Origin: Pontibacter sp. HSC-14F20
GTDB taxonomy: Bacteria > Bacteroidota > Bacteroidia > Cytophagales > Hymenobacteraceae
Length of the DNA: 64,000 nucleotides
Assembly: GCF_019599265.1 (NCBI RefSeq)
Contig: NZ_JAHZTC010000012.1
Span: 1 to 64,000 of the forward strand
Direction: 5' to 3'
Position numbers and translations under genes: made by a program. Of the stretch, positions 1 through 64,000 are shown piece by piece (position 1 is the first letter of the stretch; every line of letters starts with the position of its first letter). The notes below the pieces were generated by a model. That model ran no database searches. It was not told the origin of the DNA and saw only the letters and a list, made by a program, of their open reading frames with translations.

Positions 1-211
1 GGCCTGGCGCAGCTATGCCCTTACCAGAGCAAATACCCTGAAAAGAGCGGCAATCCTCTCCCGGAAACAGCAGAAAGTATCGTTCAATACCCTTCCAGGC
101 TCACCTCCGTTGGGCCAGCCCGCTACCTGAAAGCCCAAACAAGTAGTTCAGGGGCCAGCCTCTTCCGACTTAAAACCCATAACGGGTCGCACGGTTAGTG
201 CAACCACGGCT
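1..211. other. Left window edge, no confident gene
   Basis: I see no gene I can defend here. On the plus strand one frame is open from the window edge to a TAG at about 199-201, so a C-terminal fragment of a gene starting outside the window is possible. The translation shows no domain I recognise. The stretch belongs to the left part of the mobile region that ends at ssrA. Confidence 0.3.
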
Positions 212-406
212 TCATTGTCGGCACTCCGTACCCAACGAAGCCTTAGTTGTTGCTGCGCTGCTGAACATGCCTGCCTCGGGGACATGTTCCGAGAAGTGCA
301 GCCGCCCGGCCTCATCGCGGAACAAGTAATACGTTTCTCTTTCCTCGTGTTCAGGGTTTTCGCCCTTGCCTTTCGGGGCATTCGATGCATTTGGATTGTT
401 CTTCAT
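212..406 (-). CDS. Small hypothetical protein (64 aa)
   Basis: This is an unrecognised small, hydrophilic protein with an acidic and polar N-terminal half (NPEHEERETYYLFRDEAGRL, residues about 18-37) and no signal peptide or membrane segment. I prefer it to the overlapping minus-strand frame at 148-390 because its composition is protein-like, while the other is rich in Arg, Cys and Ser as expected of a shadow frame. No strong ribosome binding site precedes the ATG. Its neighbours are mobile-element genes, so it is probably an accessory gene of the island. No function can be assigned. Confidence 0.4.
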   Translation of the reverse strand: MKNNPNASNAPKGKGENPEHEERETYYLFRDEAGRLHFSEHVPEAGMFSSAATTKASLGTECRQ

Positions 407-812
407 TATAGGTGATTATTTATAGTTGAAAATCAGATAGGACGGCAAACAGGTAAACTTTAACTAGCATCCTTGCCGGTGGCAAAAGCCTGCAGTCCTT
501 TGGCTTTGCTGGCGGCTTTTGCCTTGCTGGGTTCCTTTCAAAGGTGGGGAACAAAGACCGGGGGTATTCACAAGGCGGGGCCACTTGGGGAAATTATACC
601 CAGGGAGCTCTGGGCGGGCCAGGGAGGCCGGGTAGCTGCTCTTGACGCGAAAACAGTCCGTTTACGGCGACTCCGATGGGCTGCGGGGCCTGAAGTGGGA
701 CATCCTGCTTGTTTTTTACCCGGAAAATTGTTTTTCACAAGTTGGGTTCAGCTTGTGAAAAGGGTGAAAGAAAACAGCGGATATTCGCTCTGCAACCATA
801 CAAGACAAGACA
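407..812. other. Non-coding stretch upstream of the HTH gene pair
   Basis: No believable gene lies here. A long plus-strand frame starting at 473 runs through it, but before 1082 its translation is low quality, and it becomes a real protein only from the internal ATG at 1082. The stretch holds the inverted repeat at 732-761, which may be an operator for the HTH gene that follows. Confidence 0.5.
732..761. promoter_or_regulatory. Inverted repeat TTTTCACAAG-N10-CTTGTGAAAA, candidate operator
   Basis: Perfect 10-bp arms separated by 10 bp, 52 bp before the HTH gene at 813. The arm CTTGTGAAAA recurs exactly at 1692-1701, in front of the XRE regulator gene. A shared dyad in front of two regulatory genes of one island suggests a repressor binding site, but this is inference. 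Confidence 0.4.
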
Positions 813-1085
813 ATGGCTGTAGAAATCATCACCAAGCAAGACCTGTTCGCTTTCCACCGGCAGCTGCTCGAGGACCTTTCCAAACTGATCGGCAAGCGGC
901 AGGCCGAGGCGCCGAAAAAAGTACTCAAGTCGGCCGAGGTGCGGCGCCTGCTGCACATCTCCCCCTCCACGCTGCAGAAGCTGCGGGTGGAGGGCACGCT
1001 GCCCTCTGTCAAGGTGGGCGGCACGCACTACTACCGCGCCGAGGATATCGCCAGGCTGCTCAACGGAAAGGAGGTGCGGTCATGA
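813..1085 (+). CDS. Helix-turn-helix (excisionase/MerR-like) DNA-binding protein
   Basis: A 90-aa protein with an N-terminal helical stretch (residues 1-35) and a C-terminal winged-helix domain of the excisionase type. The segment from about residue 37 (SAEVRRLLHISPSTLQKLRV) is a typical helix-turn-helix, followed by a wing with GTLPSVKVGGTHYYR and a closing helix. In Bacteroidota such proteins accompany integrated and conjugative elements and help excision or control transfer genes. The stop codon overlaps the ATG of the next gene (ATGA), so the two are translationally coupled. A dyad lies upstream at 732-761. The family call is solid; the exact role is inferred. Confidence 0.8.
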   Translation: MAVEIITKQDLFAFHRQLLEDLSKLIGKRQAEAPKKVLKSAEVRRLLHISPSTLQKLRVEGTLPSVKVGGTHYYRAEDIARLLNGKEVRS

Positions 1086-1429
1086 ACCTAAGTGTGCACC
1101 TGAAGGGCTTTTACAGGAAAGCGGGCCGTGACGGGCGCCTGAGACGCCCGCACCTGAGCCTCTACCTGGCCCTGCTGGTCCAGAGCCAGGGCGGCGGGGC
1201 CTTCCGGGTAAACAGGAGTGAGGCGATGGCCTGGGCGCGCATCGCCTCCCGCCCCACCTACCATCGTTGCATCTGGGAGCTGGACAAATGGGGCTACCTC
1301 TACTACCTGCCCTCCCACGACCCCGCCTCCAGAAGCCGGGTGTACATCAGGCCCCTGGCAAAGGAGGAAGCAGCCTCTGAACCTACAGAAAACGCTACTG
1401 CAATGAAACTGGGCTTTGCCAGCACCTGA
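1082..1429 (+). CDS. Conserved hypothetical protein of mobile elements (115 aa)
   Basis: The start is the ATG overlapping the stop of the HTH gene; the frame is open further upstream to 473, but that extension is not protein-like. The protein is basic in its first half (KGFYRKAGRDGRLRRPHLS) and contains a stretch resembling a small winged-helix or replication-accessory fold (SRPTYHRCIWELDKWGYLYY, about residues 58-77), followed by a polar tail. Proteins of this kind usually follow excisionase-type HTH genes in Bacteroidota elements. I cannot name a function; DNA binding or regulation within the element is a guess. Confidence 0.65.
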   Translation: MNLSVHLKGFYRKAGRDGRLRRPHLSLYLALLVQSQGGGAFRVNRSEAMAWARIASRPTYHRCIWELDKWGYLYYLPSHDPASRSRVYIRPLAKEEAASEPTENATAMKLGFAST

Positions 1430-1491
1430 ACCAGGAACGGGCTAGCACCTCGTATTAAAATGCCTGCCTGAGGGATGAATGGAAGTTACCG

Positions 1492-1546
1492 CCTCCCTCT
1501 TCCAGAAAAAGGAAAGATTGAAAGCACCTTTTCTGGAAGAGGGAGG
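1492..1546. terminator. 20-bp inverted repeat, possible terminator
   Basis: The arms 1492-1512 and 1527-1546 are near-perfect complements (one unpaired A) around a 14-nt loop. The hairpin lies 63 bp after the stop of the 115-aa gene. It lacks a following T-run, so a terminator, an mRNA-stabilising hairpin or the trace of an old insertion are all possible. Confidence 0.45.
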
Positions 1547-1670
1547 ATTGGCAGGGATTGCCTTTTTGATATGCTCTGAATACCTCCTATCTTTATAGCG
1601 GTTGTTTAATACTGTGAGATCAGATCGGTTAGAGGTCAAGCTGAATTACGCCGACAGGTAAGGTGGTGCA

Positions 1671-1701
1671 CTTGTGATAAACAATCTTTTGCTTGTGAAA
1701 A
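1671..1701. promoter_or_regulatory. Direct repeats CTTGTGATAA / CTTGTGAAAA, candidate operator
   Basis: Two copies of CTTGTGAWAA start at 1671 and 1692, 21 bp apart, that is two helical turns and on the same face of the DNA. They lie 51-81 bp upstream of the XRE regulator's ATG. The second copy is identical to one arm of the dyad at 732-761. This would fit autoregulation by the XRE protein. Confidence 0.35.
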
Positions 1702-1751
1702 ACAAGATTTTATCAATTGGTATTTTAAGAAGATATTCGTATATTAACCAT

Positions 1752-2168
1752 ATGGAAACAGCAGCCAGAAAACGACCGATCCACCTGGGCGACCACGTCC
1801 GCAGAATGCGCACCGCTTTGGGAGTGAAGCAAGCCGCTCTTGCCAGTGAACTGGGCACAACCCAACAGAACATCTCCCGCATTGAACAGGAAGAGGAGGT
1901 GGATGATGCGACTCTAGAGAAAATTGCGAATGTGCTGGGGGTACCGGCAGAAGCCATTAGGAATTTTACAGAAGAGGGTGCAGTTTTTCATATTCAAAAT
2001 ATGCAGGACCATGCTTCAGCGGGTAATTTTAATCAATGCTCCTTTAATCCACTCGATAAATTAATGGAGGTGGTGGACGAAAATAAGAAGCTATATGAGC
2101 GGATTTTACTTGCTGAACGTGAGAAAGTGGAATTATTAGAGAGAATGCTCAAGAACCAAAATCTGTAG
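1752..2168 (+). CDS. XRE-family helix-turn-helix transcriptional regulator
   Basis: A 138-aa protein. Residues about 13-67 form a Cro/C1-type HTH domain (LGDHVRRMRTALGVKQAALA, then TTQQNISRIEQ and VLGVPAEAIRNF). The C-terminal 40 residues (about 95-138) are predicted coiled coil (ENKKLYERILLAEREKVELL), a common dimerisation tail of such regulators in Bacteroidota. I start at the ATG at 1752; an upstream extension to 1674 reads through AT-rich leader sequence and is not protein-like. CTTGTGA repeats in the leader may be its own operator. It probably controls genes of the island; the target is unknown. Confidence 0.8.
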   Translation: METAARKRPIHLGDHVRRMRTALGVKQAALASELGTTQQNISRIEQEEEVDDATLEKIANVLGVPAEAIRNFTEEGAVFHIQNMQDHASAGNFNQCSFNPLDKLMEVVDENKKLYERILLAEREKVELLERMLKNQNL

Positions 2169-2313
2169 AAACAGACCTATCCCATTGCCCGTTCAGGATC
2201 AGTGACAGGTGCTTGCGGCTGGTATCGGGTCCACAGGCAACTTCTGTTACAGTTTTGCCAATGCCGTAGATGTATTCGCAAAGTATCTCGCCGGGGTGGG
2301 GCGAGTTATACAT
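2149..2313 (-). pseudogene. HigA/VapI-type antitoxin remnant
   Basis: On the minus strand an ATG at 2313, preceded by AAGGAG, opens a 54-codon frame. Its start, MYNSPHPGEILCEYIYGIGK, followed by a TVTEVA helix and SRKHLSLILNGQ, matches the N-terminal half of HigA-family antitoxins (consensus HPGEIL-x-EY...TVTEVAxxLGVSRxTLSxxLNG). After LNGQ the similarity stops and a stop codon follows, overlapping the end of the XRE gene. The C-terminal half of the HTH domain is missing and no HigB toxin gene is visible nearby, so this is a decayed toxin-antitoxin relic. It may still make a short peptide. Confidence 0.6.
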
Positions 2314-2345
2314 CTCCTTGTTCAAAGCTTTGAGTTCTCAAATGA

Positions 2346-4155
2346 TTAATCCGCCCTGTAAGCCTGCTCCGGGTGGTTTGGCATAGCTGGTTCCGTATAC
2401 TGTAGCCTGCCTGCTTTCCGTAAGGGAGTAATATAATTTCTTAGTAAGTGTTTTTCATCTCTGTTCAGGATTGCAGCCAACTCTTTACTGTTTAAAGGCT
2501 TCCATTGGCAAAGATGAATGATTAGCCTATTGATCGCCTCTTTTGTATGCGTTCTTCTGCCTAGATCTTTGATCTCCCTTGCCAACTTTTCTGGTAACTC
2601 GTTTATGGAGGCATTCCCAACTGGTGCTATACTGTCCTGAGGTAGTGTGTTAAGCCCGCTAACTGGTGTGTTAAGCCTGGCAGGCAGGGTATTTCCGGAG
2701 ATATAATAAGTTGCCCGCCCTTTGCCTTTCAGTTCAAGCAGCTTGTTGTCTCTAAGCGCTCTGAGTTCTGCACTTGCCTTGTTCCCATCAAGGCCGCCCA
2801 GTTGCCTAAAGGTAGCATTATCTATAGCGCCAACTTCCCTGACAAAGATCAAGGCTTTCTTTTGGTTTTCACTTAAATCAAATTGTTTGAACTGCTGCAG
2901 CCAGCGAAGATCCTCCTCGCTTAAAAAATGATGCAAAAGCAGTCTGGCGGTAAATTGGTTACTGCTATGGTTGGACTCATACGTGGGAGGCACCATCCCA
3001 GCTTGATCCATTAATTTCCGCATGGTCCTGATGCCGCTTCCCTTTGTCTCTGCCAGGTTAGTTTCATGGAAGATGGCGGCAATAAAAGGGTTTCGCTGCT
3101 CCGATCCGGGCTCCCCCAGGTGATCTTCTGGTTTAAGGGAAAAGCCAGGGTTGATGATCTCTATACGATTGCCATACCTGATAATCTGGGTGGGCTGGTT
3201 TACTCGGTATGAGCGGTGCATCAACGCATTTACCAGGGCCTCACGCAGTACGCGTCCGGGTAATCCGATAGACTCGGCCTGAAGCTGCCCTTCAGGAAGC
3301 AGGAAGCCTTTGGGCAGATCATCGGCATGGCATTGTAGGCTCGCTGTAGTAGTATAAGCAAGGGGCCACGCATGTCTATGGTGGTAAAACGATTGTCAGG
3401 GTCAGCCACCCATTCGTTACCAGGCACGCGGATATAATCCAAACGGACAGCAGGCAATAGCCTTCTTTGGGCCATCCTGCTTCCGAACACCAGCAATCCG
3501 GCATACGTCAGATGTGCTGTGCCCGCATTTTTTTTATACAACCCAAGGAAATCAGCAGCTCCTCATCTGCAAAGGTTAGTTCCTCGGCATAAGGGTTTAC
3601 CCTGGCTCTCAGCGTCCTGTATGCCCTAATTGCATCTTCGTCGACATCTTCCCAGGTAGCATCTGTAACCAGAGCACTGTCAAATGTCTCGTTATGGTTA
3701 AAGAAGAGCAGCAAGTCATCTTCCGTGCAACGTTGGTCAGTTGGGCCTATTCTTCTGAAAGCTCCCCTGGGAAGGCCTTCATGCTTAAAATAAACCGGTT
3801 TCTGGGAGGCAGGGAGTTCAGGGACATAAATCTTGAGAACATTTAATCCACCAATGCTTTCCACAATAATCTCTGGTCTGATGGCCTGGTTAAAGCTCCC
3901 CGCACATTGAGAAGCCAGATCTGATTGTAGTTTGTCAGGGTTAGCGACACCAGTTACCTCGTAGGAAGGAAAGAGCGCACGTTCATCTCGCTCAACACCC
4001 AATACAATATAGCCACCATCCAGACCAGGCTCGTTAGAGAAGGCGCATACAGTTTCCATGATAGAACGGTCAATGGCGCTTCCTTTCTTGGCCTCTATCC
4101 GGGAGGTTTCATCTGAAGTATTCAACCGTTCAACTAGCTCCTTTCCTGAATTCAT
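2346..4155 (-). pseudogene. AlbA_2 (Schlafen-like) / ATPase-domain regulator, two frameshifts
   Basis: Three minus-strand frames join into one protein of about 600 aa. The first (from the ATG at 4155) is an AlbA_2 DNA-binding domain (ETSRIEAKKGSAIDRSIMET...GGYIVLGVERDE). The second continues through NAGTAHLTYAGLLVFG. The third carries the GHKL-type ATPase segment with REALVNALMHRSY, NPGF and KGSGIRTMRKLM, followed by winged-helix segments up to residue 600. The breaks lie at an A8 run on the coding strand (3528-3535), where one more A would keep the frame, and near 3327 (ATGCC/GATGAT), again one base short. Such proteins are putative regulators linked to defence and mobile regions. Two independent one-base losses point to a pseudogene, though assembly error in the homopolymer is possible for the first. 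Confidence 0.8.
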
Positions 4156-4397
4156 GATATGTGTCAAGTTCTCTATACTTTAAATTAGCTGAGCTTACAA
4201 CCCAAGCACAGCCCCTCCAGTTTCACCCGAAACCGCTTCCTCCGGCTGGGCGCTTTCCTTACACTTAAACGGTCAGCAGCTTACTTTCTCTTCAAACGGA
4301 ACACCGTTGTCTTCTTTGGCTTCGGAGCCCACATAGCAACCCGGCAAAAGCTGCATGGAGCTTTACAACCAGCCTACAATATAGGGATTCTGCTAAG

Positions 4398-4585
4398 CTA
4401 TTTTAGCTTTTTCTCTATATCCTGCAGCACAGCATCGAAACGGCCGACTGCACTAACCCGTTTCGGTAAATTAAGATTAAGCCAGCCATCATCAGCATGA
4501 TTCCTTCATGCGCGTTAAGCCAACTGTGCATCCTGTCGATTTGAGAATCGCTCCAAATATTGCTCATGTCCGGAATTGCTTGCAT
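4398..4585 (-). pseudogene. Degenerate gene remnant of unknown function
   Basis: On the minus strand, MQAIPDMSNIWSDSQIDRMH and the following SWLNAHEG read like real protein, then the frame turns into hydrophobic nonsense. Shifting frame near 4506 gives HADDGWLNLNLPKRVSAVGR and then FDAVLQDIEKKLK before a stop at 4398, which reads as a natural C-terminus. I interpret this as one small gene broken by a frameshift. I do not recognise the family. It sits just downstream of the integrase gene. Confidence 0.35.
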
Positions 4586-4709
4586 ATTTGCTGATGCAGT
4601 CCCGGTCCTTCCTCTCCCAGATACATGATGCTGGTGAAGAAGCCGGGTTTTTTCTTTTACAGGCATTCTTCAAATCACCCTCTCTGGCAAAGCATCCCCT
4701 TGCCGTTGA

Positions 4710-5924
4710 TCACTGCTTGAGTCGCTCTCTGAGCAGGCGCATGTCCTCCCCCACTTTCACATCCAGTATTTTGGCGTACTGCTGGGTGGTTCTCAGGCTG
4801 GTGTGGCCGAGCATTTTAGAGACGCTTTCCATTGGCACTCCGTTCAGAAGCGTTACAGTGGTGGCAAAAGTGTGGCGGGCAATATGGAAGGTGATAGGTT
4901 TTTCAATCCCGCACACATCGGCTATTTCCTTCAGGTAGGCGTTCATCTTTTGGTTGCTGAGCACAGGCAGCAACCTGTCCTCATACAGGCACTGTGGGTG
5001 ATCCTGGTAACGCTCCAGAATAGTGAGAGCCTTCGGCAAGAGCGGTATGCGGGAAGGGGTGTCTGTCTTCTGCCTGTTCTTGAAGATCCACTGCTCCCCG
5101 TCTACTCCTATTCGGATATCCGCACGTTTTAACTGCTGCACGTCCACGTAGGCAAGGCCGGTGTAGCAGCTGAACAGGAAGATGTCTCGCACCTGTGTCA
5201 GGCGCTCGCTTACGAATATCTTTTCCGCCATTGCCTCTAGCTCCTCCTCTGTGAGGAACACCCTGTCCACCTTCCGTGTCTTGGCTTTATAATTCCGGAA
5301 GGGATCAGCTTCCAACCAGCCACTTGAAAGGCAGATACGGATTACTTTGCCAAAGTTCTTGATGTATTTAACAGCTGAATTGTTGTTGCACTTGCGCACG
5401 CTCCTGAGGTAGAAGTCATAGTCAGAGACAAAGGAATGGTCTACTTTCCGGATATCAATATCATCTACCCCATACTTCCAGCGCAGAAAGTTAGCCGTAT
5501 GCTTTAGTGAGGTTTTGTAACGCTTTGACGTACCCTCTGAATATTCAGAGCCTATAAGTGCCTCAACCTTCCGGTTATGCTCCTTAAAAATCTCAATGAG
5601 CATTCTGGGCTTTTCCTCCTTGCCCAGAAATTTGCTCTTCATTCTGTCTGCCGTTACTGATTCACCGGCCTCTATCAGCTGCCGGTGCGCCTCATACACC
5701 TTGACCTGCAGTTTATCCAGGTACATGTTCAGGGACTTAATTTCCTCCCTGGTGCCAGAGGCACGACCTGCGGCAGTATTCCACCGCCCAGGTTCGCATT
5801 CCCTTCCCGTTGTAAGTTCAGCGCGCTTTCCCGCAACAGTGATTCGGATATAAATCGGAACAGGCCCGGAGATATAGTTTTTGGGTTTCTTGAGATAGAA
5901 CAGGAGACTGAAATTAACGCTCAT
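4710..5924 (-). CDS. Tyrosine recombinase / integrase of a Bacteroidota element
   Basis: A 404-aa site-specific recombinase of full length. Residues 1-90 form the arm-type DNA-binding domain (GPVPIYIRITVAGKRAELTT), about 100-200 the SAM-like core-binding domain, and 215-404 the catalytic domain. The box II residues are visible in ITFHIARHTFATT (H-x-x-R), and the GHTSLRTTQQYAKI segment supplies the second His and the nucleophilic Tyr. At the usual first catalytic Arg the sequence reads CYTGLAYVDV, with Ala instead, as described for IntDOT-like enzymes of Bacteroides conjugative transposons. The gene ends 250 bp from the 3' end of ssrA, a classic attachment site for islands. It very likely catalysed integration of the material to its left. 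Confidence 0.92.
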   Translation of the reverse strand: MSVNFSLLFYLKKPKNYISGPVPIYIRITVAGKRAELTTGRECEPGRWNTAAGRASGTREEIKSLNMYLDKLQVKVYEAHRQLIEAGESVTADRMKSKFLGKEEKPRMLIEIFKEHNRKVEALIGSEYSEGTSKRYKTSLKHTANFLRWKYGVDDIDIRKVDHSFVSDYDFYLRSVRKCNNNSAVKYIKNFGKVIRICLSSGWLEADPFRNYKAKTRKVDRVFLTEEELEAMAEKIFVSERLTQVRDIFLFSCYTGLAYVDVQQLKRADIRIGVDGEQWIFKNRQKTDTPSRIPLLPKALTILERYQDHPQCLYEDRLLPVLSNQKMNAYLKEIADVCGIEKPITFHIARHTFATTVTLLNGVPMESVSKMLGHTSLRTTQQYAKILDVKVGEDMRLLRERLKQ

Positions 5925-5946
5925 AAAAGTGACTTTTAAGGTTGAA

Positions 5947-5978
5947 CAAAGATAGCTTTGCAGTCACTTCCAGGCAAG
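5947..5978 (-). promoter_or_regulatory. Bacteroidota-type promoter of the integrase gene
   Basis: On the minus strand TATCTTTG (5947-5954) matches the -7 consensus TAnnTTTG, and CTTG at 5975-5978 lies 20 bp upstream in place of the -33 TTTG. Transcription would start near 5942, giving a leader of under 20 nt. Confidence 0.5.
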
Positions 5979-6113
5979 ATGTAAATTAATTTTACATATT
6001 GACTATCAACGTTTTAAAATCATACTGGTGAGTAATTTATGTTGCCTAAGCTACTCACCGGATCACTCACTTAAAATGTATGAAAAGGTGTTAAATCTTA
6101 GTATGCCATAAAC

Positions 6114-6150
6114 AAAAATAGCCCGTAAATTATTGATTTACAGGCTATTT
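6114..6150 (-). terminator. Rho-independent terminator of ssrA
   Basis: On the minus strand AAATAGCCTGTAAAT, loop CAATA, ATTTACGGGCTATTTTTG forms a 14-15 bp stem with one mismatch, ending in a U-run. It lies 23 bp after the mature 3' end of tmRNA. Confidence 0.8.
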
Positions 6151-6172
6151 GCAAGTTTTAATAATGAAAATG

Positions 6173-6539
6173 TGGAGTAGCAGGGATTCGAACCCTGGTC
6201 CAGACAAGGAAACCGACGGGCTTTCTACATGCTTAGACTTATTCGAATTGTCGGGAGCTTGCAAGTATAAGTCAAACTTATGCGCACTCCTTAGATGCTT
6301 TATTTCGCCTGTGCACCACACCTTTACACAGACTAGTCAATCGAGTCGAAGCCTCTGATGTGCAAGCAGATTCACGAAACCTGCACGAGACTATGGCTAG
6401 TGCTTAATACCTAGATTAAGCAGCCATGGCGTAGTTATATTCGCCAGTTATTGTTCGAACGGATTTTTAACAGGTGGTACGTTCATCACCCGACATGCTT
6501 ACACGCAATCTGCACAAGCTGTCAATTCCAGTCTACCCC
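6173..6539 (-). ncRNA. ssrA: Transfer-messenger RNA (tmRNA)
   Basis: tmRNA rescues ribosomes stalled on broken mRNAs and tags the nascent peptide for proteolysis. The 5' end on the minus strand starts GGGGTAGACTGGAATTGACA at 6539, and the 3' end reads GGTTCGAATCCCTGCTACTCC to 6174, followed by A as discriminator. GGGGUAG and CUACUCC pair as a 7-bp acceptor stem, and the T arm has the normal GTTCGAATC loop. CCA is not encoded. The one-piece RNA is about 367 nt. The tag frame (6416-6445) encodes GEYNYAMAA. A terminator follows at once. The gene is apparently intact in spite of the neighbouring integrated island. Confidence 0.93.
6416..6445 (-). other. tmRNA tag-peptide reading frame (GEYNYAMAA)
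   Basis: On the minus strand GGC GAA TAT AAC TAC GCC ATG GCT GCT TAA encodes GEYNYAMAA and a stop. The YAMAA end resembles tags of other cytophagal bacteria and is a typical Clp protease degron. The resume codon GGC is my best choice from the conserved tag length. Confidence 0.8.
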
Positions 6540-6844
6540 ATAAGTTAAAGAACGAATTCTTGTATCCTATACTTCAAGAAGTATGCCACAAATCTACACT
6601 TTTTCGGGCGTATTCCTATCCGTTAGATGCCTATAAAACACGTAAACCACACGGATTAGTTTCTTTTTGCAGAAGCGCTGGTATAGTCATACAGCCAGGA
6701 TTTGACCTTCTGAAATGCTAACCGCTGTCTGTCAACTCACTACCAAAATTTTACCGCTATACCTGAACTAAAAACCTAGCGGAGCAGCAGCCGTTACAAA
6801 GCCAATATAGTGCTTCTTCTATCCTTTAAAAACTCCACACCGCT
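6540..6844. other. Intergenic region between ssrA and cfa
   Basis: About 305 bp without a gene, holding the outward promoters of ssrA (minus) and cfa (plus). On the minus strand TAGATTTG at 6589-6596 fits TAnnTTTG and would start a precursor about 44 nt longer than mature tmRNA. No clear -7 element was found for cfa. No further structure seen. Confidence 0.45.
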
Positions 6845-7966
6845 ATGGCAGAAAATAGTCTGGAGCAGCAGGTAACTGACATGTTGGCAACAGCTGGCAT
6901 CCATGTAAACGGTCCCAACCCCTGGGATATTCAGGTCCATGACAACTGTTTTTATAAGCGTGTGCTCAGCCAGGGCTCGCTCGGGCTGGGTGAGTCGTAC
7001 ATGGATGGCTGGTGGGATTGCCACCGGATAGATGAGTTTGCGAACAAAGCCATACGGGCAGACTTGTACAGAAATGCCCGGTTCGGGTGGCGCACTGTGC
7101 TGGAGGTGCTCCTGGCTAAAGTAATTAATCTGCAACCCAAAGGCAAAGCGGCCCGCAACGCCCAGCGCCACTACGACATCGGCAATGGCCTGTACCAGCG
7201 CATGCTCGACAAGCGCCTGGTCTATAGCTGCGCCTACTGGAAAGATGCCGGCAACCTGGACCAGGCACAGGAGCACAAATTAGACCTGGTGTGCCGGAAA
7301 CTACGTCTGCAACCTGGACAACGGGTGCTCGACATTGGCTGCGGCTGGGGGAGCTTTGCCAGGTATGCAGCTGAAAGGTATGGCGTTGAGGTCGTAGGTA
7401 TAACAGTTTCAAAAGAACAGGCGGCACTGGCCCGTGAGCTTTGCAAAGGCCTGCCCATCGTGATCAGGCTGCAGGACTACCGAGACGTTCGCGAGCAGTT
7501 TGACCATGTGGTGTCGATCGGGATGGCAGAGCATGTGGGCTACCGCAACCACCGCACCTATATGCAAACGGCTGCCCGCTGCCTTAAAGACGACGGCCTG
7601 TTCCTGCTGCACACCATTGGCGTCAACTTTTCCAAAACCTCCCCTGATCCTTTCATCGACAAGTATATCTTTCCCAACTGCCTGATCCCTTCGCTGCGGC
7701 AGCTCACTACTGCCATGGAGCATGTTTTTGTGGTGGAAGACCTGCACAACTTCGGCCCTGACTATGACCGTACCCTAATGGCCTGGCACCAGAATTTCAA
7801 CCGGCACTGGCCCGAACTGCAGGGGGAATACGGAGAGCGTTTCAACCGCATGTGGAATTACTATTTGCTTTCCAGTGCAGGTTCCTTCCGGTCACGCAAC
7901 AACCAGCTGTGGCAGTTCGTGCTTTCCAAAAAAGGTATACCGGGCGGCTACGAAGCAGTGCGTTAG
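6845..7966 (+). CDS. cfa: Cyclopropane-fatty-acyl-phospholipid synthase
   Basis: A 373-aa SAM-dependent methyltransferase that adds a methylene group from S-adenosylmethionine across cis double bonds of membrane phospholipid acyl chains. Residues 1-110 form the Cfa-type N-terminal lipid-binding part (VLSQGSLGLGESYMDGWWDC). The SAM-binding loop VLDIGCGWGSFARYAAERYG is near residue 160, preceded by QRHYDIGNGLYQRML, and the catalytic part includes SIGMAEHVGYRNHRTY and the C-terminal W-x-x-NF motif around AWHQNFNRHW. The length is close to E. coli Cfa. The gene appears monocistronic, and the M36 gene converges on it. Membrane stress protection is the expected role. Confidence 0.95.
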   Translation: MAENSLEQQVTDMLATAGIHVNGPNPWDIQVHDNCFYKRVLSQGSLGLGESYMDGWWDCHRIDEFANKAIRADLYRNARFGWRTVLEVLLAKVINLQPKGKAARNAQRHYDIGNGLYQRMLDKRLVYSCAYWKDAGNLDQAQEHKLDLVCRKLRLQPGQRVLDIGCGWGSFARYAAERYGVEVVGITVSKEQAALARELCKGLPIVIRLQDYRDVREQFDHVVSIGMAEHVGYRNHRTYMQTAARCLKDDGLFLLHTIGVNFSKTSPDPFIDKYIFPNCLIPSLRQLTTAMEHVFVVEDLHNFGPDYDRTLMAWHQNFNRHWPELQGEYGERFNRMWNYYLLSSAGSFRSRNNQLWQFVLSKKGIPGGYEAVR

Positions 7967-7994
7967 GTATAGCTAACAGGTATACGCTATACCT

Positions 7995-8034
7995 AAAAAA
8001 AAGCAAAGGCCGGTGAAATCAATCACCGGCCCCG
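7995..8034 (-). terminator. Terminator of the first M36 protease gene
   Basis: Perfect 9-bp stem GGCCGGTGA (8008-8016) / TCACCGGCC (8023-8031) with a 6-nt loop; on the minus strand it is followed by a U8 run (7995-8002). It may also stop cfa transcripts from the other side. The same stem core recurs behind the second M36 gene. Confidence 0.8.
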
Positions 8035-8059
8035 CCTCGTTAGGATAGTTAAACACGCA

Positions 8060-11000
8060 TTATTTCTGCATCACAATTCGGATGAAGGAAACACCTTCAT
8101 CTGTCACCAGTCTGGCGATATACATGCCGTTTGACAGCCTGCCCTTCTCGAACTGATAAACTTTATGCTCTCCTGCTCTGCCATTGCCCTGTGCCAGCAC
8201 AGTTACCACGGTACCGCGCATATCCAGCACTTCCAGTTTGTAGCTTCCATCCTGTGTCAGCGTGAAACCAATGTCCGTTCTGGCACCGAATGGGTTAGGA
8301 ACAGCACGCAGAGCCATTTTCTCAGCGCTGATCTCAGCTTTGGCAGTTGCAGTAGCCGTAGCAGCCAGTCCGCAGTTACCCAGGGTTCCTTTGGCAGCTG
8401 TCAGCAGGTGTGGCACTGCATTCGGAGCTACGCACTCTGCCACCCCGTCTACACATACCAGCACTTTGCTTTTCTTCTTGCCATCGCCGCAGCGTACATC
8501 CACTACCGTAATCGTGATCGACTGATGTTTGATACAGCCATCGCCGTTTACAGCACGCACCGTGAAGGTATAGGTACCGGCCGCTTTTGGCGTGAAGATC
8601 ACACTGGCGCCTGTCGTTGCGCTCAGGCCTTCTGCTCCGCTCCAGGTATAGTCGTTGTCAGCATCGCCGCCTGCCTGCAAGCGCACGTTCTGCGGACCGT
8701 AACCCAGGTATAGGTTAGAGGCTACACCACCTGTATAGACGTTAGAAGTTGTTATTGCCTCCAGGGTTAGTGGCGTAGTACAAGCGTAAGTTTCCGGCAG
8801 ATCATTAGCCTCTACCTGGTCAAAGCGATTAAGATTAGAGCCTTGACTGGCACTGTAGCCCAAGCCTCTTCTGGCAAACACCTTCCAGATCAGCTCCTGG
8901 TTGGCACCCTCGTAGTTCTGGCGGTCAGCCAGCAGGATCGCATCACGACCATCTACAAAACCTGGGCGGCAGACCTGCAGTTTCAGACCGTCGATTACCA
9001 GCTGCATGGCCATGTTGTTGCCTCCTTTGCCATTGTACAGGTCTTCATCAAAACCATATTTATCGATCATGGCCCAGGTCAAATCCCAGAGCATGGCAGA
9101 CCATACAAAGCCGATACCGTGTGGTTGGCTGATGGCCGCATTGTTGGTGGAAGCATAGGTATGGGGGTTGATGCCGAAATCAGTGGAGTAAGGTGCAGGG
9201 CGAATACCGTTTCCGTCTGTTGCCTGTCCTTGTGCATAGGTACCGATGCCGCGCTTTTTGCCACCTGTATCTCCTGGCTTCATGGTCATCATCAGGCCGA
9301 ACCAGTCGCTCCAACCCTCGCCCATCTGCTCGGCATTGCTAAGGCAACCCGTTACGGTGCGACCACCTGTCAGCCGGTTAGAGATACCGTGACCATACTC
9401 ATGCACAATAATGCCATTGTCGAAATCACCGTCCAGTTCTGGTCTTCCTTCGTCTTTAAGAGCAACAACTACGTCAGTGCCGGCAGTTAATTGTTCTCTG
9501 ATAGCTGCACCTGTTACGTCGCTCACCATCAGGGAAGGTATAACGATTGGACTTGGCGTTGCGGCACCAGCTCCCATTGTGATCGGATCACCAGTTGTGT
9601 TATTGATAACAACTACTGCGACTGCGCCAGCAACCTGTGCATTGTATACCTTCAGGCTGAAATCACAATTGCCTCTGTATAAAACTGCGATGTTACCTGC
9701 TATGTCGGCTGCATTTGTCAGCGCGCCGCAGCCTTCTGCCGGATTGGTGGAAGTGCCTCCAACGCCATTGGCCAGCACCAGTTTGCCTGTTATAGGAGTA
9801 GCTGTCAGTCTTGGTCCGAACCCTGCCTGGATAGCTGGATAGGAGTTGGCTATGCTGCCTGGTGACGTCACCCGGAACATATCCGGATCAGGCGGGCTGC
9901 TCCACAGGTACATCTGCATGCGGGGAGCGAAGCCATCTGCTGGCGTAGAGAAGTTAGCGTTATTGCGGGAAGTTCCGTTGCGGTTGTCCTGCGCCTCTGC
10001 CAGCACCGGGTCACCCTGCGATCCGCCTTTGCCATAGTTATTGAGCTGGAAGTTACCGCTGGCCTCGTCAAAGCCATATTGGTACCATACATCATGCACC
10101 ACGTTGTTCCAGTAAAACAGGTTGGTGATGGCAGCATCGCGATACGTTACCGGTTGCTGGTTAAAATCGATCGGGAAGTCAAAGCTCAGTTCAGAACCTC
10201 CGTCGGGGCTGTAGTTCGTGCTCCAATTGTTATTATTGTTCGGGTCTTCGTAGGCGTACACGTTGTTGCCGCGTGTTCTGGTTTCGGTGTGCCAGCCTTG
10301 TGGCGATGCCAGTTGATTGGCGGCTGAGGTGCTCACGATAGAACGCGGGCCATGGCTGGGACTCTCTACCGGCATGGCAAATACATTGTAGGCATTGGAT
10401 ACCCGAACAATGCTTGCCTGAGGTGCCGCTACATAAGGTGATGCGGTGCTGTGGCTGTGGTCATCGTGCATAAACTTGCCACCCGGACCATCGTTCTCAA
10501 ACTGGCAGTGCACCACCATGTTGTCTTTGTCCAGCACAGCACCTGTAGTGGCATCCAGCCGGATGTTCCACCAGTTCTGAGCGTCCAGTTCATAGATCGA
10601 TACTTCCCAGGCCAGGCGCAGGTTGCCGTCTTCCATGGGCTGATAGACCAGCTTGGCAGGTATAGGCTCCAGTGAGATGCCGGCTTTCGAGAAGACAACG
10701 GCTCTGTTGCGGCCATTGCCCCGCTCCTGTACCGTCAGCGGTTCTTTCATGGCTATACCTAAGTGCCGGGCTGCAGCGGCCACGGCTCCGGCGGCATCCA
10801 TACCTGGCTGGTTCGATTTTGTCCGTTTGCCCACCTGCTTCTGCATGCGGTTGCCCATGGTGAGCACTCGGCCCTCTTTGCTCATGCTGATGTTGGTTAC
10901 GGCGCCATGCACTTCAATCCCTCTGTAGAGTTGCTTGATGTACATATGCTTCATGCCGCTTTTGGGGCTTTCAGATTCGCTGGCCAGCTCGAGCTCAGCA

Positions 11001-11170
11001 ACGTCATCGTCTTCTAATTCGAGCTGCTTTTTGTTTTTCTGAATGTGGTTCTGAGCAGCCTGCGGAACAGGCCTTTGGTCGGACCTACCTTGCCCGTAGG
11101 CGGTAAAAGTGCCGGACAGGAATACGACCAGCAGCAGGAGCTGCCAGTGGAGTTGTACACGTTTTTTCAT
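8060..11170 (-). CDS. Secreted M36 (fungalysin) metalloprotease with PA, PKD and T9SS domains
   Basis: A 1036-aa extracellular zinc protease. A signal peptide ends near ...TFTAYGQ (residue 27). The FTP-type propeptide covers about residues 40-210. The M36 catalytic domain carries HEYGHGISNRLTGG near residue 589 (zinc-binding His pair and catalytic Glu in HEYGH) and a downstream GWSDWFGLMM Glu-region motif. A PA domain is inserted before it (GCGALTNAADIAGNIAVLYR, about 480-570). A PKD-like domain lies at about 835-900 and a T9SS sorting domain in the last 80 residues (RAVPNPFGARTDIGFTL...SNGMYIARL). It should cross the outer membrane by type IX secretion and degrade proteins for nutrition. It is a tandem paralogue of the gene at 11582-14386. 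Confidence 0.93.
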   Translation of the reverse strand: MKKRVQLHWQLLLLVVFLSGTFTAYGQGRSDQRPVPQAAQNHIQKNKKQLELEDDDVAELELASESESPKSGMKHMYIKQLYRGIEVHGAVTNISMSKEGRVLTMGNRMQKQVGKRTKSNQPGMDAAGAVAAAARHLGIAMKEPLTVQERGNGRNRAVVFSKAGISLEPIPAKLVYQPMEDGNLRLAWEVSIYELDAQNWWNIRLDATTGAVLDKDNMVVHCQFENDGPGGKFMHDDHSHSTASPYVAAPQASIVRVSNAYNVFAMPVESPSHGPRSIVSTSAANQLASPQGWHTETRTRGNNVYAYEDPNNNNNWSTNYSPDGGSELSFDFPIDFNQQPVTYRDAAITNLFYWNNVVHDVWYQYGFDEASGNFQLNNYGKGGSQGDPVLAEAQDNRNGTSRNNANFSTPADGFAPRMQMYLWSSPPDPDMFRVTSPGSIANSYPAIQAGFGPRLTATPITGKLVLANGVGGTSTNPAEGCGALTNAADIAGNIAVLYRGNCDFSLKVYNAQVAGAVAVVVINNTTGDPITMGAGAATPSPIVIPSLMVSDVTGAAIREQLTAGTDVVVALKDEGRPELDGDFDNGIIVHEYGHGISNRLTGGRTVTGCLSNAEQMGEGWSDWFGLMMTMKPGDTGGKKRGIGTYAQGQATDGNGIRPAPYSTDFGINPHTYASTNNAAISQPHGIGFVWSAMLWDLTWAMIDKYGFDEDLYNGKGGNNMAMQLVIDGLKLQVCRPGFVDGRDAILLADRQNYEGANQELIWKVFARRGLGYSASQGSNLNRFDQVEANDLPETYACTTPLTLEAITTSNVYTGGVASNLYLGYGPQNVRLQAGGDADNDYTWSGAEGLSATTGASVIFTPKAAGTYTFTVRAVNGDGCIKHQSITITVVDVRCGDGKKKSKVLVCVDGVAECVAPNAVPHLLTAAKGTLGNCGLAATATATAKAEISAEKMALRAVPNPFGARTDIGFTLTQDGSYKLEVLDMRGTVVTVLAQGNGRAGEHKVYQFEKGRLSNGMYIARLVTDEGVSFIRIVMQK

Positions 11171-11527
11171 GCGCTATGTTTTTAAGAGTTTGACAATCGC
11201 GGTTGGAAGGCACGGATTGCTGGAGCGGAGTAATTAACTTCTTAAAAGTAAGCACCTTATAGCATCAAAAACAGGAATAATTAAGAGCAGAAGTAACTAT
11301 AAGATAACAATGATAAAACTTCATAAAAGCAAGAAATAAGCCTTTGCAGCGCAAGTTTCAATTCTGAATCAGTACCATTTAGTTTATATAGTTGTATTAT
11401 TATATTCATATCTTACTTAAGAATTCGTGTCATTAATTTTAAATGAATAGACCCGGACTCATTAAATCAGCCAAGCGAATTACTTTGATAAGCTATCAAT
11501 TTAAGAAGAACAGCTATAGCACAAAGC
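11171..11527. other. Intergenic region between the two M36 genes
   Basis: AT-rich DNA upstream of the first M36 gene. I found no clean TAnnTTTG element in the expected minus orientation and no gene. A short plus-strand frame from 11443 runs into the next terminator and the M36 gene's antisense, so I do not accept it. Confidence 0.5.
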
Positions 11528-11567
11528 AAACAGGGCCGGTGAATCGCTTCACCGGCCCTGTTTTTTT
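11528..11567. terminator. Terminator of the second M36 protease gene
   Basis: AAACAGGGCCGGTGAA, loop TCGC, TTCACCGGCCCTGTTT is a perfect 16-bp stem. It is flanked by a T8 run on the plus strand and a broken U-run on the minus strand, so it can work in both directions. Its core GGCCGGTGA/TCACCGGCC equals that of the terminator at 7995-8034. Confidence 0.8.
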
Positions 11568-11581
11568 CTTAGAAGTTATTG

Positions 11582-14386
11582 TTACTTCAGCAAGAGCATG
11601 GTCCCTGATCGGGTACTGCCGCCATTTACAATTCTATAGATGTACATACCGTTCTCACGGCTGGCCCCATTGAAAGTCTGCTTATAGGTTTCGCCCTGTT
11701 GTACATTACCTTCAAATAATGTCTCCACCTCACGGCCAGTGATGTCATATACCTTCAGGATGGTATAGCCCGTCTCTTTTGCCTTAAAGCTGATTGTGGT
11801 GCTTTCTGAGAAAGGGTTAGGATAGCTCAACAGAATCTCTCTGTCGTTCAGCTCAGAAGCCTGTAATGACTGGTTGGCTGTCACAGTCAGGTCTTCCGGT
11901 AAATCGTAAGCTTCCGTCTGGTCGAACCGGTAGTAGCTCAGGCCCTGGTCAGCGCTGAAGCCCAGGCCTCTTCTGGCGAAGGCCTTCCAAATGAGCTCTT
12001 TGTTGGTCCCGCCGTAGTTCAGCTCGTCAGCCAGCAGTATGGCATCGCGTCCGTCCACGAAACCTGGCATACACGGCTGCATCTTCAAACCGTCAATCAC
12101 CAGTTGCATGGCGATGTTGTTACCGCCTTTTCCGTTGTAGAGGTCGTCGTCAAAGCCGTATACATCAATCAGGTCCCAGGTCATTTCCCAGAGAATGGAA
12201 GCCCAGACAAAACCAACTCCATGCGGTGCTGCAAGGCTCGGGTTGTTGGTGGCGCCATAGGTATAGTTGTTCACGCTGAAGTTGGTGGTGTAAGGAGCGG
12301 GTCTTATGCCTTGTCCCTCAACTCCCTCACCGCCTGCATACGTACCTATACCTCTGATTTTCTCACGGGTATCGCCTTTCTTCATGGTCATTATCAGGCC
12401 AAACCAGTCGCTCCAGCCCTCTCCCATCTGTTCAGTCGATAAAATCTGACCAGTTGTTGTTATTACTTGTGATGGCAGGCAAGAGGTGGTGTTCGGGCCT
12501 CCTGTTAGTCGATTGGAGATGCCATGGCCGTACTCGTGCACGATAATGCCGTTGTCGAAGTCGCCATCAAACTCTGGTCCGGATCCGTCGTCTTTCAGGC
12601 TGACCGTCACTACCTGGTCTGCATTAAGCAGGGCTCTGATATCAGCACCAACGACATCAGTAATCATAACAGAGGGGATGGTAATAAGCGCCTGATTAGT
12701 AGCACCAACCCCCATCACAGTAGGTGTGCCAGGTGCGTTGTTGATCACGATCACGGCGATGGCGCCAGCATTTTGCGCATTCAGTACTTTCAAACCGAAT
12801 TCACAGTTTCCTCTGTACACCACGGCAATGTTCCCGGTAATCGCATCAGCATTTGTCAGTGCATCACAACCTTCAACCGGGTTGCCGCTTGAGGCCTCCG
12901 CTAATACAAGTTTGCCAGTGACAGGCGTGGAGTTAAGCCTTGGTCCGAACGCAGCCTGTACCGCCAGCGAGCTGCCTGCAATAGAAGCAGGCGAAACAAC
13001 CTGGAACATGTCCTGGTCAGGTATACCGCTCCAGAGGTACATCTGCATTCTGGGGCGTTTGCCATCGACAGGTGTGGCAAAGTTGGCGTTGTTCCTGGTG
13101 GTGGAGATGTTTCTGCCATCCTGCGCCTCGGCCATCACATAGTCATTGTCGAGTCCTCCTTTGCCAAAGTTGGCGGCCTGGAAGTTGCCACTTTCTTCAT
13201 CAAACCCATACTTGTACCATACGTCGTGGATGACGTTGTTCCAGTAGAACAGGTTGGTGATAGCGGCATCACGGTAGGCAGCGGGACCAGTTGTAAAATC
13301 GAACCCATATTTGAATACCCGCTGCGTGCCGCCGTCCGGGCTATACCCGTATACCACATCGGCACCGTTGTCTGCGTTGCTGGCAATAAAACCTGTATTG
13401 TCCGGGTCTTCATACGAATACACGTTGTTGCCTCTGGTAATGGTATAACTGGCTTTGTCAGTGGTGTGCCAACCAACAGGCGAAGCAACTCTATCTGCTG
13501 CCGCTGCTGCATTCACAGGCTTGCGGCTGCCGTGGTTGGGGCTCTCCACCGGCATGGGGTATACCTCATACAAGCCAGGGGCTTTTCCATTGTTCACAGG
13601 ACCGGCCAGCGGTGCGTAAGGCGTCATATCGAGCGCCTCTTCCAGTTGTGTGGTTGCCGTGTGGCTGTGCGTTTCGTGCAGGAATCTGCCACCGGCGCCG
13701 TCATTCTCAAACTGGCAATGCACTACCATGTTGTCTTTGTCTAATAACTCACCCGTGGTGGCATCCATTCTTAAATTCCACCAGTTCTGGGCATCCAGTT
13801 CATAGATCGATACCTCCCAGGCTAGACGCAAGCTACCATCCAGCATGGGCTGATACACAAGTTTGGCAGGTATAGGCTCCAGCGATATACCTCCAGTGGA
13901 TAGCAGCACCTCCTTGTTTTTAGCATTGGTACTTTCCAACACTGTTAAGGATTCTTTAACAGCTGTGCCCAAGTGACGGGCAGCCGCTGCTACAGCGCCA
14001 TTTGCATCAAGAGCAGGCTGCTTTCCGTTGACTTTCTGGTTAATGTCTTCCTGGAATCGATTACCTACAGTCACCACATCGCCGCGGCTGTTCACACTTA
14101 TGTTTGTAATTGCACCGTGAATCTCAATGCCATCAACCTGCTGTTTGATGTAGTAGTGCTTGACACCACTTTTTTTACTTTCAGATTCACTGCTTAACTC
14201 CAAATCAGCTACGTCTTTGTCTTTTACTTTTAGCTTCCCCTTGTTTTTGTTGATGTGATCAAGTGCTACCTGAGGAACCTGCTTTTTACCCGCCGGTCTC
14301 TTCCCCTGTGCAAAAGAAATGGTAGTTCCAGACAGCATAGCCACAATGAGGACTAGCTGCAAATACACGCGTAATGCTCTGGTCAT
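11582..14386 (-). CDS. Secreted M36 (fungalysin) metalloprotease with PA and T9SS domains
   Basis: A 934-aa paralogue of the upstream-numbered M36 gene at 8060, with the same order: signal peptide (to about ...TISFAQG, residue 27), FTP propeptide, PA insertion (GCDALTNADAITGNIAVVYR), zinc site HEYGHGISNRLTGG near residue 615, and a T9SS C-terminal domain (LLSYPNPFSESTTISFKAKE...ENGMYIYRI). It differs in lacking the PKD-like domain and in having extra residues in the propeptide-catalytic linker (HTATTQLEEALDMTPYAPLA). The two proteins keep long identical stretches, so this is a tandem duplication followed by domain change. Role: extracellular protein degradation. Confidence 0.93.
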   Translation of the reverse strand: MTRALRVYLQLVLIVAMLSGTTISFAQGKRPAGKKQVPQVALDHINKNKGKLKVKDKDVADLELSSESESKKSGVKHYYIKQQVDGIEIHGAITNISVNSRGDVVTVGNRFQEDINQKVNGKQPALDANGAVAAAARHLGTAVKESLTVLESTNAKNKEVLLSTGGISLEPIPAKLVYQPMLDGSLRLAWEVSIYELDAQNWWNLRMDATTGELLDKDNMVVHCQFENDGAGGRFLHETHSHTATTQLEEALDMTPYAPLAGPVNNGKAPGLYEVYPMPVESPNHGSRKPVNAAAAADRVASPVGWHTTDKASYTITRGNNVYSYEDPDNTGFIASNADNGADVVYGYSPDGGTQRVFKYGFDFTTGPAAYRDAAITNLFYWNNVIHDVWYKYGFDEESGNFQAANFGKGGLDNDYVMAEAQDGRNISTTRNNANFATPVDGKRPRMQMYLWSGIPDQDMFQVVSPASIAGSSLAVQAAFGPRLNSTPVTGKLVLAEASSGNPVEGCDALTNADAITGNIAVVYRGNCEFGLKVLNAQNAGAIAVIVINNAPGTPTVMGVGATNQALITIPSVMITDVVGADIRALLNADQVVTVSLKDDGSGPEFDGDFDNGIIVHEYGHGISNRLTGGPNTTSCLPSQVITTTGQILSTEQMGEGWSDWFGLIMTMKKGDTREKIRGIGTYAGGEGVEGQGIRPAPYTTNFSVNNYTYGATNNPSLAAPHGVGFVWASILWEMTWDLIDVYGFDDDLYNGKGGNNIAMQLVIDGLKMQPCMPGFVDGRDAILLADELNYGGTNKELIWKAFARRGLGFSADQGLSYYRFDQTEAYDLPEDLTVTANQSLQASELNDREILLSYPNPFSESTTISFKAKETGYTILKVYDITGREVETLFEGNVQQGETYKQTFNGASRENGMYIYRIVNGGSTRSGTMLLLK

Positions 14387-14686
14387 AGTTAATATGTTTA
14401 GTTAGGAATAAAATAATAACAGATAGAACTTAAATACGCCTGTTTATTCTTATAGTTATATTATAATACTTTATTTTATTAAAAACTTTTTATCCATAAA
14501 TTACTGACAAACAAAGTGTTATAGACCATACTATTATATATTCATATATATGGATTGGACCAGAACTTCTCCAAAAGACAAAAATTGCCGTCTATAAATA
14601 CACCCTGTGTTATAAAGTATAATTTGTGGATAAACCCTGGGAAAACTACTGGATAAAAAGCTCTCCCATCTGAGCTACAGATTGAT
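14387..14686. other. AT-rich divergent intergenic region before dnaX
   Basis: About 300 bp between the start of the second M36 gene (minus) and dnaX (plus). It is clearly more AT-rich than its neighbours and should hold promoters for both genes. Apart from the dnaX -7 element at 14687 I recognise no site with confidence. No gene. Confidence 0.5.
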
Positions 14687-14694
14687 TATCTTTG
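14687..14694 (+). promoter_or_regulatory. dnaX promoter -7 element TATCTTTG
   Basis: An exact TAnnTTTG match ends only 5 nt before the ATG at 14700. With the usual spacing transcription would start within a few bases of the start codon, giving a nearly leaderless mRNA. No convincing -33 TTTG is visible. Confidence 0.45.
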
Positions 14695-14699
14695 TAGTA

Positions 14700-16571
14700 A
14701 TGGAAAATTTTGTAGTATCAGCGCGTAAATACCGTCCGGCCACGTTCGACAGCGTGGTGGGGCAGCACCATATCACCAACACCCTCAAAAACGCCATCAG
14801 CAGCCACCATTTGGCACAGGCATTTTTGTTCTGTGGACCGCGTGGTGTGGGTAAGACAACCTGTGCCCGTATTCTGGCAAAAACCATTAACTGCCAGAAC
14901 ATCACTCCGGAAGTGGAGGCCTGTAACGAGTGCGAATCGTGCCGCAGCTTCAATAGCAACAGCTCGTTCAACATCCATGAGCTCGATGCTGCTTCCAACA
15001 ACTCTGTGGAGGACATCCGCAACCTGGTGGAGCAGGTGCGCTATGCTCCGCAAACCGGCAAGTACAAGATCTACATCATAGATGAGGTGCACATGCTCTC
15101 GAACCAGGCCTTCAACGCTTTTCTGAAGACGCTGGAGGAGCCGCCTGCCTATGCCATTTTCATACTGGCCACCACCGAGCGGCACAAGATTATACCTACT
15201 ATCCTGTCGCGCTGCCAGATTTTCGATTTCAACCGAATCCGGATCGAGGACATGGTGCGCCACCTGGGCAACATCGCCCAAAAGGAAAGCATACAGGCCG
15301 AGCCCGATGCCCTGCACCTGATTTCGCAGAAAGCTGACGGCGCCCTGCGCGATGCTTTGTCGATCTTCGACCAGATGGTGACCTTCTCAGGCCATAATGT
15401 GACCTATAAGGCCACAGTCGAGAACCTGCACATCCTGGACTACGACTATTACTTCCGACTGACAGACCACTTGCTGGAGCAGAATTTATCGGGCTCGCTT
15501 TTGCTGTTTGACGAGATTCTGAAGAATGGTTTTGATGCGCACAACTTCCTGATAGGTATAGGCGAGCACTTCCGCAGCCTTTTGGTCTGCAAAGACCCGC
15601 AGACAATACAATTGCTGGAGGTGTCGGATAACATCAAAGCCAGGTATGCGGAGCAGTCTCAGAAGTCCTCTGTTTCGTTTCTTTTATCAGGGCTGAACCT
15701 GGTGAGCACCTGTGATACCAATTACAAGAGCAGCAAAAACCAGCGCCTGCATGTGGAGCTGTGCCTGATGAAAATGGCCCACCTGAATGCTGCCTTTAGT
15801 TTCGCGCAGGGAGGACCTGAATTAAAAAAAGCTAAGGTAGCAGCCCCGGCACCAGCCGCTACCAAGTCAGTTGGTGCCCCGCTTATACCATCGGCAGCCA
15901 TGCAGCAGCAAGGCGCGGCTATACCTTCAGAAAGTTTGCAACAGCACCACCAACAGGGTCATGTGCCTTCCGAAGAGTTGCAACAGCCACCTAAGCCACA
16001 GCACGTGACACCCGATGGCCGTTTATCGCCTCCGCAGGCACAGGTAACCCCTGCTCCCGCGCCAGTGCCCAAACGCCCGTCTATACCTGTGCCGCCTCAG
16101 AAAAAACTTGGTAAGCTGCCCAGCCTGAAAGACCTGCAAAATCCGCAGGCGGTTGTGGTGGAGACTGCCGTGGCCGAGGAAGAAGACGAAACAGCCTACG
16201 GAGCCGTCGCCCCACTCGACCAGGCCCGCCTGAATACGGTATGGCACGCCATCCTGCGTCGCAAAAAAGGCGAGAACATGATGGAGTATACCTTGCTCAA
16301 CCGCCAGTTCCACATCGGGGAAGGCAACGAGATTGTGCTGCACCTGGAGAATCACGTGATGATGGACCAGTTCACGAGTCTGCGCCCGGAGATTCTGCGA
16401 GAACTTAAGCAAGAAACCGGCAACCGCAGCATCAAACTGAGAGCCGAGGTTATAGAGGTGCAGGAAGGAAATAAACTATACACTTCGCAGGATAAATTCA
16501 ACTACCTGGCCGAGAAATACCCGGTGCTCGTCGATTTAAAGCAGCGCTTTGGGCTCGACACTGATTTCTAA
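14700..16571 (+). CDS. dnaX: DNA polymerase III subunit tau/gamma
   Basis: A 623-aa clamp-loader ATPase that opens and loads the sliding clamp and links polymerase cores. Domain I has Walker A GPRGVGKT (residues 46-53), a zinc knuckle with Cys65, 75, 78 and 81, and the Walker B segment IIDEVHML; the SRC arginine-finger motif follows (TILSRCQIFDF). Domain III ends near residue 370 (HLNAAFSFAQGG). A Pro/Gln/Ala-rich linker (about 380-500) leads to the C-terminal tau domain. I start at the ATG at 14700; a TTG 18 nt upstream overlaps the -7 box. At 15808-15831 there is a frameshift cassette that would give a 378-aa gamma-like form. Confidence 0.95.
   Translation: MENFVVSARKYRPATFDSVVGQHHITNTLKNAISSHHLAQAFLFCGPRGVGKTTCARILAKTINCQNITPEVEACNECESCRSFNSNSSFNIHELDAASNNSVEDIRNLVEQVRYAPQTGKYKIYIIDEVHMLSNQAFNAFLKTLEEPPAYAIFILATTERHKIIPTILSRCQIFDFNRIRIEDMVRHLGNIAQKESIQAEPDALHLISQKADGALRDALSIFDQMVTFSGHNVTYKATVENLHILDYDYYFRLTDHLLEQNLSGSLLLFDEILKNGFDAHNFLIGIGEHFRSLLVCKDPQTIQLLEVSDNIKARYAEQSQKSSVSFLLSGLNLVSTCDTNYKSSKNQRLHVELCLMKMAHLNAAFSFAQGGPELKKAKVAAPAPAATKSVGAPLIPSAAMQQQGAAIPSESLQQHHQQGHVPSEELQQPPKPQHVTPDGRLSPPQAQVTPAPAPVPKRPSIPVPPQKKLGKLPSLKDLQNPQAVVVETAVAEEEDETAYGAVAPLDQARLNTVWHAILRRKKGENMMEYTLLNRQFHIGEGNEIVLHLENHVMMDQFTSLRPEILRELKQETGNRSIKLRAEVIEVQEGNKLYTSQDKFNYLAEKYPVLVDLKQRFGLDTDF
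15808..15878 (+). promoter_or_regulatory. Candidate programmed -1 frameshift site in dnaX
   Basis: AGGGAG (15808-15813) stands 10 nt before an A7 run (15824-15830) read as TTA AAA AAA GCT. A -1 slip on A-AAA-AAA gives AGC TAA, so translation ends one residue later, after 378 aa and right at the end of domain III. A GGCACCA/TGGTGCC stem (15848-15854 with 15872-15878) lies downstream. E. coli dnaX uses AGGGAG, a 10-nt gap, A6G and a hairpin. Function here is inferred. Confidence 0.55.
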
Positions 16572-16613
16572 TTCAGAAATAATTTTATATTTGTAAAGTT
16601 CTAATTAAAACAC

Positions 16614-16670
16614 AAGGTGAGTCACGAGGCTTTCTTCACGGAAGCTTCCTGACTTGGCCTTTTTTGTTTT
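16614..16670 (+). terminator. Terminator of dnaX
   Basis: A composite hairpin: outer AAGG/CCTT, inner AGTCA/TGACT, then an imperfect GAGGCTTTC/GAAGCTTCC stem with loop TTCAC, followed by a T-rich tract (TTTTTTGTTTTG). A TATATTTG box at 16586-16593 lies just upstream, so a short independent transcript ending here is conceivable. Confidence 0.55.
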
Positions 16671-16703
16671 GTTATACCTTATCCTATACCTAACATCACA
16701 CCC

Positions 16704-19661
16704 ATGAAAAAAGGATTATCGTTGTTACTGGTTGCGTCGGCGTTCACGCTCACGCAATGCAAGAACGAAACGTACCAAACAACTTCAGCTACTGAAAACG
16801 CGACAGCCTCTACGGCACAGAAGGAGTATAAGTACGAGACCGTTCCAAACGACCCGCTCAATGCGCGCGTCTATACCCTGGACAATGGCCTGAAGGTATA
16901 CCTGTCGGACTATGAAGATGCGCCGCGTGTGCAGACTTACATTGCTGTGCGTGCCGGCTCTAAAAACGATCCGGCTGATGCCACCGGTCTGGCACACTAC
17001 CTCGAGCACATGGTGTTCAAAGGCACAAGCCAGCTGGGTACGCAGGACTGGGCGAAAGAAAAAGCTGAGCTCGACAAGATTGAAGCCCTCTACGAAAAAC
17101 ACCGCAACACCACTGACCCTGCCCAACGCAAGCAAATCTACCACCAGATTGACTCTATCTCAGGCGTGGCCGCTAGCTATGCGGTAGCCAACGAGTACGA
17201 TAAGATTCTGGGTGCCATCGGAGCCAAAGGAACCAATGCTTATACCTCGGTCGAGCAGACAGTATATACCAACGACGTGCCGAGCAACCAGCTGGACCGC
17301 TGGGCGGCATTGGAAGCGCATCGTTTTGGTGAGTTGGTACCACGCCTGTTCCACACAGAACTGGAAGCGGTATACGAAGAGAAAAACCGTACCCTCGACA
17401 ACGATGGCTGGAAAGTGATGGAAACGCTCAATGCTGCCATGTTCCCGACGCACCAGTACGGTACGCAGTCTACTATCGGCACCATCGAGCACCTCAAAAA
17501 TCCTTCTATCACCGAGATCCAGAAGTACTTTGATAAATATTATGTGCCAAACAACATGGCTGTAGCGCTGAGCGGCGACATCGACTTTGATGAAACCATC
17601 CGCATAATTGACGAACATTTTGGTAAGCTGAAGCCAAGTACAGCACCGACTTTCACGGTAGCCCAGGAGAAACCTATCGCGCAGCCAATTGTGAAGGAGG
17701 TGAGCGGGCCGAGTGCCGAGAATGTGTCACTTGCTTACCGTTTCCCGGGCATGAGCTCGCGCGATGCGCAGGTGCTGAGCATGATCAGCGCTATCCTCTA
17801 CAACGGACAGGCCGGCCTGATTGACCTGAACCTGAACCAGCAGCAGAAAGTGTTGCAGGCTTACGGCTACGACAACCAGATGAAAGACTATTCGATTTTC
17901 CGTCTGGGTGGCTCGCCACGTCAGGGTCAGAGCCTGGAGGAAGTGAAAGACATGCTGTTGACACAAGTGGAACTCGTGAAGCAGGGCAAGTTTGACGACG
18001 ACCTGATCCCGGCCATCATCAACGACAACAAGATCAGCCTGATGCGTGCTTACGAAAGCAACTCAAACCGCGCCGATGCTTTTGTAACCGCCTTTATTTA
18101 CGACATTCCATGGACAGATTATGTGAAGCGTCCGGCGGATTTCGCTAAAATTACTAAGCAGGATGTAATGGAAGTTGCCAACAAGTACCTGAGCAACAAC
18201 TATGTACTGGTTTACAAGCGCAACGACAAGAATGCCGTGGCCGAAAAGGTAGAGAAGCCAAGCATCACACCAGTGCCCGTTAACCGCGATGCGCAGTCTG
18301 CTTACTACAGTGCGTTTATGGCCAAGGAAGCTTCCGAACTGTCGCCTGTATTCGTGGACTACAAAGCCGATATCAAAGAAGCAACGCTGAAAAATAACAT
18401 TCCCCTTCTCTATACAAAAAATACTGAAAACGGCCTGTTCCAGCTTTATTACATCCTGGACATGGGCACTAACAACGACCAGAAACTAGGTATGGCCGTG
18501 AACTACCTGCGCTTTTTGGGTACGGACAAGTATACGGCCGAAGAACTGAAGAAAGAGTTCTATAAGTTGGGCACTTCCTTTAACGTGTCTTCTTCCGGCG
18601 ATCAGGTATACGTAACGCTTTCCGGCCTCGAAGAAAACTTTGAGCCGGCGCTGGCCCTGTTTGAGAGCGTGTTGCAGAACCCGCAGCCTAACCAGAAAGC
18701 CCTCGACGACATGGTACAAGGTATACTGAAGGCCCGTAACGATGCCAAGCTGAACAAAGGTGTTATTCTGAACCAGGCGCTGGTAAACTATGCGAAGTAT
18801 GGACCGAAGAACCCGTTCACAACTGTATTGTCTGAGAAGGAACTGAAAGCTGTGAAGCCGCAGGAACTGGTGAACCTGATCAAGAGCATCCCGACTTACG
18901 AGCACCGTGTGCTGTACTATGGCCCACGTGAAACAGACAAACTGGTAGCGACACTCAATGCAGGTCATATTGTGCCAGCCAAACTGAAGCCGGTTCCGGC
19001 CGAGAAGGTATACGCCGAGCTTGACATCAAGCAGCCAGCAGTTTACTGGGTGGACTACAACATGGTGCAGGCTGAGCTGATTTTCCTAACCAAAGCGGAA
19101 GCCTTTAACAAAGCCATGGTGCCGACCATTCGTCTGTACAACCAGTACTTCGGTTCAGGTATGAGCTCGATTGTATTCCAGGAACTGCGCGAGTCGAAGG
19201 CCCTGGCCTACTCAGCGTACTCCAGCTACAGCACAGCTTCTAAAAAGGACCGCTCGAACTACATCCAATCCTACATCGGTACCCAGTCAGACAAGTTGCC
19301 GGAAGCGATGGCAGGTATGCAGGAACTTCTGACAAACATGCCGCTGGCCGATGAGAACTTCAACCTGGCGAAGGCGTCGCTGCGTAACAGCATATCATCG
19401 GAGCGCATCACCAAGTCGTCTATCCTGTTCGATTACGAGCGTGCCAAGCGCCTTGGCCTGGATTACGACATCCGCAAAGACGTGTACGAAAGCGCTAACA
19501 GTCTGACCTTCGACCAACTGCAAGCCTTCCAGAAGCAATTCGTGAGCGGCAAGCCACAGGCAATTCTGGTGATCGGCTCGAAAGACCGACTGAACTTTAA
19601 AGAACTGGAAAAATACGGCAAGGTACAGCAACTGACACTGGAGCAGGTATTCGGTTACTAA
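16704..19661 (+). CDS. M16 family zinc metallopeptidase lipoprotein
   Basis: A 985-aa insulinase-type protease with two M16 halves in one chain. The N-terminus is a lipoprotein signal (MKKGLSLLLVASAFTLTQC, Cys19), so the enzyme is anchored in the cell envelope. The inverted zinc motif H-x-x-E-H is seen in GLAHYLEHMVFKGT (about residue 100), with the distal Glu in the EAVYEEKNRTLDNDG segment. The C-terminal half (about 540-985) contains inactive-type M16 repeats with the RESKALAYSAYSSY motif. It probably trims peptides in the periplasm or at the outer membrane. It stands alone between two terminators. Confidence 0.92.
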   Translation: MKKGLSLLLVASAFTLTQCKNETYQTTSATENATASTAQKEYKYETVPNDPLNARVYTLDNGLKVYLSDYEDAPRVQTYIAVRAGSKNDPADATGLAHYLEHMVFKGTSQLGTQDWAKEKAELDKIEALYEKHRNTTDPAQRKQIYHQIDSISGVAASYAVANEYDKILGAIGAKGTNAYTSVEQTVYTNDVPSNQLDRWAALEAHRFGELVPRLFHTELEAVYEEKNRTLDNDGWKVMETLNAAMFPTHQYGTQSTIGTIEHLKNPSITEIQKYFDKYYVPNNMAVALSGDIDFDETIRIIDEHFGKLKPSTAPTFTVAQEKPIAQPIVKEVSGPSAENVSLAYRFPGMSSRDAQVLSMISAILYNGQAGLIDLNLNQQQKVLQAYGYDNQMKDYSIFRLGGSPRQGQSLEEVKDMLLTQVELVKQGKFDDDLIPAIINDNKISLMRAYESNSNRADAFVTAFIYDIPWTDYVKRPADFAKITKQDVMEVANKYLSNNYVLVYKRNDKNAVAEKVEKPSITPVPVNRDAQSAYYSAFMAKEASELSPVFVDYKADIKEATLKNNIPLLYTKNTENGLFQLYYILDMGTNNDQKLGMAVNYLRFLGTDKYTAEELKKEFYKLGTSFNVSSSGDQVYVTLSGLEENFEPALALFESVLQNPQPNQKALDDMVQGILKARNDAKLNKGVILNQALVNYAKYGPKNPFTTVLSEKELKAVKPQELVNLIKSIPTYEHRVLYYGPRETDKLVATLNAGHIVPAKLKPVPAEKVYAELDIKQPAVYWVDYNMVQAELIFLTKAEAFNKAMVPTIRLYNQYFGSGMSSIVFQELRESKALAYSAYSSYSTASKKDRSNYIQSYIGTQSDKLPEAMAGMQELLTNMPLADENFNLAKASLRNSISSERITKSSILFDYERAKRLGLDYDIRKDVYESANSLTFDQLQAFQKQFVSGKPQAILVIGSKDRLNFKELEKYGKVQQLTLEQVFGY

Positions 19662-19685
19662 ATCCGAGTGCTATACCTTAGAAAC

Positions 19686-19723
19686 AAAAGCGGCAGCCTG
19701 ATTGGGCTGCCGCTTTTGTTTTT
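19686..19723 (+). terminator. Terminator of the M16 peptidase gene
   Basis: AAAAGCGGCAGCC / GGCTGCCGCTTTT forms a perfect stem of 12-13 bp with a short loop, followed by GTTTTT. It marks the last clearly native sequence before the IS110 element. Confidence 0.85.
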
Positions 19724-19740
19724 ATGTCCCCGATGATCTG

Positions 19741-20047
19741 TACTGTCAATTTAAATCCGGACTCAAACTGTCATCCTATCTTTGAAGCGTTGGCAGGGAG
19801 TACAATTTAGAGGACTTGCCAGTTGTAGGATGAAGTGGTAGTTTTAAAGCAAAAGAAGAAGGGGAAAAGAGCAAGGCAGCGATGATTCATGGGTCCCTTA
19901 AGAGACCGTTCGAGATGCTGGTCCCTTTTCCCCCTCCTCTCCACCAGAGCTTGAACAGTTCATTAGGCCTTAGGAGCCTGCATGTAGGATTGATAAGCCC
20001 CTTGGAGCAGGATTTCTTCTTTCACTCTCTTAAACTACAGGAAAGAT
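19741..20047 (+). ncRNA. Candidate IS110 bridge RNA / left non-coding end
   Basis: In IS110 elements the non-coding end is transcribed into a bridge RNA whose two internal loops pair with target and donor DNA. Here the first part folds well: TCATCCTA (19771-19778) pairs with TAGGATGA (19826-19833), enclosing TGGCA (19791-19795) with TGCCA (19817-19821) and a 21-nt loop. Further short hairpins follow (for example GGTC...GACC near 19890-19906 and AGGC...GCCT near 19964-19978). A frame at 19882-20088 shows no protein features. The exact RNA ends and guide loops are not determined. Confidence 0.5.
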
Positions 20048-21022
20048 ATGGAATCTACGGCAAAAGCCAAACACTATGTGGGCATTGACATCTCCAAGGA
20101 CTACTTCGATGTGGCCCTGCCCCAGCAAGAGAAGTACCGGCACCTGAAGCTAAGCAACAGCCTAAAGGGCTTTGGGAAGCTACTCGAGGCTATACAGGGG
20201 CTGGATGCCTGCTGTGTAATGGAAGCCTCAGGCCCTTATTACCTGCAGCTGGCCACCTACCTGCACGCCAAAGGGATAGAAGTAAGTGTAGTGAACCCAC
20301 TCTCTATCCGCCGCTTCTGCCAGATGCGCCTCACCCGGGCCAAGACAGACAAGAAGGATGCCCAGATGATTGCCCGCTACGGCCTCTCCGAGCAGCCGGC
20401 CCTGTGGGAGCCGGAGGCGGGGCACCTGCTGGAGCTCCGGCAGCTGCAGATGGTGGCCGAAGGACTGGAGAAGAGCCTGCACCAGTACCGACGCCAGCTG
20501 GAGGCCCTCACAGCCGCCCCACAAGTGAATAGACAGGCCAGAAAGAGCCTGGAGCAGTCGCTACACTACATCGAAAAGCAGGTCGAGAAGGTAGAGGCCC
20601 AGATGCTAGCCCTCATCCAACAGCACCACCAGCAGCTCTTTGAACAGGTGACCAGCATTCCGGGTTTGGGCAAAAAGAGCGCCCTGCTGCTGGTGGTCAT
20701 CACCGGGGGCTTCACCCGCTTTGCCCACTACAAGCAGCTGGTCAGCTACCTGGGCCTGAGCCCGAGGATCTACGAGTCGGGTACCAGCGTCAAGGGCCGG
20801 AGTCGGATCTGCAAGATGGGCATGAGCCGGGTCAGGGCGGTGCTGTACGTGTGTTCCTGGTCAGCCATCAAGGCCAACAAGGCCTGCCGGGAGCTTTATG
20901 AGCGGCTGCTGGCAAAGGGGAAGGCCAAGCGACTGGCTCTGATCGCGGTGGTAAACAAGCTCCTGCGCCAGGCCTTTGCCGAGGCCACCAAAGGGGAGTT
21001 CTACTTAGAAAAAACATATTAA
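20048..21022 (+). CDS. IS110-family transposase (recombinase)
   Basis: A 324-aa recombinase. The N-terminal RuvC-like DEDD domain shows VGIDISKDYFDVAL (first Asp), VMEASGPYYLQLA (Glu) and RAKTDKKDAQMIARYG (last Asp pair). A coiled-coil segment follows (about 135-205). The C-terminal Tnp domain begins with TSIPGLGKKSALLLV and carries the nucleophilic Ser region (SYLGLSPRIYESGTSVKGRS...GMSRVRAVLYV). Length and motifs are complete, so it is probably active. In this family the enzyme is guided by the bridge RNA from its own left end. Confidence 0.95.
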   Translation: MESTAKAKHYVGIDISKDYFDVALPQQEKYRHLKLSNSLKGFGKLLEAIQGLDACCVMEASGPYYLQLATYLHAKGIEVSVVNPLSIRRFCQMRLTRAKTDKKDAQMIARYGLSEQPALWEPEAGHLLELRQLQMVAEGLEKSLHQYRRQLEALTAAPQVNRQARKSLEQSLHYIEKQVEKVEAQMLALIQQHHQQLFEQVTSIPGLGKKSALLLVVITGGFTRFAHYKQLVSYLGLSPRIYESGTSVKGRSRICKMGMSRVRAVLYVCSWSAIKANKACRELYERLLAKGKAKRLALIAVVNKLLRQAFAEATKGEFYLEKTY

Positions 21023-21045
21023 ATGCATTGCTTTTGAACACAGTT

Positions 21046-21119
21046 CATCTCGACGGTATGGAGAGATCTGGATTAGTCCATTGCGCACAATATGACAGAT
21101 TTCTCCAAAGGTCGAAATG
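21046..21119. repeat. Dispersed palindromic repeat, imperfect 24-bp arms
   Basis: The left arm (21046-21070, CATCTCGACGGTATGGAGAG...) and the right arm (21096-21119, CAGATTTCTCCAAAGGTCGA...) are imperfect complements around a 25-nt centre. Sequences of the type TTCGACC...GGAGAAATCT are a common intergenic palindrome family in Bacteroidota genomes. It begins 24 bp after the transposase stop codon. Confidence 0.55.
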
Positions 21120-21436
21120 ACACATGAAGCTTGCTCTAATGGATGCGTGTTGATTGTACTGCATTTCAAACTCTGTAGATCGGCTGCTCAGGTATAAAAA
21201 CTAAACTGCTCTTTAGGGAATCTGTGCCTGAAAGAGCATGAGTATGTAAAAGACTGTGTCAAATGCTTTGCAGGTATAGCAGCTATATCTACCAGAAAGA
21301 TATCTAAAATCAAGAGCCCATAAACTGCTTACACTTAAAGCAGAACCCAAAAAAGTATTCCAATACAAACCCTCCCGTATTTGGCTACATCTTTCGGAGA
21401 TATTGGATATCTTTATCCAACTGCCCTGCTACAACC
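21120..21436 (+). other. Intergenic region and probable promoter of the DASS transporter gene
   Basis: No gene. An AGGTATAG octamer at 21272-21279 marks native DNA again. TTTG at 21380-21383 and TATCTTTA at 21408-21415, one base off TAnnTTTG, are a possible promoter with a rather long 24-bp spacer. The transporter ATG follows at 21437. Confidence 0.4.
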
Positions 21437-22867
21437 ATGAATAGAAGAATAAAGCAACTGGCCCGCATCACCAACGAGTTGCAACTCCCCAGAACCAAAC
21501 GCTTGCTAATGTTTTTCGGGATCGTGTTGATTGGTGTGCTGTCGAGTTGGCTCACCTTAGAGACAACGAACTATCCTCCGCAGGTAGCCTACATGACAGG
21601 TATTCTGGTAACAGCGGCTTTTCTTTGGGCCACCGAAATCATCCCGCTCTTTGCGACTTCCCTGCTCATCATAGGCGCTCAGATTATCCTGCTGGGCAAC
21701 CCCGGAGAATGGGGATTTCTGCAGACGCCAGGTATAGCGGCCATACCTTACCAGAACTTTCTGGCCCCTTTGGCGGACCCCATTATTTATCTCTTTTTGG
21801 GTGGATTTATACTGGCCAAAGTCGGGGTGAAGGTGAACGTGGATGTATACCTGTCGAGCGCCATGCTGCGCATCTTCGGGTTGTCTGCCAAAAGCGCTTT
21901 GCTCGGCGTTATCGTGAGCACCACTGTTTTTGGTATGTGGATCAGCAACACGGCTACCACCGCCATGATGATTACGCTCACTGGCTCCCTGCTGGCTTTC
22001 GTGCCGGCAGGCAATTCGTTCCGGAAAGGACTTACGCTGGCTATACCCTTCTCGGCCAGCATCGGCGGCCTAATGACGCCCATCGGTTCTCCTCCCAACG
22101 CCATTGCGGTCGGGCTACTGGCAAACGAGGGCGTGCAAATCGACTTCCTGACCTGGATGATCATCATGTTCCCGCTCGTAGTCATTTTGCTGTTCATCTT
22201 ATTCCAACTGCTTTGGCACAGGTATAAACCCGAAACGCCCTTGATGCTTAAACCTGTAGAAACCAAACCATTTGGCGGAGAAGGCATCTTTGTCATCGTC
22301 GTTTTCACGATCACGGTGCTCCTGTGGCTTACCGATAGTCTGCATGGCATCCCGTCGGCGGTAGTGGCCTTGTTCCCGGCCATCATGTTCACGGCCACGG
22401 GCTTGCTGTCTGTGAAAGAATTCAACAGAATTGAATGGAACATCCTGTTTGTGATTGCGGGCGGTCTGGCGCTGGGGCAGGGCATGAGCCTCACCGGTCT
22501 TGACAAAGTGATCGCCAGTTCGCTGCCGCTGGAGAGCGAATGGATTGTGCTGATTATCTTCACTGTCACGCTGCTTGTCGGTACGTTTATGTCCAACACC
22601 ACAACGGCCATCCTGTTTATACCTATGGCCATGTCAATGGCGCATCAGATAGAGGGCGTGAATGTGAAGTTTATGGCACTCGGGCTGGCCATGATGGCCG
22701 GCAGCAGCATGGCGCTGCCTATCAGCACCCCACCCAACGCGATTGCCTACTCCACCAACGAGCTTACTTCAAAGGATTTTATCATCAACGGCTCCGTGAT
22801 CGGTGTATGCAGCCTCTTCGTTACGTATGTTTACTTCTGGCTCCTCACTTACTTTGGCTTATGGTAG
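21437..22867 (+). CDS. DASS/SLC13-family sodium:dicarboxylate (or sulfate) symporter
   Basis: A 476-aa integral inner-membrane transporter with about a dozen hydrophobic segments. Both copies of the family's substrate and sodium-binding signature are present: ISNTATTAMMI (about residue 175) with GSPPNAIAVG, and MSNTTTAILFIPMAMS (about residue 385) with STPPNAIAYS. They belong to the two inverted repeats of the fold. The family imports C4-dicarboxylates, citrate or sulfate with sodium ions; the substrate cannot be told from sequence alone. The gene stands alone with a long upstream region. Confidence 0.9.
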   Translation: MNRRIKQLARITNELQLPRTKRLLMFFGIVLIGVLSSWLTLETTNYPPQVAYMTGILVTAAFLWATEIIPLFATSLLIIGAQIILLGNPGEWGFLQTPGIAAIPYQNFLAPLADPIIYLFLGGFILAKVGVKVNVDVYLSSAMLRIFGLSAKSALLGVIVSTTVFGMWISNTATTAMMITLTGSLLAFVPAGNSFRKGLTLAIPFSASIGGLMTPIGSPPNAIAVGLLANEGVQIDFLTWMIIMFPLVVILLFILFQLLWHRYKPETPLMLKPVETKPFGGEGIFVIVVFTITVLLWLTDSLHGIPSAVVALFPAIMFTATGLLSVKEFNRIEWNILFVIAGGLALGQGMSLTGLDKVIASSLPLESEWIVLIIFTVTLLVGTFMSNTTTAILFIPMAMSMAHQIEGVNVKFMALGLAMMAGSSMALPISTPPNAIAYSTNELTSKDFIINGSVIGVCSLFVTYVYFWLLTYFGLW

Positions 22868-23074
22868 GTATAGCTTGTTTATAATCGGCTCAACCTCCAG
22901 ATGCCTGGTAATTCAGGTATAGCCCACATCAGTTTTCCGGGAAAAACGGGTATTGGTCTGGTCTATTGCTTGGTTGGTATAAAAGTAAAAACCCACACTG
23001 CTTCATTTGCTATATTAGCATAGGCATCAGGCAGTTACCTACAGGTATAGCGCTTTTAAACAAGTGATCACTTA

Positions 23075-23296
23075 ATGACTCAGAACATGGAAAACAAGAT
23101 GAACTACACCAAAGCGATCATACTCCTTGTGTCAGGCATTCTGGCTATCGCAGCTTCGCGCTGGCTCGGTGCGGAAAGCGGGGCTTATGGTTTTCTGATC
23201 GGGTATGGTTATGCGGCGCTGGTTGGTGGTGTGCTAGGTATAGGGTATAGCTATTTTAAAATGCAAAAAGCAAAGAAGGGTGAAGTGACACAGTAA
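23075..23296 (+). CDS. Small two-helix membrane protein (73 aa), unknown function
   Basis: An unrecognised membrane protein with two predicted transmembrane helices (about residues 13-29, IILLVSGILAIAASRWLG, and 37-58, YGFLIGYGYAALVGGVLGIG) and a basic tail (KMQKAKKGEVTQ). Starts at 23075, 23090 or 23099 are all possible; the last would give MNYTKAIILL. Its size and layout resemble small membrane proteins that are often annotated only as hypothetical. It stands alone between the transporter and a convergent gene. Confidence 0.65.
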   Translation: MTQNMENKMNYTKAIILLVSGILAIAASRWLGAESGAYGFLIGYGYAALVGGVLGIGYSYFKMQKAKKGEVTQ

Positions 23297-23359
23297 AATG
23301 TTACGGCTTCGATGGCTATTGCCGTTGCTTACCCTAATTGAGAAAGCACACGGCAATCA

Positions 23360-24004
23360 TCAATACAGTGTTTTAAGCAGGCTAACGGTTTTATCAACTG
23401 ACATATTGAGGGACTTTGTGCTCACTCCTGACTGAAGTTCGAATTCGGCAAACTGCCCGTCGTAATGCATGAAGCTGTATTCTATCTCCTGGTAATAACG
23501 GCGGGTACCTGCTGAGAGCGTACCGTCCACTTTTCCATTAACCTTGAAGCTGACCGCCTTGCCCTGCTGCAAATCAAACAGCTTGTGGTTGGCGCGCTCC
23601 GGCTGACCTACCTTAAAATAGTCCCACTCAAAAAAGACCTCCAGCACTTCCTGCCCATATCTGAATCCGAATACATCCCACCTGGAAGAATGCCTGGCAC
23701 TAGGTAACAACATAAAGCTCGAGTTAACCTTTTGAGCCGGGGCTATACCTTCCTCAACACCTTCAGCATTAATCACCAGTTCATCAAGCAGCAGAATGCA
23801 GCCTGTCTGGTCCAACTGCTTTGCCTCGGCAACCTCCCTGGTCAGGTATAGCCGTTCCCCTTTCACGGTGCCGTTGTGCGACTCCAGCGCTTCAGCTATA
23901 GGTATAGCTGCGGTACGTTTATCGAACGCTTTAAGAGCCTTGCCATAGACAAGTTTCTTTTTGAACACCTGGATTACAGAAACGGGATGAAATAGCTGCT
24001 GCAT
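23360..24004 (-). CDS. Conserved hypothetical protein (214 aa)
   Basis: I do not recognise this family. The protein has no signal peptide or membrane helix and looks mixed alpha/beta, with a C-terminal half rich in aromatic residues (RYYQEIEYSFMHYDGQFAEF, residues about 168-187). It follows the SNF2 helicase gene on the same strand after a 94-bp gap, so the two may be cotranscribed. It ends with a helix (SVDKTVSLLKTLY). AGGTATAG-type octamers inside it (near 23757, 23845 and 23899) mark it as long-term resident DNA. Confidence 0.6.
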   Translation of the reverse strand: MQQLFHPVSVIQVFKKKLVYGKALKAFDKRTAAIPIAEALESHNGTVKGERLYLTREVAEAKQLDQTGCILLLDELVINAEGVEEGIAPAQKVNSSFMLLPSARHSSRWDVFGFRYGQEVLEVFFEWDYFKVGQPERANHKLFDLQQGKAVSFKVNGKVDGTLSAGTRRYYQEIEYSFMHYDGQFAEFELQSGVSTKSLNMSVDKTVSLLKTLY

Positions 24005-24098
24005 GGCGAAGTAATTACAAATCGAATCTAGTCAAAATTGATGAAAGCCAGATACCCGGCTTGGTTGAGGCAGGGGATACAGGCACTTTTGGTTGCCC

Positions 24099-27023
24099 TT
24101 ATTGACTGCTATTGTTACTCAGGTTAAGCCAATCGTCTTTGGTGAGTGACTTAAAGAAACTGTTGTCAGCTGTTACCAGATCGGTGGCTAACTTCGACTT
24201 GTTCTGCTGCAGAATTTGGATCTTCTCCTCCACCGTATTGGGGCAGATAAGCCGCACGGCAATCACTTTCTTCTCCTGACCTATTCTGTAGCTACGGTCG
24301 ATGGCCTGGTTTTCCACGGCCGGGTTCCACCACGGGTCCACGATGAACACGTAATCAGCCGCTGTTAAATTAAGGCCTGTTCCCCCTGCTTTCAGGCTCA
24401 CCAGAAACACGCGAATCTCCTCGTCCGACTGAAACTGATCCACAACCTCGCCCCTGTTACGGGTGCTGCCGGTCAGGTATGAGTACTTGATATTTCCCTT
24501 TACCAGTTCCGCTTTAATCAGGTCGAGCATACCTACAAACTGAGAGAACACCAGCACTTTGTGGTGATGCGTTACATTCTGGATCTGCTGCATTAGCACC
24601 TGAATCTTGGCAGAAGTATCCGAGAAAAGTTTGGTATCGCAGGTAAGTAACGGAGAGTTGCAGATTTGGCGCAGTTTAGTGATGCCGCGTAACACGTGCA
24701 TCGGGTGCTTGGTCAGCTCCTCTTCTCCGCTGGCGTTAATGTAATCCCTGAACTCCTGCTCGGCGGTGTCGTATACCTTGCGCTGCTCCTCTCCCATTTC
24801 GCAGTACAGAATCATCTCTGTTTTGTCGGGCAATTCTTTGGCTACTTCGGCTTTTGTTCTTCTCAGCACAAACGGACCAATCTTCTCCTGCAGGGCCTGC
24901 GCACTTCTCCTGTCCTTAAACTTGTCGATGGGCATAGCATAGGTGTTCCGGAAGTAAGTTCTGGTACCCAACAGGCCGGGATTGACAAAGGAAAGCTGCG
25001 CATAAATATCGAAGGTGTTGTTCTCAAACGGCGTACCTGTCAGCACCACCTTGTTATAAGAATGCAGCAAACAGGCCGCTTTGTAGCGCTGTGAGTTCGG
25101 GTTCTTGATGTTCTGCGACTCATCCAGGAAGGTATAGCCGAAGGTATATTTCTTCAGAAAAACAATGTCAGCGAACAGGGTGTTGTAAGTTGTAATCACG
25201 ACATCACAAACCTGAAAGGCATCTGTGGCCTTTGCTCTGTTCGGGCCGTGGTGTATGTGTACTTGGAGCGATGGGGCGAACCTTTGCAGTTCAGCTTGCC
25301 AGTTAGGTATAAGCGACGTCGGCACGACCAGCAGATGCGTTTGCCGCTCCCGTTTCTCACGCAGCATTAGCATAAAAGCTATAATTTGCACTGTTTTACC
25401 CAGCCCCATGTCGTCGGCGAGACAGCCGCCAAATTGCAGGTCGTCTAGAAAATTGAGCCACTTCAAGCCCTGCAACTGGTAAGGCCGCAAAGTGGTTTGT
25501 AGTCCGGCCGGTGCAGGTATAGGAGTGATGTTTTCCACGTTGCTCAACTGTGTCTGGTACCACCACAGCTCTTTGTGCACTTGCTCATCCAGCATATAAT
25601 CTTCGAACAATTCTGTGAGCACAGCAAAGTTCGTTTTGGGAATCTGTAGCTGTTCCTCCTCTACTATACCTGTGTCGAAATAGACTTTTAGCTTCTGGAG
25701 CCACTCCTCAGGCATAATGCCCATGGTACCGTCGTCGAGCAGCACGTACTTGCTTTTGTTCACAACTGATTTTTTCAGCTGCTTGAGCGTAGCCTTCTTA
25801 CGGCCGAATTTTACCTGCACCGTTACATTAAACCAGTTCAGGCCACTGTCTACCTGAATGGCCACCGCGGCTTTGTGCTGGTTGAGTTTGTTGCCCTGCA
25901 GGTCGTTGAAGCCGAGAATGGTCACTCCGTGCGCCGCCAGGTTATCGAAGGCATCTAGAAACCAGGCCTCATCCAGGAACCTGTCTTTGTGCAGGTAAAA
26001 ATAGTCGAGCATGCTGTCGAGCTGCTCCCAGAAGTGCGGGTGCTGCTGTATCAGCAACTTTGTAAAAGCTGCTTCCGCCTCCGTGTTGCGCGCTACAAAG
26101 AAAGGCCTGCCCATGTTATCCTGGTCATAAATCAGCTTATTGGACAGCAGCGGAATTTCGATTTCGCCATACCGCATAAAAGGGTGCAGCAGCACATAAT
26201 TCTCTGACTCGATCAGGTATAGCACCTTCTCCAGTTCATGGTTAAAGCCCCTGCTCCTCAATTGCGCTTTAGTGGCAGGCTTCAGGTAGGTATACTCCAC
26301 GGGCACATGCGTGTCTATCCTGGACAGCACCTGCTGCTGAAACTGGAAGAAGGCATCGTGGGACAACTGCAGCTCCTGGTCGTGCTTTTTGAAATAGGCT
26401 ATAACGGCAGGTAGGTGCGGATTAGGACACTGATACCAGGCGTCATCGGCCACCAGGAAATGCTCATACCTGACATGGATGCGGTTAAGGGGATAGTACG
26501 TACCGTTTATAAACAGATCGCTGGTGATGTTAAACACGTCGCTGTTCAGCCCGATGCGTACTTTAAAATCTATCTGCGGCTGCGTGACCTGAACAGGTGT
26601 AATGGAGCGCGGCGTTATTTTTTCGGATACTTCGCTGTCGTGCAGATAGAAGGTATAGCGCAGCGGATTGCGCACCAGCGCTTTAAAACTGGCTGCATCC
26701 GTAGCTGACTTTTCGTAGAAACTCTGGAAGCGGGCAACAGCGCTGTAGAACTTCAACTCGTCTGGCTGCTCCGTTCGCCATACCTGTTCGAGCGGATTTA
26801 GTACCGTAAATGGTGCTTTCAGTTCGCCAGTGCTGCTCAGGTTGCAGGATACCAATTGGGCACTAAACAAATTATAGTAGCGGTGCCGACCAATTACAAC
26901 AATAGTTCTGGTATCGGATGCGGCTTTGGAGATTTGTGGTTGAGAAGCAAGGTATGCAGCAAAATTCGCCCCAGGGTCATCTGCGTTGTCAAAAGGTTCG
27001 AACGGTGGGTATTGCTCTTCCAT
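24099..27023 (-). CDS. SNF2-family DEAD/DEAH-like helicase
   Basis: A 974-aa Swi2/Snf2 ATPase. The N-terminal half (1-500) is a lineage-specific region of unknown role. The C-terminal half holds the helicase core: Walker A DDMGLGKTVQI near residue 534, motif II DESQNIKNP near 633, motif III VVLTGTPFENN, and the second RecA lobe with QAIDRSYRIGQEKKVIAVRL near 903. Such bacterial proteins translocate on double-stranded DNA and are linked to transcription recycling, repair or, in operons, to defence. I see no nuclease or methylase partner here, so a housekeeping role is more likely. TAACTTTG upstream is a fitting -7 box. Confidence 0.88.
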   Translation of the reverse strand: MEEQYPPFEPFDNADDPGANFAAYLASQPQISKAASDTRTIVVIGRHRYYNLFSAQLVSCNLSSTGELKAPFTVLNPLEQVWRTEQPDELKFYSAVARFQSFYEKSATDAASFKALVRNPLRYTFYLHDSEVSEKITPRSITPVQVTQPQIDFKVRIGLNSDVFNITSDLFINGTYYPLNRIHVRYEHFLVADDAWYQCPNPHLPAVIAYFKKHDQELQLSHDAFFQFQQQVLSRIDTHVPVEYTYLKPATKAQLRSRGFNHELEKVLYLIESENYVLLHPFMRYGEIEIPLLSNKLIYDQDNMGRPFFVARNTEAEAAFTKLLIQQHPHFWEQLDSMLDYFYLHKDRFLDEAWFLDAFDNLAAHGVTILGFNDLQGNKLNQHKAAVAIQVDSGLNWFNVTVQVKFGRKKATLKQLKKSVVNKSKYVLLDDGTMGIMPEEWLQKLKVYFDTGIVEEEQLQIPKTNFAVLTELFEDYMLDEQVHKELWWYQTQLSNVENITPIPAPAGLQTTLRPYQLQGLKWLNFLDDLQFGGCLADDMGLGKTVQIIAFMLMLREKRERQTHLLVVPTSLIPNWQAELQRFAPSLQVHIHHGPNRAKATDAFQVCDVVITTYNTLFADIVFLKKYTFGYTFLDESQNIKNPNSQRYKAACLLHSYNKVVLTGTPFENNTFDIYAQLSFVNPGLLGTRTYFRNTYAMPIDKFKDRRSAQALQEKIGPFVLRRTKAEVAKELPDKTEMILYCEMGEEQRKVYDTAEQEFRDYINASGEEELTKHPMHVLRGITKLRQICNSPLLTCDTKLFSDTSAKIQVLMQQIQNVTHHHKVLVFSQFVGMLDLIKAELVKGNIKYSYLTGSTRNRGEVVDQFQSDEEIRVFLVSLKAGGTGLNLTAADYVFIVDPWWNPAVENQAIDRSYRIGQEKKVIAVRLICPNTVEEKIQILQQNKSKLATDLVTADNSFFKSLTKDDWLNLSNNSSQ

Positions 27024-27074
27024 TATTGCTTCTCAGGTAGCCGTTGTACTTATAAGGTTGGCTATGCCTAACTT

Positions 27075-27082
27075 CAAAGTTA
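27075..27082 (-). promoter_or_regulatory. -7 element TAACTTTG before the SNF2 helicase gene
   Basis: An exact TAnnTTTG match on the minus strand, ending 51 bp upstream of the ATG. No TTTG is seen at the expected -33 distance. Confidence 0.4.
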
Positions 27083-27094
27083 ATGGTTTAAAAC

Positions 27095-27127
27095 AAAAAA
27101 GGCTGCCCGATCGCTCAGGCAGCCTTT
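27095..27127 (-). terminator. Terminator of the isocitrate dehydrogenase gene
   Basis: GGCTGCC (27101-27107) / GGCAGCC (27118-27124), extended by A-T pairs, with a U-run on the minus strand. It lies 24 bp after the stop codon of icd. Confidence 0.8.
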
Positions 27128-27150
27128 CCATTTATACTTTATACCTCTGA

Positions 27151-29364
<2,214 letters not shown>

Positions 29365-29445
29365 TTAAAATTTAGTTTCAGGGACTCTGGTCTACCGCCT
29401 TTTATCAGCTGGCAAACCACTTTTCCCCCACGCTAGTTTAAGAAG

Positions 29446-29453
29446 CAAATATA
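29446..29453 (-). promoter_or_regulatory. -7 element TATATTTG before icd
   Basis: An exact TAnnTTTG match on the minus strand, 93 bp before the icd ATG; no clear -33 element. Confidence 0.35.
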
Positions 29454-29633
29454 AGAGTCTTTTTGATAAGGCTAAACCTTCCTGCAGTGTTTCGTCTGCA
29501 CCGTACGGCCATGCTCCTTCTTCTTAAAATTGGACAAAAATCAGGACGTGCGCACAGCCTAAATGCAACCGAATTCTATACTTCTCGTTTCTAGCCACAG
29601 TGCCTACTTTATTAACATGTTGTAATACTTGCT

Positions 29634-30512
29634 ATGTTTTTGAACCACACAGTCAACTTTAGATATCTATTATTTCTTTATTTTATTCTATTTTCAACAG
29701 CCTGTACAGACAGTGAGACCAAGGAAGAGATAGAGCCACAGCAGGAGGAGGTGACGCTCAGAATTATGCCTTTGGGTAATTCGATCACGCAGGGAGGAGA
29801 AGTTAACCCGAGCTACCGGTATGAACTCTGGAAAATGCTGGTAGATGCCGGTTTGAAGTTTGAGTTTGTGGGCTCGATGGATACCAACTGGTACCGGGAA
29901 GCTCCCAATACGGAGCATGGCGCTGATGTGGCCTCTCCGGTGATGGGGGAAACATACAAAGGGCAGACTTTCACGAACAAACACGAAGGACACTGGGGTT
30001 GGGCCACTACGGACCTCCTGAACGGCTACGAGAATCCGACCCAGTACAAGCGCGACAAAGGCAAGTTGAGTGACTGGCTGAAGGGCTATACCCCGGATGT
30101 GGTGATGATGCACCTGGGCACCAACGATATGATCCACAGCGAGCCAACGGACGGTACCATCAATAGAATAGAAGAGATCATCGGGCAGCTACGCGCCGAC
30201 AACGAAAACGTCGCAATTCTGCTGGCCAAGATCACGCCTATACCTGAACAGTACGCCAATATTGATTCAACCCAATATTTTGTATCCCTTTTGCCAGCAC
30301 TGGCATCCCGCCTTTCAACTCAAAAATCTCCAATTATTGTAGTTGATGTAAACTCCGGCTACAATCCGGCCACCTATACCTACGACGCACTGCACCCGAA
30401 CACTGTCGGAGAAAAATTCATTGCAAAGCGTTGGTATGATGCCATCAGGGCAAACGAGGAGACATTGTACAATTTGGCAGCAAAACGCCACCGCAGAGAG
30501 TCAGGACAATAG
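29634..30512 (+). CDS. SGNH/GDSL-family esterase lipoprotein
   Basis: A 292-aa secreted hydrolase. A lipoprotein signal ends at the Cys in LFSTACTDSE (about residue 24). Block I IMPLGNSITQGG holds the nucleophilic Ser, block III GHWGWATTDLL and MMHLGTNDMIH supply Gly and Asn of the oxyanion hole, and block V DALHPNTVGEKF holds Asp and His. The layout resembles carbohydrate esterase family 3-type acetyl-xylan esterases, so deacetylation of plant polysaccharide at the cell surface is a good guess. The next gene is a close paralogue, 87 bp downstream of this stop when read from its likely start. Confidence 0.88.
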   Translation: MFLNHTVNFRYLLFLYFILFSTACTDSETKEEIEPQQEEVTLRIMPLGNSITQGGEVNPSYRYELWKMLVDAGLKFEFVGSMDTNWYREAPNTEHGADVASPVMGETYKGQTFTNKHEGHWGWATTDLLNGYENPTQYKRDKGKLSDWLKGYTPDVVMMHLGTNDMIHSEPTDGTINRIEEIIGQLRADNENVAILLAKITPIPEQYANIDSTQYFVSLLPALASRLSTQKSPIIVVDVNSGYNPATYTYDALHPNTVGEKFIAKRWYDAIRANEETLYNLAAKRHRRESGQ

Positions 30513-30599
30513 CATCTGATGCCCCAAACTAAGCGCAACTCAATAGAGTTGCGCACGTTTTATGAGCTACTTAGTACCAATCACTTAGCTTACCGTTCT

Positions 30600-31910
30600 A
30601 TGCTCTCCCCTTTCTCCCGCTACCGAAAACAAGCTTACACCTTCCTCCTTTCCCTGTTCATTATTTTCGAGGTATATCCCCAAGCTCAGCCAATCAGAAT
30701 TATGCCGCTTGGTAATTCGATTACGCAGGGGAATATGGAATTTGTCAGCTACCGGTATCCGCTGTGGAAAAAACTGATCGATGCGGAAGTCAACTTTGAG
30801 TTTGTAGGTTCTCACACAACAAATAATGGAGGTACCCCTACTTTCCTGGACTACAATGGGCAATCATTTAGCAACAGAAACGAAGGCCACTGGGGCTGGA
30901 CCACAGATCAGATACTTGCCAACATAGCACAGTGGGCAGGTACGTATAAACCGGATATTGTTTTGATGCATCTCGGCACAAACGATACGTTCATGAATCA
31001 AGGTATAGACAACACGGTGGATGAATTAAAAGCCGTTATAGCCGCAATTCACGACAACTCGCCTGGTGTCACCATATTGCTGGCTAAACTAATTCCAGCT
31101 GATGGACAGGTGGTTGGCACAGACCAAGCCCGAAACATCCAACTATTAAACCAGCGAATCGAGGCTTTGGTAGACGCACAACCTGCCGATGGACCACCCA
31201 TTATATTAGTCGATCAAAATACCGGATTTGTTGCAATGGAAGGGAAAGACACTTATGACGGTATACACCCGGACTCAAGTGGTATGGAGAGAATGGCTCA
31301 GGTTTGGTTTGAGGCGATCATGAACGAAATAACCATTCCGCTGCCGGTGGAGCTGCACAGTTTTAAAGGTATAGCTACTCAAAGCGGGGTGCGATTGGAG
31401 TGGGAAACAGCTTCGGAACTGGATAACGAATTTTTTGAAGTACAACGTGGGCAATCCGTTACCGAGTTTGATTCCATTGGTCGCGTGGAAGGTGCAGGTA
31501 CGACCTCCTTGCCTCAAAGCTATACCTACCAGGACAAAAAAGCTGGCAACGGCGTCAACTACTACCGCCTGCGCCAGGTGGACTTTGACGGTACAGCGAG
31601 CTACTCTCCAATAGTGGCAGTAAGCCTGATGCAGGCCACGACCGAAGATATGCGGGTATACCCGACCCGAACCAAAAGCAGCAATTCGGTTACGGTACAA
31701 ATGCAGGCATTGCAGCCCCTGGAGAAGTTCAACATCTCTGTCTATACCCTGGAAGGAAAACTGATAAAGGAATTTGAAGCAGAAGCCGACAACCGGGGCA
31801 ATTTTATACAGTTGCTCAACACAGCCGAGCTAAGTAACGGTAGTATGTATATGGTACGGGCTTCGCTTTCAGGCAGGGCTTTTATCCGCCACCTCATGAT
31901 CGACCGTTAA
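30600..31910 (+). CDS. SGNH/GDSL-family esterase with T9SS C-terminal domain
   Basis: A 436-aa paralogue of the preceding esterase. I start at the ATG at 30600, which gives a signal peptide (YTFLLSLFIIFEVYPQAQ); an extension to 30519 is open but buries it. Catalytic blocks are IMPLGNSITQGN, GHWGWTTDQIL, LMHLGTNDTF and DGIHPDSSGMER. After residue about 245 a fibronectin-like stretch (RLEWETASELDNEFFEVQRG) and a T9SS sorting domain follow (VYPTRTKSSNSVTVQ...NGSMYMVRASL). The first paralogue is membrane-anchored, this one is a type IX cargo, so the pair places the same activity at two sites. Confidence 0.88.
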   Translation: MLSPFSRYRKQAYTFLLSLFIIFEVYPQAQPIRIMPLGNSITQGNMEFVSYRYPLWKKLIDAEVNFEFVGSHTTNNGGTPTFLDYNGQSFSNRNEGHWGWTTDQILANIAQWAGTYKPDIVLMHLGTNDTFMNQGIDNTVDELKAVIAAIHDNSPGVTILLAKLIPADGQVVGTDQARNIQLLNQRIEALVDAQPADGPPIILVDQNTGFVAMEGKDTYDGIHPDSSGMERMAQVWFEAIMNEITIPLPVELHSFKGIATQSGVRLEWETASELDNEFFEVQRGQSVTEFDSIGRVEGAGTTSLPQSYTYQDKKAGNGVNYYRLRQVDFDGTASYSPIVAVSLMQATTEDMRVYPTRTKSSNSVTVQMQALQPLEKFNISVYTLEGKLIKEFEAEADNRGNFIQLLNTAELSNGSMYMVRASLSGRAFIRHLMIDR

Positions 31911-31915
31911 GCCGC

Positions 31916-32548
31916 CTATACCTGACTATCGTATCGCTGCCTGAGCAGGTGTATTACTTCCGCATCGCTCACTTGCTCAAATTCCTCGTAAAATTGCCCC
32001 ACCGCCTGAAACATGGGAGGCGCCAGCAGGTATACCACTTCATCTACAATAGCCTCAAACTGCTGAATGGCAGTCAGCGGGGCAACAGGTACTGCTACAA
32101 TGATCTTGCGGGGTTGCTTGTTTCTGGCCATGTTCACAGTAGACAGCAGTGTTTTGCCTGTGGCGATGCCATCATCTACAATGATCACGATGCGATCACG
32201 CAGGTCAACAGGCTGGCGGTTGCCCATAAAGAGCCTGTATTGTTGGCACAGACTCTCCTTTAGCCGCTCTACTTCTGCCTGTATGTATGCCGCCGGCACA
32301 TCTGCCCGTTTATCGACTTCCACATCTTCCAGACTTACCGCTCCTATCGCAAACTCCGGGTTAGCGGGGTGCCCGATTTTTTTTGAAACGATCACATCCA
32401 AAGGCATACTCAACCGCTGGGCAATCGGTGCAGCCACTGGCACCCCTCCCCTAGGTATAGCCAACACCACCCCCTTCTGCCCTTTGTAGTGCTCCAGCCT
32501 ATCGGCCAGCATCTCTGCAGCAACTTGCCGGTTAGGTATCATTTCCAT
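31916..32548 (-). CDS. Phosphoribosyltransferase
   Basis: A 210-aa type I phosphoribosyltransferase-fold protein. The PRPP-binding loop is IVIIVDDGIATGKTLL (about residues 121-136), preceded by the PRT core AIPRGGVPVAAPIAQRL near residue 30 and VIVSKKIGHPANPEFAIGAV. The base specificity is not known. The next gene on the same strand is a dienelactone-hydrolase-like protein; in some actinobacteria, for example mycobacteria, these two domains are fused in one protein, so they probably act together. Gene end and the SGNH gene end are only 5 bp apart, in convergent orientation. Confidence 0.85.
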   Translation of the reverse strand: MEMIPNRQVAAEMLADRLEHYKGQKGVVLAIPRGGVPVAAPIAQRLSMPLDVIVSKKIGHPANPEFAIGAVSLEDVEVDKRADVPAAYIQAEVERLKESLCQQYRLFMGNRQPVDLRDRIVIIVDDGIATGKTLLSTVNMARNKQPRKIIVAVPVAPLTAIQQFEAIVDEVVYLLAPPMFQAVGQFYEEFEQVSDAEVIHLLRQRYDSQV

Positions 32549-32655
32549 GGGCTTTAAATTATTGTGTGAATGAGTGAGTTGGTGGATGAGTGAATGTTAA
32601 ATTGTTGATTATTGAGACACAAAATAATTCACTCCATCACCGACTTACTCATTCG

Positions 32656-33336
32656 CTAACTCTCCCTCAACGGGTGCTGCTTGCTGGGTTCCAGGTATTT
32701 CCGGAACCAGTCTGTAGCCAGTTGGGCTGCCATTTCCAGCGCTCCTGGTTCTTCGAACAAATGCGTGGCGTCGGGTACAAGCTCCAGATCTTTTAAGCAT
32801 TGCAACCGGTCCTGTGCCCACCTGTTGAGATCGAGCACCTCTTCATCCAGGCCACCTACAATCAGCAGGGTCGGGCTTTGCACATCGGGGAGCACCTCAC
32901 CGGCCAGGTCAGGTCGACCACCGCGGCTCACGACAGCATCAATGATATCACCGCCCAATGCGGCCGCGGCACTCAGCGCCGAAGCGGCTCCGGTACTCGC
33001 TCCGAACAGGCCGATGCGCAGGTCTTTGGTATAGTCGTTTTGCTGGATCGATGTCACCGCATCGATCAGGCGCGTGGTGAGCAGGGCTATGTCAAAGCGG
33101 TTTTCTTGTCGCTGGTCCTCCTCTTCGGTGAGCAGGTCGAACAGCAGGGTTGCAAAATGGGAACGCTGTAGGTGCTCCGCTACAAACCGATTGCGCGGGC
33201 TGAGGCGACTGCTCCCACTGCCATGCGAAAAAATAACCAGTCCCTTAGCATCCGCTGGCACTGCCAGGTCCCCGGTCAGCTGTGCGTTTCCAGCCTTAAA
33301 CTGCAGGCTGTCGTTGAATATGAAATTTGTCATCAA
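32656..33336 (-). CDS. Dienelactone-hydrolase-like alpha/beta hydrolase
   Basis: A 226-aa cytoplasmic alpha/beta hydrolase. The oxyanion segment is VIFSHGSGSSRLSPRN (about 33-48), the nucleophile elbow GASTGAA near residue 114, the acid in LLIVGGLDEEVLDLN and the His in PDATHLFEEPG near 198. The protein is the predicted upstream partner of the phosphoribosyltransferase 107 bp further down on the same strand. The gap between them has short repeats of TGAGTGA/TCACTCA type but no gene. The substrate is unknown. Confidence 0.85.
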   Translation of the reverse strand: MMTNFIFNDSLQFKAGNAQLTGDLAVPADAKGLVIFSHGSGSSRLSPRNRFVAEHLQRSHFATLLFDLLTEEEDQRQENRFDIALLTTRLIDAVTSIQQNDYTKDLRIGLFGASTGAASALSAAAALGGDIIDAVVSRGGRPDLAGEVLPDVQSPTLLIVGGLDEEVLDLNRWAQDRLQCLKDLELVPDATHLFEEPGALEMAAQLATDWFRKYLEPSKQHPLRES

Positions 33337-33480
33337 GTTTGTTTTCGTCCGTTAAGTTTCTGTAAGATTAATTTACGTCTTGGTATAGTAATAGTTGAAA
33401 TACGACAGGTATAGGTGCGCATCGGTATAAGCCCCACTTTCCAAAATCACGTATAGAAGCTATACCTAAAACCCAGGCGC

Positions 33481-34169
33481 ATGCGCAACACCATCTTGAC
33501 TTTACTGACCTGCCTAACACTCTTTTCAGGTATAACATCCTGCGGAGCAGGTGACCCGGAGCAAAGCATGGCAGCACAGCAAGCCGATGAGCACCAGCGC
33601 CTCGAAGAAGTGCAGGAGGAGCATATCCGCAGGGGAAGCGCTTCTAATCAGGACACTATACCTTTTGGACAGGCTTTCGCACGCTTCATGGCGGCCTTGC
33701 AAGCTTCTGATACACCACACTCAACCAGTTCATTCATCCGGACCACGGACTTTGGATTATAGAGCAGCCCGGCGCTATGCCCAGGATGACGCGAGTCACC
33801 GACATTCGGGATTTCAAGCGTGAGTTTCAGAACCGAACTTTCTTCACCATCCGGGAAGAAGTAAAAACCTGCGACCTGCGTGAGGAGACCTGGCCTTCTT
33901 TTGACTGCGCGGACCTGAACTACGACGTTGGTCAGTCGGGCTACAGCAAAGACGGTTGCTTTGTATCAGATCCTGCTAAGTTCCAACAGAGCGGTTACTG
34001 GGATTATGCCAGCCTTCCGGATGCAGAGATTAAGCAGATTAAGGCCACTTTGCCGCTTTTGCAAAAATCAGTTTTGCACACAACCACTTCTTTTGAGTTT
34101 CACTTCGGCTCAGTAGACGGCCAGTGGCGCTTGCTCTTCGCTAAATTGATCTCCCCTTGCAGTGCTTGA
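33481..34169 (+). pseudogene. Lipoprotein gene with a frameshift
   Basis: Two adjoining plus-strand frames form one protein of about 229 aa. The first carries a lipoprotein signal (MRNTILTLLTCLTLFSGITSC, Cys21), an acidic helix and FGQAFARFMAALQASDTP, then turns into nonsense and stops at 33762. Shifting frame near 33713-33722 gives LNQFIHPDHGLWIIEQPGAM, which runs without a break into PRMTRVTDIRDFKREFQNRT and on to the stop at 34169. One base is missing around TACACCACAC. It may be a real pseudogene or a sequencing error. The family is unknown; an envelope location is likely. Confidence 0.75.
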
Positions 34170-34358
34170 GCGAGCTCTGGAATGAGCGAATGGATAAATG
34201 AGCAATAAAGCAGAACTCCAGAGCTTGATGAGGTTGCTTCGGAGTGACAGCATAGGAAAACAAAGAATTAAACGTCCGGATATACTAAACGTAACCTCAA
34301 TAAAAAATACCCACTCATTCATTCAGAACTCACTCAACTATAACTTACTCAATCAAAA

Positions 34359-35045
34359 ATGGCTTATTACCGACGCTTCGATCAGCCTGCTCCCGATCCC
34401 GCCTTGCTTGCCCGCCTTACCGAACAGCAACGCGAAATGCAGGCGCGCATCATTATCCAAAAGCCAGACTTTGACCTGAAACTGATTGCCGGCTGCGATT
34501 CTTCATTTGTGGGGGAGGACCATATACTATCGGTTTTTGTGTTACTCTCATATCCGGAATTAGAGGTGCTGGAGAAGGTATGGCATTATGGTGAAGTGGA
34601 GCTGCCTTACGTACCGGGTTTCCTTTCTTTCCGTGAGGCTCCCAATCTGCTTAAGGCCTACGAGAAACTCCAGCAAAAGCCCGACCTGATCATGGTGGAC
34701 GGCCACGGCATCTCCCACCCCCGCCGCTTAGGTATAGCCACACACTTGGGTCTGCAACTAAACAAACCGACCATGGGCGTCGCCAAAAAAGTGCTGGTGG
34801 GCAGGTATCAGGAACCCGATGTTTTGAAAGGCTCCATTTCACCATTAGAGCACAAAGGAGAACTTGTCGGGAACGTGCTGCGCACCAAGGATAATGTAAA
34901 GCCCGTCTTCGTCTCTGCTGGCCACCTGATGGATCTGGCTTCTGCTACGGAAATTGCGATGGCGTGCGCCGTGAAGCATAAACTACCGGAGCCAACCAGG
35001 CTGGCGGATCATTATGCGGCGGTGTTTAAGCGTGAGGTGAAATAA
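34359..35045 (+). CDS. nfi: Endonuclease V (deoxyinosine 3' endonuclease)
   Basis: A 228-aa repair nuclease that cuts the second phosphodiester bond 3' to deoxyinosine formed by adenine deamination. Signature segments are GCDSSFVGEDH (first catalytic Asp, about residue 46), the damage-binding wedge ELPYVPGFLSFREAP (about 83-97), MVDGHGISHPRRLGIATHLG (second Asp and His), and GVAKKVLVG. The length is normal. The gene follows the broken lipoprotein gene by 190 bp and is followed by an unrelated secreted protein. Confidence 0.95.
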   Translation: MAYYRRFDQPAPDPALLARLTEQQREMQARIIIQKPDFDLKLIAGCDSSFVGEDHILSVFVLLSYPELEVLEKVWHYGEVELPYVPGFLSFREAPNLLKAYEKLQQKPDLIMVDGHGISHPRRLGIATHLGLQLNKPTMGVAKKVLVGRYQEPDVLKGSISPLEHKGELVGNVLRTKDNVKPVFVSAGHLMDLASATEIAMACAVKHKLPEPTRLADHYAAVFKREVK

Positions 35046-35080
35046 AATTCTATAGTATTTCGCTATCAGCTGGATAAGAT

Positions 35081-35088
35081 TAGTTTTG
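35081..35088 (+). promoter_or_regulatory. -7 element TAGTTTTG before the gene at 35112
   Basis: An exact TAnnTTTG match; TTTC at 35058-35061 takes the place of a -33 TTTG with a spacer near 19. The leader would be about 17 nt. Confidence 0.5.
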
Positions 35089-35111
35089 CAGCTTATACCT
35101 TATCCCACTAT

Positions 35112-36086
35112 ATGAGACACTTATACCTCCTTACCACCCTTTTCTTCACCCTTATGTCGTGCCACCTGTTTGCGCAGCCCGACTCTACTGTATCCTTCGT
35201 GGCTTACTGGCATAAAGGGGAGACCCAGCAATATAAAATCATTAAAAAGAAGGTAAGGATCCAGAACGGCAAAGAAGTAGCGAATGAGTTAAAAAGCTAT
35301 ATCTCCAGTTTTACTGTTCTAGACTCTACAGACACCTCCTACCTAATCGAGTGGAAATACGAGAATAAACTTTTCGACAGCGCGCCGGAGATGGCAGCGC
35401 AATTCAAACAGCTTGACACCAAGTACCAGTACTTAACTATTAAGTATAGAACAGATGAGTACGGCGCTTTTGAAGGAATAGAAAACTGGAAAGAAGCCAG
35501 CCGAATGATGAAAGATATGTTCGACCTAACCGAAAAAAACTATAAGGGGGATAATCGTAAAGCGTTTTCGCAGGCTCTTCTCCCATTTCGGCAGGCTATG
35601 AGTTCAAAGGAAGGCTTGGAAAATGTGGTGTTTAAGGAGCTACGCTCCATCCACTCGCCTTATGGCGCCATATATAGCCTTACAGACACTGTACGTTACG
35701 AAGATCAACTCCCTAATTTTTTCGGAGGTGCTCCTATTAATGCAATTGCAAGCCTTTATTTCAATGAGGCAGATTTCGAAAACCTCACCTGTAGTTACAT
35801 ACACGAGGTAGTACCGACACCGGAGGACTCTAAAAGATTAGTGCAGGAAATGTTGGAGAAGATGGCCAGTAACATCTCCGATAAAACCTTGCGTGAACAA
35901 AGGAAGGCGGAGCTAAGTAAAGCATTTACTCAGATGAGCGTTACCATAAATGACATCACTACATACAGTTACGACCTTAATACTTCCTGGCCCATTTCTA
36001 TTACTGTAAAGCGCACTGTCGAGGCAAATTCACCTGATGAAAAAGCCAGCAACCTAGAAGAAACGATCATTGAGAGAATTCATTAA
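35112..36086 (+). CDS. Secreted hypothetical protein (324 aa)
   Basis: The protein has a signal peptide (RHLYLLTTLFFTLMSCHLFA, cleavage near residue 21). The mature part is mixed, with beta-rich segments (YWHKGETQQYKIIKKKVRI, SFTVLDSTDTSYLIEWKYEN) and a helical middle (residues 125-180). I do not recognise the family; it resembles uncharacterised periplasmic or outer-membrane-associated proteins of Bacteroidota. It is monocistronic, with its own promoter and a perfect palindromic terminator. Confidence 0.7.
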   Translation: MRHLYLLTTLFFTLMSCHLFAQPDSTVSFVAYWHKGETQQYKIIKKKVRIQNGKEVANELKSYISSFTVLDSTDTSYLIEWKYENKLFDSAPEMAAQFKQLDTKYQYLTIKYRTDEYGAFEGIENWKEASRMMKDMFDLTEKNYKGDNRKAFSQALLPFRQAMSSKEGLENVVFKELRSIHSPYGAIYSLTDTVRYEDQLPNFFGGAPINAIASLYFNEADFENLTCSYIHEVVPTPEDSKRLVQEMLEKMASNISDKTLREQRKAELSKAFTQMSVTINDITTYSYDLNTSWPISITVKRTVEANSPDEKASNLEETIIERIH

Positions 36087-36095
36087 ATGAACCTT

Positions 36096-36137
36096 AAACA
36101 ATAAAAGCTTTGCTGGCCAGCAAAGCTTTTATTGTTT
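36096..36137. terminator. 42-bp perfect palindrome, bidirectional terminator
   Basis: The 21-bp arms 36096-36116 and 36117-36137 are exact complements with no spacer; in RNA the loop would be GGCC. The outer part is A-rich on the left and T-rich on the right, so the hairpin can end transcripts in both directions. It follows the secreted hypothetical protein by 9 bp. Confidence 0.8.
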
Positions 36138-36284
36138 ATATCACCTGCCATTCTGACTGAAAAACGCTTAAAACACTTTTTAACTCCTGCCATAATTTCA
36201 GTAAAATCATCTTTAAATCCCATTGGCGTATCCTTTGCTGTGCAACTCGTAGAACTAAAACTAGGAGGAAAATAGTAGAGCGAT

Positions 36285-38903
36285 ATGAATTTTAATAACT
36301 ATACCATCAAAGCCCAGGAGGCCATTCAGAAGGCCACTGAAATAGCAGGCGGCTTCCAGCAGCAGGCTATTGAGACCGGGCATATTTTAAAAGCAATTCT
36401 GGAGACGGACGAGAACGTCACCAGCTTTCTGCTGAAGAAACTCAACATCAACGGCAACATCCTGCACACCAAGCTGGATGAGGCAGTGGCGGCTTACCCC
36501 AAGGTGAGCGGCGGCAGTCCATACCTGGCGAATGATGCAGCAGCGGCGCTGCAAAAAGCTACTTCATACCTGAAAGAATTTGGGGATGAGTATGTAGCCA
36601 TCGAGCACATGTTGCTGGGCATTATGGCGGGTCGCGATAAGGTGGCAGGCCTGATGAAAGATGTGGGCTTCAATGAAAAAGACCTCAAAAAAGCGATAAA
36701 AGAACTACGTGGCGGCACCAAAGTAACCGACCAGAATGCCGAGGCGAAGTATAATTCACTCAAGCGCTATGCCCGCGATCTGAACGAAATGGCCCGCAAC
36801 GGCAAGATTGACCCGGTAATTGGTCGTGACGAAGAGATTCGCCGCGTGCTGCAGATCCTGAGCCGCCGCACCAAAAACAACCCGGTACTGCTTGGTGAGC
36901 CAGGTGTGGGTAAGACTGCCATTGTAGAAGGCCTAGCCCAGCGCATAGTGAGTGGTGATGTGCCGGAAAACCTGAAGAACAAAACCTTGATGAGCCTCGA
37001 CATGGGCTTGCTCGTGGCAGGTGCCAAGTATAAGGGTGAGTTTGAGGAGCGTCTTAAGGCGGTGATCAAAGAAGTAGTAGATGCCGAGGGCGAGATCGTG
37101 CTTTTCATCGACGAGATCCATACCCTGATCGGGGCGGGTGCCGGCGGCGAGAGTGCCATGGACGCAGCCAACCTGCTTAAACCAGCTCTTGCACGTGGCG
37201 AGCTGCATGCCATTGGTGCAACTACTCTGAAGGAATATCAGAAATACATAGAGAAAGACAAAGCGCTGGAGCGTCGCTTCCAGGCGGTAATGGTGGATGA
37301 GCCGAGCGTGCCAGATGCCATTTCGATCCTGCGCGGTATCAAAGACAAGTATGAGGTGCACCACGGGGTGCGCATCAAAGATGATGCGATTATTGCGGCT
37401 GTGGAGCTATCGAACAGGTATATCACCGACCGCTTTTTGCCCGACAAGGCCATTGACCTGATGGACGAGGCGGCTGCCAAACTGCGTATCGAGATCGACT
37501 CGCTGCCTGTGGAACTGGACGAGATTCAACGCCGCATCATGCAACTTGAAATAGAGCGTGAGGCGATACGACGTGAGAATGACAAAGACAAAGAGACAGT
37601 GCTTTCCAAGGAAATCGCCGAGCTATCCACCAAGCGAGACGACCTGAAAGCCAAATGGCAGAACGAGAAGCAGGTTATCGAGGGCATCCAGAAAGCCAAG
37701 GAAAACATTGAGAATTATAAGCTGGAAGCGGAGCAGGCAGAGCGTGCTGGTGACTACGGCCGTGTGGCAGAGCTTCGCTACGGCAAGATTCAGGAAGCAG
37801 AGGCTCATCTGAAGCAGTTGCAAGAGCAGGTACACCAGATGCAGGGCGAAAACCCGATGCTGCAGGAGGAAGTAACTGCCGAAGACATTGGCGAAGTAGT
37901 AGCCAAATGGACAGGTATACCGGTGAGTAAAATGCTGCAAAGCGACCGCGAAAAACTGTTGCACCTCGAAGCCGAACTCGGCAAGCGTGTAGCCGGTCAG
38001 GAAGAAGCTATACAGGCCATTTCTGATGCTGTGCGCCGCAGCCGCGCTGGTCTGCAGGACCCGAAACGCCCGATCGGTTCGTTCATTTTCCTGGGTACAA
38101 CCGGTGTAGGAAAAACCGAGCTGGCCAAGGCGCTGGCTGATTACCTCTTCAACGACGAAAACGCGATGGTGCGCATCGACATGAGTGAGTACCAGGAGCG
38201 CCACGCCGTAAGCCGTATGATTGGAGCGCCTCCGGGCTATGTGGGCTACGACGAAGGCGGTCAGCTGACTGAAGCTGTGCGTCGCAAGCCGTACTCGGTG
38301 GTGTTGCTCGACGAGATTGAGAAAGCGCACCCGGATGTATTCAACATCCTGCTGCAGGTGCTCGACGATGGTCGCCTGACCGATAGCAAAGGCCGTGTGG
38401 TGAACTTCAAGAATACGATCATCATCATGACCTCGAACATTGGTTCGCAGATTATCCAGGCCAATTTCGAGAAGATGACACCGTTCAACCAGGACGAAAT
38501 GCTGGAGCAGACCAAGGACGAAGTGTTCGAATTACTGAAAAAATCCGTTCGCCCGGAGTTCCTCAACCGCATCGACGAGTTGGTAATGTTCCGTCCGCTG
38601 AGCCGTGGCGACATCCGCAAGATCGTTACCATCCAGTTTGCGCACATCCAGGATCGCCTGGACGAAGCAGGTATACGCCTGATTGCAACCGACGAGGTGC
38701 TCGATTATCTGGGCGAGCAGGGCTACGATCCGCAGTTCGGTGCCCGTCCGCTGAAGCGTGTGCTGCAGCGCCAGGTGCTCAACGAATTATCCAAGGAGAT
38801 ATTGGCCGGCCACATCAACAAAGATTCTGTGGTGGAGGCTGTACTAAGCGATGGACAGATTCGTTTCAACAATGTAGACATCGAATTGCCGACCGAAAAG
38901 TAA
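36285..38903 (+). CDS. clpB: ATP-dependent chaperone ClpB
   Basis: An 872-aa AAA+ disaggregase that, with the DnaK system, extracts polypeptides from aggregates. The N domain covers residues 1-145 (two Clp_N repeats). NBD1 has Walker [16 protein letters not shown] near residue 204 and [10 protein letters not shown]. The long coiled-coil M domain (about 410-535) separates it from NBD2, with Walker [16 protein letters not shown] near residue 603 and [20 protein letters not shown]. The P-loop and pore residues are intact. The leader has GGAGGA 25 nt before the ATG. It is followed by its own terminator. Confidence 0.97.
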
Positions 38904-38938
38904 ATTGATTGTGTATTAAAATTAAAGTTTAGTTGAGC

Positions 38939-38975
38939 AAAAGGCCTTCCCGCTTGGGGAGGCCTTTTTGTTTTT
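38939..38975 (+). terminator. Terminator of clpB
   Basis: AAAAGGCCTTCCC, loop GCTT, GGGGAGGCCTTTTT then GTTTTT. A strong stem followed by a T-run 36 bp after the stop codon. Confidence 0.88.
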
Positions 38976-39046
38976 AGAACCGCAGATATAGCCCAGCCGT
39001 ACGCAAAGCACAAACCTTTTTAACAACTTACCTAACTCCTATACTT

Positions 39047-39484
39047 ATGAACGAATTCATGCAACTGGCTATTGACGAAGCGAAGAAAGGCCGCAGCGAA
39101 GGTGGAATACCTATTGGCTCGGTGCTGGTGAAAGACGGCAAAGTTGTCGCCACCGGGCACAACAAACGGGTACAGGAAAACAACCCCATCCTGCACGGCG
39201 AAATGGACTGCCTCAACAATGCCGGCCGCATCGGTTCCTATCGCAACACCGTAATCTACTCTACCCTGATGCCCTGCTACATGTGCGCAGGCACCATCGT
39301 GCAGTTCAAAATCCCGAAAGTGATCGTGGGTGAGTCCAAGACTTTTGATGGCGCCCGGGAGTTTATGGAGTCGCATGGCGTGGAGGTGGTGGACTTGAAC
39401 CTGCCTGAGTGCATCGAGATGATGGAGGATTTCATCAAAGAGAAGCCGGAGCTTTGGAATGAGGATATTATGGAACTAGAGTAA
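39047..39484 (+). CDS. Nucleoside/cytosine deaminase
   Basis: A 145-aa zinc-dependent deaminase of the CDA fold. The zinc site is ILHGEMDCLNN (His and catalytic Glu, about residue 50) with MPCYMCAGTIV (two Cys, about 77). The sequence around it (GGIPIGSVLVKDGKVVATGH, FKIPKVIVGESKTF, DNxxECIEMM-like end) is closest to yeast-type cytosine deaminases, which make uracil from cytosine. Guanine or tRNA adenosine deamination is less likely. The protein is cytoplasmic and the gene monocistronic. Confidence 0.85.
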   Translation: MNEFMQLAIDEAKKGRSEGGIPIGSVLVKDGKVVATGHNKRVQENNPILHGEMDCLNNAGRIGSYRNTVIYSTLMPCYMCAGTIVQFKIPKVIVGESKTFDGAREFMESHGVEVVDLNLPECIEMMEDFIKEKPELWNEDIMELE

Positions 39485-39602
39485 AGAAATTATGGCGCAG
39501 GATTTTTCAGGTATGGTCATTTGAATCTGAGTAGCTATACCTGTAGCTTACTAAAAGTATTAAGTCTATTACCTAAAGCTCTTTCGTCAAGGTATAGAAA
39601 AG

Positions 39603-39971
39603 CTACTCCTCCCCTTCCAGCACATATTTCATCGCGTTCTCTTTTTCGGCCAGGTCATAATAGCGGATACCGTGCTTTTTTACGGTGCTGGCCAGCCTGG
39701 CAGACCACTCCTGCCACTTCTTCTCTCCCACCATGGCTACACGACCGTAATTGAGTCCGTGGATGACGTCGAACATACCATTCTCAATTGCCGCCACAGG
39801 GTTGATCCAGTCCACATCCACCATTTCGTAATAAATGTGCGTTTCCTTATTTTTGAGCATCAGGTCACGCACCATGTTGCGGTACTGGTCAAAATCAGGT
39901 ATAGTCAGTTTGTCGCGCACCCGCACGGCCAGTATATTGTCACGGGTTTCGGGTAGTATTTCCAGCATCAT
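39603..39971 (-). CDS. STAS/SpoIIAA-like protein
   Basis: A 122-aa protein of the SpoIIAA-like (STAS/SEC14-type) family, known as DUF3478-like. The pattern of beta-strands and helices fits (NILAVRVRDKLTIPDFDQYR, THIYYEMVDVDWINPVAAIE, RVAMVGEKKWQEWSARLAS). The Asp and Asn positions of classical anti-anti-sigma factors are not conserved, so a lipid-binding or stress role is more likely than sigma control. It lies between the deaminase and the esterase genes, on the opposite strand. Confidence 0.65.
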   Translation of the reverse strand: MMLEILPETRDNILAVRVRDKLTIPDFDQYRNMVRDLMLKNKETHIYYEMVDVDWINPVAAIENGMFDVIHGLNYGRVAMVGEKKWQEWSARLASTVKKHGIRYYDLAEKENAMKYVLEGEE

Positions 39972-40115
39972 TCCTCTTTTTGATTCCTCCTATACATACG
40001 CACCCTCGGCTGTAACTTTACAAACAGGTATAGCTGGTGCAGGAAAACAGCGACAATTTTGAGCTTTTTGCTCCCGAATGCCTATTTTGCAGGCCTAAGC
40101 CTCCCGAACAAAAAG

Positions 40116-40955
40116 ATGATACTAGTACGCTATACCTTTGCCCTCCTCCTGACGCTCACCCTTTTTACAGCTCAGGCTAAAGTTGACACGTTGGTTATCC
40201 AAAGCCCTTCGATGCAGAAGACACTGAAGGCCGGTGTGGTGACACCTGAAAGTTACCAGAAGAAAAAGAGCGGCCCTTACCCGGTGCTATACCTATTGCA
40301 TGGCTATGGTGGTAATTTCAGCAACTGGCTCCAGGTGCCGCCCCAGAAAAACCTGCTCCAAACCTTAGCTGACAAATACCAGCTGATCATCGTGACACCC
40401 GACGGCGGCTACGGCAGCTGGTACTACGACAGCCCAATTGACAAATCAAGCCAGTACGAAACATTCATCACAAGGGAACTGCGCCAGGAAATTGAGCGCA
40501 GGTATAAGGCTATACCTGAACGCAGCGGCCGTTTTATATCCGGCCTAAGCATGGGCGGGCATGGGGCGCTATACCTGTCAGCACGAAACCCGGAGCTATA
40601 CCTGGCAGCCGGAAGTATGAGTGGTTCGCTTAACGTAGCAGGTATAGACCGCAAGAATCTGCTCCCCAGCATAGAGGCAGCCCTCGGCCCAAAAGCGGAA
40701 AATCAGCAGGTATACGAAGCCAACTCCATCGTGCATATGGTGCCGCAACTCAAGCAAAACGACGTGCACCTGATCATCGACTGTGGTGTGGACGATTTCC
40801 TGATGGAAGACAACCGCGAACTACACCGCCGCCTGGTCTACGAAAAGGTGCCGCACGACTATATAGAGCGCCCTGGCGCCCATAGCTGGGCTTACTGGAG
40901 CAATGCGCTGGAGTATCATTTGCTGTTTTTTCAGAAGGTGCGGGCCAACATATAA
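40116..40955 (+). CDS. Secreted esterase of the alpha/beta-hydrolase (esterase D-like) family
   Basis: A 279-aa protein from the ATG at 40116, which puts a signal peptide (VRYTFALLLTLTLFTAQAKV) at the N-terminus; the frame is open to 40059 but the extension hides it. The oxyanion segment is YLLHGYGGNFSNWL, the nucleophile elbow GLSMGGHGA near residue 145, the acid DCGVDDFL and the catalytic His in ERPGAHSWAYW near residue 258. The family includes S-formylglutathione hydrolase-like and feruloyl esterases; export favours an envelope or extracellular esterase. Its stop codon lies inside the 30-bp inverted repeat that follows. Confidence 0.85.
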   Translation: MILVRYTFALLLTLTLFTAQAKVDTLVIQSPSMQKTLKAGVVTPESYQKKKSGPYPVLYLLHGYGGNFSNWLQVPPQKNLLQTLADKYQLIIVTPDGGYGSWYYDSPIDKSSQYETFITRELRQEIERRYKAIPERSGRFISGLSMGGHGALYLSARNPELYLAAGSMSGSLNVAGIDRKNLLPSIEAALGPKAENQQVYEANSIVHMVPQLKQNDVHLIIDCGVDDFLMEDNRELHRRLVYEKVPHDYIERPGAHSWAYWSNALEYHLLFFQKVRANI

Positions 40956-41007
40956 ATACAAAAGCACAGCCCCAACAGGCTGTGCTTTTGTATTTATATG
41001 TTGGCCC
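40942..41007. terminator. Perfect 30-bp inverted repeat spanning the esterase stop codon
   Basis: The arms 40942-40971 and 40978-41007 are exact complements around a 6-nt loop (CCAACA). The left arm includes the last four codons and the TAA of the esterase gene. The inner part (AAAAGCACAGCC / GGCTGTGCTTTT) is a normal terminator; the outer 18 bp are more than a terminator needs. Confidence 0.7.
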
Positions 41008-41114
41008 CTCTGAGTTAGCCGTTCAAAAACGCTTCACGCCAAACAGCCACAAGTCCGGAAGCTTGCAACGGTCCGTACAGCCCATAAACCAACAATTTAA
41101 CAATCAACAATTAA

Positions 41115-41988
41115 GAGGCTGTTTTGATTTGAATGAATAAAAAAGCAGGTGCCGGTTGTTTGAGTAAGAAAAGTTAGCAGACTTATGACTTACCCAAGCA
41201 GTTTAACCGACACCCAATGGCTTTTAATAGCGGAGATATTCGAGGAGCAGATGCTGCAGCGCAAGCGCCAGTGGCCGCTTCGCAGCATTCTGGACGCTAT
41301 ATTCTACGTGGTCAAGGGGGGCGTTCAGTGGCGCATGATGCCGCTAGACCTGCCCTGCTGGCAGACGGCCTACTACTATTACCGTAAATGGCGGCGGGAT
41401 GGTTGCTGGGAAATGCTCCACGATTGTCTCTCAAAGCAGGTCAGGGGCCGCCATGGCAAGGCGGCCTCCCCGAGCGTGGGCATCCTCGACTCGCAGAGCG
41501 TGAAGACCGTGCAGCAGGGCGGGGAGCGGGGCTATGACGCGGCCAAGCGGGTGAAGGGGCGCAAGCGGCATCTGATGGTTGACACGCTGGGCCTGTTGAT
41601 CGTGCTCATCGTCCACCGGGCAGACGTTGCCGAGCGGCAGGGAGCCCAGTGGCTGCTGCGCAGGGCGGCAGCTAAGATGGCGGATTTCGGCCGGGTGAGG
41701 CTCTTTTTTGCCGACCAGGGCTACGGCGGGCTTGCCATGTGGGAGTGGGTGAAAAACACGTTCCGCCACCTGAACTGGAGGCTGGAGATTGTGAAGAAGA
41801 TCCACAAGAAAGCCTTTGAAGCTTTACCGAAGCGATGGATAGTGGAACGGACCTTCGGCTGGCTCAACCTTTACCGCAGGCTCTCCAAGGACTATGAGTA
41901 CTCCACCAAATCGTCTGAGACGATGATAAAAGTGGCCATGATTCACATCATGCTTAACAAACTAAATAAAGGAAATTAAAACAGCCTC
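41115..41988 (+). mobile_element. Complete IS5-family insertion sequence, 874 bp
   Basis: Terminal inverted repeats GAGGCTGTTTTGATTT (41115-41130) and, on the other strand from 41988, GAGGCTGTTTTAATTT differ at one of 16 positions. TAA directly outside both ends (41112-41114 and 41989-41991) is a target duplication. The 3-bp TNA target fits the IS1031 group of IS5. One intact transposase gene fills the element. No AGGTATAG octamer occurs inside. Confidence 0.9.
41185..41979 (+). CDS. IS5-family (IS1031-type) transposase
   Basis: A 264-aa DDE transposase read in one frame. An N-terminal DUF4096-like part (MTYPSSLTDTQWLLIAEIFE...GGVQWRMMPLDLPCWQT) precedes the catalytic domain with the first Asp in GILDSQSVKT, the second in FADQGYGGLAMW and the Glu in RWIVERTFGWLNLYRRLSKD. 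All key residues and the C-terminus are present, so the element is probably active. It lies 54 bp inside the left inverted repeat and ends 9 bp before the right end of the element. Confidence 0.95.
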   Translation: MTYPSSLTDTQWLLIAEIFEEQMLQRKRQWPLRSILDAIFYVVKGGVQWRMMPLDLPCWQTAYYYYRKWRRDGCWEMLHDCLSKQVRGRHGKAASPSVGILDSQSVKTVQQGGERGYDAAKRVKGRKRHLMVDTLGLLIVLIVHRADVAERQGAQWLLRRAAAKMADFGRVRLFFADQGYGGLAMWEWVKNTFRHLNWRLEIVKKIHKKAFEALPKRWIVERTFGWLNLYRRLSKDYEYSTKSSETMIKVAMIHIMLNKLNKGN

Positions 41989-41993
41989 TAAGA

Positions 41994-43340
41994 TTACTCC
42001 ATATTATACTTATTGACAAAATCCTGCTTCGTCCGATCTCCTTTCCTTACAAAAGGCCGGATGATGAGGCGCGTACCGTTTTCGTAGGTAAAGAACTTGT
42101 AGATCCAGTTGCTGAGCACAACCAGTTTGTTCCGGAAGCCGATCAGGTACATGATGTGTACAAACAGCCAGGTTACCCAGGCAAAAAAGCCTCCGAGGTG
42201 GATGTTGCCAGGCAGGTCTGCCACTGCCCTGTTGCGACCGATAATCGCCAATGAGCCTTTGTCGAGGTACTCAAATTCCTCCATCTTATCTCCTTTGATG
42301 AGGCGCTTCAGGTTTTTAGCCAGCAGCTTGCCTTGTTGTATAGCGGGCTGTGCTACACCCGGGTGACCTTTCGGCCACTTATCAGTTCTCATCAGAGCAA
42401 TGTCTCCGATCGCGAATATATCATCGTAGCCGAGCACCTGGTTGAAGCGGTTCACTAGTATGCGTCCTCTCTCCACAGCTTCGGCCGGCAGACCGTCTAT
42501 TAACGCGCCCTGCACACCGGCAGCCCACACAAGGGTTTGAGCATGAATCTGCTCACCGCCTTTTATCGTGGCCACATACCCGTCGTACCCCTCTACCAAT
42601 GCATTCAGTTTCACATTTATACCCAGGTCCTGCAGGTACTTGAGCGTTTTCTCGCTTGCTTCCGGCGACATGGGCGGCAGCACCCGGTCCATACCTTCCA
42701 CCAGGTAAATGTTCATTCTGTTGAAGTCGACACCGGGGTAGTCGGTAGGCAGAATGTGCTTGCGCATTTCGGCGAGGGCACCGGCGGTTTCCACACCTGT
42801 TGGCCCACCTCCTACAATCACGAAGTTGAGCAGGCTTTGCTGCAATTCAAGATCTGCAGTCATACTGGCCTGTTCAAAACACTGGAACAAGTGGCTGCGC
42901 AGGTTCAGGGCGTGCGGTATCTGCTTCAGCGGGAAGGAATTTTTCTTTACCTCTTCGTTGCCGAAGTAGTTCGTTTTGGTACCGGTGGCAATGATCAGAT
43001 AGTCGTAAGCCAGATCGCCCACCAAGGTATGGACGGTCTTCGCGATGGGGTTTACGCCATTCACTTTTACCAACCGGAAATGGAAGTCCTCGAACTCGTC
43101 GCTGCCAAACATCTTGCGGATGGGCTCGGCAATGGAGTCAGGTTCGAGACCAGCGGTGGCAACCTGGTAGAGCAGTGGCCAGAAACCATGGTAGTTCTGG
43201 CGGTCGATCATCACGACCTGAAAGTCTTTGCCTTTCAGTTTCTGCGCCACGTTTATTCCCCCAAAACCGGCGCCAATGATCACGACACGGGGTTTGGTAG
43301 TGTCAGGTATATTAAGCGATAATTTATCTACATCCAGCAT
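41994..43340 (-). CDS. ndh: Type II NADH dehydrogenase (NDH-2)
   Basis: A 448-aa FAD enzyme that passes electrons from NADH to quinone without pumping protons. The N-terminal dinucleotide fold VVIIGAGFGGINVAQKLKG (about 19-37) binds FAD, a second VIVGGGPTGVETAGALAEM (about 173) binds NADH, and LVWAAGVQGALIDG with IFAIGDIALMRT near 315 closes the FAD site. The last 80 residues have two hydrophobic amphipathic helices (FFAWVTWLFVHIMYLIGFRN) that anchor it to the membrane. The IS5 element begins 3 bp after the stop codon, so the native terminator may have been cut off. The genome also codes for complex I nearby. Confidence 0.92.
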   Translation of the reverse strand: MLDVDKLSLNIPDTTKPRVVIIGAGFGGINVAQKLKGKDFQVVMIDRQNYHGFWPLLYQVATAGLEPDSIAEPIRKMFGSDEFEDFHFRLVKVNGVNPIAKTVHTLVGDLAYDYLIIATGTKTNYFGNEEVKKNSFPLKQIPHALNLRSHLFQCFEQASMTADLELQQSLLNFVIVGGGPTGVETAGALAEMRKHILPTDYPGVDFNRMNIYLVEGMDRVLPPMSPEASEKTLKYLQDLGINVKLNALVEGYDGYVATIKGGEQIHAQTLVWAAGVQGALIDGLPAEAVERGRILVNRFNQVLGYDDIFAIGDIALMRTDKWPKGHPGVAQPAIQQGKLLAKNLKRLIKGDKMEEFEYLDKGSLAIIGRNRAVADLPGNIHLGGFFAWVTWLFVHIMYLIGFRNKLVVLSNWIYKFFTYENGTRLIIRPFVRKGDRTKQDFVNKYNME

Positions 43341-43497
43341 AAAGTGATTTTTAATATGTTGAAAACATACGCGGCCAAAGCCGGTGCAAGGCCAATCTGT
43401 ATACGTTTCTTTCTATATTGGGGACTAACGCAAGCTGTTGATGTTGGTTACTTTTAGTGCAATCCGGGGCAGTAAGCAGGTCCTGCAGGCCATAAAA

Positions 43498-43535
43498 AAG
43501 CCCGGCTCAGGTATAGCTATACCTGAGCCGGGCTT
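43498..43535 (-). terminator. 38-bp perfect palindrome with AGGTATAGCTATACCT core
   Basis: The 19-bp arms 43498-43516 and 43517-43535 are exact complements. The centre is AGGTATAG followed by its own complement CTATACCT. On the minus strand a U6 run follows, so it is the terminator of the gene ending at 43554. Confidence 0.8.
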
Positions 43536-43553
43536 CTATCAATGTATTGTTGA

Positions 43554-44237
43554 TTATTTCTTTTTGTTAAACTCCCCATTCCGGAGCATATCCAGCAGTT
43601 TGATGATTGCAAAGGGGCTGACCGTCGGGAACATATTGCGTTGCTCCTGCCGCTGCACCTGCTGCATGTTCCAGTTCCGGAAGTTAGCGCCGCCGTCCAT
43701 CGGCGTCGTGCTGAAGAGCTCCTCCAGCCGTTTGGGGTCGAGGTTGCGCATGGCGATTGCCATACCATCGTCCGGTAGTTTCACGGCCAGCACAGCCTCC
43801 TTGAAATCGCGCTCCGTAGGCCACGGGAACACGGTTACCTCGGGCAGCTGCGTAGGATCTTCCTGCATCTGCATGATGATAGAGTAGCTCTGGCTCTGGT
43901 AGTTCTGCGGTATTTTCAGGTACTGCTTTTTGTAACCAATGGCACTGAACACCACGCTGTCGCCGGTGAGCACGGGCACGGAGAAGAAGCCATAGGCATT
44001 GGTCTGGGTGCCGCGGCTGGTTTTGGGCACAAACACGTTCACGCCGGCCACGCCGTAAAGGCTGTCGCCGATGGTAACGAAGCCAGTCAGCTGCACCACC
44101 CGTTTGTGGCCCTGGGCTGCCGCCTCGTTGGGCGTTCCCATCATCAGGAAAGCAAAAAGGGCCAGGGGCAACAGAAAGCCAAGGGCGCCTTTATTCGTAA
44201 GTAGTAGTCTTTGTAATTCGGGCATCATGTAGTACAA
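43554..44237 (-). CDS. Exported protein with carboxypeptidase-regulatory-like domain
   Basis: A 227-aa protein with a signal peptide (FLLPLALFAFLMMGTPNEAA) and a CarboxypepD_reg-like beta-sandwich (VVQLTGFVTIGDSLYGVAGV, TQTNAYGFFSVPVLTGDSVV, SAIGYKKQYLKI, about residues 47-115). This domain is usual at the N-terminus of SusC/TonB-dependent receptors, but here no barrel follows; the second half is helical and polar, with Asn and Gln-rich stretches (NWNMQQVQRQEQRNM). It is probably periplasmic or surface-exposed. Starts at 44237 and 44225 are both possible. It is divergent from the ArsR-type gene. Confidence 0.75.
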   Translation of the reverse strand: MYYMMPELQRLLLTNKGALGFLLPLALFAFLMMGTPNEAAAQGHKRVVQLTGFVTIGDSLYGVAGVNVFVPKTSRGTQTNAYGFFSVPVLTGDSVVFSAIGYKKQYLKIPQNYQSQSYSIIMQMQEDPTQLPEVTVFPWPTERDFKEAVLAVKLPDDGMAIAMRNLDPKRLEELFSTTPMDGGANFRNWNMQQVQRQEQRNMFPTVSPFAIIKLLDMLRNGEFNKKK

Positions 44238-44274
44238 TAATACTTCATATAATTTTATTATAGCAGCTTTTGGC

Positions 44275-44282
44275 TAATTTTG
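44275..44282 (+). promoter_or_regulatory. -7 element TAATTTTG before the ArsR-type gene
   Basis: An exact TAnnTTTG match 20 bp upstream of the ATG at 44302; no TTTG at the expected -33 position. Confidence 0.45.
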
Positions 44283-44301
44283 TTCCGATACGCTTTCAAT
44301 T

Positions 44302-44688
44302 ATGAGGCTCAAACATTTCAGTCTTACCTTTGGCGAACAGGTTTTAAAGGCGCTGGCAGACGACTCTCGGCTGCGTATGCTGCACCTGATCCTGCGCAAC
44401 AAGGAGATGTGCACCTCGGACCTGGAGCATGTACTCGACTTCACCCAGACCAAAACATCACGCCACTTGGCCTACCTGCGCAATGCGGGCCTCGTAACGC
44501 CCCGCAAACTCGATCAGTGGGTGTACTACTCATTAAAGGAAGAAGCCTCTGATTTCGTTCAACAGATTTTCACATACCTGGAGCGCGATGTGCTGCTGCA
44601 AAAAGATCAGGAGACATACCGCATCCTGTACTCTAACCGCGAACTGGCCATTAATCGCATGCAAACCCGCCGCTGGACAGAGAGTTAA
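44302..44688 (+). CDS. ArsR-family winged-helix transcriptional regulator
   Basis: A 128-aa regulator with an ArsR-type winged-helix domain (VLKALADDSRLRMLHLILRN, MCTSDLEHVLDFTQTKTSRH, LAYLRNAGLVTPRKLDQWVY, residues 14-78). The metal-binding Cys pair of classic ArsR (ELCVCDL) is replaced by EMCTSDL with a single Cys, so metal sensing is unlikely. The C-terminal helix (residues 85-128) probably dimerises. It is divergent from the carboxypeptidase-regulatory-like gene, which may be its target. Confidence 0.85.
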   Translation: MRLKHFSLTFGEQVLKALADDSRLRMLHLILRNKEMCTSDLEHVLDFTQTKTSRHLAYLRNAGLVTPRKLDQWVYYSLKEEASDFVQQIFTYLERDVLLQKDQETYRILYSNRELAINRMQTRRWTES

Positions 44689-44827
44689 CACATGTAAGAC
44701 AGGTTTCTAATTCATTGGTTTAAACAGTGATATAGAACTTTTAGTATACAACAGCCTGTTGCCCTTGCAGATATTTTTTTAAACATACCGCCCACCAACC
44801 CGTTTCTTTGATAGCTAACACCCGATT

Positions 44828-45529
44828 ATGAAGCCATACAAACATATATTTTTTGACCTCGACCACACCCTTTGGGATTTTGAGAAAAACTCTGAGGAAA
44901 CCCTCTATACCTTGTACCACGAGTTTGGCCTGGCTTCTTTTGAAAAGTTCGATTGCGACTCCTTTTATAAAAAGTACAAGTTCGTGAACCACCTCCTTTG
45001 GGACCTTTACAACAAAGGCAAGATCGACCAGAAAGAATTACGTGAGGCGCGTTTTATCAAAACCCTGACCGGGCTCGGGCTAGAGCCGCACCAGGTGCCG
45101 GCAGGTATATCCGAAGCCTATACCGACCTTTGCCCGCAGAAGACAGCCGTGTTCCCTCATACCTTCGAAGTGCTCGACTACCTGAAACCGAAGTACGGCC
45201 TCCACATCATCACCAACGGGTTTAAAGATGTGCAGTACATCAAAATGAATGGCTCCAGGTTGACAGATTACTTTGGGGAGATCGTCACGTCGGAGTGCTG
45301 CGGGTATAAGAAGCCCGACAAGCGCATATTTGAGCACGCGCTGGACCGTATTCAGGTACGCTCCGAAGACTGTTTGATGATCGGTGACAACCTGGAGTGT
45401 GACATCGACGGAGCCCGGCTTGCAGGTATGGATCAGGTTTTCTTCAACCCCGAAAAGAGTAAAAGCAAGCTTTCGCCCAAACCCACTTACCACATCCACT
45501 GCCTGAGCGAACTGCAGGCCATGTTATAG
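44828..45529 (+). CDS. YjjG-family noncanonical pyrimidine nucleotidase
   Basis: A 233-aa HAD-superfamily phosphatase. Motif I is FFDLDHTLWDF (residues 8-18, two catalytic Asp), motif II IITNGFKDVQ, motif III with Lys in GYKKPDKRIFEHAL and motif IV MIGDNLECDIDGARLAGM. The cap helices and motif spacing fit the YjjG family, which removes phosphate from damaged or noncanonical pyrimidine nucleotides and keeps them out of DNA. The enzyme is cytoplasmic. It stands 138 bp downstream of the regulator and 116 bp upstream of pruA. Confidence 0.88.
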   Translation: MKPYKHIFFDLDHTLWDFEKNSEETLYTLYHEFGLASFEKFDCDSFYKKYKFVNHLLWDLYNKGKIDQKELREARFIKTLTGLGLEPHQVPAGISEAYTDLCPQKTAVFPHTFEVLDYLKPKYGLHIITNGFKDVQYIKMNGSRLTDYFGEIVTSECCGYKKPDKRIFEHALDRIQVRSEDCLMIGDNLECDIDGARLAGMDQVFFNPEKSKSKLSPKPTYHIHCLSELQAML

Positions 45530-45573
45530 CAAAGCTATACCTGCTGCAGGCCGGAAAATAAAATAATTCGCCT

Positions 45574-45581
45574 TACCTTTG
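45574..45581 (+). promoter_or_regulatory. -7 element TACCTTTG before pruA
   Basis: An exact TAnnTTTG match 64 bp upstream of the pruA ATG; the -33 region is not recognisable. Confidence 0.45.
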
Positions 45582-45645
45582 TATAGAAGACTGCCCCGTG
45601 CTGTCTGTCGAATGTCTTATTCTGAATCTGTAAAATATCAAAAAG

Positions 45646-47280
45646 ATGGCAACAGGATTTTTTAGAGTACCAACACCAGTAAACGAACCTGTAAAATCGT
45701 ACGCACCGGGCTCGCCGGAACGCGAGGAACTGCAGCGCACTTATAAAGAACTTAAGTCGAAAGAGATCGACGTGCCGATGTACATTGGTGGCGACAAGGT
45801 ATACACGGATAACAAGAAGCCGATGCTTCAGCCGCACGACCACCAGCATATCTTGGGTCACTTTAGCGAAGGCGATGCGTCCCACGTGGAACAGGCCATT
45901 AACGCAGCGCTTGCCGCACGCGAAGAGTGGGCTGCCATGGGCTGGGAGCACCGCTTGAGCATTTTCTTAAAGGCTGCTGAACTATTGGCTGGTCCATGGA
46001 GAGCCAGACTGAACGCCGCTACTATGCTGGGTCAGTCAAAGAACGCTTATCAGGCTGAGATCGACGCGGCCTGCGAACTGATCGACTTCCTGCGCTTCAA
46101 TGTGCAGTATGCCACGGAGATCTACCACATGCAGCCGGAATCATCGCCGGGCGTATGGAACCGCATGGAGCACCGTCCGCTGGAGGGCTTCGTGTTCGCA
46201 TTGACACCATTCAACTTTACGGCCATTGCCGGCAACCTGCCTTCCTGCGTAGCCATGATGGGCAACGTGGTGGTTTGGAAGCCTGCCAACACACAGGTAT
46301 ACGCTGCCCAGATGATCATGGAATTGTTCCGCGAAGCAGGTCTTCCGGATGGTGTGATCAACCTGGTGTATGTAGACGGCCCGACGGCTGGCGATGTGAT
46401 TTTCAACCACGCTGATTTTGCAGGCATTCACTTCACAGGCAGCACAGGTGTGTTCCAGAACATCTGGAAAACAATCGGCAACAACATCCACAAATACAAA
46501 ACATACCCGCGCATTGTGGGCGAAACAGGTGGCAAGGACTTTATCGTGGCGCACAGCTCGGCTGACGCCAAGCAGGTAGCGACCGGTATCGTGCGTGGCG
46601 CATTCGAGTACCAGGGCCAGAAATGCTCTGCCGCTTCGCGTGCCTATGTGCCAAGCAACCTGTGGGATGAAGTTAAGGAATATGTGATTGAAGACCTGAA
46701 GACCTTTAAAATGGGCCCGCCGGATGATTTCTCTAACTTCATCAACGCGGTGATCGATGAGAAGTCATTCGACAAAATTGCCAGGTACATCGACAACGCC
46801 AAGGAAAGCAACGAGGTAGAAATCATAGCCGGCGGCAACTACGACAAGTCGAAAGGTTACTTCGTAGAGCCGACTGTACTCCTGTCGCACAACCCGCAGT
46901 ACATCACCATGTGCGAGGAGATCTTCGGACCAGTTATTTCGATCTACGTGTACGACGAGAACAACTTCGAAGAGACACTGGAACTGGTAAACTCAACTTC
47001 TCCTTACGCTTTGACAGGCGCTATCTTCAGCCGCGACCGTTATGCAGCTGAGTTTGCCACGAAGAAGCTGGTGAATGCTGCCGGTAACTTCTACATCAAC
47101 GACAAGCCAACTGGTGCCGTGGTAGGACAGCAGCCATTCGGTGGTGCCCGTGCTTCCGGTACCAACGACAAGGCCGGTTCTATGCTGAACCTGTTGCGTT
47201 GGGTGTCCGCCCGCTCTATCAAAGAGACGTTCGTAACGCCAACAGACTACCGCTACCCGTTCCTGGGCGAGAATAAATAA
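45646..47280 (+). CDS. pruA: L-glutamate gamma-semialdehyde (1-pyrroline-5-carboxylate) dehydrogenase
   Basis: A 544-aa aldehyde dehydrogenase that oxidises glutamate semialdehyde to glutamate with NAD+, the second step of proline breakdown. The length and start (KEIDVPMYIGGDKVYTDNKK) fit the stand-alone mitochondrial-type P5C dehydrogenases. NAD-binding and catalytic segments are ALTPFNFTAIAGNLPSCVAM, ETGGKDFIVAHSSAD (general base Glu) and FEYQGQKCSAASRAYVP (nucleophilic Cys near residue 326), and the end carries QQPFGGARASGTNDKAG. No proline dehydrogenase gene is next to it. It has its own promoter and terminator. Confidence 0.95.
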   Translation: MATGFFRVPTPVNEPVKSYAPGSPEREELQRTYKELKSKEIDVPMYIGGDKVYTDNKKPMLQPHDHQHILGHFSEGDASHVEQAINAALAAREEWAAMGWEHRLSIFLKAAELLAGPWRARLNAATMLGQSKNAYQAEIDAACELIDFLRFNVQYATEIYHMQPESSPGVWNRMEHRPLEGFVFALTPFNFTAIAGNLPSCVAMMGNVVVWKPANTQVYAAQMIMELFREAGLPDGVINLVYVDGPTAGDVIFNHADFAGIHFTGSTGVFQNIWKTIGNNIHKYKTYPRIVGETGGKDFIVAHSSADAKQVATGIVRGAFEYQGQKCSAASRAYVPSNLWDEVKEYVIEDLKTFKMGPPDDFSNFINAVIDEKSFDKIARYIDNAKESNEVEIIAGGNYDKSKGYFVEPTVLLSHNPQYITMCEEIFGPVISIYVYDENNFEETLELVNSTSPYALTGAIFSRDRYAAEFATKKLVNAAGNFYINDKPTGAVVGQQPFGGARASGTNDKAGSMLNLLRWVSARSIKETFVTPTDYRYPFLGENK

Positions 47281-47298
47281 GGTATAGCAATACCTGAA

Positions 47299-47343
47299 AC
47301 AGGAAGCTCCACGCTCGAAAGGGCGTGGAGCTTCCTGTTTTTA
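47299..47343 (+). terminator. Terminator of pruA
   Basis: A long near-perfect hairpin, AGGAAGCTCCACGC / GCGTGGAGCTTCCT with loop of about 7 nt, then a GTTTTTT run. It is preceded by a GGTATAGCAATACC minihairpin right after the stop codon. Confidence 0.88.
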
Positions 47344-47528
47344 CACCTGTCCGAACCTACACTCCATGTTAAAACATCTATCCCGCTATACCTTATACCT
47401 AACCTACCGAACACCGCAATCCAAAATCACACAGGCGTTACAAGCGGCTTAAACCACCGGAATTGCATTCATACCGGCCGATAATACTTCAGAACAATTT
47501 TAAACGCTATTTCCATTGGATATAGTCT

Positions 47529-47559
47529 TTTGATTGTTGGCTATTTATACCTAATTTTG
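47529..47559 (+). promoter_or_regulatory. Promoter of the nuoA-J operon
   Basis: TTTG at 47529-47532, a spacer of exactly 19 bp and TAATTTTG at 47552-47559 match the Bacteroidota promoter consensus at every fixed position. Transcription should start near 47566, about 25 nt before nuoA. Confidence 0.75.
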
Positions 47560-47590
47560 CTCCCAAATTTCAAGAAAGCATTACAGCAAT

Positions 47591-47965
47591 ATGGAAACTA
47601 CTGGTACTCAGTATCTACCGTCGGATTACCTCCCTATTTTGATACAATTTGCGGCAGCGCTCGGCTTTGTTATTTTCGCGCTGGTCGTGACCCATTTATT
47701 GGGCCCGAAGAGAAAAAGCGAGGTAAAGGACAATCCTTGGGAAAGTGGTGTGGAGTCAGTGGGCGATGCACGCACGCCGATCTCTTACAAGTACTTCCTG
47801 ACGGCCATCCTTTTCGTGCTGTTCGATATTGAAATTATCTTCATGTACCCCTGGGCAGTGAACTTCCGCGAATTCGGTCTGGAAGGCTTCCTGCCGATGA
47901 TGTTGTTCCTGGGCGTTATCCTGACTGGCTTCTTCTACGAAATCAAAAAAGGGATTCTCAAGTAG
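47591..47965 (+). CDS. nuoA: NADH-quinone oxidoreductase subunit A
   Basis: A 124-aa membrane subunit of complex I with three transmembrane helices (about 15-38, 72-92, 100-118). The loop with KRKSEVKDNPWESGVESVGD (about 41-60) and the following RTPISYKYFLTAILFVLFDI with the acidic DIEIIF are the conserved family core at the quinone-tunnel/membrane-arm junction. First gene of the operon, with a consensus promoter. Confidence 0.95.
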   Translation: METTGTQYLPSDYLPILIQFAAALGFVIFALVVTHLLGPKRKSEVKDNPWESGVESVGDARTPISYKYFLTAILFVLFDIEIIFMYPWAVNFREFGLEGFLPMMLFLGVILTGFFYEIKKGILK

Positions 47966-48045
47966 TTCGGCACCATTAAACTTTTATAGGGTAAACGGTG
48001 TTTTTTCAGGGGTAAATGCAGATTAAAACCTAGAATTTAGAAGAC

Positions 48046-48600
48046 ATGAGCGATTTAAATAAAGATATAAACATGGCAGAGGCGCCAGAAGGCCATAGCG
48101 GTGCTGGTTTCTTTGCTACTTCCTTTGAGAAAGTGATTGGTCTGGCACGTGCGAACTCGCTTTGGCCATTGCCTTTTGCCACTTCTTGCTGCGGTATCGA
48201 ATTTATGGCGACCATGGGCGCTACTTACGATATTTCTCGTTTCGGTTCGGAGCGCCCGAGCTTCTCGCCACGTCAGGCCGACATCCTGTTGGTGATGGGT
48301 ACCATTGCCAAAAAGATGGGTCCTGTTGTGAAGCAGGTATACGAGCAGATGGCCGAGCCACGCTGGGTAGTAGCCGTTGGTGCCTGCGCGACTTCAGGCG
48401 GTATTTTCGACTCCTACTCTGTGCTGCAAGGTATAGACCGTGTGGTACCGGTTGACGTGTACGTGCCGGGCTGCCCGCCAAGACCAGAGCAGATTCTGGA
48501 CGGACTGATGCGTGTGCAGGATTTGGCCAAGAACGAATCGCTGCGCCGCCGCAACTCACCTGAATACCAGGCACTTTTGGCTTCTTACAACATTAAATAA
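48046..48600 (+). CDS. nuoB: NADH-quinone oxidoreductase subunit B
   Basis: A 184-aa subunit that holds cluster N2, the last iron-sulfur cluster before quinone. The Cys ligands are visible in [12 protein letters not shown] (adjacent Cys pair, about residue 46), [15 protein letters not shown] near 112 and [13 protein letters not shown] near 143. It is in the usual place between nuoA and nuoC; only 5 bp separate it from nuoC. The 17 or so N-terminal residues are variable. Confidence 0.97.
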
Positions 48601-48605
48601 GCAGC

Positions 48606-49112
48606 ATGGAGCTTACGAACGAAAACGTACTCGGTAAACTGATAGCCCAGTTCGGTGAAGAGAGCATCTTTGATGCCTATAACCCGGACGGAATCATGAC
48701 CTTCACGACTACTCGTGAGAACATCATTGCCCTGATCCAATACCTGTATGACGACAAGGACCTGCAGGTGCAGTTCCTGACTACCATGGCAGGCATTCAC
48801 TTCCCTGACCACAAAGGCAAGGAGTTGTGCATGATGTACCAGTTGCATAGCCTGCGTCACAATTATCGCCTGCGCATTAAGGTATTCATACCTGCAGAAG
48901 ATCCGGTATTGCCGACGCTGACCAACATCTACGCGGCTGCCAACTGGATGGAGCGTGAGGCCTATGACTTTTACGGTTTCATCTTTACCGGTCACCCGAA
49001 CCTGATCCGCATCCTCAACATCGAGGAGATGGAGTACCACCCGATGCTCAAACAGTATCCGTTGGAAGACCAGACAAGGGAAGACAAAATCGATACGTAT
49101 TTTGGACGCTAA
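48606..49112 (+). CDS. nuoC: NADH-quinone oxidoreductase subunit C
   Basis: A 168-aa peripheral-arm subunit (30-kDa type). Signature near residues 85-130: RLRIKVFIPAEDPVLPTLTN, ANWMEREAYDFYGFIFTGHP and NLIRILNIEEMEYHPMLKQY. It ends with LEDQTREDKIDTYFGR. C and D are separate genes here, unlike the fused NuoCD of E. coli. The gap to nuoD is 15 bp. Confidence 0.95.
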   Translation: MELTNENVLGKLIAQFGEESIFDAYNPDGIMTFTTTRENIIALIQYLYDDKDLQVQFLTTMAGIHFPDHKGKELCMMYQLHSLRHNYRLRIKVFIPAEDPVLPTLTNIYAAANWMEREAYDFYGFIFTGHPNLIRILNIEEMEYHPMLKQYPLEDQTREDKIDTYFGR

Positions 49113-49127
49113 GCCAGATAAACCACT

Positions 49128-50378
49128 ATGGCTACTGATAATAAAACAGCTGATACTGATCAGTTACAGGAATTCCGCGACAACCGCGACCTGAAACTGC
49201 AGGACAAGAAGAACGAGAACCTGACGACCCTTAACCTGGGTCCGACGCACCCGGCCACTCACGGTATCTTCCAGAACATCCTTCAGATGGACGGGGAAGT
49301 GATCATGGACGCCGTGCCGACCATCGGGTACATTCACCGTGCTTTCGAGAAGATTGCCGAACGCAGACCGTTCTACCAGATTACGCCGCTTACTGACCGC
49401 ATGAACTACTGTTCGTCCCCTATCAACAACATGGGGTACCACATGACAGTGGAGAAGCTTCTGGGTATAGAGATCCCGAAGCGCGCGCAGTACATTCGCG
49501 TGATCATGATGGAGCTGGCCCGTATTTCCGACCACCTGATCTGTAACTCGATCCTGGGTGTGGACTCCGGCGCTTTCACCGGCTTCCTGTACGTGATGCA
49601 GGAACGCGAGCACATTTACGATATCTACGAAGAGGTATGCGGTGCCCGCCTGACGACTAACATGGGTCGTATCGGAGGCATGGAGCGCGACCTTTCTCCA
49701 AAGGCGCTGCACCTGATCGGTGAATTTCTGAAGCGCTTCCCGAAAGTATGGGCCGAGTTCGAGAAAATGCTGACACGCAACCGTATCTTCATCGACCGTA
49801 CAGTTGGTGTGGGCGCCATTACGGCAGAACGTGCCCTGAGCTACGGCTTCACAGGTCCTAACCTGCGTGCCACCGGCGTGGACTACGACGTGCGCGTGAT
49901 GAACCCTTACTCCTCCTACGACGATTTCGAGTTTGAAATTCCGATTGGTGCCAAGGGCGATACGTACGACCGCTACCTGGTGCGCAACGAAGAGGTATGG
50001 CAGAGCCTGAAGATCATCGAGCAGGCTTATAAAAACCTACCAGAAGGATCTTACCACGCCGACGCCCCACATTACTACCTGCCTCCAAAGCAGGAGGTAT
50101 ACACCAGCATGGAAGCGCTTATTTATCACTTCAAAATCGTGATGGGTGAGATTGACGCTCCGAAGGGCGAGGTATACCACTGTGTGGAAGGCGGCAACGG
50201 CGAGCTTGGCTTCTACCTGGTCAGCGACGGAGGCCGAACACCGTACCGTTTGCACTTCAGAAGACCTTGCTTCATCTATTACCAGGCTTATACCGAGATG
50301 ATCAAAGGCGGTCAGCTGGCCGACGCCATCCTGACGCTGAGTAGCCTGAACGTGATTGCCGGCGAACTGGACGCATAA
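49128..50378 (+). CDS. nuoD: NADH-quinone oxidoreductase subunit D
   Basis: A 416-aa subunit (49-kDa type) that forms the quinone-binding chamber together with NuoB. Signatures are LNLGPTHPATHGIFQNIL near residue 40, the loop with conserved GYIHRAFEKIAERRPFYQI, NMGYHMTVEKLLGIEIPKRA and FHFRRPCFIYY-like segment RLHFRRPCF near 375. His and Asp residues of the quinone site lie in the HPATHG and DRMNY motifs. The first 30 residues are a polar extension. It is an intact, full-length protein. Confidence 0.97.
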   Translation: MATDNKTADTDQLQEFRDNRDLKLQDKKNENLTTLNLGPTHPATHGIFQNILQMDGEVIMDAVPTIGYIHRAFEKIAERRPFYQITPLTDRMNYCSSPINNMGYHMTVEKLLGIEIPKRAQYIRVIMMELARISDHLICNSILGVDSGAFTGFLYVMQEREHIYDIYEEVCGARLTTNMGRIGGMERDLSPKALHLIGEFLKRFPKVWAEFEKMLTRNRIFIDRTVGVGAITAERALSYGFTGPNLRATGVDYDVRVMNPYSSYDDFEFEIPIGAKGDTYDRYLVRNEEVWQSLKIIEQAYKNLPEGSYHADAPHYYLPPKQEVYTSMEALIYHFKIVMGEIDAPKGEVYHCVEGGNGELGFYLVSDGGRTPYRLHFRRPCFIYYQAYTEMIKGGQLADAILTLSSLNVIAGELDA

Positions 50379-50431
50379 CACATTATAATATATCATCTAA
50401 CACCGGCTCTTGGTCGGTGACATTTACAAAG

Positions 50432-50965
50432 ATGGCAGAGACTATAAACGCATTTAAGTTTTCTGATAAGGCCTTAGCTGAAATTCAGCGCTATATCAGC
50501 CATTACCCGGAAGGACGCCAGAAGTCTGCCCTGTTGCCAGCCCTGCACGTTGCACAGGCGGAAAACAACGGCTGGGTGAGCCCTGAAGCGATGGACGCGA
50601 TTGCCGAAATCTTGAACATACAGCCAATCGAGGTATACGAAGTAGCTACTTTCTATACCATGTTCAACCTGAAGCCGGTTGGCAAGCACGTGCTGGAAGT
50701 GTGCCGTACAGGCCCTTGCTGCCTGCGTGGTGCCGACCAGATGATTGAGACATTCAAACAAAAGCTCAACATCGAGGAAGGTGAAACAACCGCTGACGGT
50801 ATGTTTACCCTGAAGCCAGTGGAATGCCTTGCTTCGTGCGGTACAGGCCCGATGCTGCAGGTGCGCGAAACCTACTACGAGAATCTGGATAGCGAAGAAG
50901 CTGTGGACCAGTTCCTGGAGATGATGCGCAACAAAGAGGTGGAAACACCAGAGTGGGCGAAGTAA
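50432..50965 (+). CDS. nuoE: NADH-quinone oxidoreductase subunit E
   Basis: A 177-aa thioredoxin-like subunit with a 2Fe-2S cluster (N1a). The four Cys are in EVCRTGPCCLRGAD (two used) and VECLASCGTGPMLQV. I start at the ATG at 50432, which gives MAETINAFKF; a GTG 15 nt upstream is open but unlikely. It lies 53 bp downstream of nuoD and 63 bp upstream of nuoF. Confidence 0.94.
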   Translation: MAETINAFKFSDKALAEIQRYISHYPEGRQKSALLPALHVAQAENNGWVSPEAMDAIAEILNIQPIEVYEVATFYTMFNLKPVGKHVLEVCRTGPCCLRGADQMIETFKQKLNIEEGETTADGMFTLKPVECLASCGTGPMLQVRETYYENLDSEEAVDQFLEMMRNKEVETPEWAK

Positions 50966-51028
50966 TTCATTGATAAATCAGGCAGCTTGCCGTAACACAG
51001 CGACTGCCGAGCTATATATCCTGTCACA

Positions 51029-52375
51029 ATGGGAATCAAGATATTAACCGAACATATTAACGTACCTGGTATCGAAACCCTGGAGGTGTATCGCAAGCAT
51101 GGCGGCTACCGCTCGGTAGAAAAAGCCATCAAAACGATGACTCCGGACGAGGTAGTGGAAGAAGTGAAGACATCGGGCCTACGTGGTCGTGGTGGCGCTG
51201 GCTTCCCGGCCGGTATGAAATGGAGCTTTTTGGCGAAACCGGAAGGTGTTCCGCGTTACTTAGTTTGCAATGCCGACGAATCAGAGCCGGGCACTTTCAA
51301 GGACCGTGTGTTCATGGAGAAAAACCCGCATGCTCTTGTGGAAGGCATGATTACATCGAGCTATGCGCTGGGTGCGAACACATCTTACATCTACATCCGT
51401 GGCGAGTTGTTGTTTATCCTCCGCATTCTGGAGAAGGCAATTGCAGAAGCATATGCAGCTGGTTTGCTTGGCAAAAACATCCTGGGCTCAGGCTACGACC
51501 TGGACCTGCATGTGGCGCCGGGTGGTGGAGCGTATATCTGCGGTGAGGAAACAGCCCTGTTAGAATCATTGGAAGGCAAGCGTGGCAACCCGCGTAACAA
51601 GCCGCCATTCCCAGCGGTGAAAGGTCTGTTCCAGTCGCCAACAGTAGTAAACAACGTGGAGACTATCGCGTCTGTGCCATGGATTGTGAACAACTCTGGT
51701 GCCGAGTACGCCAAAATAGGTATAGGCCGTAGCACAGGTACCAAACTGATTTCTGCCAGCGGTAACATCAACCGTCCGGGCGTATACGAAATCGAGCTAG
51801 GTGTTCCGGTGGAGGAGTTTATCTACTCTGACGAATACTGCGGCGGCATCTGGAAAGGCAAGCAACTGAAGGCGGTAGTGCCGGGCGGTTCTTCTGTCCC
51901 GATTCTGCCAGCAAACCTGATTATGAAAACAGCTGCAGGCGAAGACCGCCTGATGACCTACGAATCGCTATCTGACGGTGGTTTTGTAAGCGGCTCTATG
52001 CTGGGTTCAGGTGCGTTTATTGTGTTTGATGAAGACCAGTGCATCGTGCGCAACACGTGGAACTATGCCCGTTTCTATCACCACGAGTCGTGCGGACAGT
52101 GCAGCCCTTGCCGTGAAGGTACAGGCTGGATGGAGCGTGTGTTGCACCGCATCGAGCACGGCCACGGCCATCAGCAGGACATCGACCTGTTGGTAAGCGT
52201 AGCCAAGCAGATTGAAGGTAACACGATTTGCCCACTGGGTGATGCAGCCGCCTGGCCGGTAGCCAGCGCGATCCGTCACTTCCGTGAGGAGTTCGAGTGG
52301 CACATCAAGCACCCGCAAGAAGCAATAGCTCCGGGCGCAGTGTACAGAGGACAGTTAGCGGCAACTACTGTATAA
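51029..52375 (+). CDS. nuoF: NADH-quinone oxidoreductase subunit F
   Basis: A 448-aa subunit where NADH is oxidised. The FMN and NADH site is GLRGRGGAGFPAGMKWSF near residue 52 and YLVCNADESEPGTFKDR near 80. The 4Fe-4S cluster N3 ligands are ESCGQCSPCREGTGWM (about 352) and NTICPLGDAAAWPV near 396. SLBB-type segment RPGVYEIELGVPVEEFI follows the FMN fold. Full length and intact. Confidence 0.97.
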   Translation: MGIKILTEHINVPGIETLEVYRKHGGYRSVEKAIKTMTPDEVVEEVKTSGLRGRGGAGFPAGMKWSFLAKPEGVPRYLVCNADESEPGTFKDRVFMEKNPHALVEGMITSSYALGANTSYIYIRGELLFILRILEKAIAEAYAAGLLGKNILGSGYDLDLHVAPGGGAYICGEETALLESLEGKRGNPRNKPPFPAVKGLFQSPTVVNNVETIASVPWIVNNSGAEYAKIGIGRSTGTKLISASGNINRPGVYEIELGVPVEEFIYSDEYCGGIWKGKQLKAVVPGGSSVPILPANLIMKTAAGEDRLMTYESLSDGGFVSGSMLGSGAFIVFDEDQCIVRNTWNYARFYHHESCGQCSPCREGTGWMERVLHRIEHGHGHQQDIDLLVSVAKQIEGNTICPLGDAAAWPVASAIRHFREEFEWHIKHPQEAIAPGAVYRGQLAATTV

Positions 52376-52433
52376 TTTAAAGTTAAAAAACTGCACGCTA
52401 TACCTTGGTTGGCGAGCTTTGAATAAAATTAAG

Positions 52434-53414
52434 ATGGCTAAAATAACATTTGACGGCATCGAGGTAGAGGTTGAAGATGGAACCACCATCCTGCAGGCCG
52501 CCCGTAAAATCGGTGGTGATGTAGTGCCTCCTGCCATGTGTTTTTATACCCCGCTGAAAGGCAGTGGCGGTAAGTGCCGCGTGTGCCTGGTAAAGGTAAC
52601 ACAGGGCTCTGCCCGCGACCCACGCCCTATGCCGAAACTGGTGGCTTCATGCATCACGCCGGTTCAGGATGGTATGGTGGTGGAAAACACGACTAACGAA
52701 GACGTACTGAACGCCCGCAAAGGTATAGTGGAGATGCTGCTGATCAACCACCCGCTCGATTGCCCTGTGTGCGACCAGGCCGGTGAGTGTGACCTGCAGA
52801 ACCTGTCCTACGAGCATGGAGTGAGCGCGACACGTTACGAGGAGCCACGCCGTACTTTTGATAAAGTAGATCTGGGCCCTTACATTCAGCTGCACATGAC
52901 GCGCTGCATTCTGTGCTACCGCTGTGTATATACTGCCGACCAGATTACAGATAAACGCGTGCATGGCGTGCTAGGACGTGGCGACGCAGCTGAAATCGGT
53001 ACTTACATCGAGAATGTGATCGACAACGATTTCTCTGGTAACGTGATCGACGTATGCCCGGTGGGTGCTCTGACAGACAAGACATGGCGCTTTAAGAACC
53101 GCGTATGGTTCACGAAGCCGATGAATGCACACCGCGACTGCCCTACCTGCAGCGGCAAAGTAACGCTTTGGGGACGTGGTGACACGGTACTTCGCGTGAC
53201 CGCCCGCAAGGATGAGTACGCGGAAGTGGAGGAGTTCATCTGCAACACCTGTCGTTTCGACAAGAAGGAGATGAGCGACTGGACCATCGAAGGACCGCGC
53301 CACATCGACAGAGGTTCTGTAATTTCGGCCAACCACTACGAATTGCCTGTAGTGAACGTGCCGATTGTACCAAACCTGCCTAAATCTACTGTTAAAAAAA
53401 TGCCAACGGAATAA
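52434..53414 (+). CDS. nuoG: NADH-quinone oxidoreductase subunit G, short form
   Basis: A 326-aa iron-sulfur subunit. From the N-terminus: the 2Fe-2S domain (FYTPLKGSGGKCRVCLVKV with Cys ligands), the His-Cys 4Fe-4S motif in HPLDCPVCDQAGECDLQNLS, the ligand set MTRCILCYRCVYTADQI and VIDVCPVGALTDKTW, and the start of a molybdopterin-type segment (CPTCSGKVTLWGRGD, CNTCRFDKKEM). The large C-terminal molybdopterin-like domain of the 700-900-aa NuoG is absent, and the protein ends with a Pro-rich tail (VPIVPNLPKSTVKKM). The reading frame ends naturally, 3 bp before nuoH, so I take this as a lineage form, not a truncation. Start: ATG at 52434, with a TTG 15 nt upstream. Confidence 0.93.
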   Translation: MAKITFDGIEVEVEDGTTILQAARKIGGDVVPPAMCFYTPLKGSGGKCRVCLVKVTQGSARDPRPMPKLVASCITPVQDGMVVENTTNEDVLNARKGIVEMLLINHPLDCPVCDQAGECDLQNLSYEHGVSATRYEEPRRTFDKVDLGPYIQLHMTRCILCYRCVYTADQITDKRVHGVLGRGDAAEIGTYIENVIDNDFSGNVIDVCPVGALTDKTWRFKNRVWFTKPMNAHRDCPTCSGKVTLWGRGDTVLRVTARKDEYAEVEEFICNTCRFDKKEMSDWTIEGPRHIDRGSVISANHYELPVVNVPIVPNLPKSTVKKMPTE

Positions 53415-53417
53415 AGC

Positions 53418-54479
53418 ATGGATTCTGTAGTTCTCATATACAAGGGTATTTACATTCTGGCCATTTTCGGTATTTCGTTACTGATTGCAACCTACTCGAC
53501 TTACTTTGAGCGTAAAATCGCCGCTTTCATTCAGGACCGTGTAGGCCCGAACAGAGCTGGTCCGATGGGTTTGCTGCAGCCGCTGGCTGACGCCGGTAAA
53601 CTGTTCTTCAAAGAAGAATTTATACCTGCCAAAGCAAACAAAGTACTCTTCATCTTAGGTCCAGGTATAGCCATGCTGGTGGCAGCAATGACAAGTGCGG
53701 TTATTCCGTTCGGTGACACACTAATTTTAGGTGAGACATCGTTTGATCTGATTGCCATTGACGTAAACATCGGTATCCTCTACATTTTTGGTGTAGTGTC
53801 GCTTGGTGTGTATGGTCTGATGATCGGTGGCTGGGCTTCAAACAACAAGTTCTCGCTGCTGGGCGCCATTCGTGCCGCGTCGCAGAACATCTCGTATGAA
53901 CTGGCCATGGGCCTGTCACTGATCGCGGTGCTGATGCTGAGTGGCTCTTTGTCGCTGAAAGTAATTGCAGAACAGCAAACCGGCTTTAACTGGAACATCT
54001 GGTACCAGCCACTGGGCTTCCTGATCTTCCTGATTTGTGCCTTTGCTGAGACGAACAGAACGCCATTCGACTTACCAGAATCGGAAGCCGAACTGATTGG
54101 CGGTTACCACACCGAGTATAGCTCGATGAAGCTAGGTATGTACCTGTTCGCGGAATATATCAATATCTTCGTAGTGTCGGCTGTGATGGCGACGCTGTAC
54201 TTCGGCGCTTACAACTTCCCGTTCATGGAGAACCTGCGTAATGCGTTTGACGACCCTGTTTTGGGTAATAACGTGGTGACGATTATAGGTGTTGGTGTGA
54301 TGTTCGCGAAGATTTTCGCTTTCATCTTCTTCTTCATGTGGGTACGCTGGACATTGCCGCGTTTCCGCTACGACCAGTTGATGAAGCTAGGCTGGAACAT
54401 CCTGATCCCGCTGGCAATTCTGAATATCCTGCTTACGGGCGGTGGCATTCTGCTCTACGAATATTTTACAAAAGGATAA
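53418..54479 (+). CDS. nuoH: NADH-quinone oxidoreductase subunit H
   Basis: A 353-aa membrane subunit (ND1 type) with eight or so transmembrane helices. It forms the quinone entrance. The signature ERKIAAFIQDRVGPNRAGPM (about residues 29-48) and LLQPLADAGKLFFKEEFIPA are intact, as is the conserved loop CAFAETNRTPFDLPESEAEL (about 209-228) with the acidic residues of the E-channel. It starts 3 bp after nuoG. Confidence 0.97.
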   Translation: MDSVVLIYKGIYILAIFGISLLIATYSTYFERKIAAFIQDRVGPNRAGPMGLLQPLADAGKLFFKEEFIPAKANKVLFILGPGIAMLVAAMTSAVIPFGDTLILGETSFDLIAIDVNIGILYIFGVVSLGVYGLMIGGWASNNKFSLLGAIRAASQNISYELAMGLSLIAVLMLSGSLSLKVIAEQQTGFNWNIWYQPLGFLIFLICAFAETNRTPFDLPESEAELIGGYHTEYSSMKLGMYLFAEYINIFVVSAVMATLYFGAYNFPFMENLRNAFDDPVLGNNVVTIIGVGVMFAKIFAFIFFFMWVRWTLPRFRYDQLMKLGWNILIPLAILNILLTGGGILLYEYFTKG

Positions 54480-54552
54480 CGACACTTGAATGCTGCCTTG
54501 CTAAGTCCTGTTATAGACAGACGATATAGACAGCAATCATAATCGAGATACA

Positions 54553-55062
54553 ATGGAACCATTATCAAATAGAAGAAAGAACGTAACGCAGAAGGAGATG
54601 ACGCTTTCTGAGCGCATGTACCTGCCTGCTATCGCGCAAGGTTTGGGCATTACGATAAAGCACTTCTTCAAGAAGAAGGCAACGATAAACTACCCGGAGG
54701 AAACACGACAGCGTAGCGACGTATGGCGCGGCTTGCACGTGCTGAAGCGCGACGAAAACGGTGCTGAGCGTTGCACGGCCTGTGGTCTTTGTGCCGTGGC
54801 CTGCCCTGCCGAAGCCATTACGATGACAGCTGGGGAGCGTAAAAAAGGCGAAGAGCACCTGTACCGTGAGGAAAAGTACGCTGTGACCTACGAAGTAAAC
54901 ATGTTGCGCTGCATCTTCTGCGGACTTTGCGAAGAGGCTTGCCCGAAGGCGGCGATCTTCCTGCAGGACGACAAACTTGCGCCAGCCCGTTACGAGCGCG
55001 AAGAATTTATTTACGGCAAAGACCGTCTGGTAGAACCGTTAAAAACCACTGAAACCAAATAA
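54553..55062 (+). CDS. nuoI: NADH-quinone oxidoreductase subunit I
   Basis: A 169-aa subunit that carries two 4Fe-4S clusters (N6a, N6b). The ligand sets are RCTACGLCAVACPAEAI (about residue 75) and MLRCIFCGLCEEACPKAAI near 117. An N-terminal amphipathic helix (residues 20-45) attaches it to the membrane arm. Intact; nuoJ follows after 4 bp. Confidence 0.96.
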   Translation: MEPLSNRRKNVTQKEMTLSERMYLPAIAQGLGITIKHFFKKKATINYPEETRQRSDVWRGLHVLKRDENGAERCTACGLCAVACPAEAITMTAGERKKGEEHLYREEKYAVTYEVNMLRCIFCGLCEEACPKAAIFLQDDKLAPARYEREEFIYGKDRLVEPLKTTETK

Positions 55063-55066
55063 TCTG

Positions 55067-55585
55067 ATGACAGAAAGTCTGTTTTTCTTCTTTGCTTCGC
55101 TGACGCTGCTTTGCGCCATCATGGTTGTGATTTCAAAGAACCCCGTGTACAGCGTTATTTTCCTGATTTTAACATTTTTCACCATTTCAGCACATTACAT
55201 CCTGCTGAATGCCCAGTTTTTGGCGGCAGTTAACATTATCGTGTATGCAGGTGCCATCATGGTACTCTTCCTGTTCGTACTGATGTTCATTAACACAGGC
55301 AAAAACGTGGAGGGAACAATTAAACGCAATGTACTGGCCAAAATAGCAGGTACAGTGGCGGGTGGTTTGTTATTTACGGTAGTAGTAGCTGCTCTGAAAG
55401 ATGTAACGCTCGGTCACCCGGACCCTGCCATGTACAATTCGCAGGTAGGTATGGTGGAAAACCTGGGCAAAGTACTCTTCACAAAATACATGCTGCCGTT
55501 CCAGTTGGTAGCGGTGCTGTTTTTGGTATCCATGGTAGGTGCCGTGATGATCGGTAAGCGGGAGACCGGAGAACAGAACTTCTAA
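55067..55585 (+). CDS. nuoJ: NADH-quinone oxidoreductase subunit J
   Basis: A 172-aa membrane subunit (ND6 type) with five transmembrane helices. The conserved bulged helix NIIVYAGAIMVLFLFVLMFI (about residues 56-75) is present. It is the last gene of the first block: a terminator follows and nuoK comes only 1.9 kb later. Confidence 0.95.
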   Translation: MTESLFFFFASLTLLCAIMVVISKNPVYSVIFLILTFFTISAHYILLNAQFLAAVNIIVYAGAIMVLFLFVLMFINTGKNVEGTIKRNVLAKIAGTVAGGLLFTVVVAALKDVTLGHPDPAMYNSQVGMVENLGKVLFTKYMLPFQLVAVLFLVSMVGAVMIGKRETGEQNF

Positions 55586-55610
55586 TTGAGGTATACTTAA
55601 TCAAGTATAT

Positions 55611-55645
55611 AAAAAGCCAGCGCTGAGAAGTGCTGGCTTTTTTCG
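55611..55645 (+). terminator. Terminator of the nuoA-J block
   Basis: AAAAGCCAGC, loop of 10 nt, GCTGGCTTTTTT. A perfect 10-bp stem with a T6 run, 26 bp after the nuoJ stop. It shows that nuoK-N needs its own promoter. Confidence 0.85.
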
Positions 55646-55736
55646 TCTGAATCAGGTTTTTAGGATTAGGAAGGATTTTGAGGATAAGTTACCTTATGCT
55701 AACCTTCACTAGAACTGAGGAATCTTCATGCATGAT

Positions 55737-56034
55737 GAACATCCCCCTGCCCCTTCAAAGGGGGATGTTCCCGCCGTTGCCACTTTTTGTAGTTACTATC
55801 ACAAACCATTGGCAGGTATAGAAAGACTAACCTGCCCCTTAAGCTATGAAACAGACAGACTTAGCCAAGTGCACCAAATGACTAACCACTGTTGGGGGTG
55901 AAGGGGTCCCCCTGTCAAGAGCGTTCAGCGAGTGGGGGTAGGGGCCCTCGATTTGGGGAGCCTTGACTTTTTTGCCTCCTTTTTGTGTCAAGACAAAAAG
56001 GAGGTGCCCGCCGCACAGGCGAAGCTATAAAACA
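55737..56034. repeat. Cluster of dispersed intergenic repeats
   Basis: No gene here. GAACATCCCCCT (55737-55748) pairs with AGGGGGATGTTC (55759-55770) over a 10-nt loop. CCTCCTTTTTGT (55975-55986), GTCAAG, ACAAAAAGGAGG (55993-56004) is a perfect 12-bp hairpin, nested with CTTGAC (55962-55967). The segment 55990-56034 matches, in reverse, the stretch 62840-62886 near the right end of the window. This looks like a dispersed intergenic repeat. Confidence 0.6.
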
Positions 56035-56116
56035 AAGTAGGTTCCGCTAAGGTATAGCCACCGCTACGGCAGCAAGGTACAGATAGGTCCTAATCTTAAG
56101 GTGCAATAGCCTGAAA

Positions 56117-57169
56117 CTACTCTTCACTCAACACCACCTCCAGCAACTCTGACCCACCCTTATCATCATCCGAAACCACCACTAACTTATACCTGCCCTT
56201 GCCCTCACGCTTCTGCACAACCAGCGATTCGGCTTTACCGGTATAGGGATTTCCATCTGCCTGCAAAATAAGTGTGGCGGGAACCTGTAACATATTTTGC
56301 TTGCCGACCCAAGAGAATGGGATATAACCGATGTAACTGCCGAGCACTTCACCATCACCGTAGGCGTCATTGGTATCTTCCAGTGAAGCGGTGAAGAAGA
56401 GTTTATCATCATACACATAGGCGCCTGAAAAACCTGCCTGCAGGTTGTTAAGGTCGGGCAGTCGAAAATAACTGAGTTCAGGGTGGGGCAGTGATGCAGC
56501 AGTTTTCTCTCCTAAGAGGTAAGGTATGAATTCCGACAGGTGATAAGAAATCAGTACATTCTGGCCTGTGCCGATGGCTCGCTGCAAAAGGTATAACTTC
56601 CCATGCCCTGCTGCTACGCCTTCAATGTTAAGCGAACTTCCGCCCAGAGTATCTGTTTTTTGTTCAAGCTGGCGGTAAAGTTCGTCCAGATCAACAGTTT
56701 TAGCGCCGTGCACCCCGGCTCCTTCCCGGCAGATGTCATCGCCGCAAATGTTGTACAAATAAGCTTTGCGGCGCGCAGGCGCTGAACCGGATCCTATCAT
56801 CAAAAGGTAAGGCTTGCCTTGGTGCTGCAGGAGCGTCATACCTTCCAGGTCCGCTTTTTTGTCTTTGGCAATGCGGCCGTTCCCGAAACCCGTCGTGTCG
56901 AAGATAGCTTCCTGCGACTCTAACCCAAAATTTTTGTCGAGGCGATACAGGTAGGGCGAGTCATCTCCGACGACATAATAATGGTCGCCCAGCATTTCGA
57001 GGCCCGAAGCGGAAGGCAGGTTATCATAGTGCAGCGTTCGTGTAACAGTGGCTTTCATGTTGCTTTCAGGTATAGCCGGCCCGTTGCTTAATAATACAGC
57101 AGACTGCTGGCACGAGAGCGACGACAATGAGAGAAATGACAGGTATAGGAAAGCTAAAAAACGATTCAT
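56117..57169 (-). CDS. Lipoprotein of the DUF6929-type, unknown function
   Basis: A 350-aa exported protein. I start at the ATG at 57169, giving a lipoprotein signal (RFLAFLYLSFLSLSSLSCQQ, Cys near residue 19); a longer frame to 57199 is open. The mature part looks like a beta-propeller-type binding protein (ASGLEMLGDHYYVVGDDSPY, DLEGMTLLQHQGKPYLLMIG, NIEGVAAGHGKLYLLQRAIG, FSGAYVYDDKLFFTASLEDT). The enzyme role, if any, is unknown. It lies on the opposite strand between nuoJ and nuoK and so interrupts the complex I genes. Confidence 0.75.
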   Translation of the reverse strand: MNRFLAFLYLSFLSLSSLSCQQSAVLLSNGPAIPESNMKATVTRTLHYDNLPSASGLEMLGDHYYVVGDDSPYLYRLDKNFGLESQEAIFDTTGFGNGRIAKDKKADLEGMTLLQHQGKPYLLMIGSGSAPARRKAYLYNICGDDICREGAGVHGAKTVDLDELYRQLEQKTDTLGGSSLNIEGVAAGHGKLYLLQRAIGTGQNVLISYHLSEFIPYLLGEKTAASLPHPELSYFRLPDLNNLQAGFSGAYVYDDKLFFTASLEDTNDAYGDGEVLGSYIGYIPFSWVGKQNMLQVPATLILQADGNPYTGKAESLVVQKREGKGRYKLVVVSDDDKGGSELLEVVLSEE

Positions 57170-57437
57170 AGAAATTGAACGCAAAATAAGGTATAGCAAC
57201 GGACAGGCTTGGTAGACTACATACCAGGTATAGGCCCTCCATCAGCCCTGCAAGTTGGCAAAAAACTAATTCTGCCAAGAGATTTATACCTACGCAAAAG
57301 CATGCGCAAGGTATAGAACAAGCTGTAACATAGAACGTCCTGCAGCTTTAAAAATATAAATCTTTCGGGAAGGCTGCAATTGGGTAAAACTGCTTAAGAA
57401 GATTAGAAATATGTTATGGATTTTACAAAAATGGGGA

Positions 57438-57445
57438 TAACTTTG
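57438..57445 (+). promoter_or_regulatory. -7 element TAACTTTG before nuoK
   Basis: An exact TAnnTTTG match 54 bp upstream of the nuoK ATG. The -33 region is weak. It fits the need for a separate promoter of the second complex I block. Confidence 0.5.
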
Positions 57446-57498
57446 CGACTTGATTTCAGAATTGTAATTTACCAGTAATACGTTCAGCCACTCAGACG

Positions 57499-57828
57499 AT
57501 GAACCAAATGCCTGATGTAATCAGAACCATCCCGCTAGAATTTTACCTCTACTTCAGCACAGCTCTGTTCGCCATTGGTGTGATCGGGGTTCTTACCAGA
57601 CGAAACGCTATTGTCATTTTCATGTGTGTAGAGCTGATGCTCAATGCTGTGAACTTACTAATGGTCGCTTTGTCGTCATACCGCTCTGACCCGAACGGAC
57701 AGATCTTCGTGTTCTTCATCATGGCAGTGGCAGCGGCAGAAGTTACAGTTGGTCTGGCCATCATCGTGATGATTTACCGCAATATCCGCTCGACGGATGT
57801 GCAACTGATGAACTACCTGAAGTGGTAG
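57499..57828 (+). CDS. nuoK: NADH-quinone oxidoreductase subunit K
   Basis: A 109-aa membrane subunit (ND4L type) with three transmembrane helices. The conserved Glu in the second helix ([20 protein letters not shown], Glu near residue 47) and the Glu in the third ([13 protein letters not shown]) of the proton path are both present. First gene of the second block, 46 bp before nuoL. Confidence 0.96.
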
Positions 57829-57874
57829 CCGCACACCTAATTAATCTGAATAGCTTAACTAAATCATACGCTAA

Positions 57875-59836
57875 ATGCAAGAAGTAGTAATGCCCTTCAA
57901 CAACCAGGAAATGGCGCTGCTGTGTTTGCTTGTTCCGCTCCTGCCGTTCATCGGCTTTCTGATTAACGGACTTGGCAACCGCAAATTGCCCAAGGCCCTT
58001 GTAGGGCTGCTGGGCTCTGGCACGGTGCTGGCCTCGTTCCTGATCTCGGTATACCTGTTCATCGACTTCACTTCCAACGGCAGCCGCCCTTACATCGTCG
58101 ACCTCTACAACTGGTTCACGGTAGGCAGCCTCGAGATTGGTTTCTCGTTCATGATTGACCAGCTTACGCTGCTGATGTTGCTGATGGTGACAGGTATAGG
58201 TTTCCTGATTCACGTGTACTCGGCCGGTTACATGAGCCACGACGAAGGCTACGGCAAGTTTTTCGCCTACCTCAACCTGTTCATGTTCTCGATGTTGGTA
58301 CTCGTAATGGGCTCTAACTACGTGATGATGTTCGTGGGATGGGAAGGCGTTGGTCTTTGCTCCTACCTGCTGATCGGCTTCTGGAACAAGAACCACAATT
58401 ACAACAATGCCGCTAAGAAAGCCTTCATTATGAACCGTATTGGTGACCTGGGCTTTCTGCTGGCTATTTTCCTGATCTTCATCACTTTCGGCAGCGTGAG
58501 CTTCCCGGAGGTGTTCCTGTCTGCCTCGCAGATGTCGGGCCTGACTGACAGTGGTGTGATGATTGCCATTACCATGCTGCTGTTTGTAGGCGCGATGGGT
58601 AAAAGTGCTCAGTTGCCGCTCTTTACGTGGCTTCCGGATGCAATGGCGGGTCCTACGCCGGTTTCTGCCCTGATTCACGCCGCTACCATGGTGACGGCAG
58701 GTATCTACATGGTTATTCGTTCGAACGTGCTGTATGTGATGGCCCCGACTACCATGGAGTTTATCGCCATCATTGGTCTGATAACGGCCCTGGTGGCCGC
58801 TACCATTGGTCTGGCACAAAATGACATCAAGAAAGTGTTGGCTTACTCTACCGTTTCGCAGTTGGGCTTTATGTTCCTGGCGCTGGGTGTGATGGCCTTC
58901 TCTTCTTCTATCTTCCACGTACTCACGCACGCTTTCTTTAAGGCATTGCTGTTCCTGGGTGCTGGTTCTGTGATTCATGCCGTGAGCAACGAACAGGATA
59001 TCCGCAACATGGGTGGCCTGCGCAAGTGGCTGCCGGTTACGTTCATCACTTTCCTGATTGGTACACTCGCTATTTCAGGTATACCGCCATTCGCTGGTTT
59101 CTTCTCGAAAGACGAATTGCTGGCGCATGTATTTGAGCACAACAAGCTTATGTGGGTTGGAGGCCTGCTGGCTTCGTTCATGACGGCTTTCTACATGTTC
59201 CGCCTCCTGTTCCTGACATTCTTCGGCAAGTTCCGTGGCACGGAAGCACAGCGTTCGCACCTGCACGAGTCACCTTCTTCCATGACCATTCCCCTGATTG
59301 TACTAGCCATTCTTTCCACTATAGGTGGTTTTATTGGTCTGCCAGCTGTTTTCAGCGACACGCATACGCTGGGTAACTTCCTGGCTCCTATTTATGACCT
59401 GGCACGCCGTGCTAACGGTGCCGCCATGGAAGCGCCGCACATTGATCATGCTACAGAATACATCCTGATGGCAGTTTCGGTAGCAGTGGCAGTTATCGCA
59501 ATTATCATTGCCTACATCATGTATGTGAAGAAAGAAACAGTGCCGGCTCCGGAAGGAACGCGTCTGTCTCCTATCCACAACCTGATCTACAACAAATACT
59601 ACATCGACGAAATTTACGACACTGTGTTTGTGCGCCCAGTCATGGCGCTGTCTACTGCCCTGCACCGCTTCGTGGATGTGGTAGTGGTAGACGGAATTGT
59701 AAATGGCTTCGGCAAACTGGTGATGGTAAGCGGCCGCGTGCTGCGCCTGACACAGAGTGGCGTTACTGGCTTCTATGTGTTTGTGATGGTGGCCAGCATC
59801 GTTCTGATTCTATTTTTAAACTTCTTTATCGGTTAA
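57875..59836 (+). CDS. nuoL: NADH-quinone oxidoreductase subunit L
   Basis: A 653-aa antiporter-like proton-pumping subunit (ND5 type) with about 16 transmembrane helices and the C-terminal lateral helix. The core has MFVGWEGVGLCSYLLIGFWN (Glu of helix 5), GKSAQLPLFTWLPDAMAGPT with the key Lys, ALIHAATMVTAGIYMVIRSN, and DIKKVLAYSTVSQLGFMFLA (Lys of helix 8), then LTHAFFKALLFLGAGSVIHA. A long tail with NKYYIDEIYDTVFVRPVM is typical. nuoM follows after 12 bp. Confidence 0.97.
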   Translation: MQEVVMPFNNQEMALLCLLVPLLPFIGFLINGLGNRKLPKALVGLLGSGTVLASFLISVYLFIDFTSNGSRPYIVDLYNWFTVGSLEIGFSFMIDQLTLLMLLMVTGIGFLIHVYSAGYMSHDEGYGKFFAYLNLFMFSMLVLVMGSNYVMMFVGWEGVGLCSYLLIGFWNKNHNYNNAAKKAFIMNRIGDLGFLLAIFLIFITFGSVSFPEVFLSASQMSGLTDSGVMIAITMLLFVGAMGKSAQLPLFTWLPDAMAGPTPVSALIHAATMVTAGIYMVIRSNVLYVMAPTTMEFIAIIGLITALVAATIGLAQNDIKKVLAYSTVSQLGFMFLALGVMAFSSSIFHVLTHAFFKALLFLGAGSVIHAVSNEQDIRNMGGLRKWLPVTFITFLIGTLAISGIPPFAGFFSKDELLAHVFEHNKLMWVGGLLASFMTAFYMFRLLFLTFFGKFRGTEAQRSHLHESPSSMTIPLIVLAILSTIGGFIGLPAVFSDTHTLGNFLAPIYDLARRANGAAMEAPHIDHATEYILMAVSVAVAVIAIIIAYIMYVKKETVPAPEGTRLSPIHNLIYNKYYIDEIYDTVFVRPVMALSTALHRFVDVVVVDGIVNGFGKLVMVSGRVLRLTQSGVTGFYVFVMVASIVLILFLNFFIG

Positions 59837-59848
59837 GGTTCTAAGAAG

Positions 59849-61309
59849 ATGATTACAGCTCTATTACTTTTCTGGCCTGCCCTAGCTGCACTGCTGGTGC
59901 TGCTTATAAAAGGCGAAGGTGCCAAGAAAGTGGCTTTTATAGCAACGCTAGTTGAGTTTGCCATTGCCCTGTTTGCAACTGTAAACTTTGTTCCGGATGC
60001 CACTACACAATTCGCCCTCGATATACCGTGGGTGGAGCGCGCAGGTATAGGCTTCAGCATTGGTATGGACGGCATCAGCCTCCTGATGGTGCTCCTGACT
60101 GCCTTCCTGGTGCCCTTGATCGTCCTTTCCTCTTTCAAGCACGACTACAAGAACCCGCACGTGTTCTATGCGCTGGTACTGTTTATGCAGACGGGCCTGA
60201 CTGGTGTATTTGTGGCGATGGACGCGTTCCTGTTCTACTTCTTCTGGGAAGTGGCCTTGATTCCAATCTACTTTATCGCAGCCATTTGGGGCGGCGCACG
60301 CAGAATTCCGGTTACGTTCAAGTTCTTTGTGTATACGATTTTCGGTTCGCTCTTCATGCTGGCCGCTTTCGTATACCTGTACTTCCAAACGGCTGGTACA
60401 GAGCTGGCGGCGCATTCTTCTAATGTGAACGCTTTCTACCAACTGACGCTGGACAGCGCGACGCAGAGCTGGATTTTCTGGTTCCTGTTCCTTGCCTTCG
60501 CCATTAAAATGCCGGTTTTCCCTTTCCATACCTGGCAGCCGGATACCTATACCGAGTCACCTACACAGGCAACGATGTTGCTGGCTGGTATCATGCTGAA
60601 AATGGGTATCTATGGTGTGCTGCGCTGGTTACTACCTGTTGTGCCACTTGGCGTGAGCGAATGGGCAGACACGGTGCTGGTGCTGTCCATCATCGGCATC
60701 ATCTACGGTTCTATCATCGCCATCCGTCAGCACGACCTCAAGCGCCTGATCGCTTACTCGTCCATTGCACACGTTGGCCTAATCGCTGCGGGTATCTTTA
60801 CCCTGAACGAGCAAGGTCTGCAAGGCGGCATGATTCAAATGCTGAGCCACGGTATCAACGTGGTGGGCCTGTTCTTCATCATCGACATCATTTTCCGCAG
60901 AACGAACACACGAGAGATTGCCAGCCTGGGCGGTATCACCCAGACCACGCCAGCACTTTCTATCATGTTCCTGATTCTGTTGATGGGTTCTGTGGCACTT
61001 CCGCTAACTAACGGCTTCATTGGTGAATTCCTGCTGCTGTCGGGCGTATTCCAGTATAACTACTACTTCGGTGCTGTAGCTGGCCTGACCATTATTCTGG
61101 CAGCGGTATACATGCTGCGTATGTTCCAGGGCGTGATGTTTGGCTCGAAGTCAGAGGCTACCGAGGGCTTCGCTGACCTGACCTTCCACGAGAAAGCTGT
61201 TTTGATTCCACTGGTGATCATGGTCTTCTGGATTGGTTTGTTCCCGAACACTTTTCTGAGCATTTCAGAGCCTGCGGTTGGACAGCTGCTGAGCATTATC
61301 AATAGATAG
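59849..61309 (+). CDS. nuoM: NADH-quinone oxidoreductase subunit M
   Basis: A 486-aa antiporter-like proton-pumping subunit (ND4 type) with about 14 transmembrane helices. Conserved segments are FYFFWEVALIPIYFIAAIWG (helix 5 Glu), IKMPVFPFHTWQPDTYTESP and DLKRLIAYSSIAHVGLIAAG, with MLSHGINVVGLFFIIDIIFR and LPLTNGFIGEFLLLSGVF. All the residues of the half-channels can be found. The gap to nuoN is 28 bp. Confidence 0.97.
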   Translation: MITALLLFWPALAALLVLLIKGEGAKKVAFIATLVEFAIALFATVNFVPDATTQFALDIPWVERAGIGFSIGMDGISLLMVLLTAFLVPLIVLSSFKHDYKNPHVFYALVLFMQTGLTGVFVAMDAFLFYFFWEVALIPIYFIAAIWGGARRIPVTFKFFVYTIFGSLFMLAAFVYLYFQTAGTELAAHSSNVNAFYQLTLDSATQSWIFWFLFLAFAIKMPVFPFHTWQPDTYTESPTQATMLLAGIMLKMGIYGVLRWLLPVVPLGVSEWADTVLVLSIIGIIYGSIIAIRQHDLKRLIAYSSIAHVGLIAAGIFTLNEQGLQGGMIQMLSHGINVVGLFFIIDIIFRRTNTREIASLGGITQTTPALSIMFLILLMGSVALPLTNGFIGEFLLLSGVFQYNYYFGAVAGLTIILAAVYMLRMFQGVMFGSKSEATEGFADLTFHEKAVLIPLVIMVFWIGLFPNTFLSISEPAVGQLLSIINR

Positions 61310-61337
61310 TCCGCAAAAAGAAACGATAATAAACGAC

Positions 61338-62729
61338 ATGATTTCGATTATACTTCTATCTGGATTTGGGATTATCAACCTTTTCGTAGGTTTCCTGAAA
61401 TCTAAACGAATTCTGTTGCCGCTGTCGCTGCTGTTTTTGGCGATCGTGTTCGGCATCAATCTACTCGACTGGAACGATACCAAGAGCTACTTCGATAATA
61501 TGATTACCATCGACAATTACGCGGTGGCTTTCACAGGTATCATGGTACTTTCAACGCTCCTGATTCTTCCTTTCACGCAGCACTACATCACCCGCAACGA
61601 CGAAAACATCGGCGAGCTTTATGCCCTGATTCTGTTCTCGCTGGTTGGTGCTATCATGATGGTGAGCTACAACAACATGCTGATGCTGTTCATAGGTATA
61701 GAGATTCTCTCGATTGCCATGTACGTGTTGGCCGGTAGTGACAAGAGAAGTATGCGCTCCGCGGAAGCTGCCCTGAAGTACTTCCTGATGGGCTCTTTCT
61801 TTACAGGCATTATGCTATTCGGCATTGTGATGGTATATGGCGCGACTGGCACCTTCAACATCTCAGAAATTGCCGGCTCAGCTGAAGCCATGGGCACGGA
61901 AGGTATGAATAATGTAATGTTCATGCTGGGTGTGCTGATCATCATAATCGGTATCTCTTTCAAAATCTCCGCCGCTCCTTTCCACTTCTGGACACCTGAC
62001 GTATACGAAGGTACCCCAACAGTGTGGACAGCTTACATGTCGACTGTAGTTAAAACAGCTGGTGTTGCGGCATTCTATAAGCTGATGGACGCTGCTTTCG
62101 CCGCTTCTTATCCGGCCTGGATGCCAACGCTGGTGGCCATCATCGTACTCTCGCTCCTGATTGGTAACGTAGGCGCGGTGGTGCAGCAAAGCATGAAGCG
62201 TATGCTGGCTTACTCCAGTATCTCACACGCAGGTTACCTGCTGATGACGCTCCTTGCCTTTAACAATCTCTCTACTTCTGCTATCCTGTTCTATTCTTTC
62301 GCTTACTCCACTGCTTCTATCGCTGCTTTTGGTGTGCTGCAGCTCGTAGCGAAACAGCGTGGCAGCGAGAACTATGAAGCTTTTAACGGTTTGGGCAAAA
62401 CCAATCCATTGATGGCCTTCGCGGTAACAGTTGCCATGATGTCTTTGGGAGGTATACCACTCACAGCCGGCTTCTTCGGTAAATTCTTCGTGTTCTCTGC
62501 CCTCATCGAAAATCCTGATATGATGTGGCTGATTGTAGTAGCCGTGATTCTGGCTGCTGTGGGTATCTATTACTATTTCCGTGTGGTGATTGCCATGTAC
62601 CTGCACCCGGTTGCGGAAGATCATACGCCAATCCAGAGCACCAGCTTTATCAATGTCATGCTGATTATCATCTCTGCTCTGACGATTCTGCTAGGTATAG
62701 CGCCTGCTTTGTTAAGTGGTGTGTTGTAA
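61338..62729 (+). CDS. nuoN: NADH-quinone oxidoreductase subunit N
   Basis: A 463-aa antiporter-like proton-pumping subunit (ND2 type) with about 14 transmembrane helices. Conserved stretches are LFIGIEILSIAMYVLAGSDK (helix 5 Glu), ISAAPFHFWTPDVYEGTPTV, SMKRMLAYSSISHAGYLLMT, and IPLTAGFFGKFFVFSALIEN. Last gene of the complex I locus, followed by a terminator. Confidence 0.96.
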   Translation: MISIILLSGFGIINLFVGFLKSKRILLPLSLLFLAIVFGINLLDWNDTKSYFDNMITIDNYAVAFTGIMVLSTLLILPFTQHYITRNDENIGELYALILFSLVGAIMMVSYNNMLMLFIGIEILSIAMYVLAGSDKRSMRSAEAALKYFLMGSFFTGIMLFGIVMVYGATGTFNISEIAGSAEAMGTEGMNNVMFMLGVLIIIIGISFKISAAPFHFWTPDVYEGTPTVWTAYMSTVVKTAGVAAFYKLMDAAFAASYPAWMPTLVAIIVLSLLIGNVGAVVQQSMKRMLAYSSISHAGYLLMTLLAFNNLSTSAILFYSFAYSTASIAAFGVLQLVAKQRGSENYEAFNGLGKTNPLMAFAVTVAMMSLGGIPLTAGFFGKFFVFSALIENPDMMWLIVVAVILAAVGIYYYFRVVIAMYLHPVAEDHTPIQSTSFINVMLIIISALTILLGIAPALLSGVL

Positions 62730-62747
62730 GGTATAGCTGATGATATG

Positions 62748-62784
62748 GAAGCGGCTGCTCTGTGGAAGGGCAGCCGCTTTTTTT
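62748..62784 (+). terminator. Terminator of the nuoK-N block
   Basis: GAAGCGGCTGC / GCAGCCGCTTTTTTT with an 11-nt loop; strong stem and T7 run 20 bp after nuoN. Confidence 0.88.
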
Positions 62785-63024
62785 ATACCTATACCTTGTT
62801 GGCGTAGCTTTTACTTTTGCAGGTATAGCTAGTTGTGTAGTTTTATAGCGTCGCCTATGCGGCGGGCACTTACTCTTTTTCCTTGATGGGGGTAAGGGCC
62901 AGCAACTGGCTCACACTCATCCGGTGGTCTTTGAATAGGCACATCATCTTGATCAGTTAGCCTATAAAGACAACAAACAAAAGAAGCAGAGAGGTCAGAG
63001 AAGTGAAAAAATAGCCCCTAAATC
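62785..63024. repeat. Intergenic region with a second copy of the dispersed repeat
   Basis: No gene. The stretch 62840-62886 (GTTTTATAGCGTCGCCTATG, then CGGCGGGCAC, a T-rich run and CCTTGAT) is a diverged copy, in the other orientation, of 55990-56034. The octamer AGGTATAG occurs at 62821. The rest shows nothing I recognise. Confidence 0.55.
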
Positions 63025-63054
63025 AAAAATGGCCGGAAGATTTCATCTTCCGAC
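63025..63054 (-). terminator. Terminator of aspS
   Basis: CGGAAGAT, loop TTC, ATCTTCCG with flanking GG/CC pairs; on the minus strand a U5 run follows. It lies about 57 bp after the aspS stop. Confidence 0.65.
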
Positions 63055-63110
63055 CACACCTGCCTTTACAAGCAGCCTTTCCAATATCTCAATAGCGTAA
63101 GTTTTACGCC

Positions 63111-64000
63111 TTACGACGACAAGTTCTTCATTTTAATATGCAATTCATCCAGCTGCGCATCGGCAATCGGAGACGGTGCGTCTATCATTACATCGCGGCC
63201 GGAGTTGTTTTTCGGGAAGGCGATGTAGTCGCGGATGGAGTCGGAACCACCAAAGAGGGAGCACAAACGGTCGAAACCGAAGGCGATACCACCGTGAGGA
63301 GGTGCTCCGTATTCGAAAGCATCCATCAGGAAGCCGAACTGTGCTTTGGCCTCGTCGTTAGAGAAGCCAAGCAAACGGAACATCTGCTCCTGTAGACGCC
63401 GGTCGTGGATACGGATAGAGCCACCGCCAACTTCTACCCCATTTATCACCATGTCGTAAGCATTGGCGCGGATGTCACCCGGACGGTCATCGATCAATTC
63501 GAGGTCCTCAGGCTTCGGCGATGTGAACGGGTGGTGCATGGCATGGTAGCGGTTGCTGTCCTCGTCCCACTCCAATAGCGGAAAGTCTACTACCCACAGC
63601 GGAGAGAATACGTTCTTGTCACGCAATCCCATACACTCGCCCATCTCCAGACGAAGCTCGTTCAAGGCCTTACGGGTTTTATCTCTGCCGCCGGCCAACA
63701 CCAGTAGCAGGTCACCAGGGGCAGCATTAAAAGCTTTCGCCCATTCCTGCAGGTCTTCTAAGGTATAGAATTTGTCAACCGATGACTTTACGGTACCGTC
63801 TTCCTGCACGCGGGCATATACCAAACCGGTTGCCCCGATCTGCGGACGCTTCACGAAATCAGTTAGTTCGTCGAGTTGCTTACGGGTATAGCTGGCAGCT
63901 CCTTTGGCGTTTATACCTACGACCAGTTCGGCATCATCAAATACTTTGAAGCCTTTGTTCTTTACCAGCTGGTTCAGCTCCACGAAACGCATGTCGAAGC
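63111..64000 (-). CDS. aspS: Aspartate-tRNA ligase, 3' part (5' end outside the window)
   Basis: The C-terminal 296 or so residues of bacterial-type aspartyl-tRNA synthetase, which charges tRNA-Asp. The frame is open at the right edge of the window; an internal Met at 63992 is not the start. The GAD insertion domain is visible ([20 protein letters not shown] and [20 protein letters not shown]), followed by the class II core with [55 protein letters not shown] (motif 2-3 region), and motif 3 [20 protein letters not shown]. The end [13 protein letters not shown] is normal. It is a class II enzyme with intact motif 3 Arg. Confidence 0.96.

Follow-up and report, generated by a model that had tools for sequence, protein, structure and literature searches.

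A conserved slippery site in dnaX of Pontibacter appears to be served by a downstream pseudoknot rather than by an upstream Shine-Dalgarno element

In Thermus thermophilus, dnaX undergoes transcriptional slippage at a run of nine A (A9). In E. coli, a −1 ribosomal frameshift in the same gene (Rfam family RF00382) gives a short gamma protein beside full-length tau. The purpose of gamma was long disputed, as a section of PMC5009743 sets out. The question raised by the dnaX gene considered here is whether it also makes a gamma form and, if so, by which route. An initial annotation of the 64,000-nucleotide stretch of DNA analysed (hereafter the window) proposed an E. coli-like cassette, in which an internal AGGGAG would stimulate slipping. 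Judged from comparison with relatives, dnaX very probably does make a gamma form in this organism, but not by the E. coli route; the conserved candidate stimulator seems to be a pseudoknot downstream of the slippery site, not AGGGAG.

The tau open frame occupies positions 14700..16571 of the plus strand (623 aa, stop included in the coordinates) and is assigned from family models and relatives. The ATG at 14700 was chosen as the start after aligning the gene with its relatives, and 18 nt upstream of it there is a TTG. The protein is a full-length member of the DNA polymerase III gamma/tau family, scoring 829 bits against NF011531 (cut-off 685) and 436 bits against TIGR02397 (cut-off 250). The letters given in the initial annotation are exact: AGGGAG at 15808–15813, the ten bases GACCTGAATT, seven A (A7) at 15824–15830 and then GCTAAG. 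The site reads TTA AAA AAA GCT AAG in the 0 frame and ATT AAA AAA AGC TAA in the −1 frame, in which AGC TAA (15830..15835, plus strand) supplies the final codon and the stop (15833–15835). A −1 slip thus meets a stop at once, as had been claimed. The +1 frame, reading CTA AGG TAG, also closes immediately (TAG, 15838..15840, plus strand). The computed −1 product has the proposed 378 residues (42.6 kDa) and ends right after domain III, for which Pfam DNA_pol3_gamma3 matches residues 246–363; computed tau has 623 residues and 69.7 kDa. On the two strands of the window together there is a single AGGGAG-N10-A6. By itself, an A7 run is nothing unusual there (six sense-strand runs of at least A7, including that of dnaX, in 42 ORFs covering 52 kb), and the A7 of dnaX therefore needs comparative evidence.

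This evidence comes from 50 genomes of the same genus, of which 49 were used in the codon analyses; one gene, L037, was excluded from these. AAAAAAGCTAAKGTAG is present exactly once per genome in all 50, each time in dnaX. Both the slippery heptamer A_AAA_AAA (15824..15830, plus strand) and the −1 stop are shared by 49/50; the exception is L037, in which the run is A6 and the −1 frame encodes tau. Five amino acids (Leu, Pro, Ser, Ala and Val) occur at residue 375 across the genus, yet the codon is always NNA; codons 376–380 show zero synonymous change among the 49 sequences, and the synonymous O/E of the heptamer is 0. Over the whole gene, the 7-codon windows with the lowest synonymous variation are those at the slippery site and at the codons of a downstream GGTGCC. 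A7 and the −1 TAA are thus kept beyond codon constraint, as the initial annotation had asked of relatives, and its proposal that a gamma-like form arises by a programmed −1 shift is supported by the invariance of heptamer and stop despite the variation of residue 375.

A further element downstream of the heptamer had not been mentioned, although the end coordinate given at the time, 15878, is its last base. The spacer GCTAA (15831..15835, plus strand; invariant in 50/50) separates the heptamer by 5 nt from stem 1, of which the 5' arm is GGTAGCAGC (15836..15844, plus strand) and the 3' arm GCCGCTACC (15855..15863, plus strand; low synonymous O/E at third bases). The outer part of this stem is GGTAG/CTACC. 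Inside its loop, GGCACC (15848..15853, plus strand) can pair with the later GGTGCC (15873..15878, plus strand) as stem 2. The two crossing helices make a potential H-type pseudoknot, with a loop 1 of 3 nt, a junction of 1 nt and a loop 3 of 9 nt in 45/50 genomes and of 12 or 15 nt in the other five. An X_XXY_YYZ heptamer followed by a structure at 5–8 nt, the range given in the relevant part of PMC4066793, is accordingly present. Viral and bacterial insertion-sequence signals for −1 frameshifting share the heptamer, the 5-nt spacer and crossing helices (potential ones here), and a passage of PMC5009743 states that pseudoknots can serve bacterial ribosomes in −1 shifting. Unlike those signals, the present one is in a chromosomal housekeeping gene and the shifted product would be the shorter one.

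Stem 2 is able to form in all 50 genomes (47/47 distinct rows); the three changes seen in it all leave a G-U pair, and GGTGCC moves with linker indels of 3 or 6 nt with its pairing kept. The outer five pairs of stem 1 are retained in 47/49, and the other two genomes, which are related, lose only the end pair 15836:15863, through changes on both sides. Further in, 24 of 47 rows fail to pair at 10:27 of this stem and 26 at 11:26. Constraint on the codons follows the helices. Five amino acids occur at residue 383, yet the third base of the codon is always the G that takes part in stem 2; in the 3' arm of that stem, O/E is 0.00 for GGT and 0.09 for GCC. Synonymous O/E is below 0.25 at 9/10 third bases in helices against 0/5 in loops, where it ranges from 0.40 to 1.38 (Fisher p 0.002); the tenth helix base, with an O/E of 1.02, belongs to a mismatch-prone inner pair. 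Both helices together (the outer five pairs of stem 1 and the six of stem 2) can form in 47/49 real genes, compared with a mean of 1.6% for codon-shuffled linkers. Sliding the partners cuts pairing from 92% to 24–54%, it being noted that the structure was itself derived from these sequences. By stacking energies, the pseudoknot beats nested folds in 50, 48 and 37 of 50 genomes at penalties of 7, 9.6 and 12 kcal/mol, values that were our own choice. Covariation was tried as proof of the pseudoknot and failed: per pair it is not above that of shuffles (0.020 versus 0.023; 47 distinct rows from one genus), because stem bases hardly vary within a single genus. The topology consequently rests on codon constraint and geometry, and the pseudoknot is the candidate fold in the cell.

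The alternative that survives best is a ribosomal −1 shift assisted by a plain hairpin, with stem 1 or stem 2 acting alone or the two alternating. Nested folds of −10 to −21 kcal/mol do exist. Of 12 folds printed, nine contain stem 1 and the other three stem 2; RNAalifold and the single fold of the window, neither of which can represent crossings, retain only stem 2 of the two. In a second genus, g23, a plain hairpin sits at an equal distance from the heptamer. Against this, both helices are constrained together and the partner of stem 2 sits in the loop of stem 1, and we regard a hairpin alone as unlikely. There is also only a hint of a trade-off amongst the three inner pairs of stem 1: 0/50 genomes lack all three, where shuffling (with relatedness ignored) would lead one to expect 11.2.

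Another alternative is transcriptional slippage, in which RNA polymerase would slip on the A7, as has been proposed for longer runs, and a mixture of mRNAs would give gamma. The named Bacteroidota loci (L111–L190) are the best 80 of 594 pattern matches, and 65 of these 80 have a run of at least nine A at the end of domain III, exactly ten in 50 cases; 15 are without one. In 64 of the 65, both of the other frames reach a stop within 15 codons. The 0 frame encodes tau in 47 and a different frame does so in 16, with 2 undecided. Within the same family, 36/38 genomes of other genera have A9–A11, 33 of them A10; the 38 were fetched from 100 such genomes, some being picked for a short open frame. 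This A9-or-longer layout is, by analogy, that of Thermus-like transcriptional slippage. The part of PMC3711429 in which Antonov et al. (2013) treat inverted dnaX genes describes nine of 17 with ten A; the 16 inverted genes amongst the 65 long-run loci of the best 80 are far more than those 17 would suggest.

The genus considered here shares with the Thermus A9 gene and the A10 dnaX genes described in PMC3711429 (in the portion concerned) the place of the site, a run of A and stops in both other frames, the last as at 64 of the 65 long-run loci. It has also been argued by Antonov et al. that dnaX genes with 7–9 A may use slippage (same passage). However, the run never reaches about nine A in this genus, being A7 in 49/50 and A6 in 1/50, as opposed to the A9–A11 of 36/38 fetched relatives, and it is followed by constrained RNA structure. 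Eighteen Hymenobacter-like A10 genes (L071–L082, L108–L110, L112, L113 and L115) show no constraint downstream, codons 1–21 having an O/E of 0.70–2.32 on a scale that differs from that of the genus values, the expectation being taken from N-terminal codons only; they are constrained at the A10 run and just upstream. Seven genes of genus g24 show no consistent downstream constraint either. A partial exception is provided by the Rufibacter-like genes, which, like the Hymenobacter-like ones, are named by the likeness of their dnaX to a record (L111, 87%, and L112, 74%, respectively). In 12 of these (L060–L067, L105–L107 and L111), synonymous variation is zero at codons 3–6 after A10, the GGAAGTTCCGGCGTAGCC region, and also at the codons just upstream of the run. 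The zeros after A10 weaken the contrast between short-run and A10 genes. Nevertheless, no A10 gene that was examined has the constraint pattern of the pseudoknot, so the downstream structure is mostly tied to the short run. Transcriptional slippage on A7 is thus, in our assessment, quite unlikely.

Some further observations on the relatives may be recorded. In the Hymenobacter-like A10 genes, synonymous changes are absent from AAC GGC GAG (codons −7 to −5 before the run), as though something upstream aided slippage. In L068, L069 and L070, also Hymenobacter-like, A9 or A11 runs move tau to the −1 or +1 frame, their A10 relatives having it in the 0 frame. L014 has a strong inverted repeat just past its dnaX match (3439–3493; Rfam Ref64 on both strands, below threshold), which is probably a terminator. 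In L114, a Cesiribacteraceae record, a tmRNA gene lies upstream of dnaX (91–460, minus strand; RF00023, 161 bits).

The initial annotation took the AGGGAG (15808..15813, plus strand, 10 nt upstream of the A run) as the main stimulator, pairing with 16S rRNA as in E. coli. Bacteroidota ribosomes largely ignore Shine-Dalgarno (SD) sequences. The window certainly has the right sequence and spacing. In addition, the anti-SD CCTCC exists in a congener, G030, in which the 16S ends GGATCACCTCCTTTCT; this was read from two copies, and the motif used did not match the copy in G060. No 16S was found in the assembly of the window or in that of G021. The protein bS21 is encoded, and prfB of the same genome retains its +1 frameshift cassette, AGGAGGTATCTTTGAC (L223, around 1495–1511). 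For the prfB of F. johnsoniae, the authors of PMC8710568 suggest, in the passage concerned, that a long pause may free the 16S tail for pairing; the same passage describes that tail as sequestered in F. johnsoniae and Bacteroidia ribosomes, which argues against AGGGAG here. Shifting at this prfB is reported in part of PMC12421855 to be inefficient.

Conservation gives AGGGAG no better support. It is exact in 5/49 members of the genus, and L002, the nearest relative fetched (98% identity over the protein), shows AGGAAGAAG in its place. The stretch upstream is predicted to pair with the anti-SD at −6.9 kcal/mol on average, as against −7.3 for codon-shuffled sequences. Codons 370, 371, 373 and 374 vary normally and Gly372 is mildly constrained (O/E 0.66). 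The RF00382 model matches the window site weakly, at 19.1 bits with a threshold of 35, and gave no match at E up to 5 in 18 loci including L001. Unlike the A7 and the −1 TAA, AGGGAG is not kept in relatives, and it was rejected as the stimulator, its poor conservation and unexceptional pairing making an E. coli-like cassette very unlikely. It may contribute some SD pairing in this one species; it is not what the genus conserves, and its presence is judged incidental. That nothing is recoded, and that a conserved linker peptide by itself produces the DNA pattern, is highly improbable: the peptide is well conserved and all 50 genomes belong to one genus, but peptide-neutral third bases are fixed while the neighbouring residues 375, 383 and 387 vary, and loop third bases do vary in the same sequences.

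We therefore return to the reading that we consider likely, from the pattern of conservation at the locus, namely a programmed −1 ribosomal frameshift at A_AAA_AAA with an H-type pseudoknot, yielding gamma beside tau. Ribosomes translating dnaX would reach A_AAA_AAA as the mRNA pseudoknot 5 nt downstream resists unwinding, and the two Lys-tRNAs (anticodon UUU) would slip back by one base on the tandem AAA codons. A slipped ribosome would read AGC and stop at TAA, giving a gamma of 378 aa with domains I–III; ribosomes that do not slip would make tau, of 623 aa. An internal SD would not be needed, which would suit a phylum that largely ignores such sequences. With E. coli dnaX the site shares the gene and the place within it, the tandem Lys codons, the immediate −1 stop, a short gamma (predicted here) with a full-length tau, a downstream RNA structure and a sole Lys tRNA with UUU. 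The differences are the potential pseudoknot, the unconserved SD-like element, the sub-threshold Rfam score and the heptamer: within the genus, A_AAA_AAG, the E. coli form, is found only in L037. A_AAA_AAA is much less shift-prone than A_AAA_AAG in E. coli (PMC5009743, in a passage), so a high rate of shifting is not a given here.

It might be thought that a different set of Lys tRNAs caused the change of mechanism. In the assembly of the window, the sole Lys tRNA seen is UUU (three genes among 40 tRNA matches). The A10 genome G156 likewise shows one Lys tRNA, UUU (29/30 fetched loci scanned, 43 tRNA matches). The suggestion is thus not supported, and the supply of tRNA offers no obvious explanation for the switch.

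In two settings the roles of the frames are inverted. L037, from one contig of G030, has A6; its 0 frame stops within three codons and the −1 frame at A_AAA_AAG encodes tau, with both helices intact. A homopolymer sequencing error in G030 is possible. When 11 ORFs of a G026 stretch were compared with G030, dnaX was split, five others matched with no frame break, although the stretch ended within one of them, and the remaining five lacked a match there. In genus g23, both genomes (L051 and L052) carry A_AAA_AAG and encode tau in the −1 frame; 5 nt past the heptamer a hairpin begins, GCCGGTA/TGCCGGC. L037 and g23 thereby resemble the inverted dnaX genes described in parts of PMC3711429 and PMC5009743, their 0 frame encoding gamma and their −1 frame tau, unlike the gene of the window, which has the ordinary order. 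If the inversions are real, tau in these genes would need the shift. Atkins et al. (2016) note, in the passage of PMC5009743 concerned, that at a rate close to 50% the two roles can be exchanged by altering a single base. A tree of 40 rows, of which 14 belong to the genus, places the genus and g23 apart from one another, but the branching between the two is weakly supported (88/72), and one loss of A10 is therefore indistinguishable from two.

Taken with the distribution of A runs, the conservation suggests that the genus swapped the A9–A11 RNA-polymerase slippage layout of most of its phylum for ribosomal −1 frameshifting driven by a pseudoknot; at least, this seems to be so. A bolder version would have the whole genus replacing A10 slippage by an SD-free, pseudoknot-dependent −1 shift with the anti-SD hidden, at a rate of about one half, such that a change in the run swaps the default between gamma and tau (as in L037, and as in g23 with another stimulator and a shift-dependent tau). 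We hold the chances of this to be evenly balanced, having thought them slightly better before the Rufibacter-like exception was taken into account.

Recoding of dnaX, inverted dnaX genes and pseudoknot frameshifting are each already known. Among the titles and abstract openings listed from the open-licence literature, we found no report of a pseudoknot as a dnaX stimulator, or of the case in this genus. If the reading is correct, the genus would provide a natural −1 signal in a bacterial housekeeping gene that depends on a pseudoknot and not on anti-SD pairing. As this signal would sit in a phylum with suppressed SD pairing, the part played by each stimulator could be tested in one reporter. 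Finally, genera of one family would have two mechanistically unrelated routes to gamma at one and the same place in the gene, which, if the reading holds, would argue that gamma itself is under selection.
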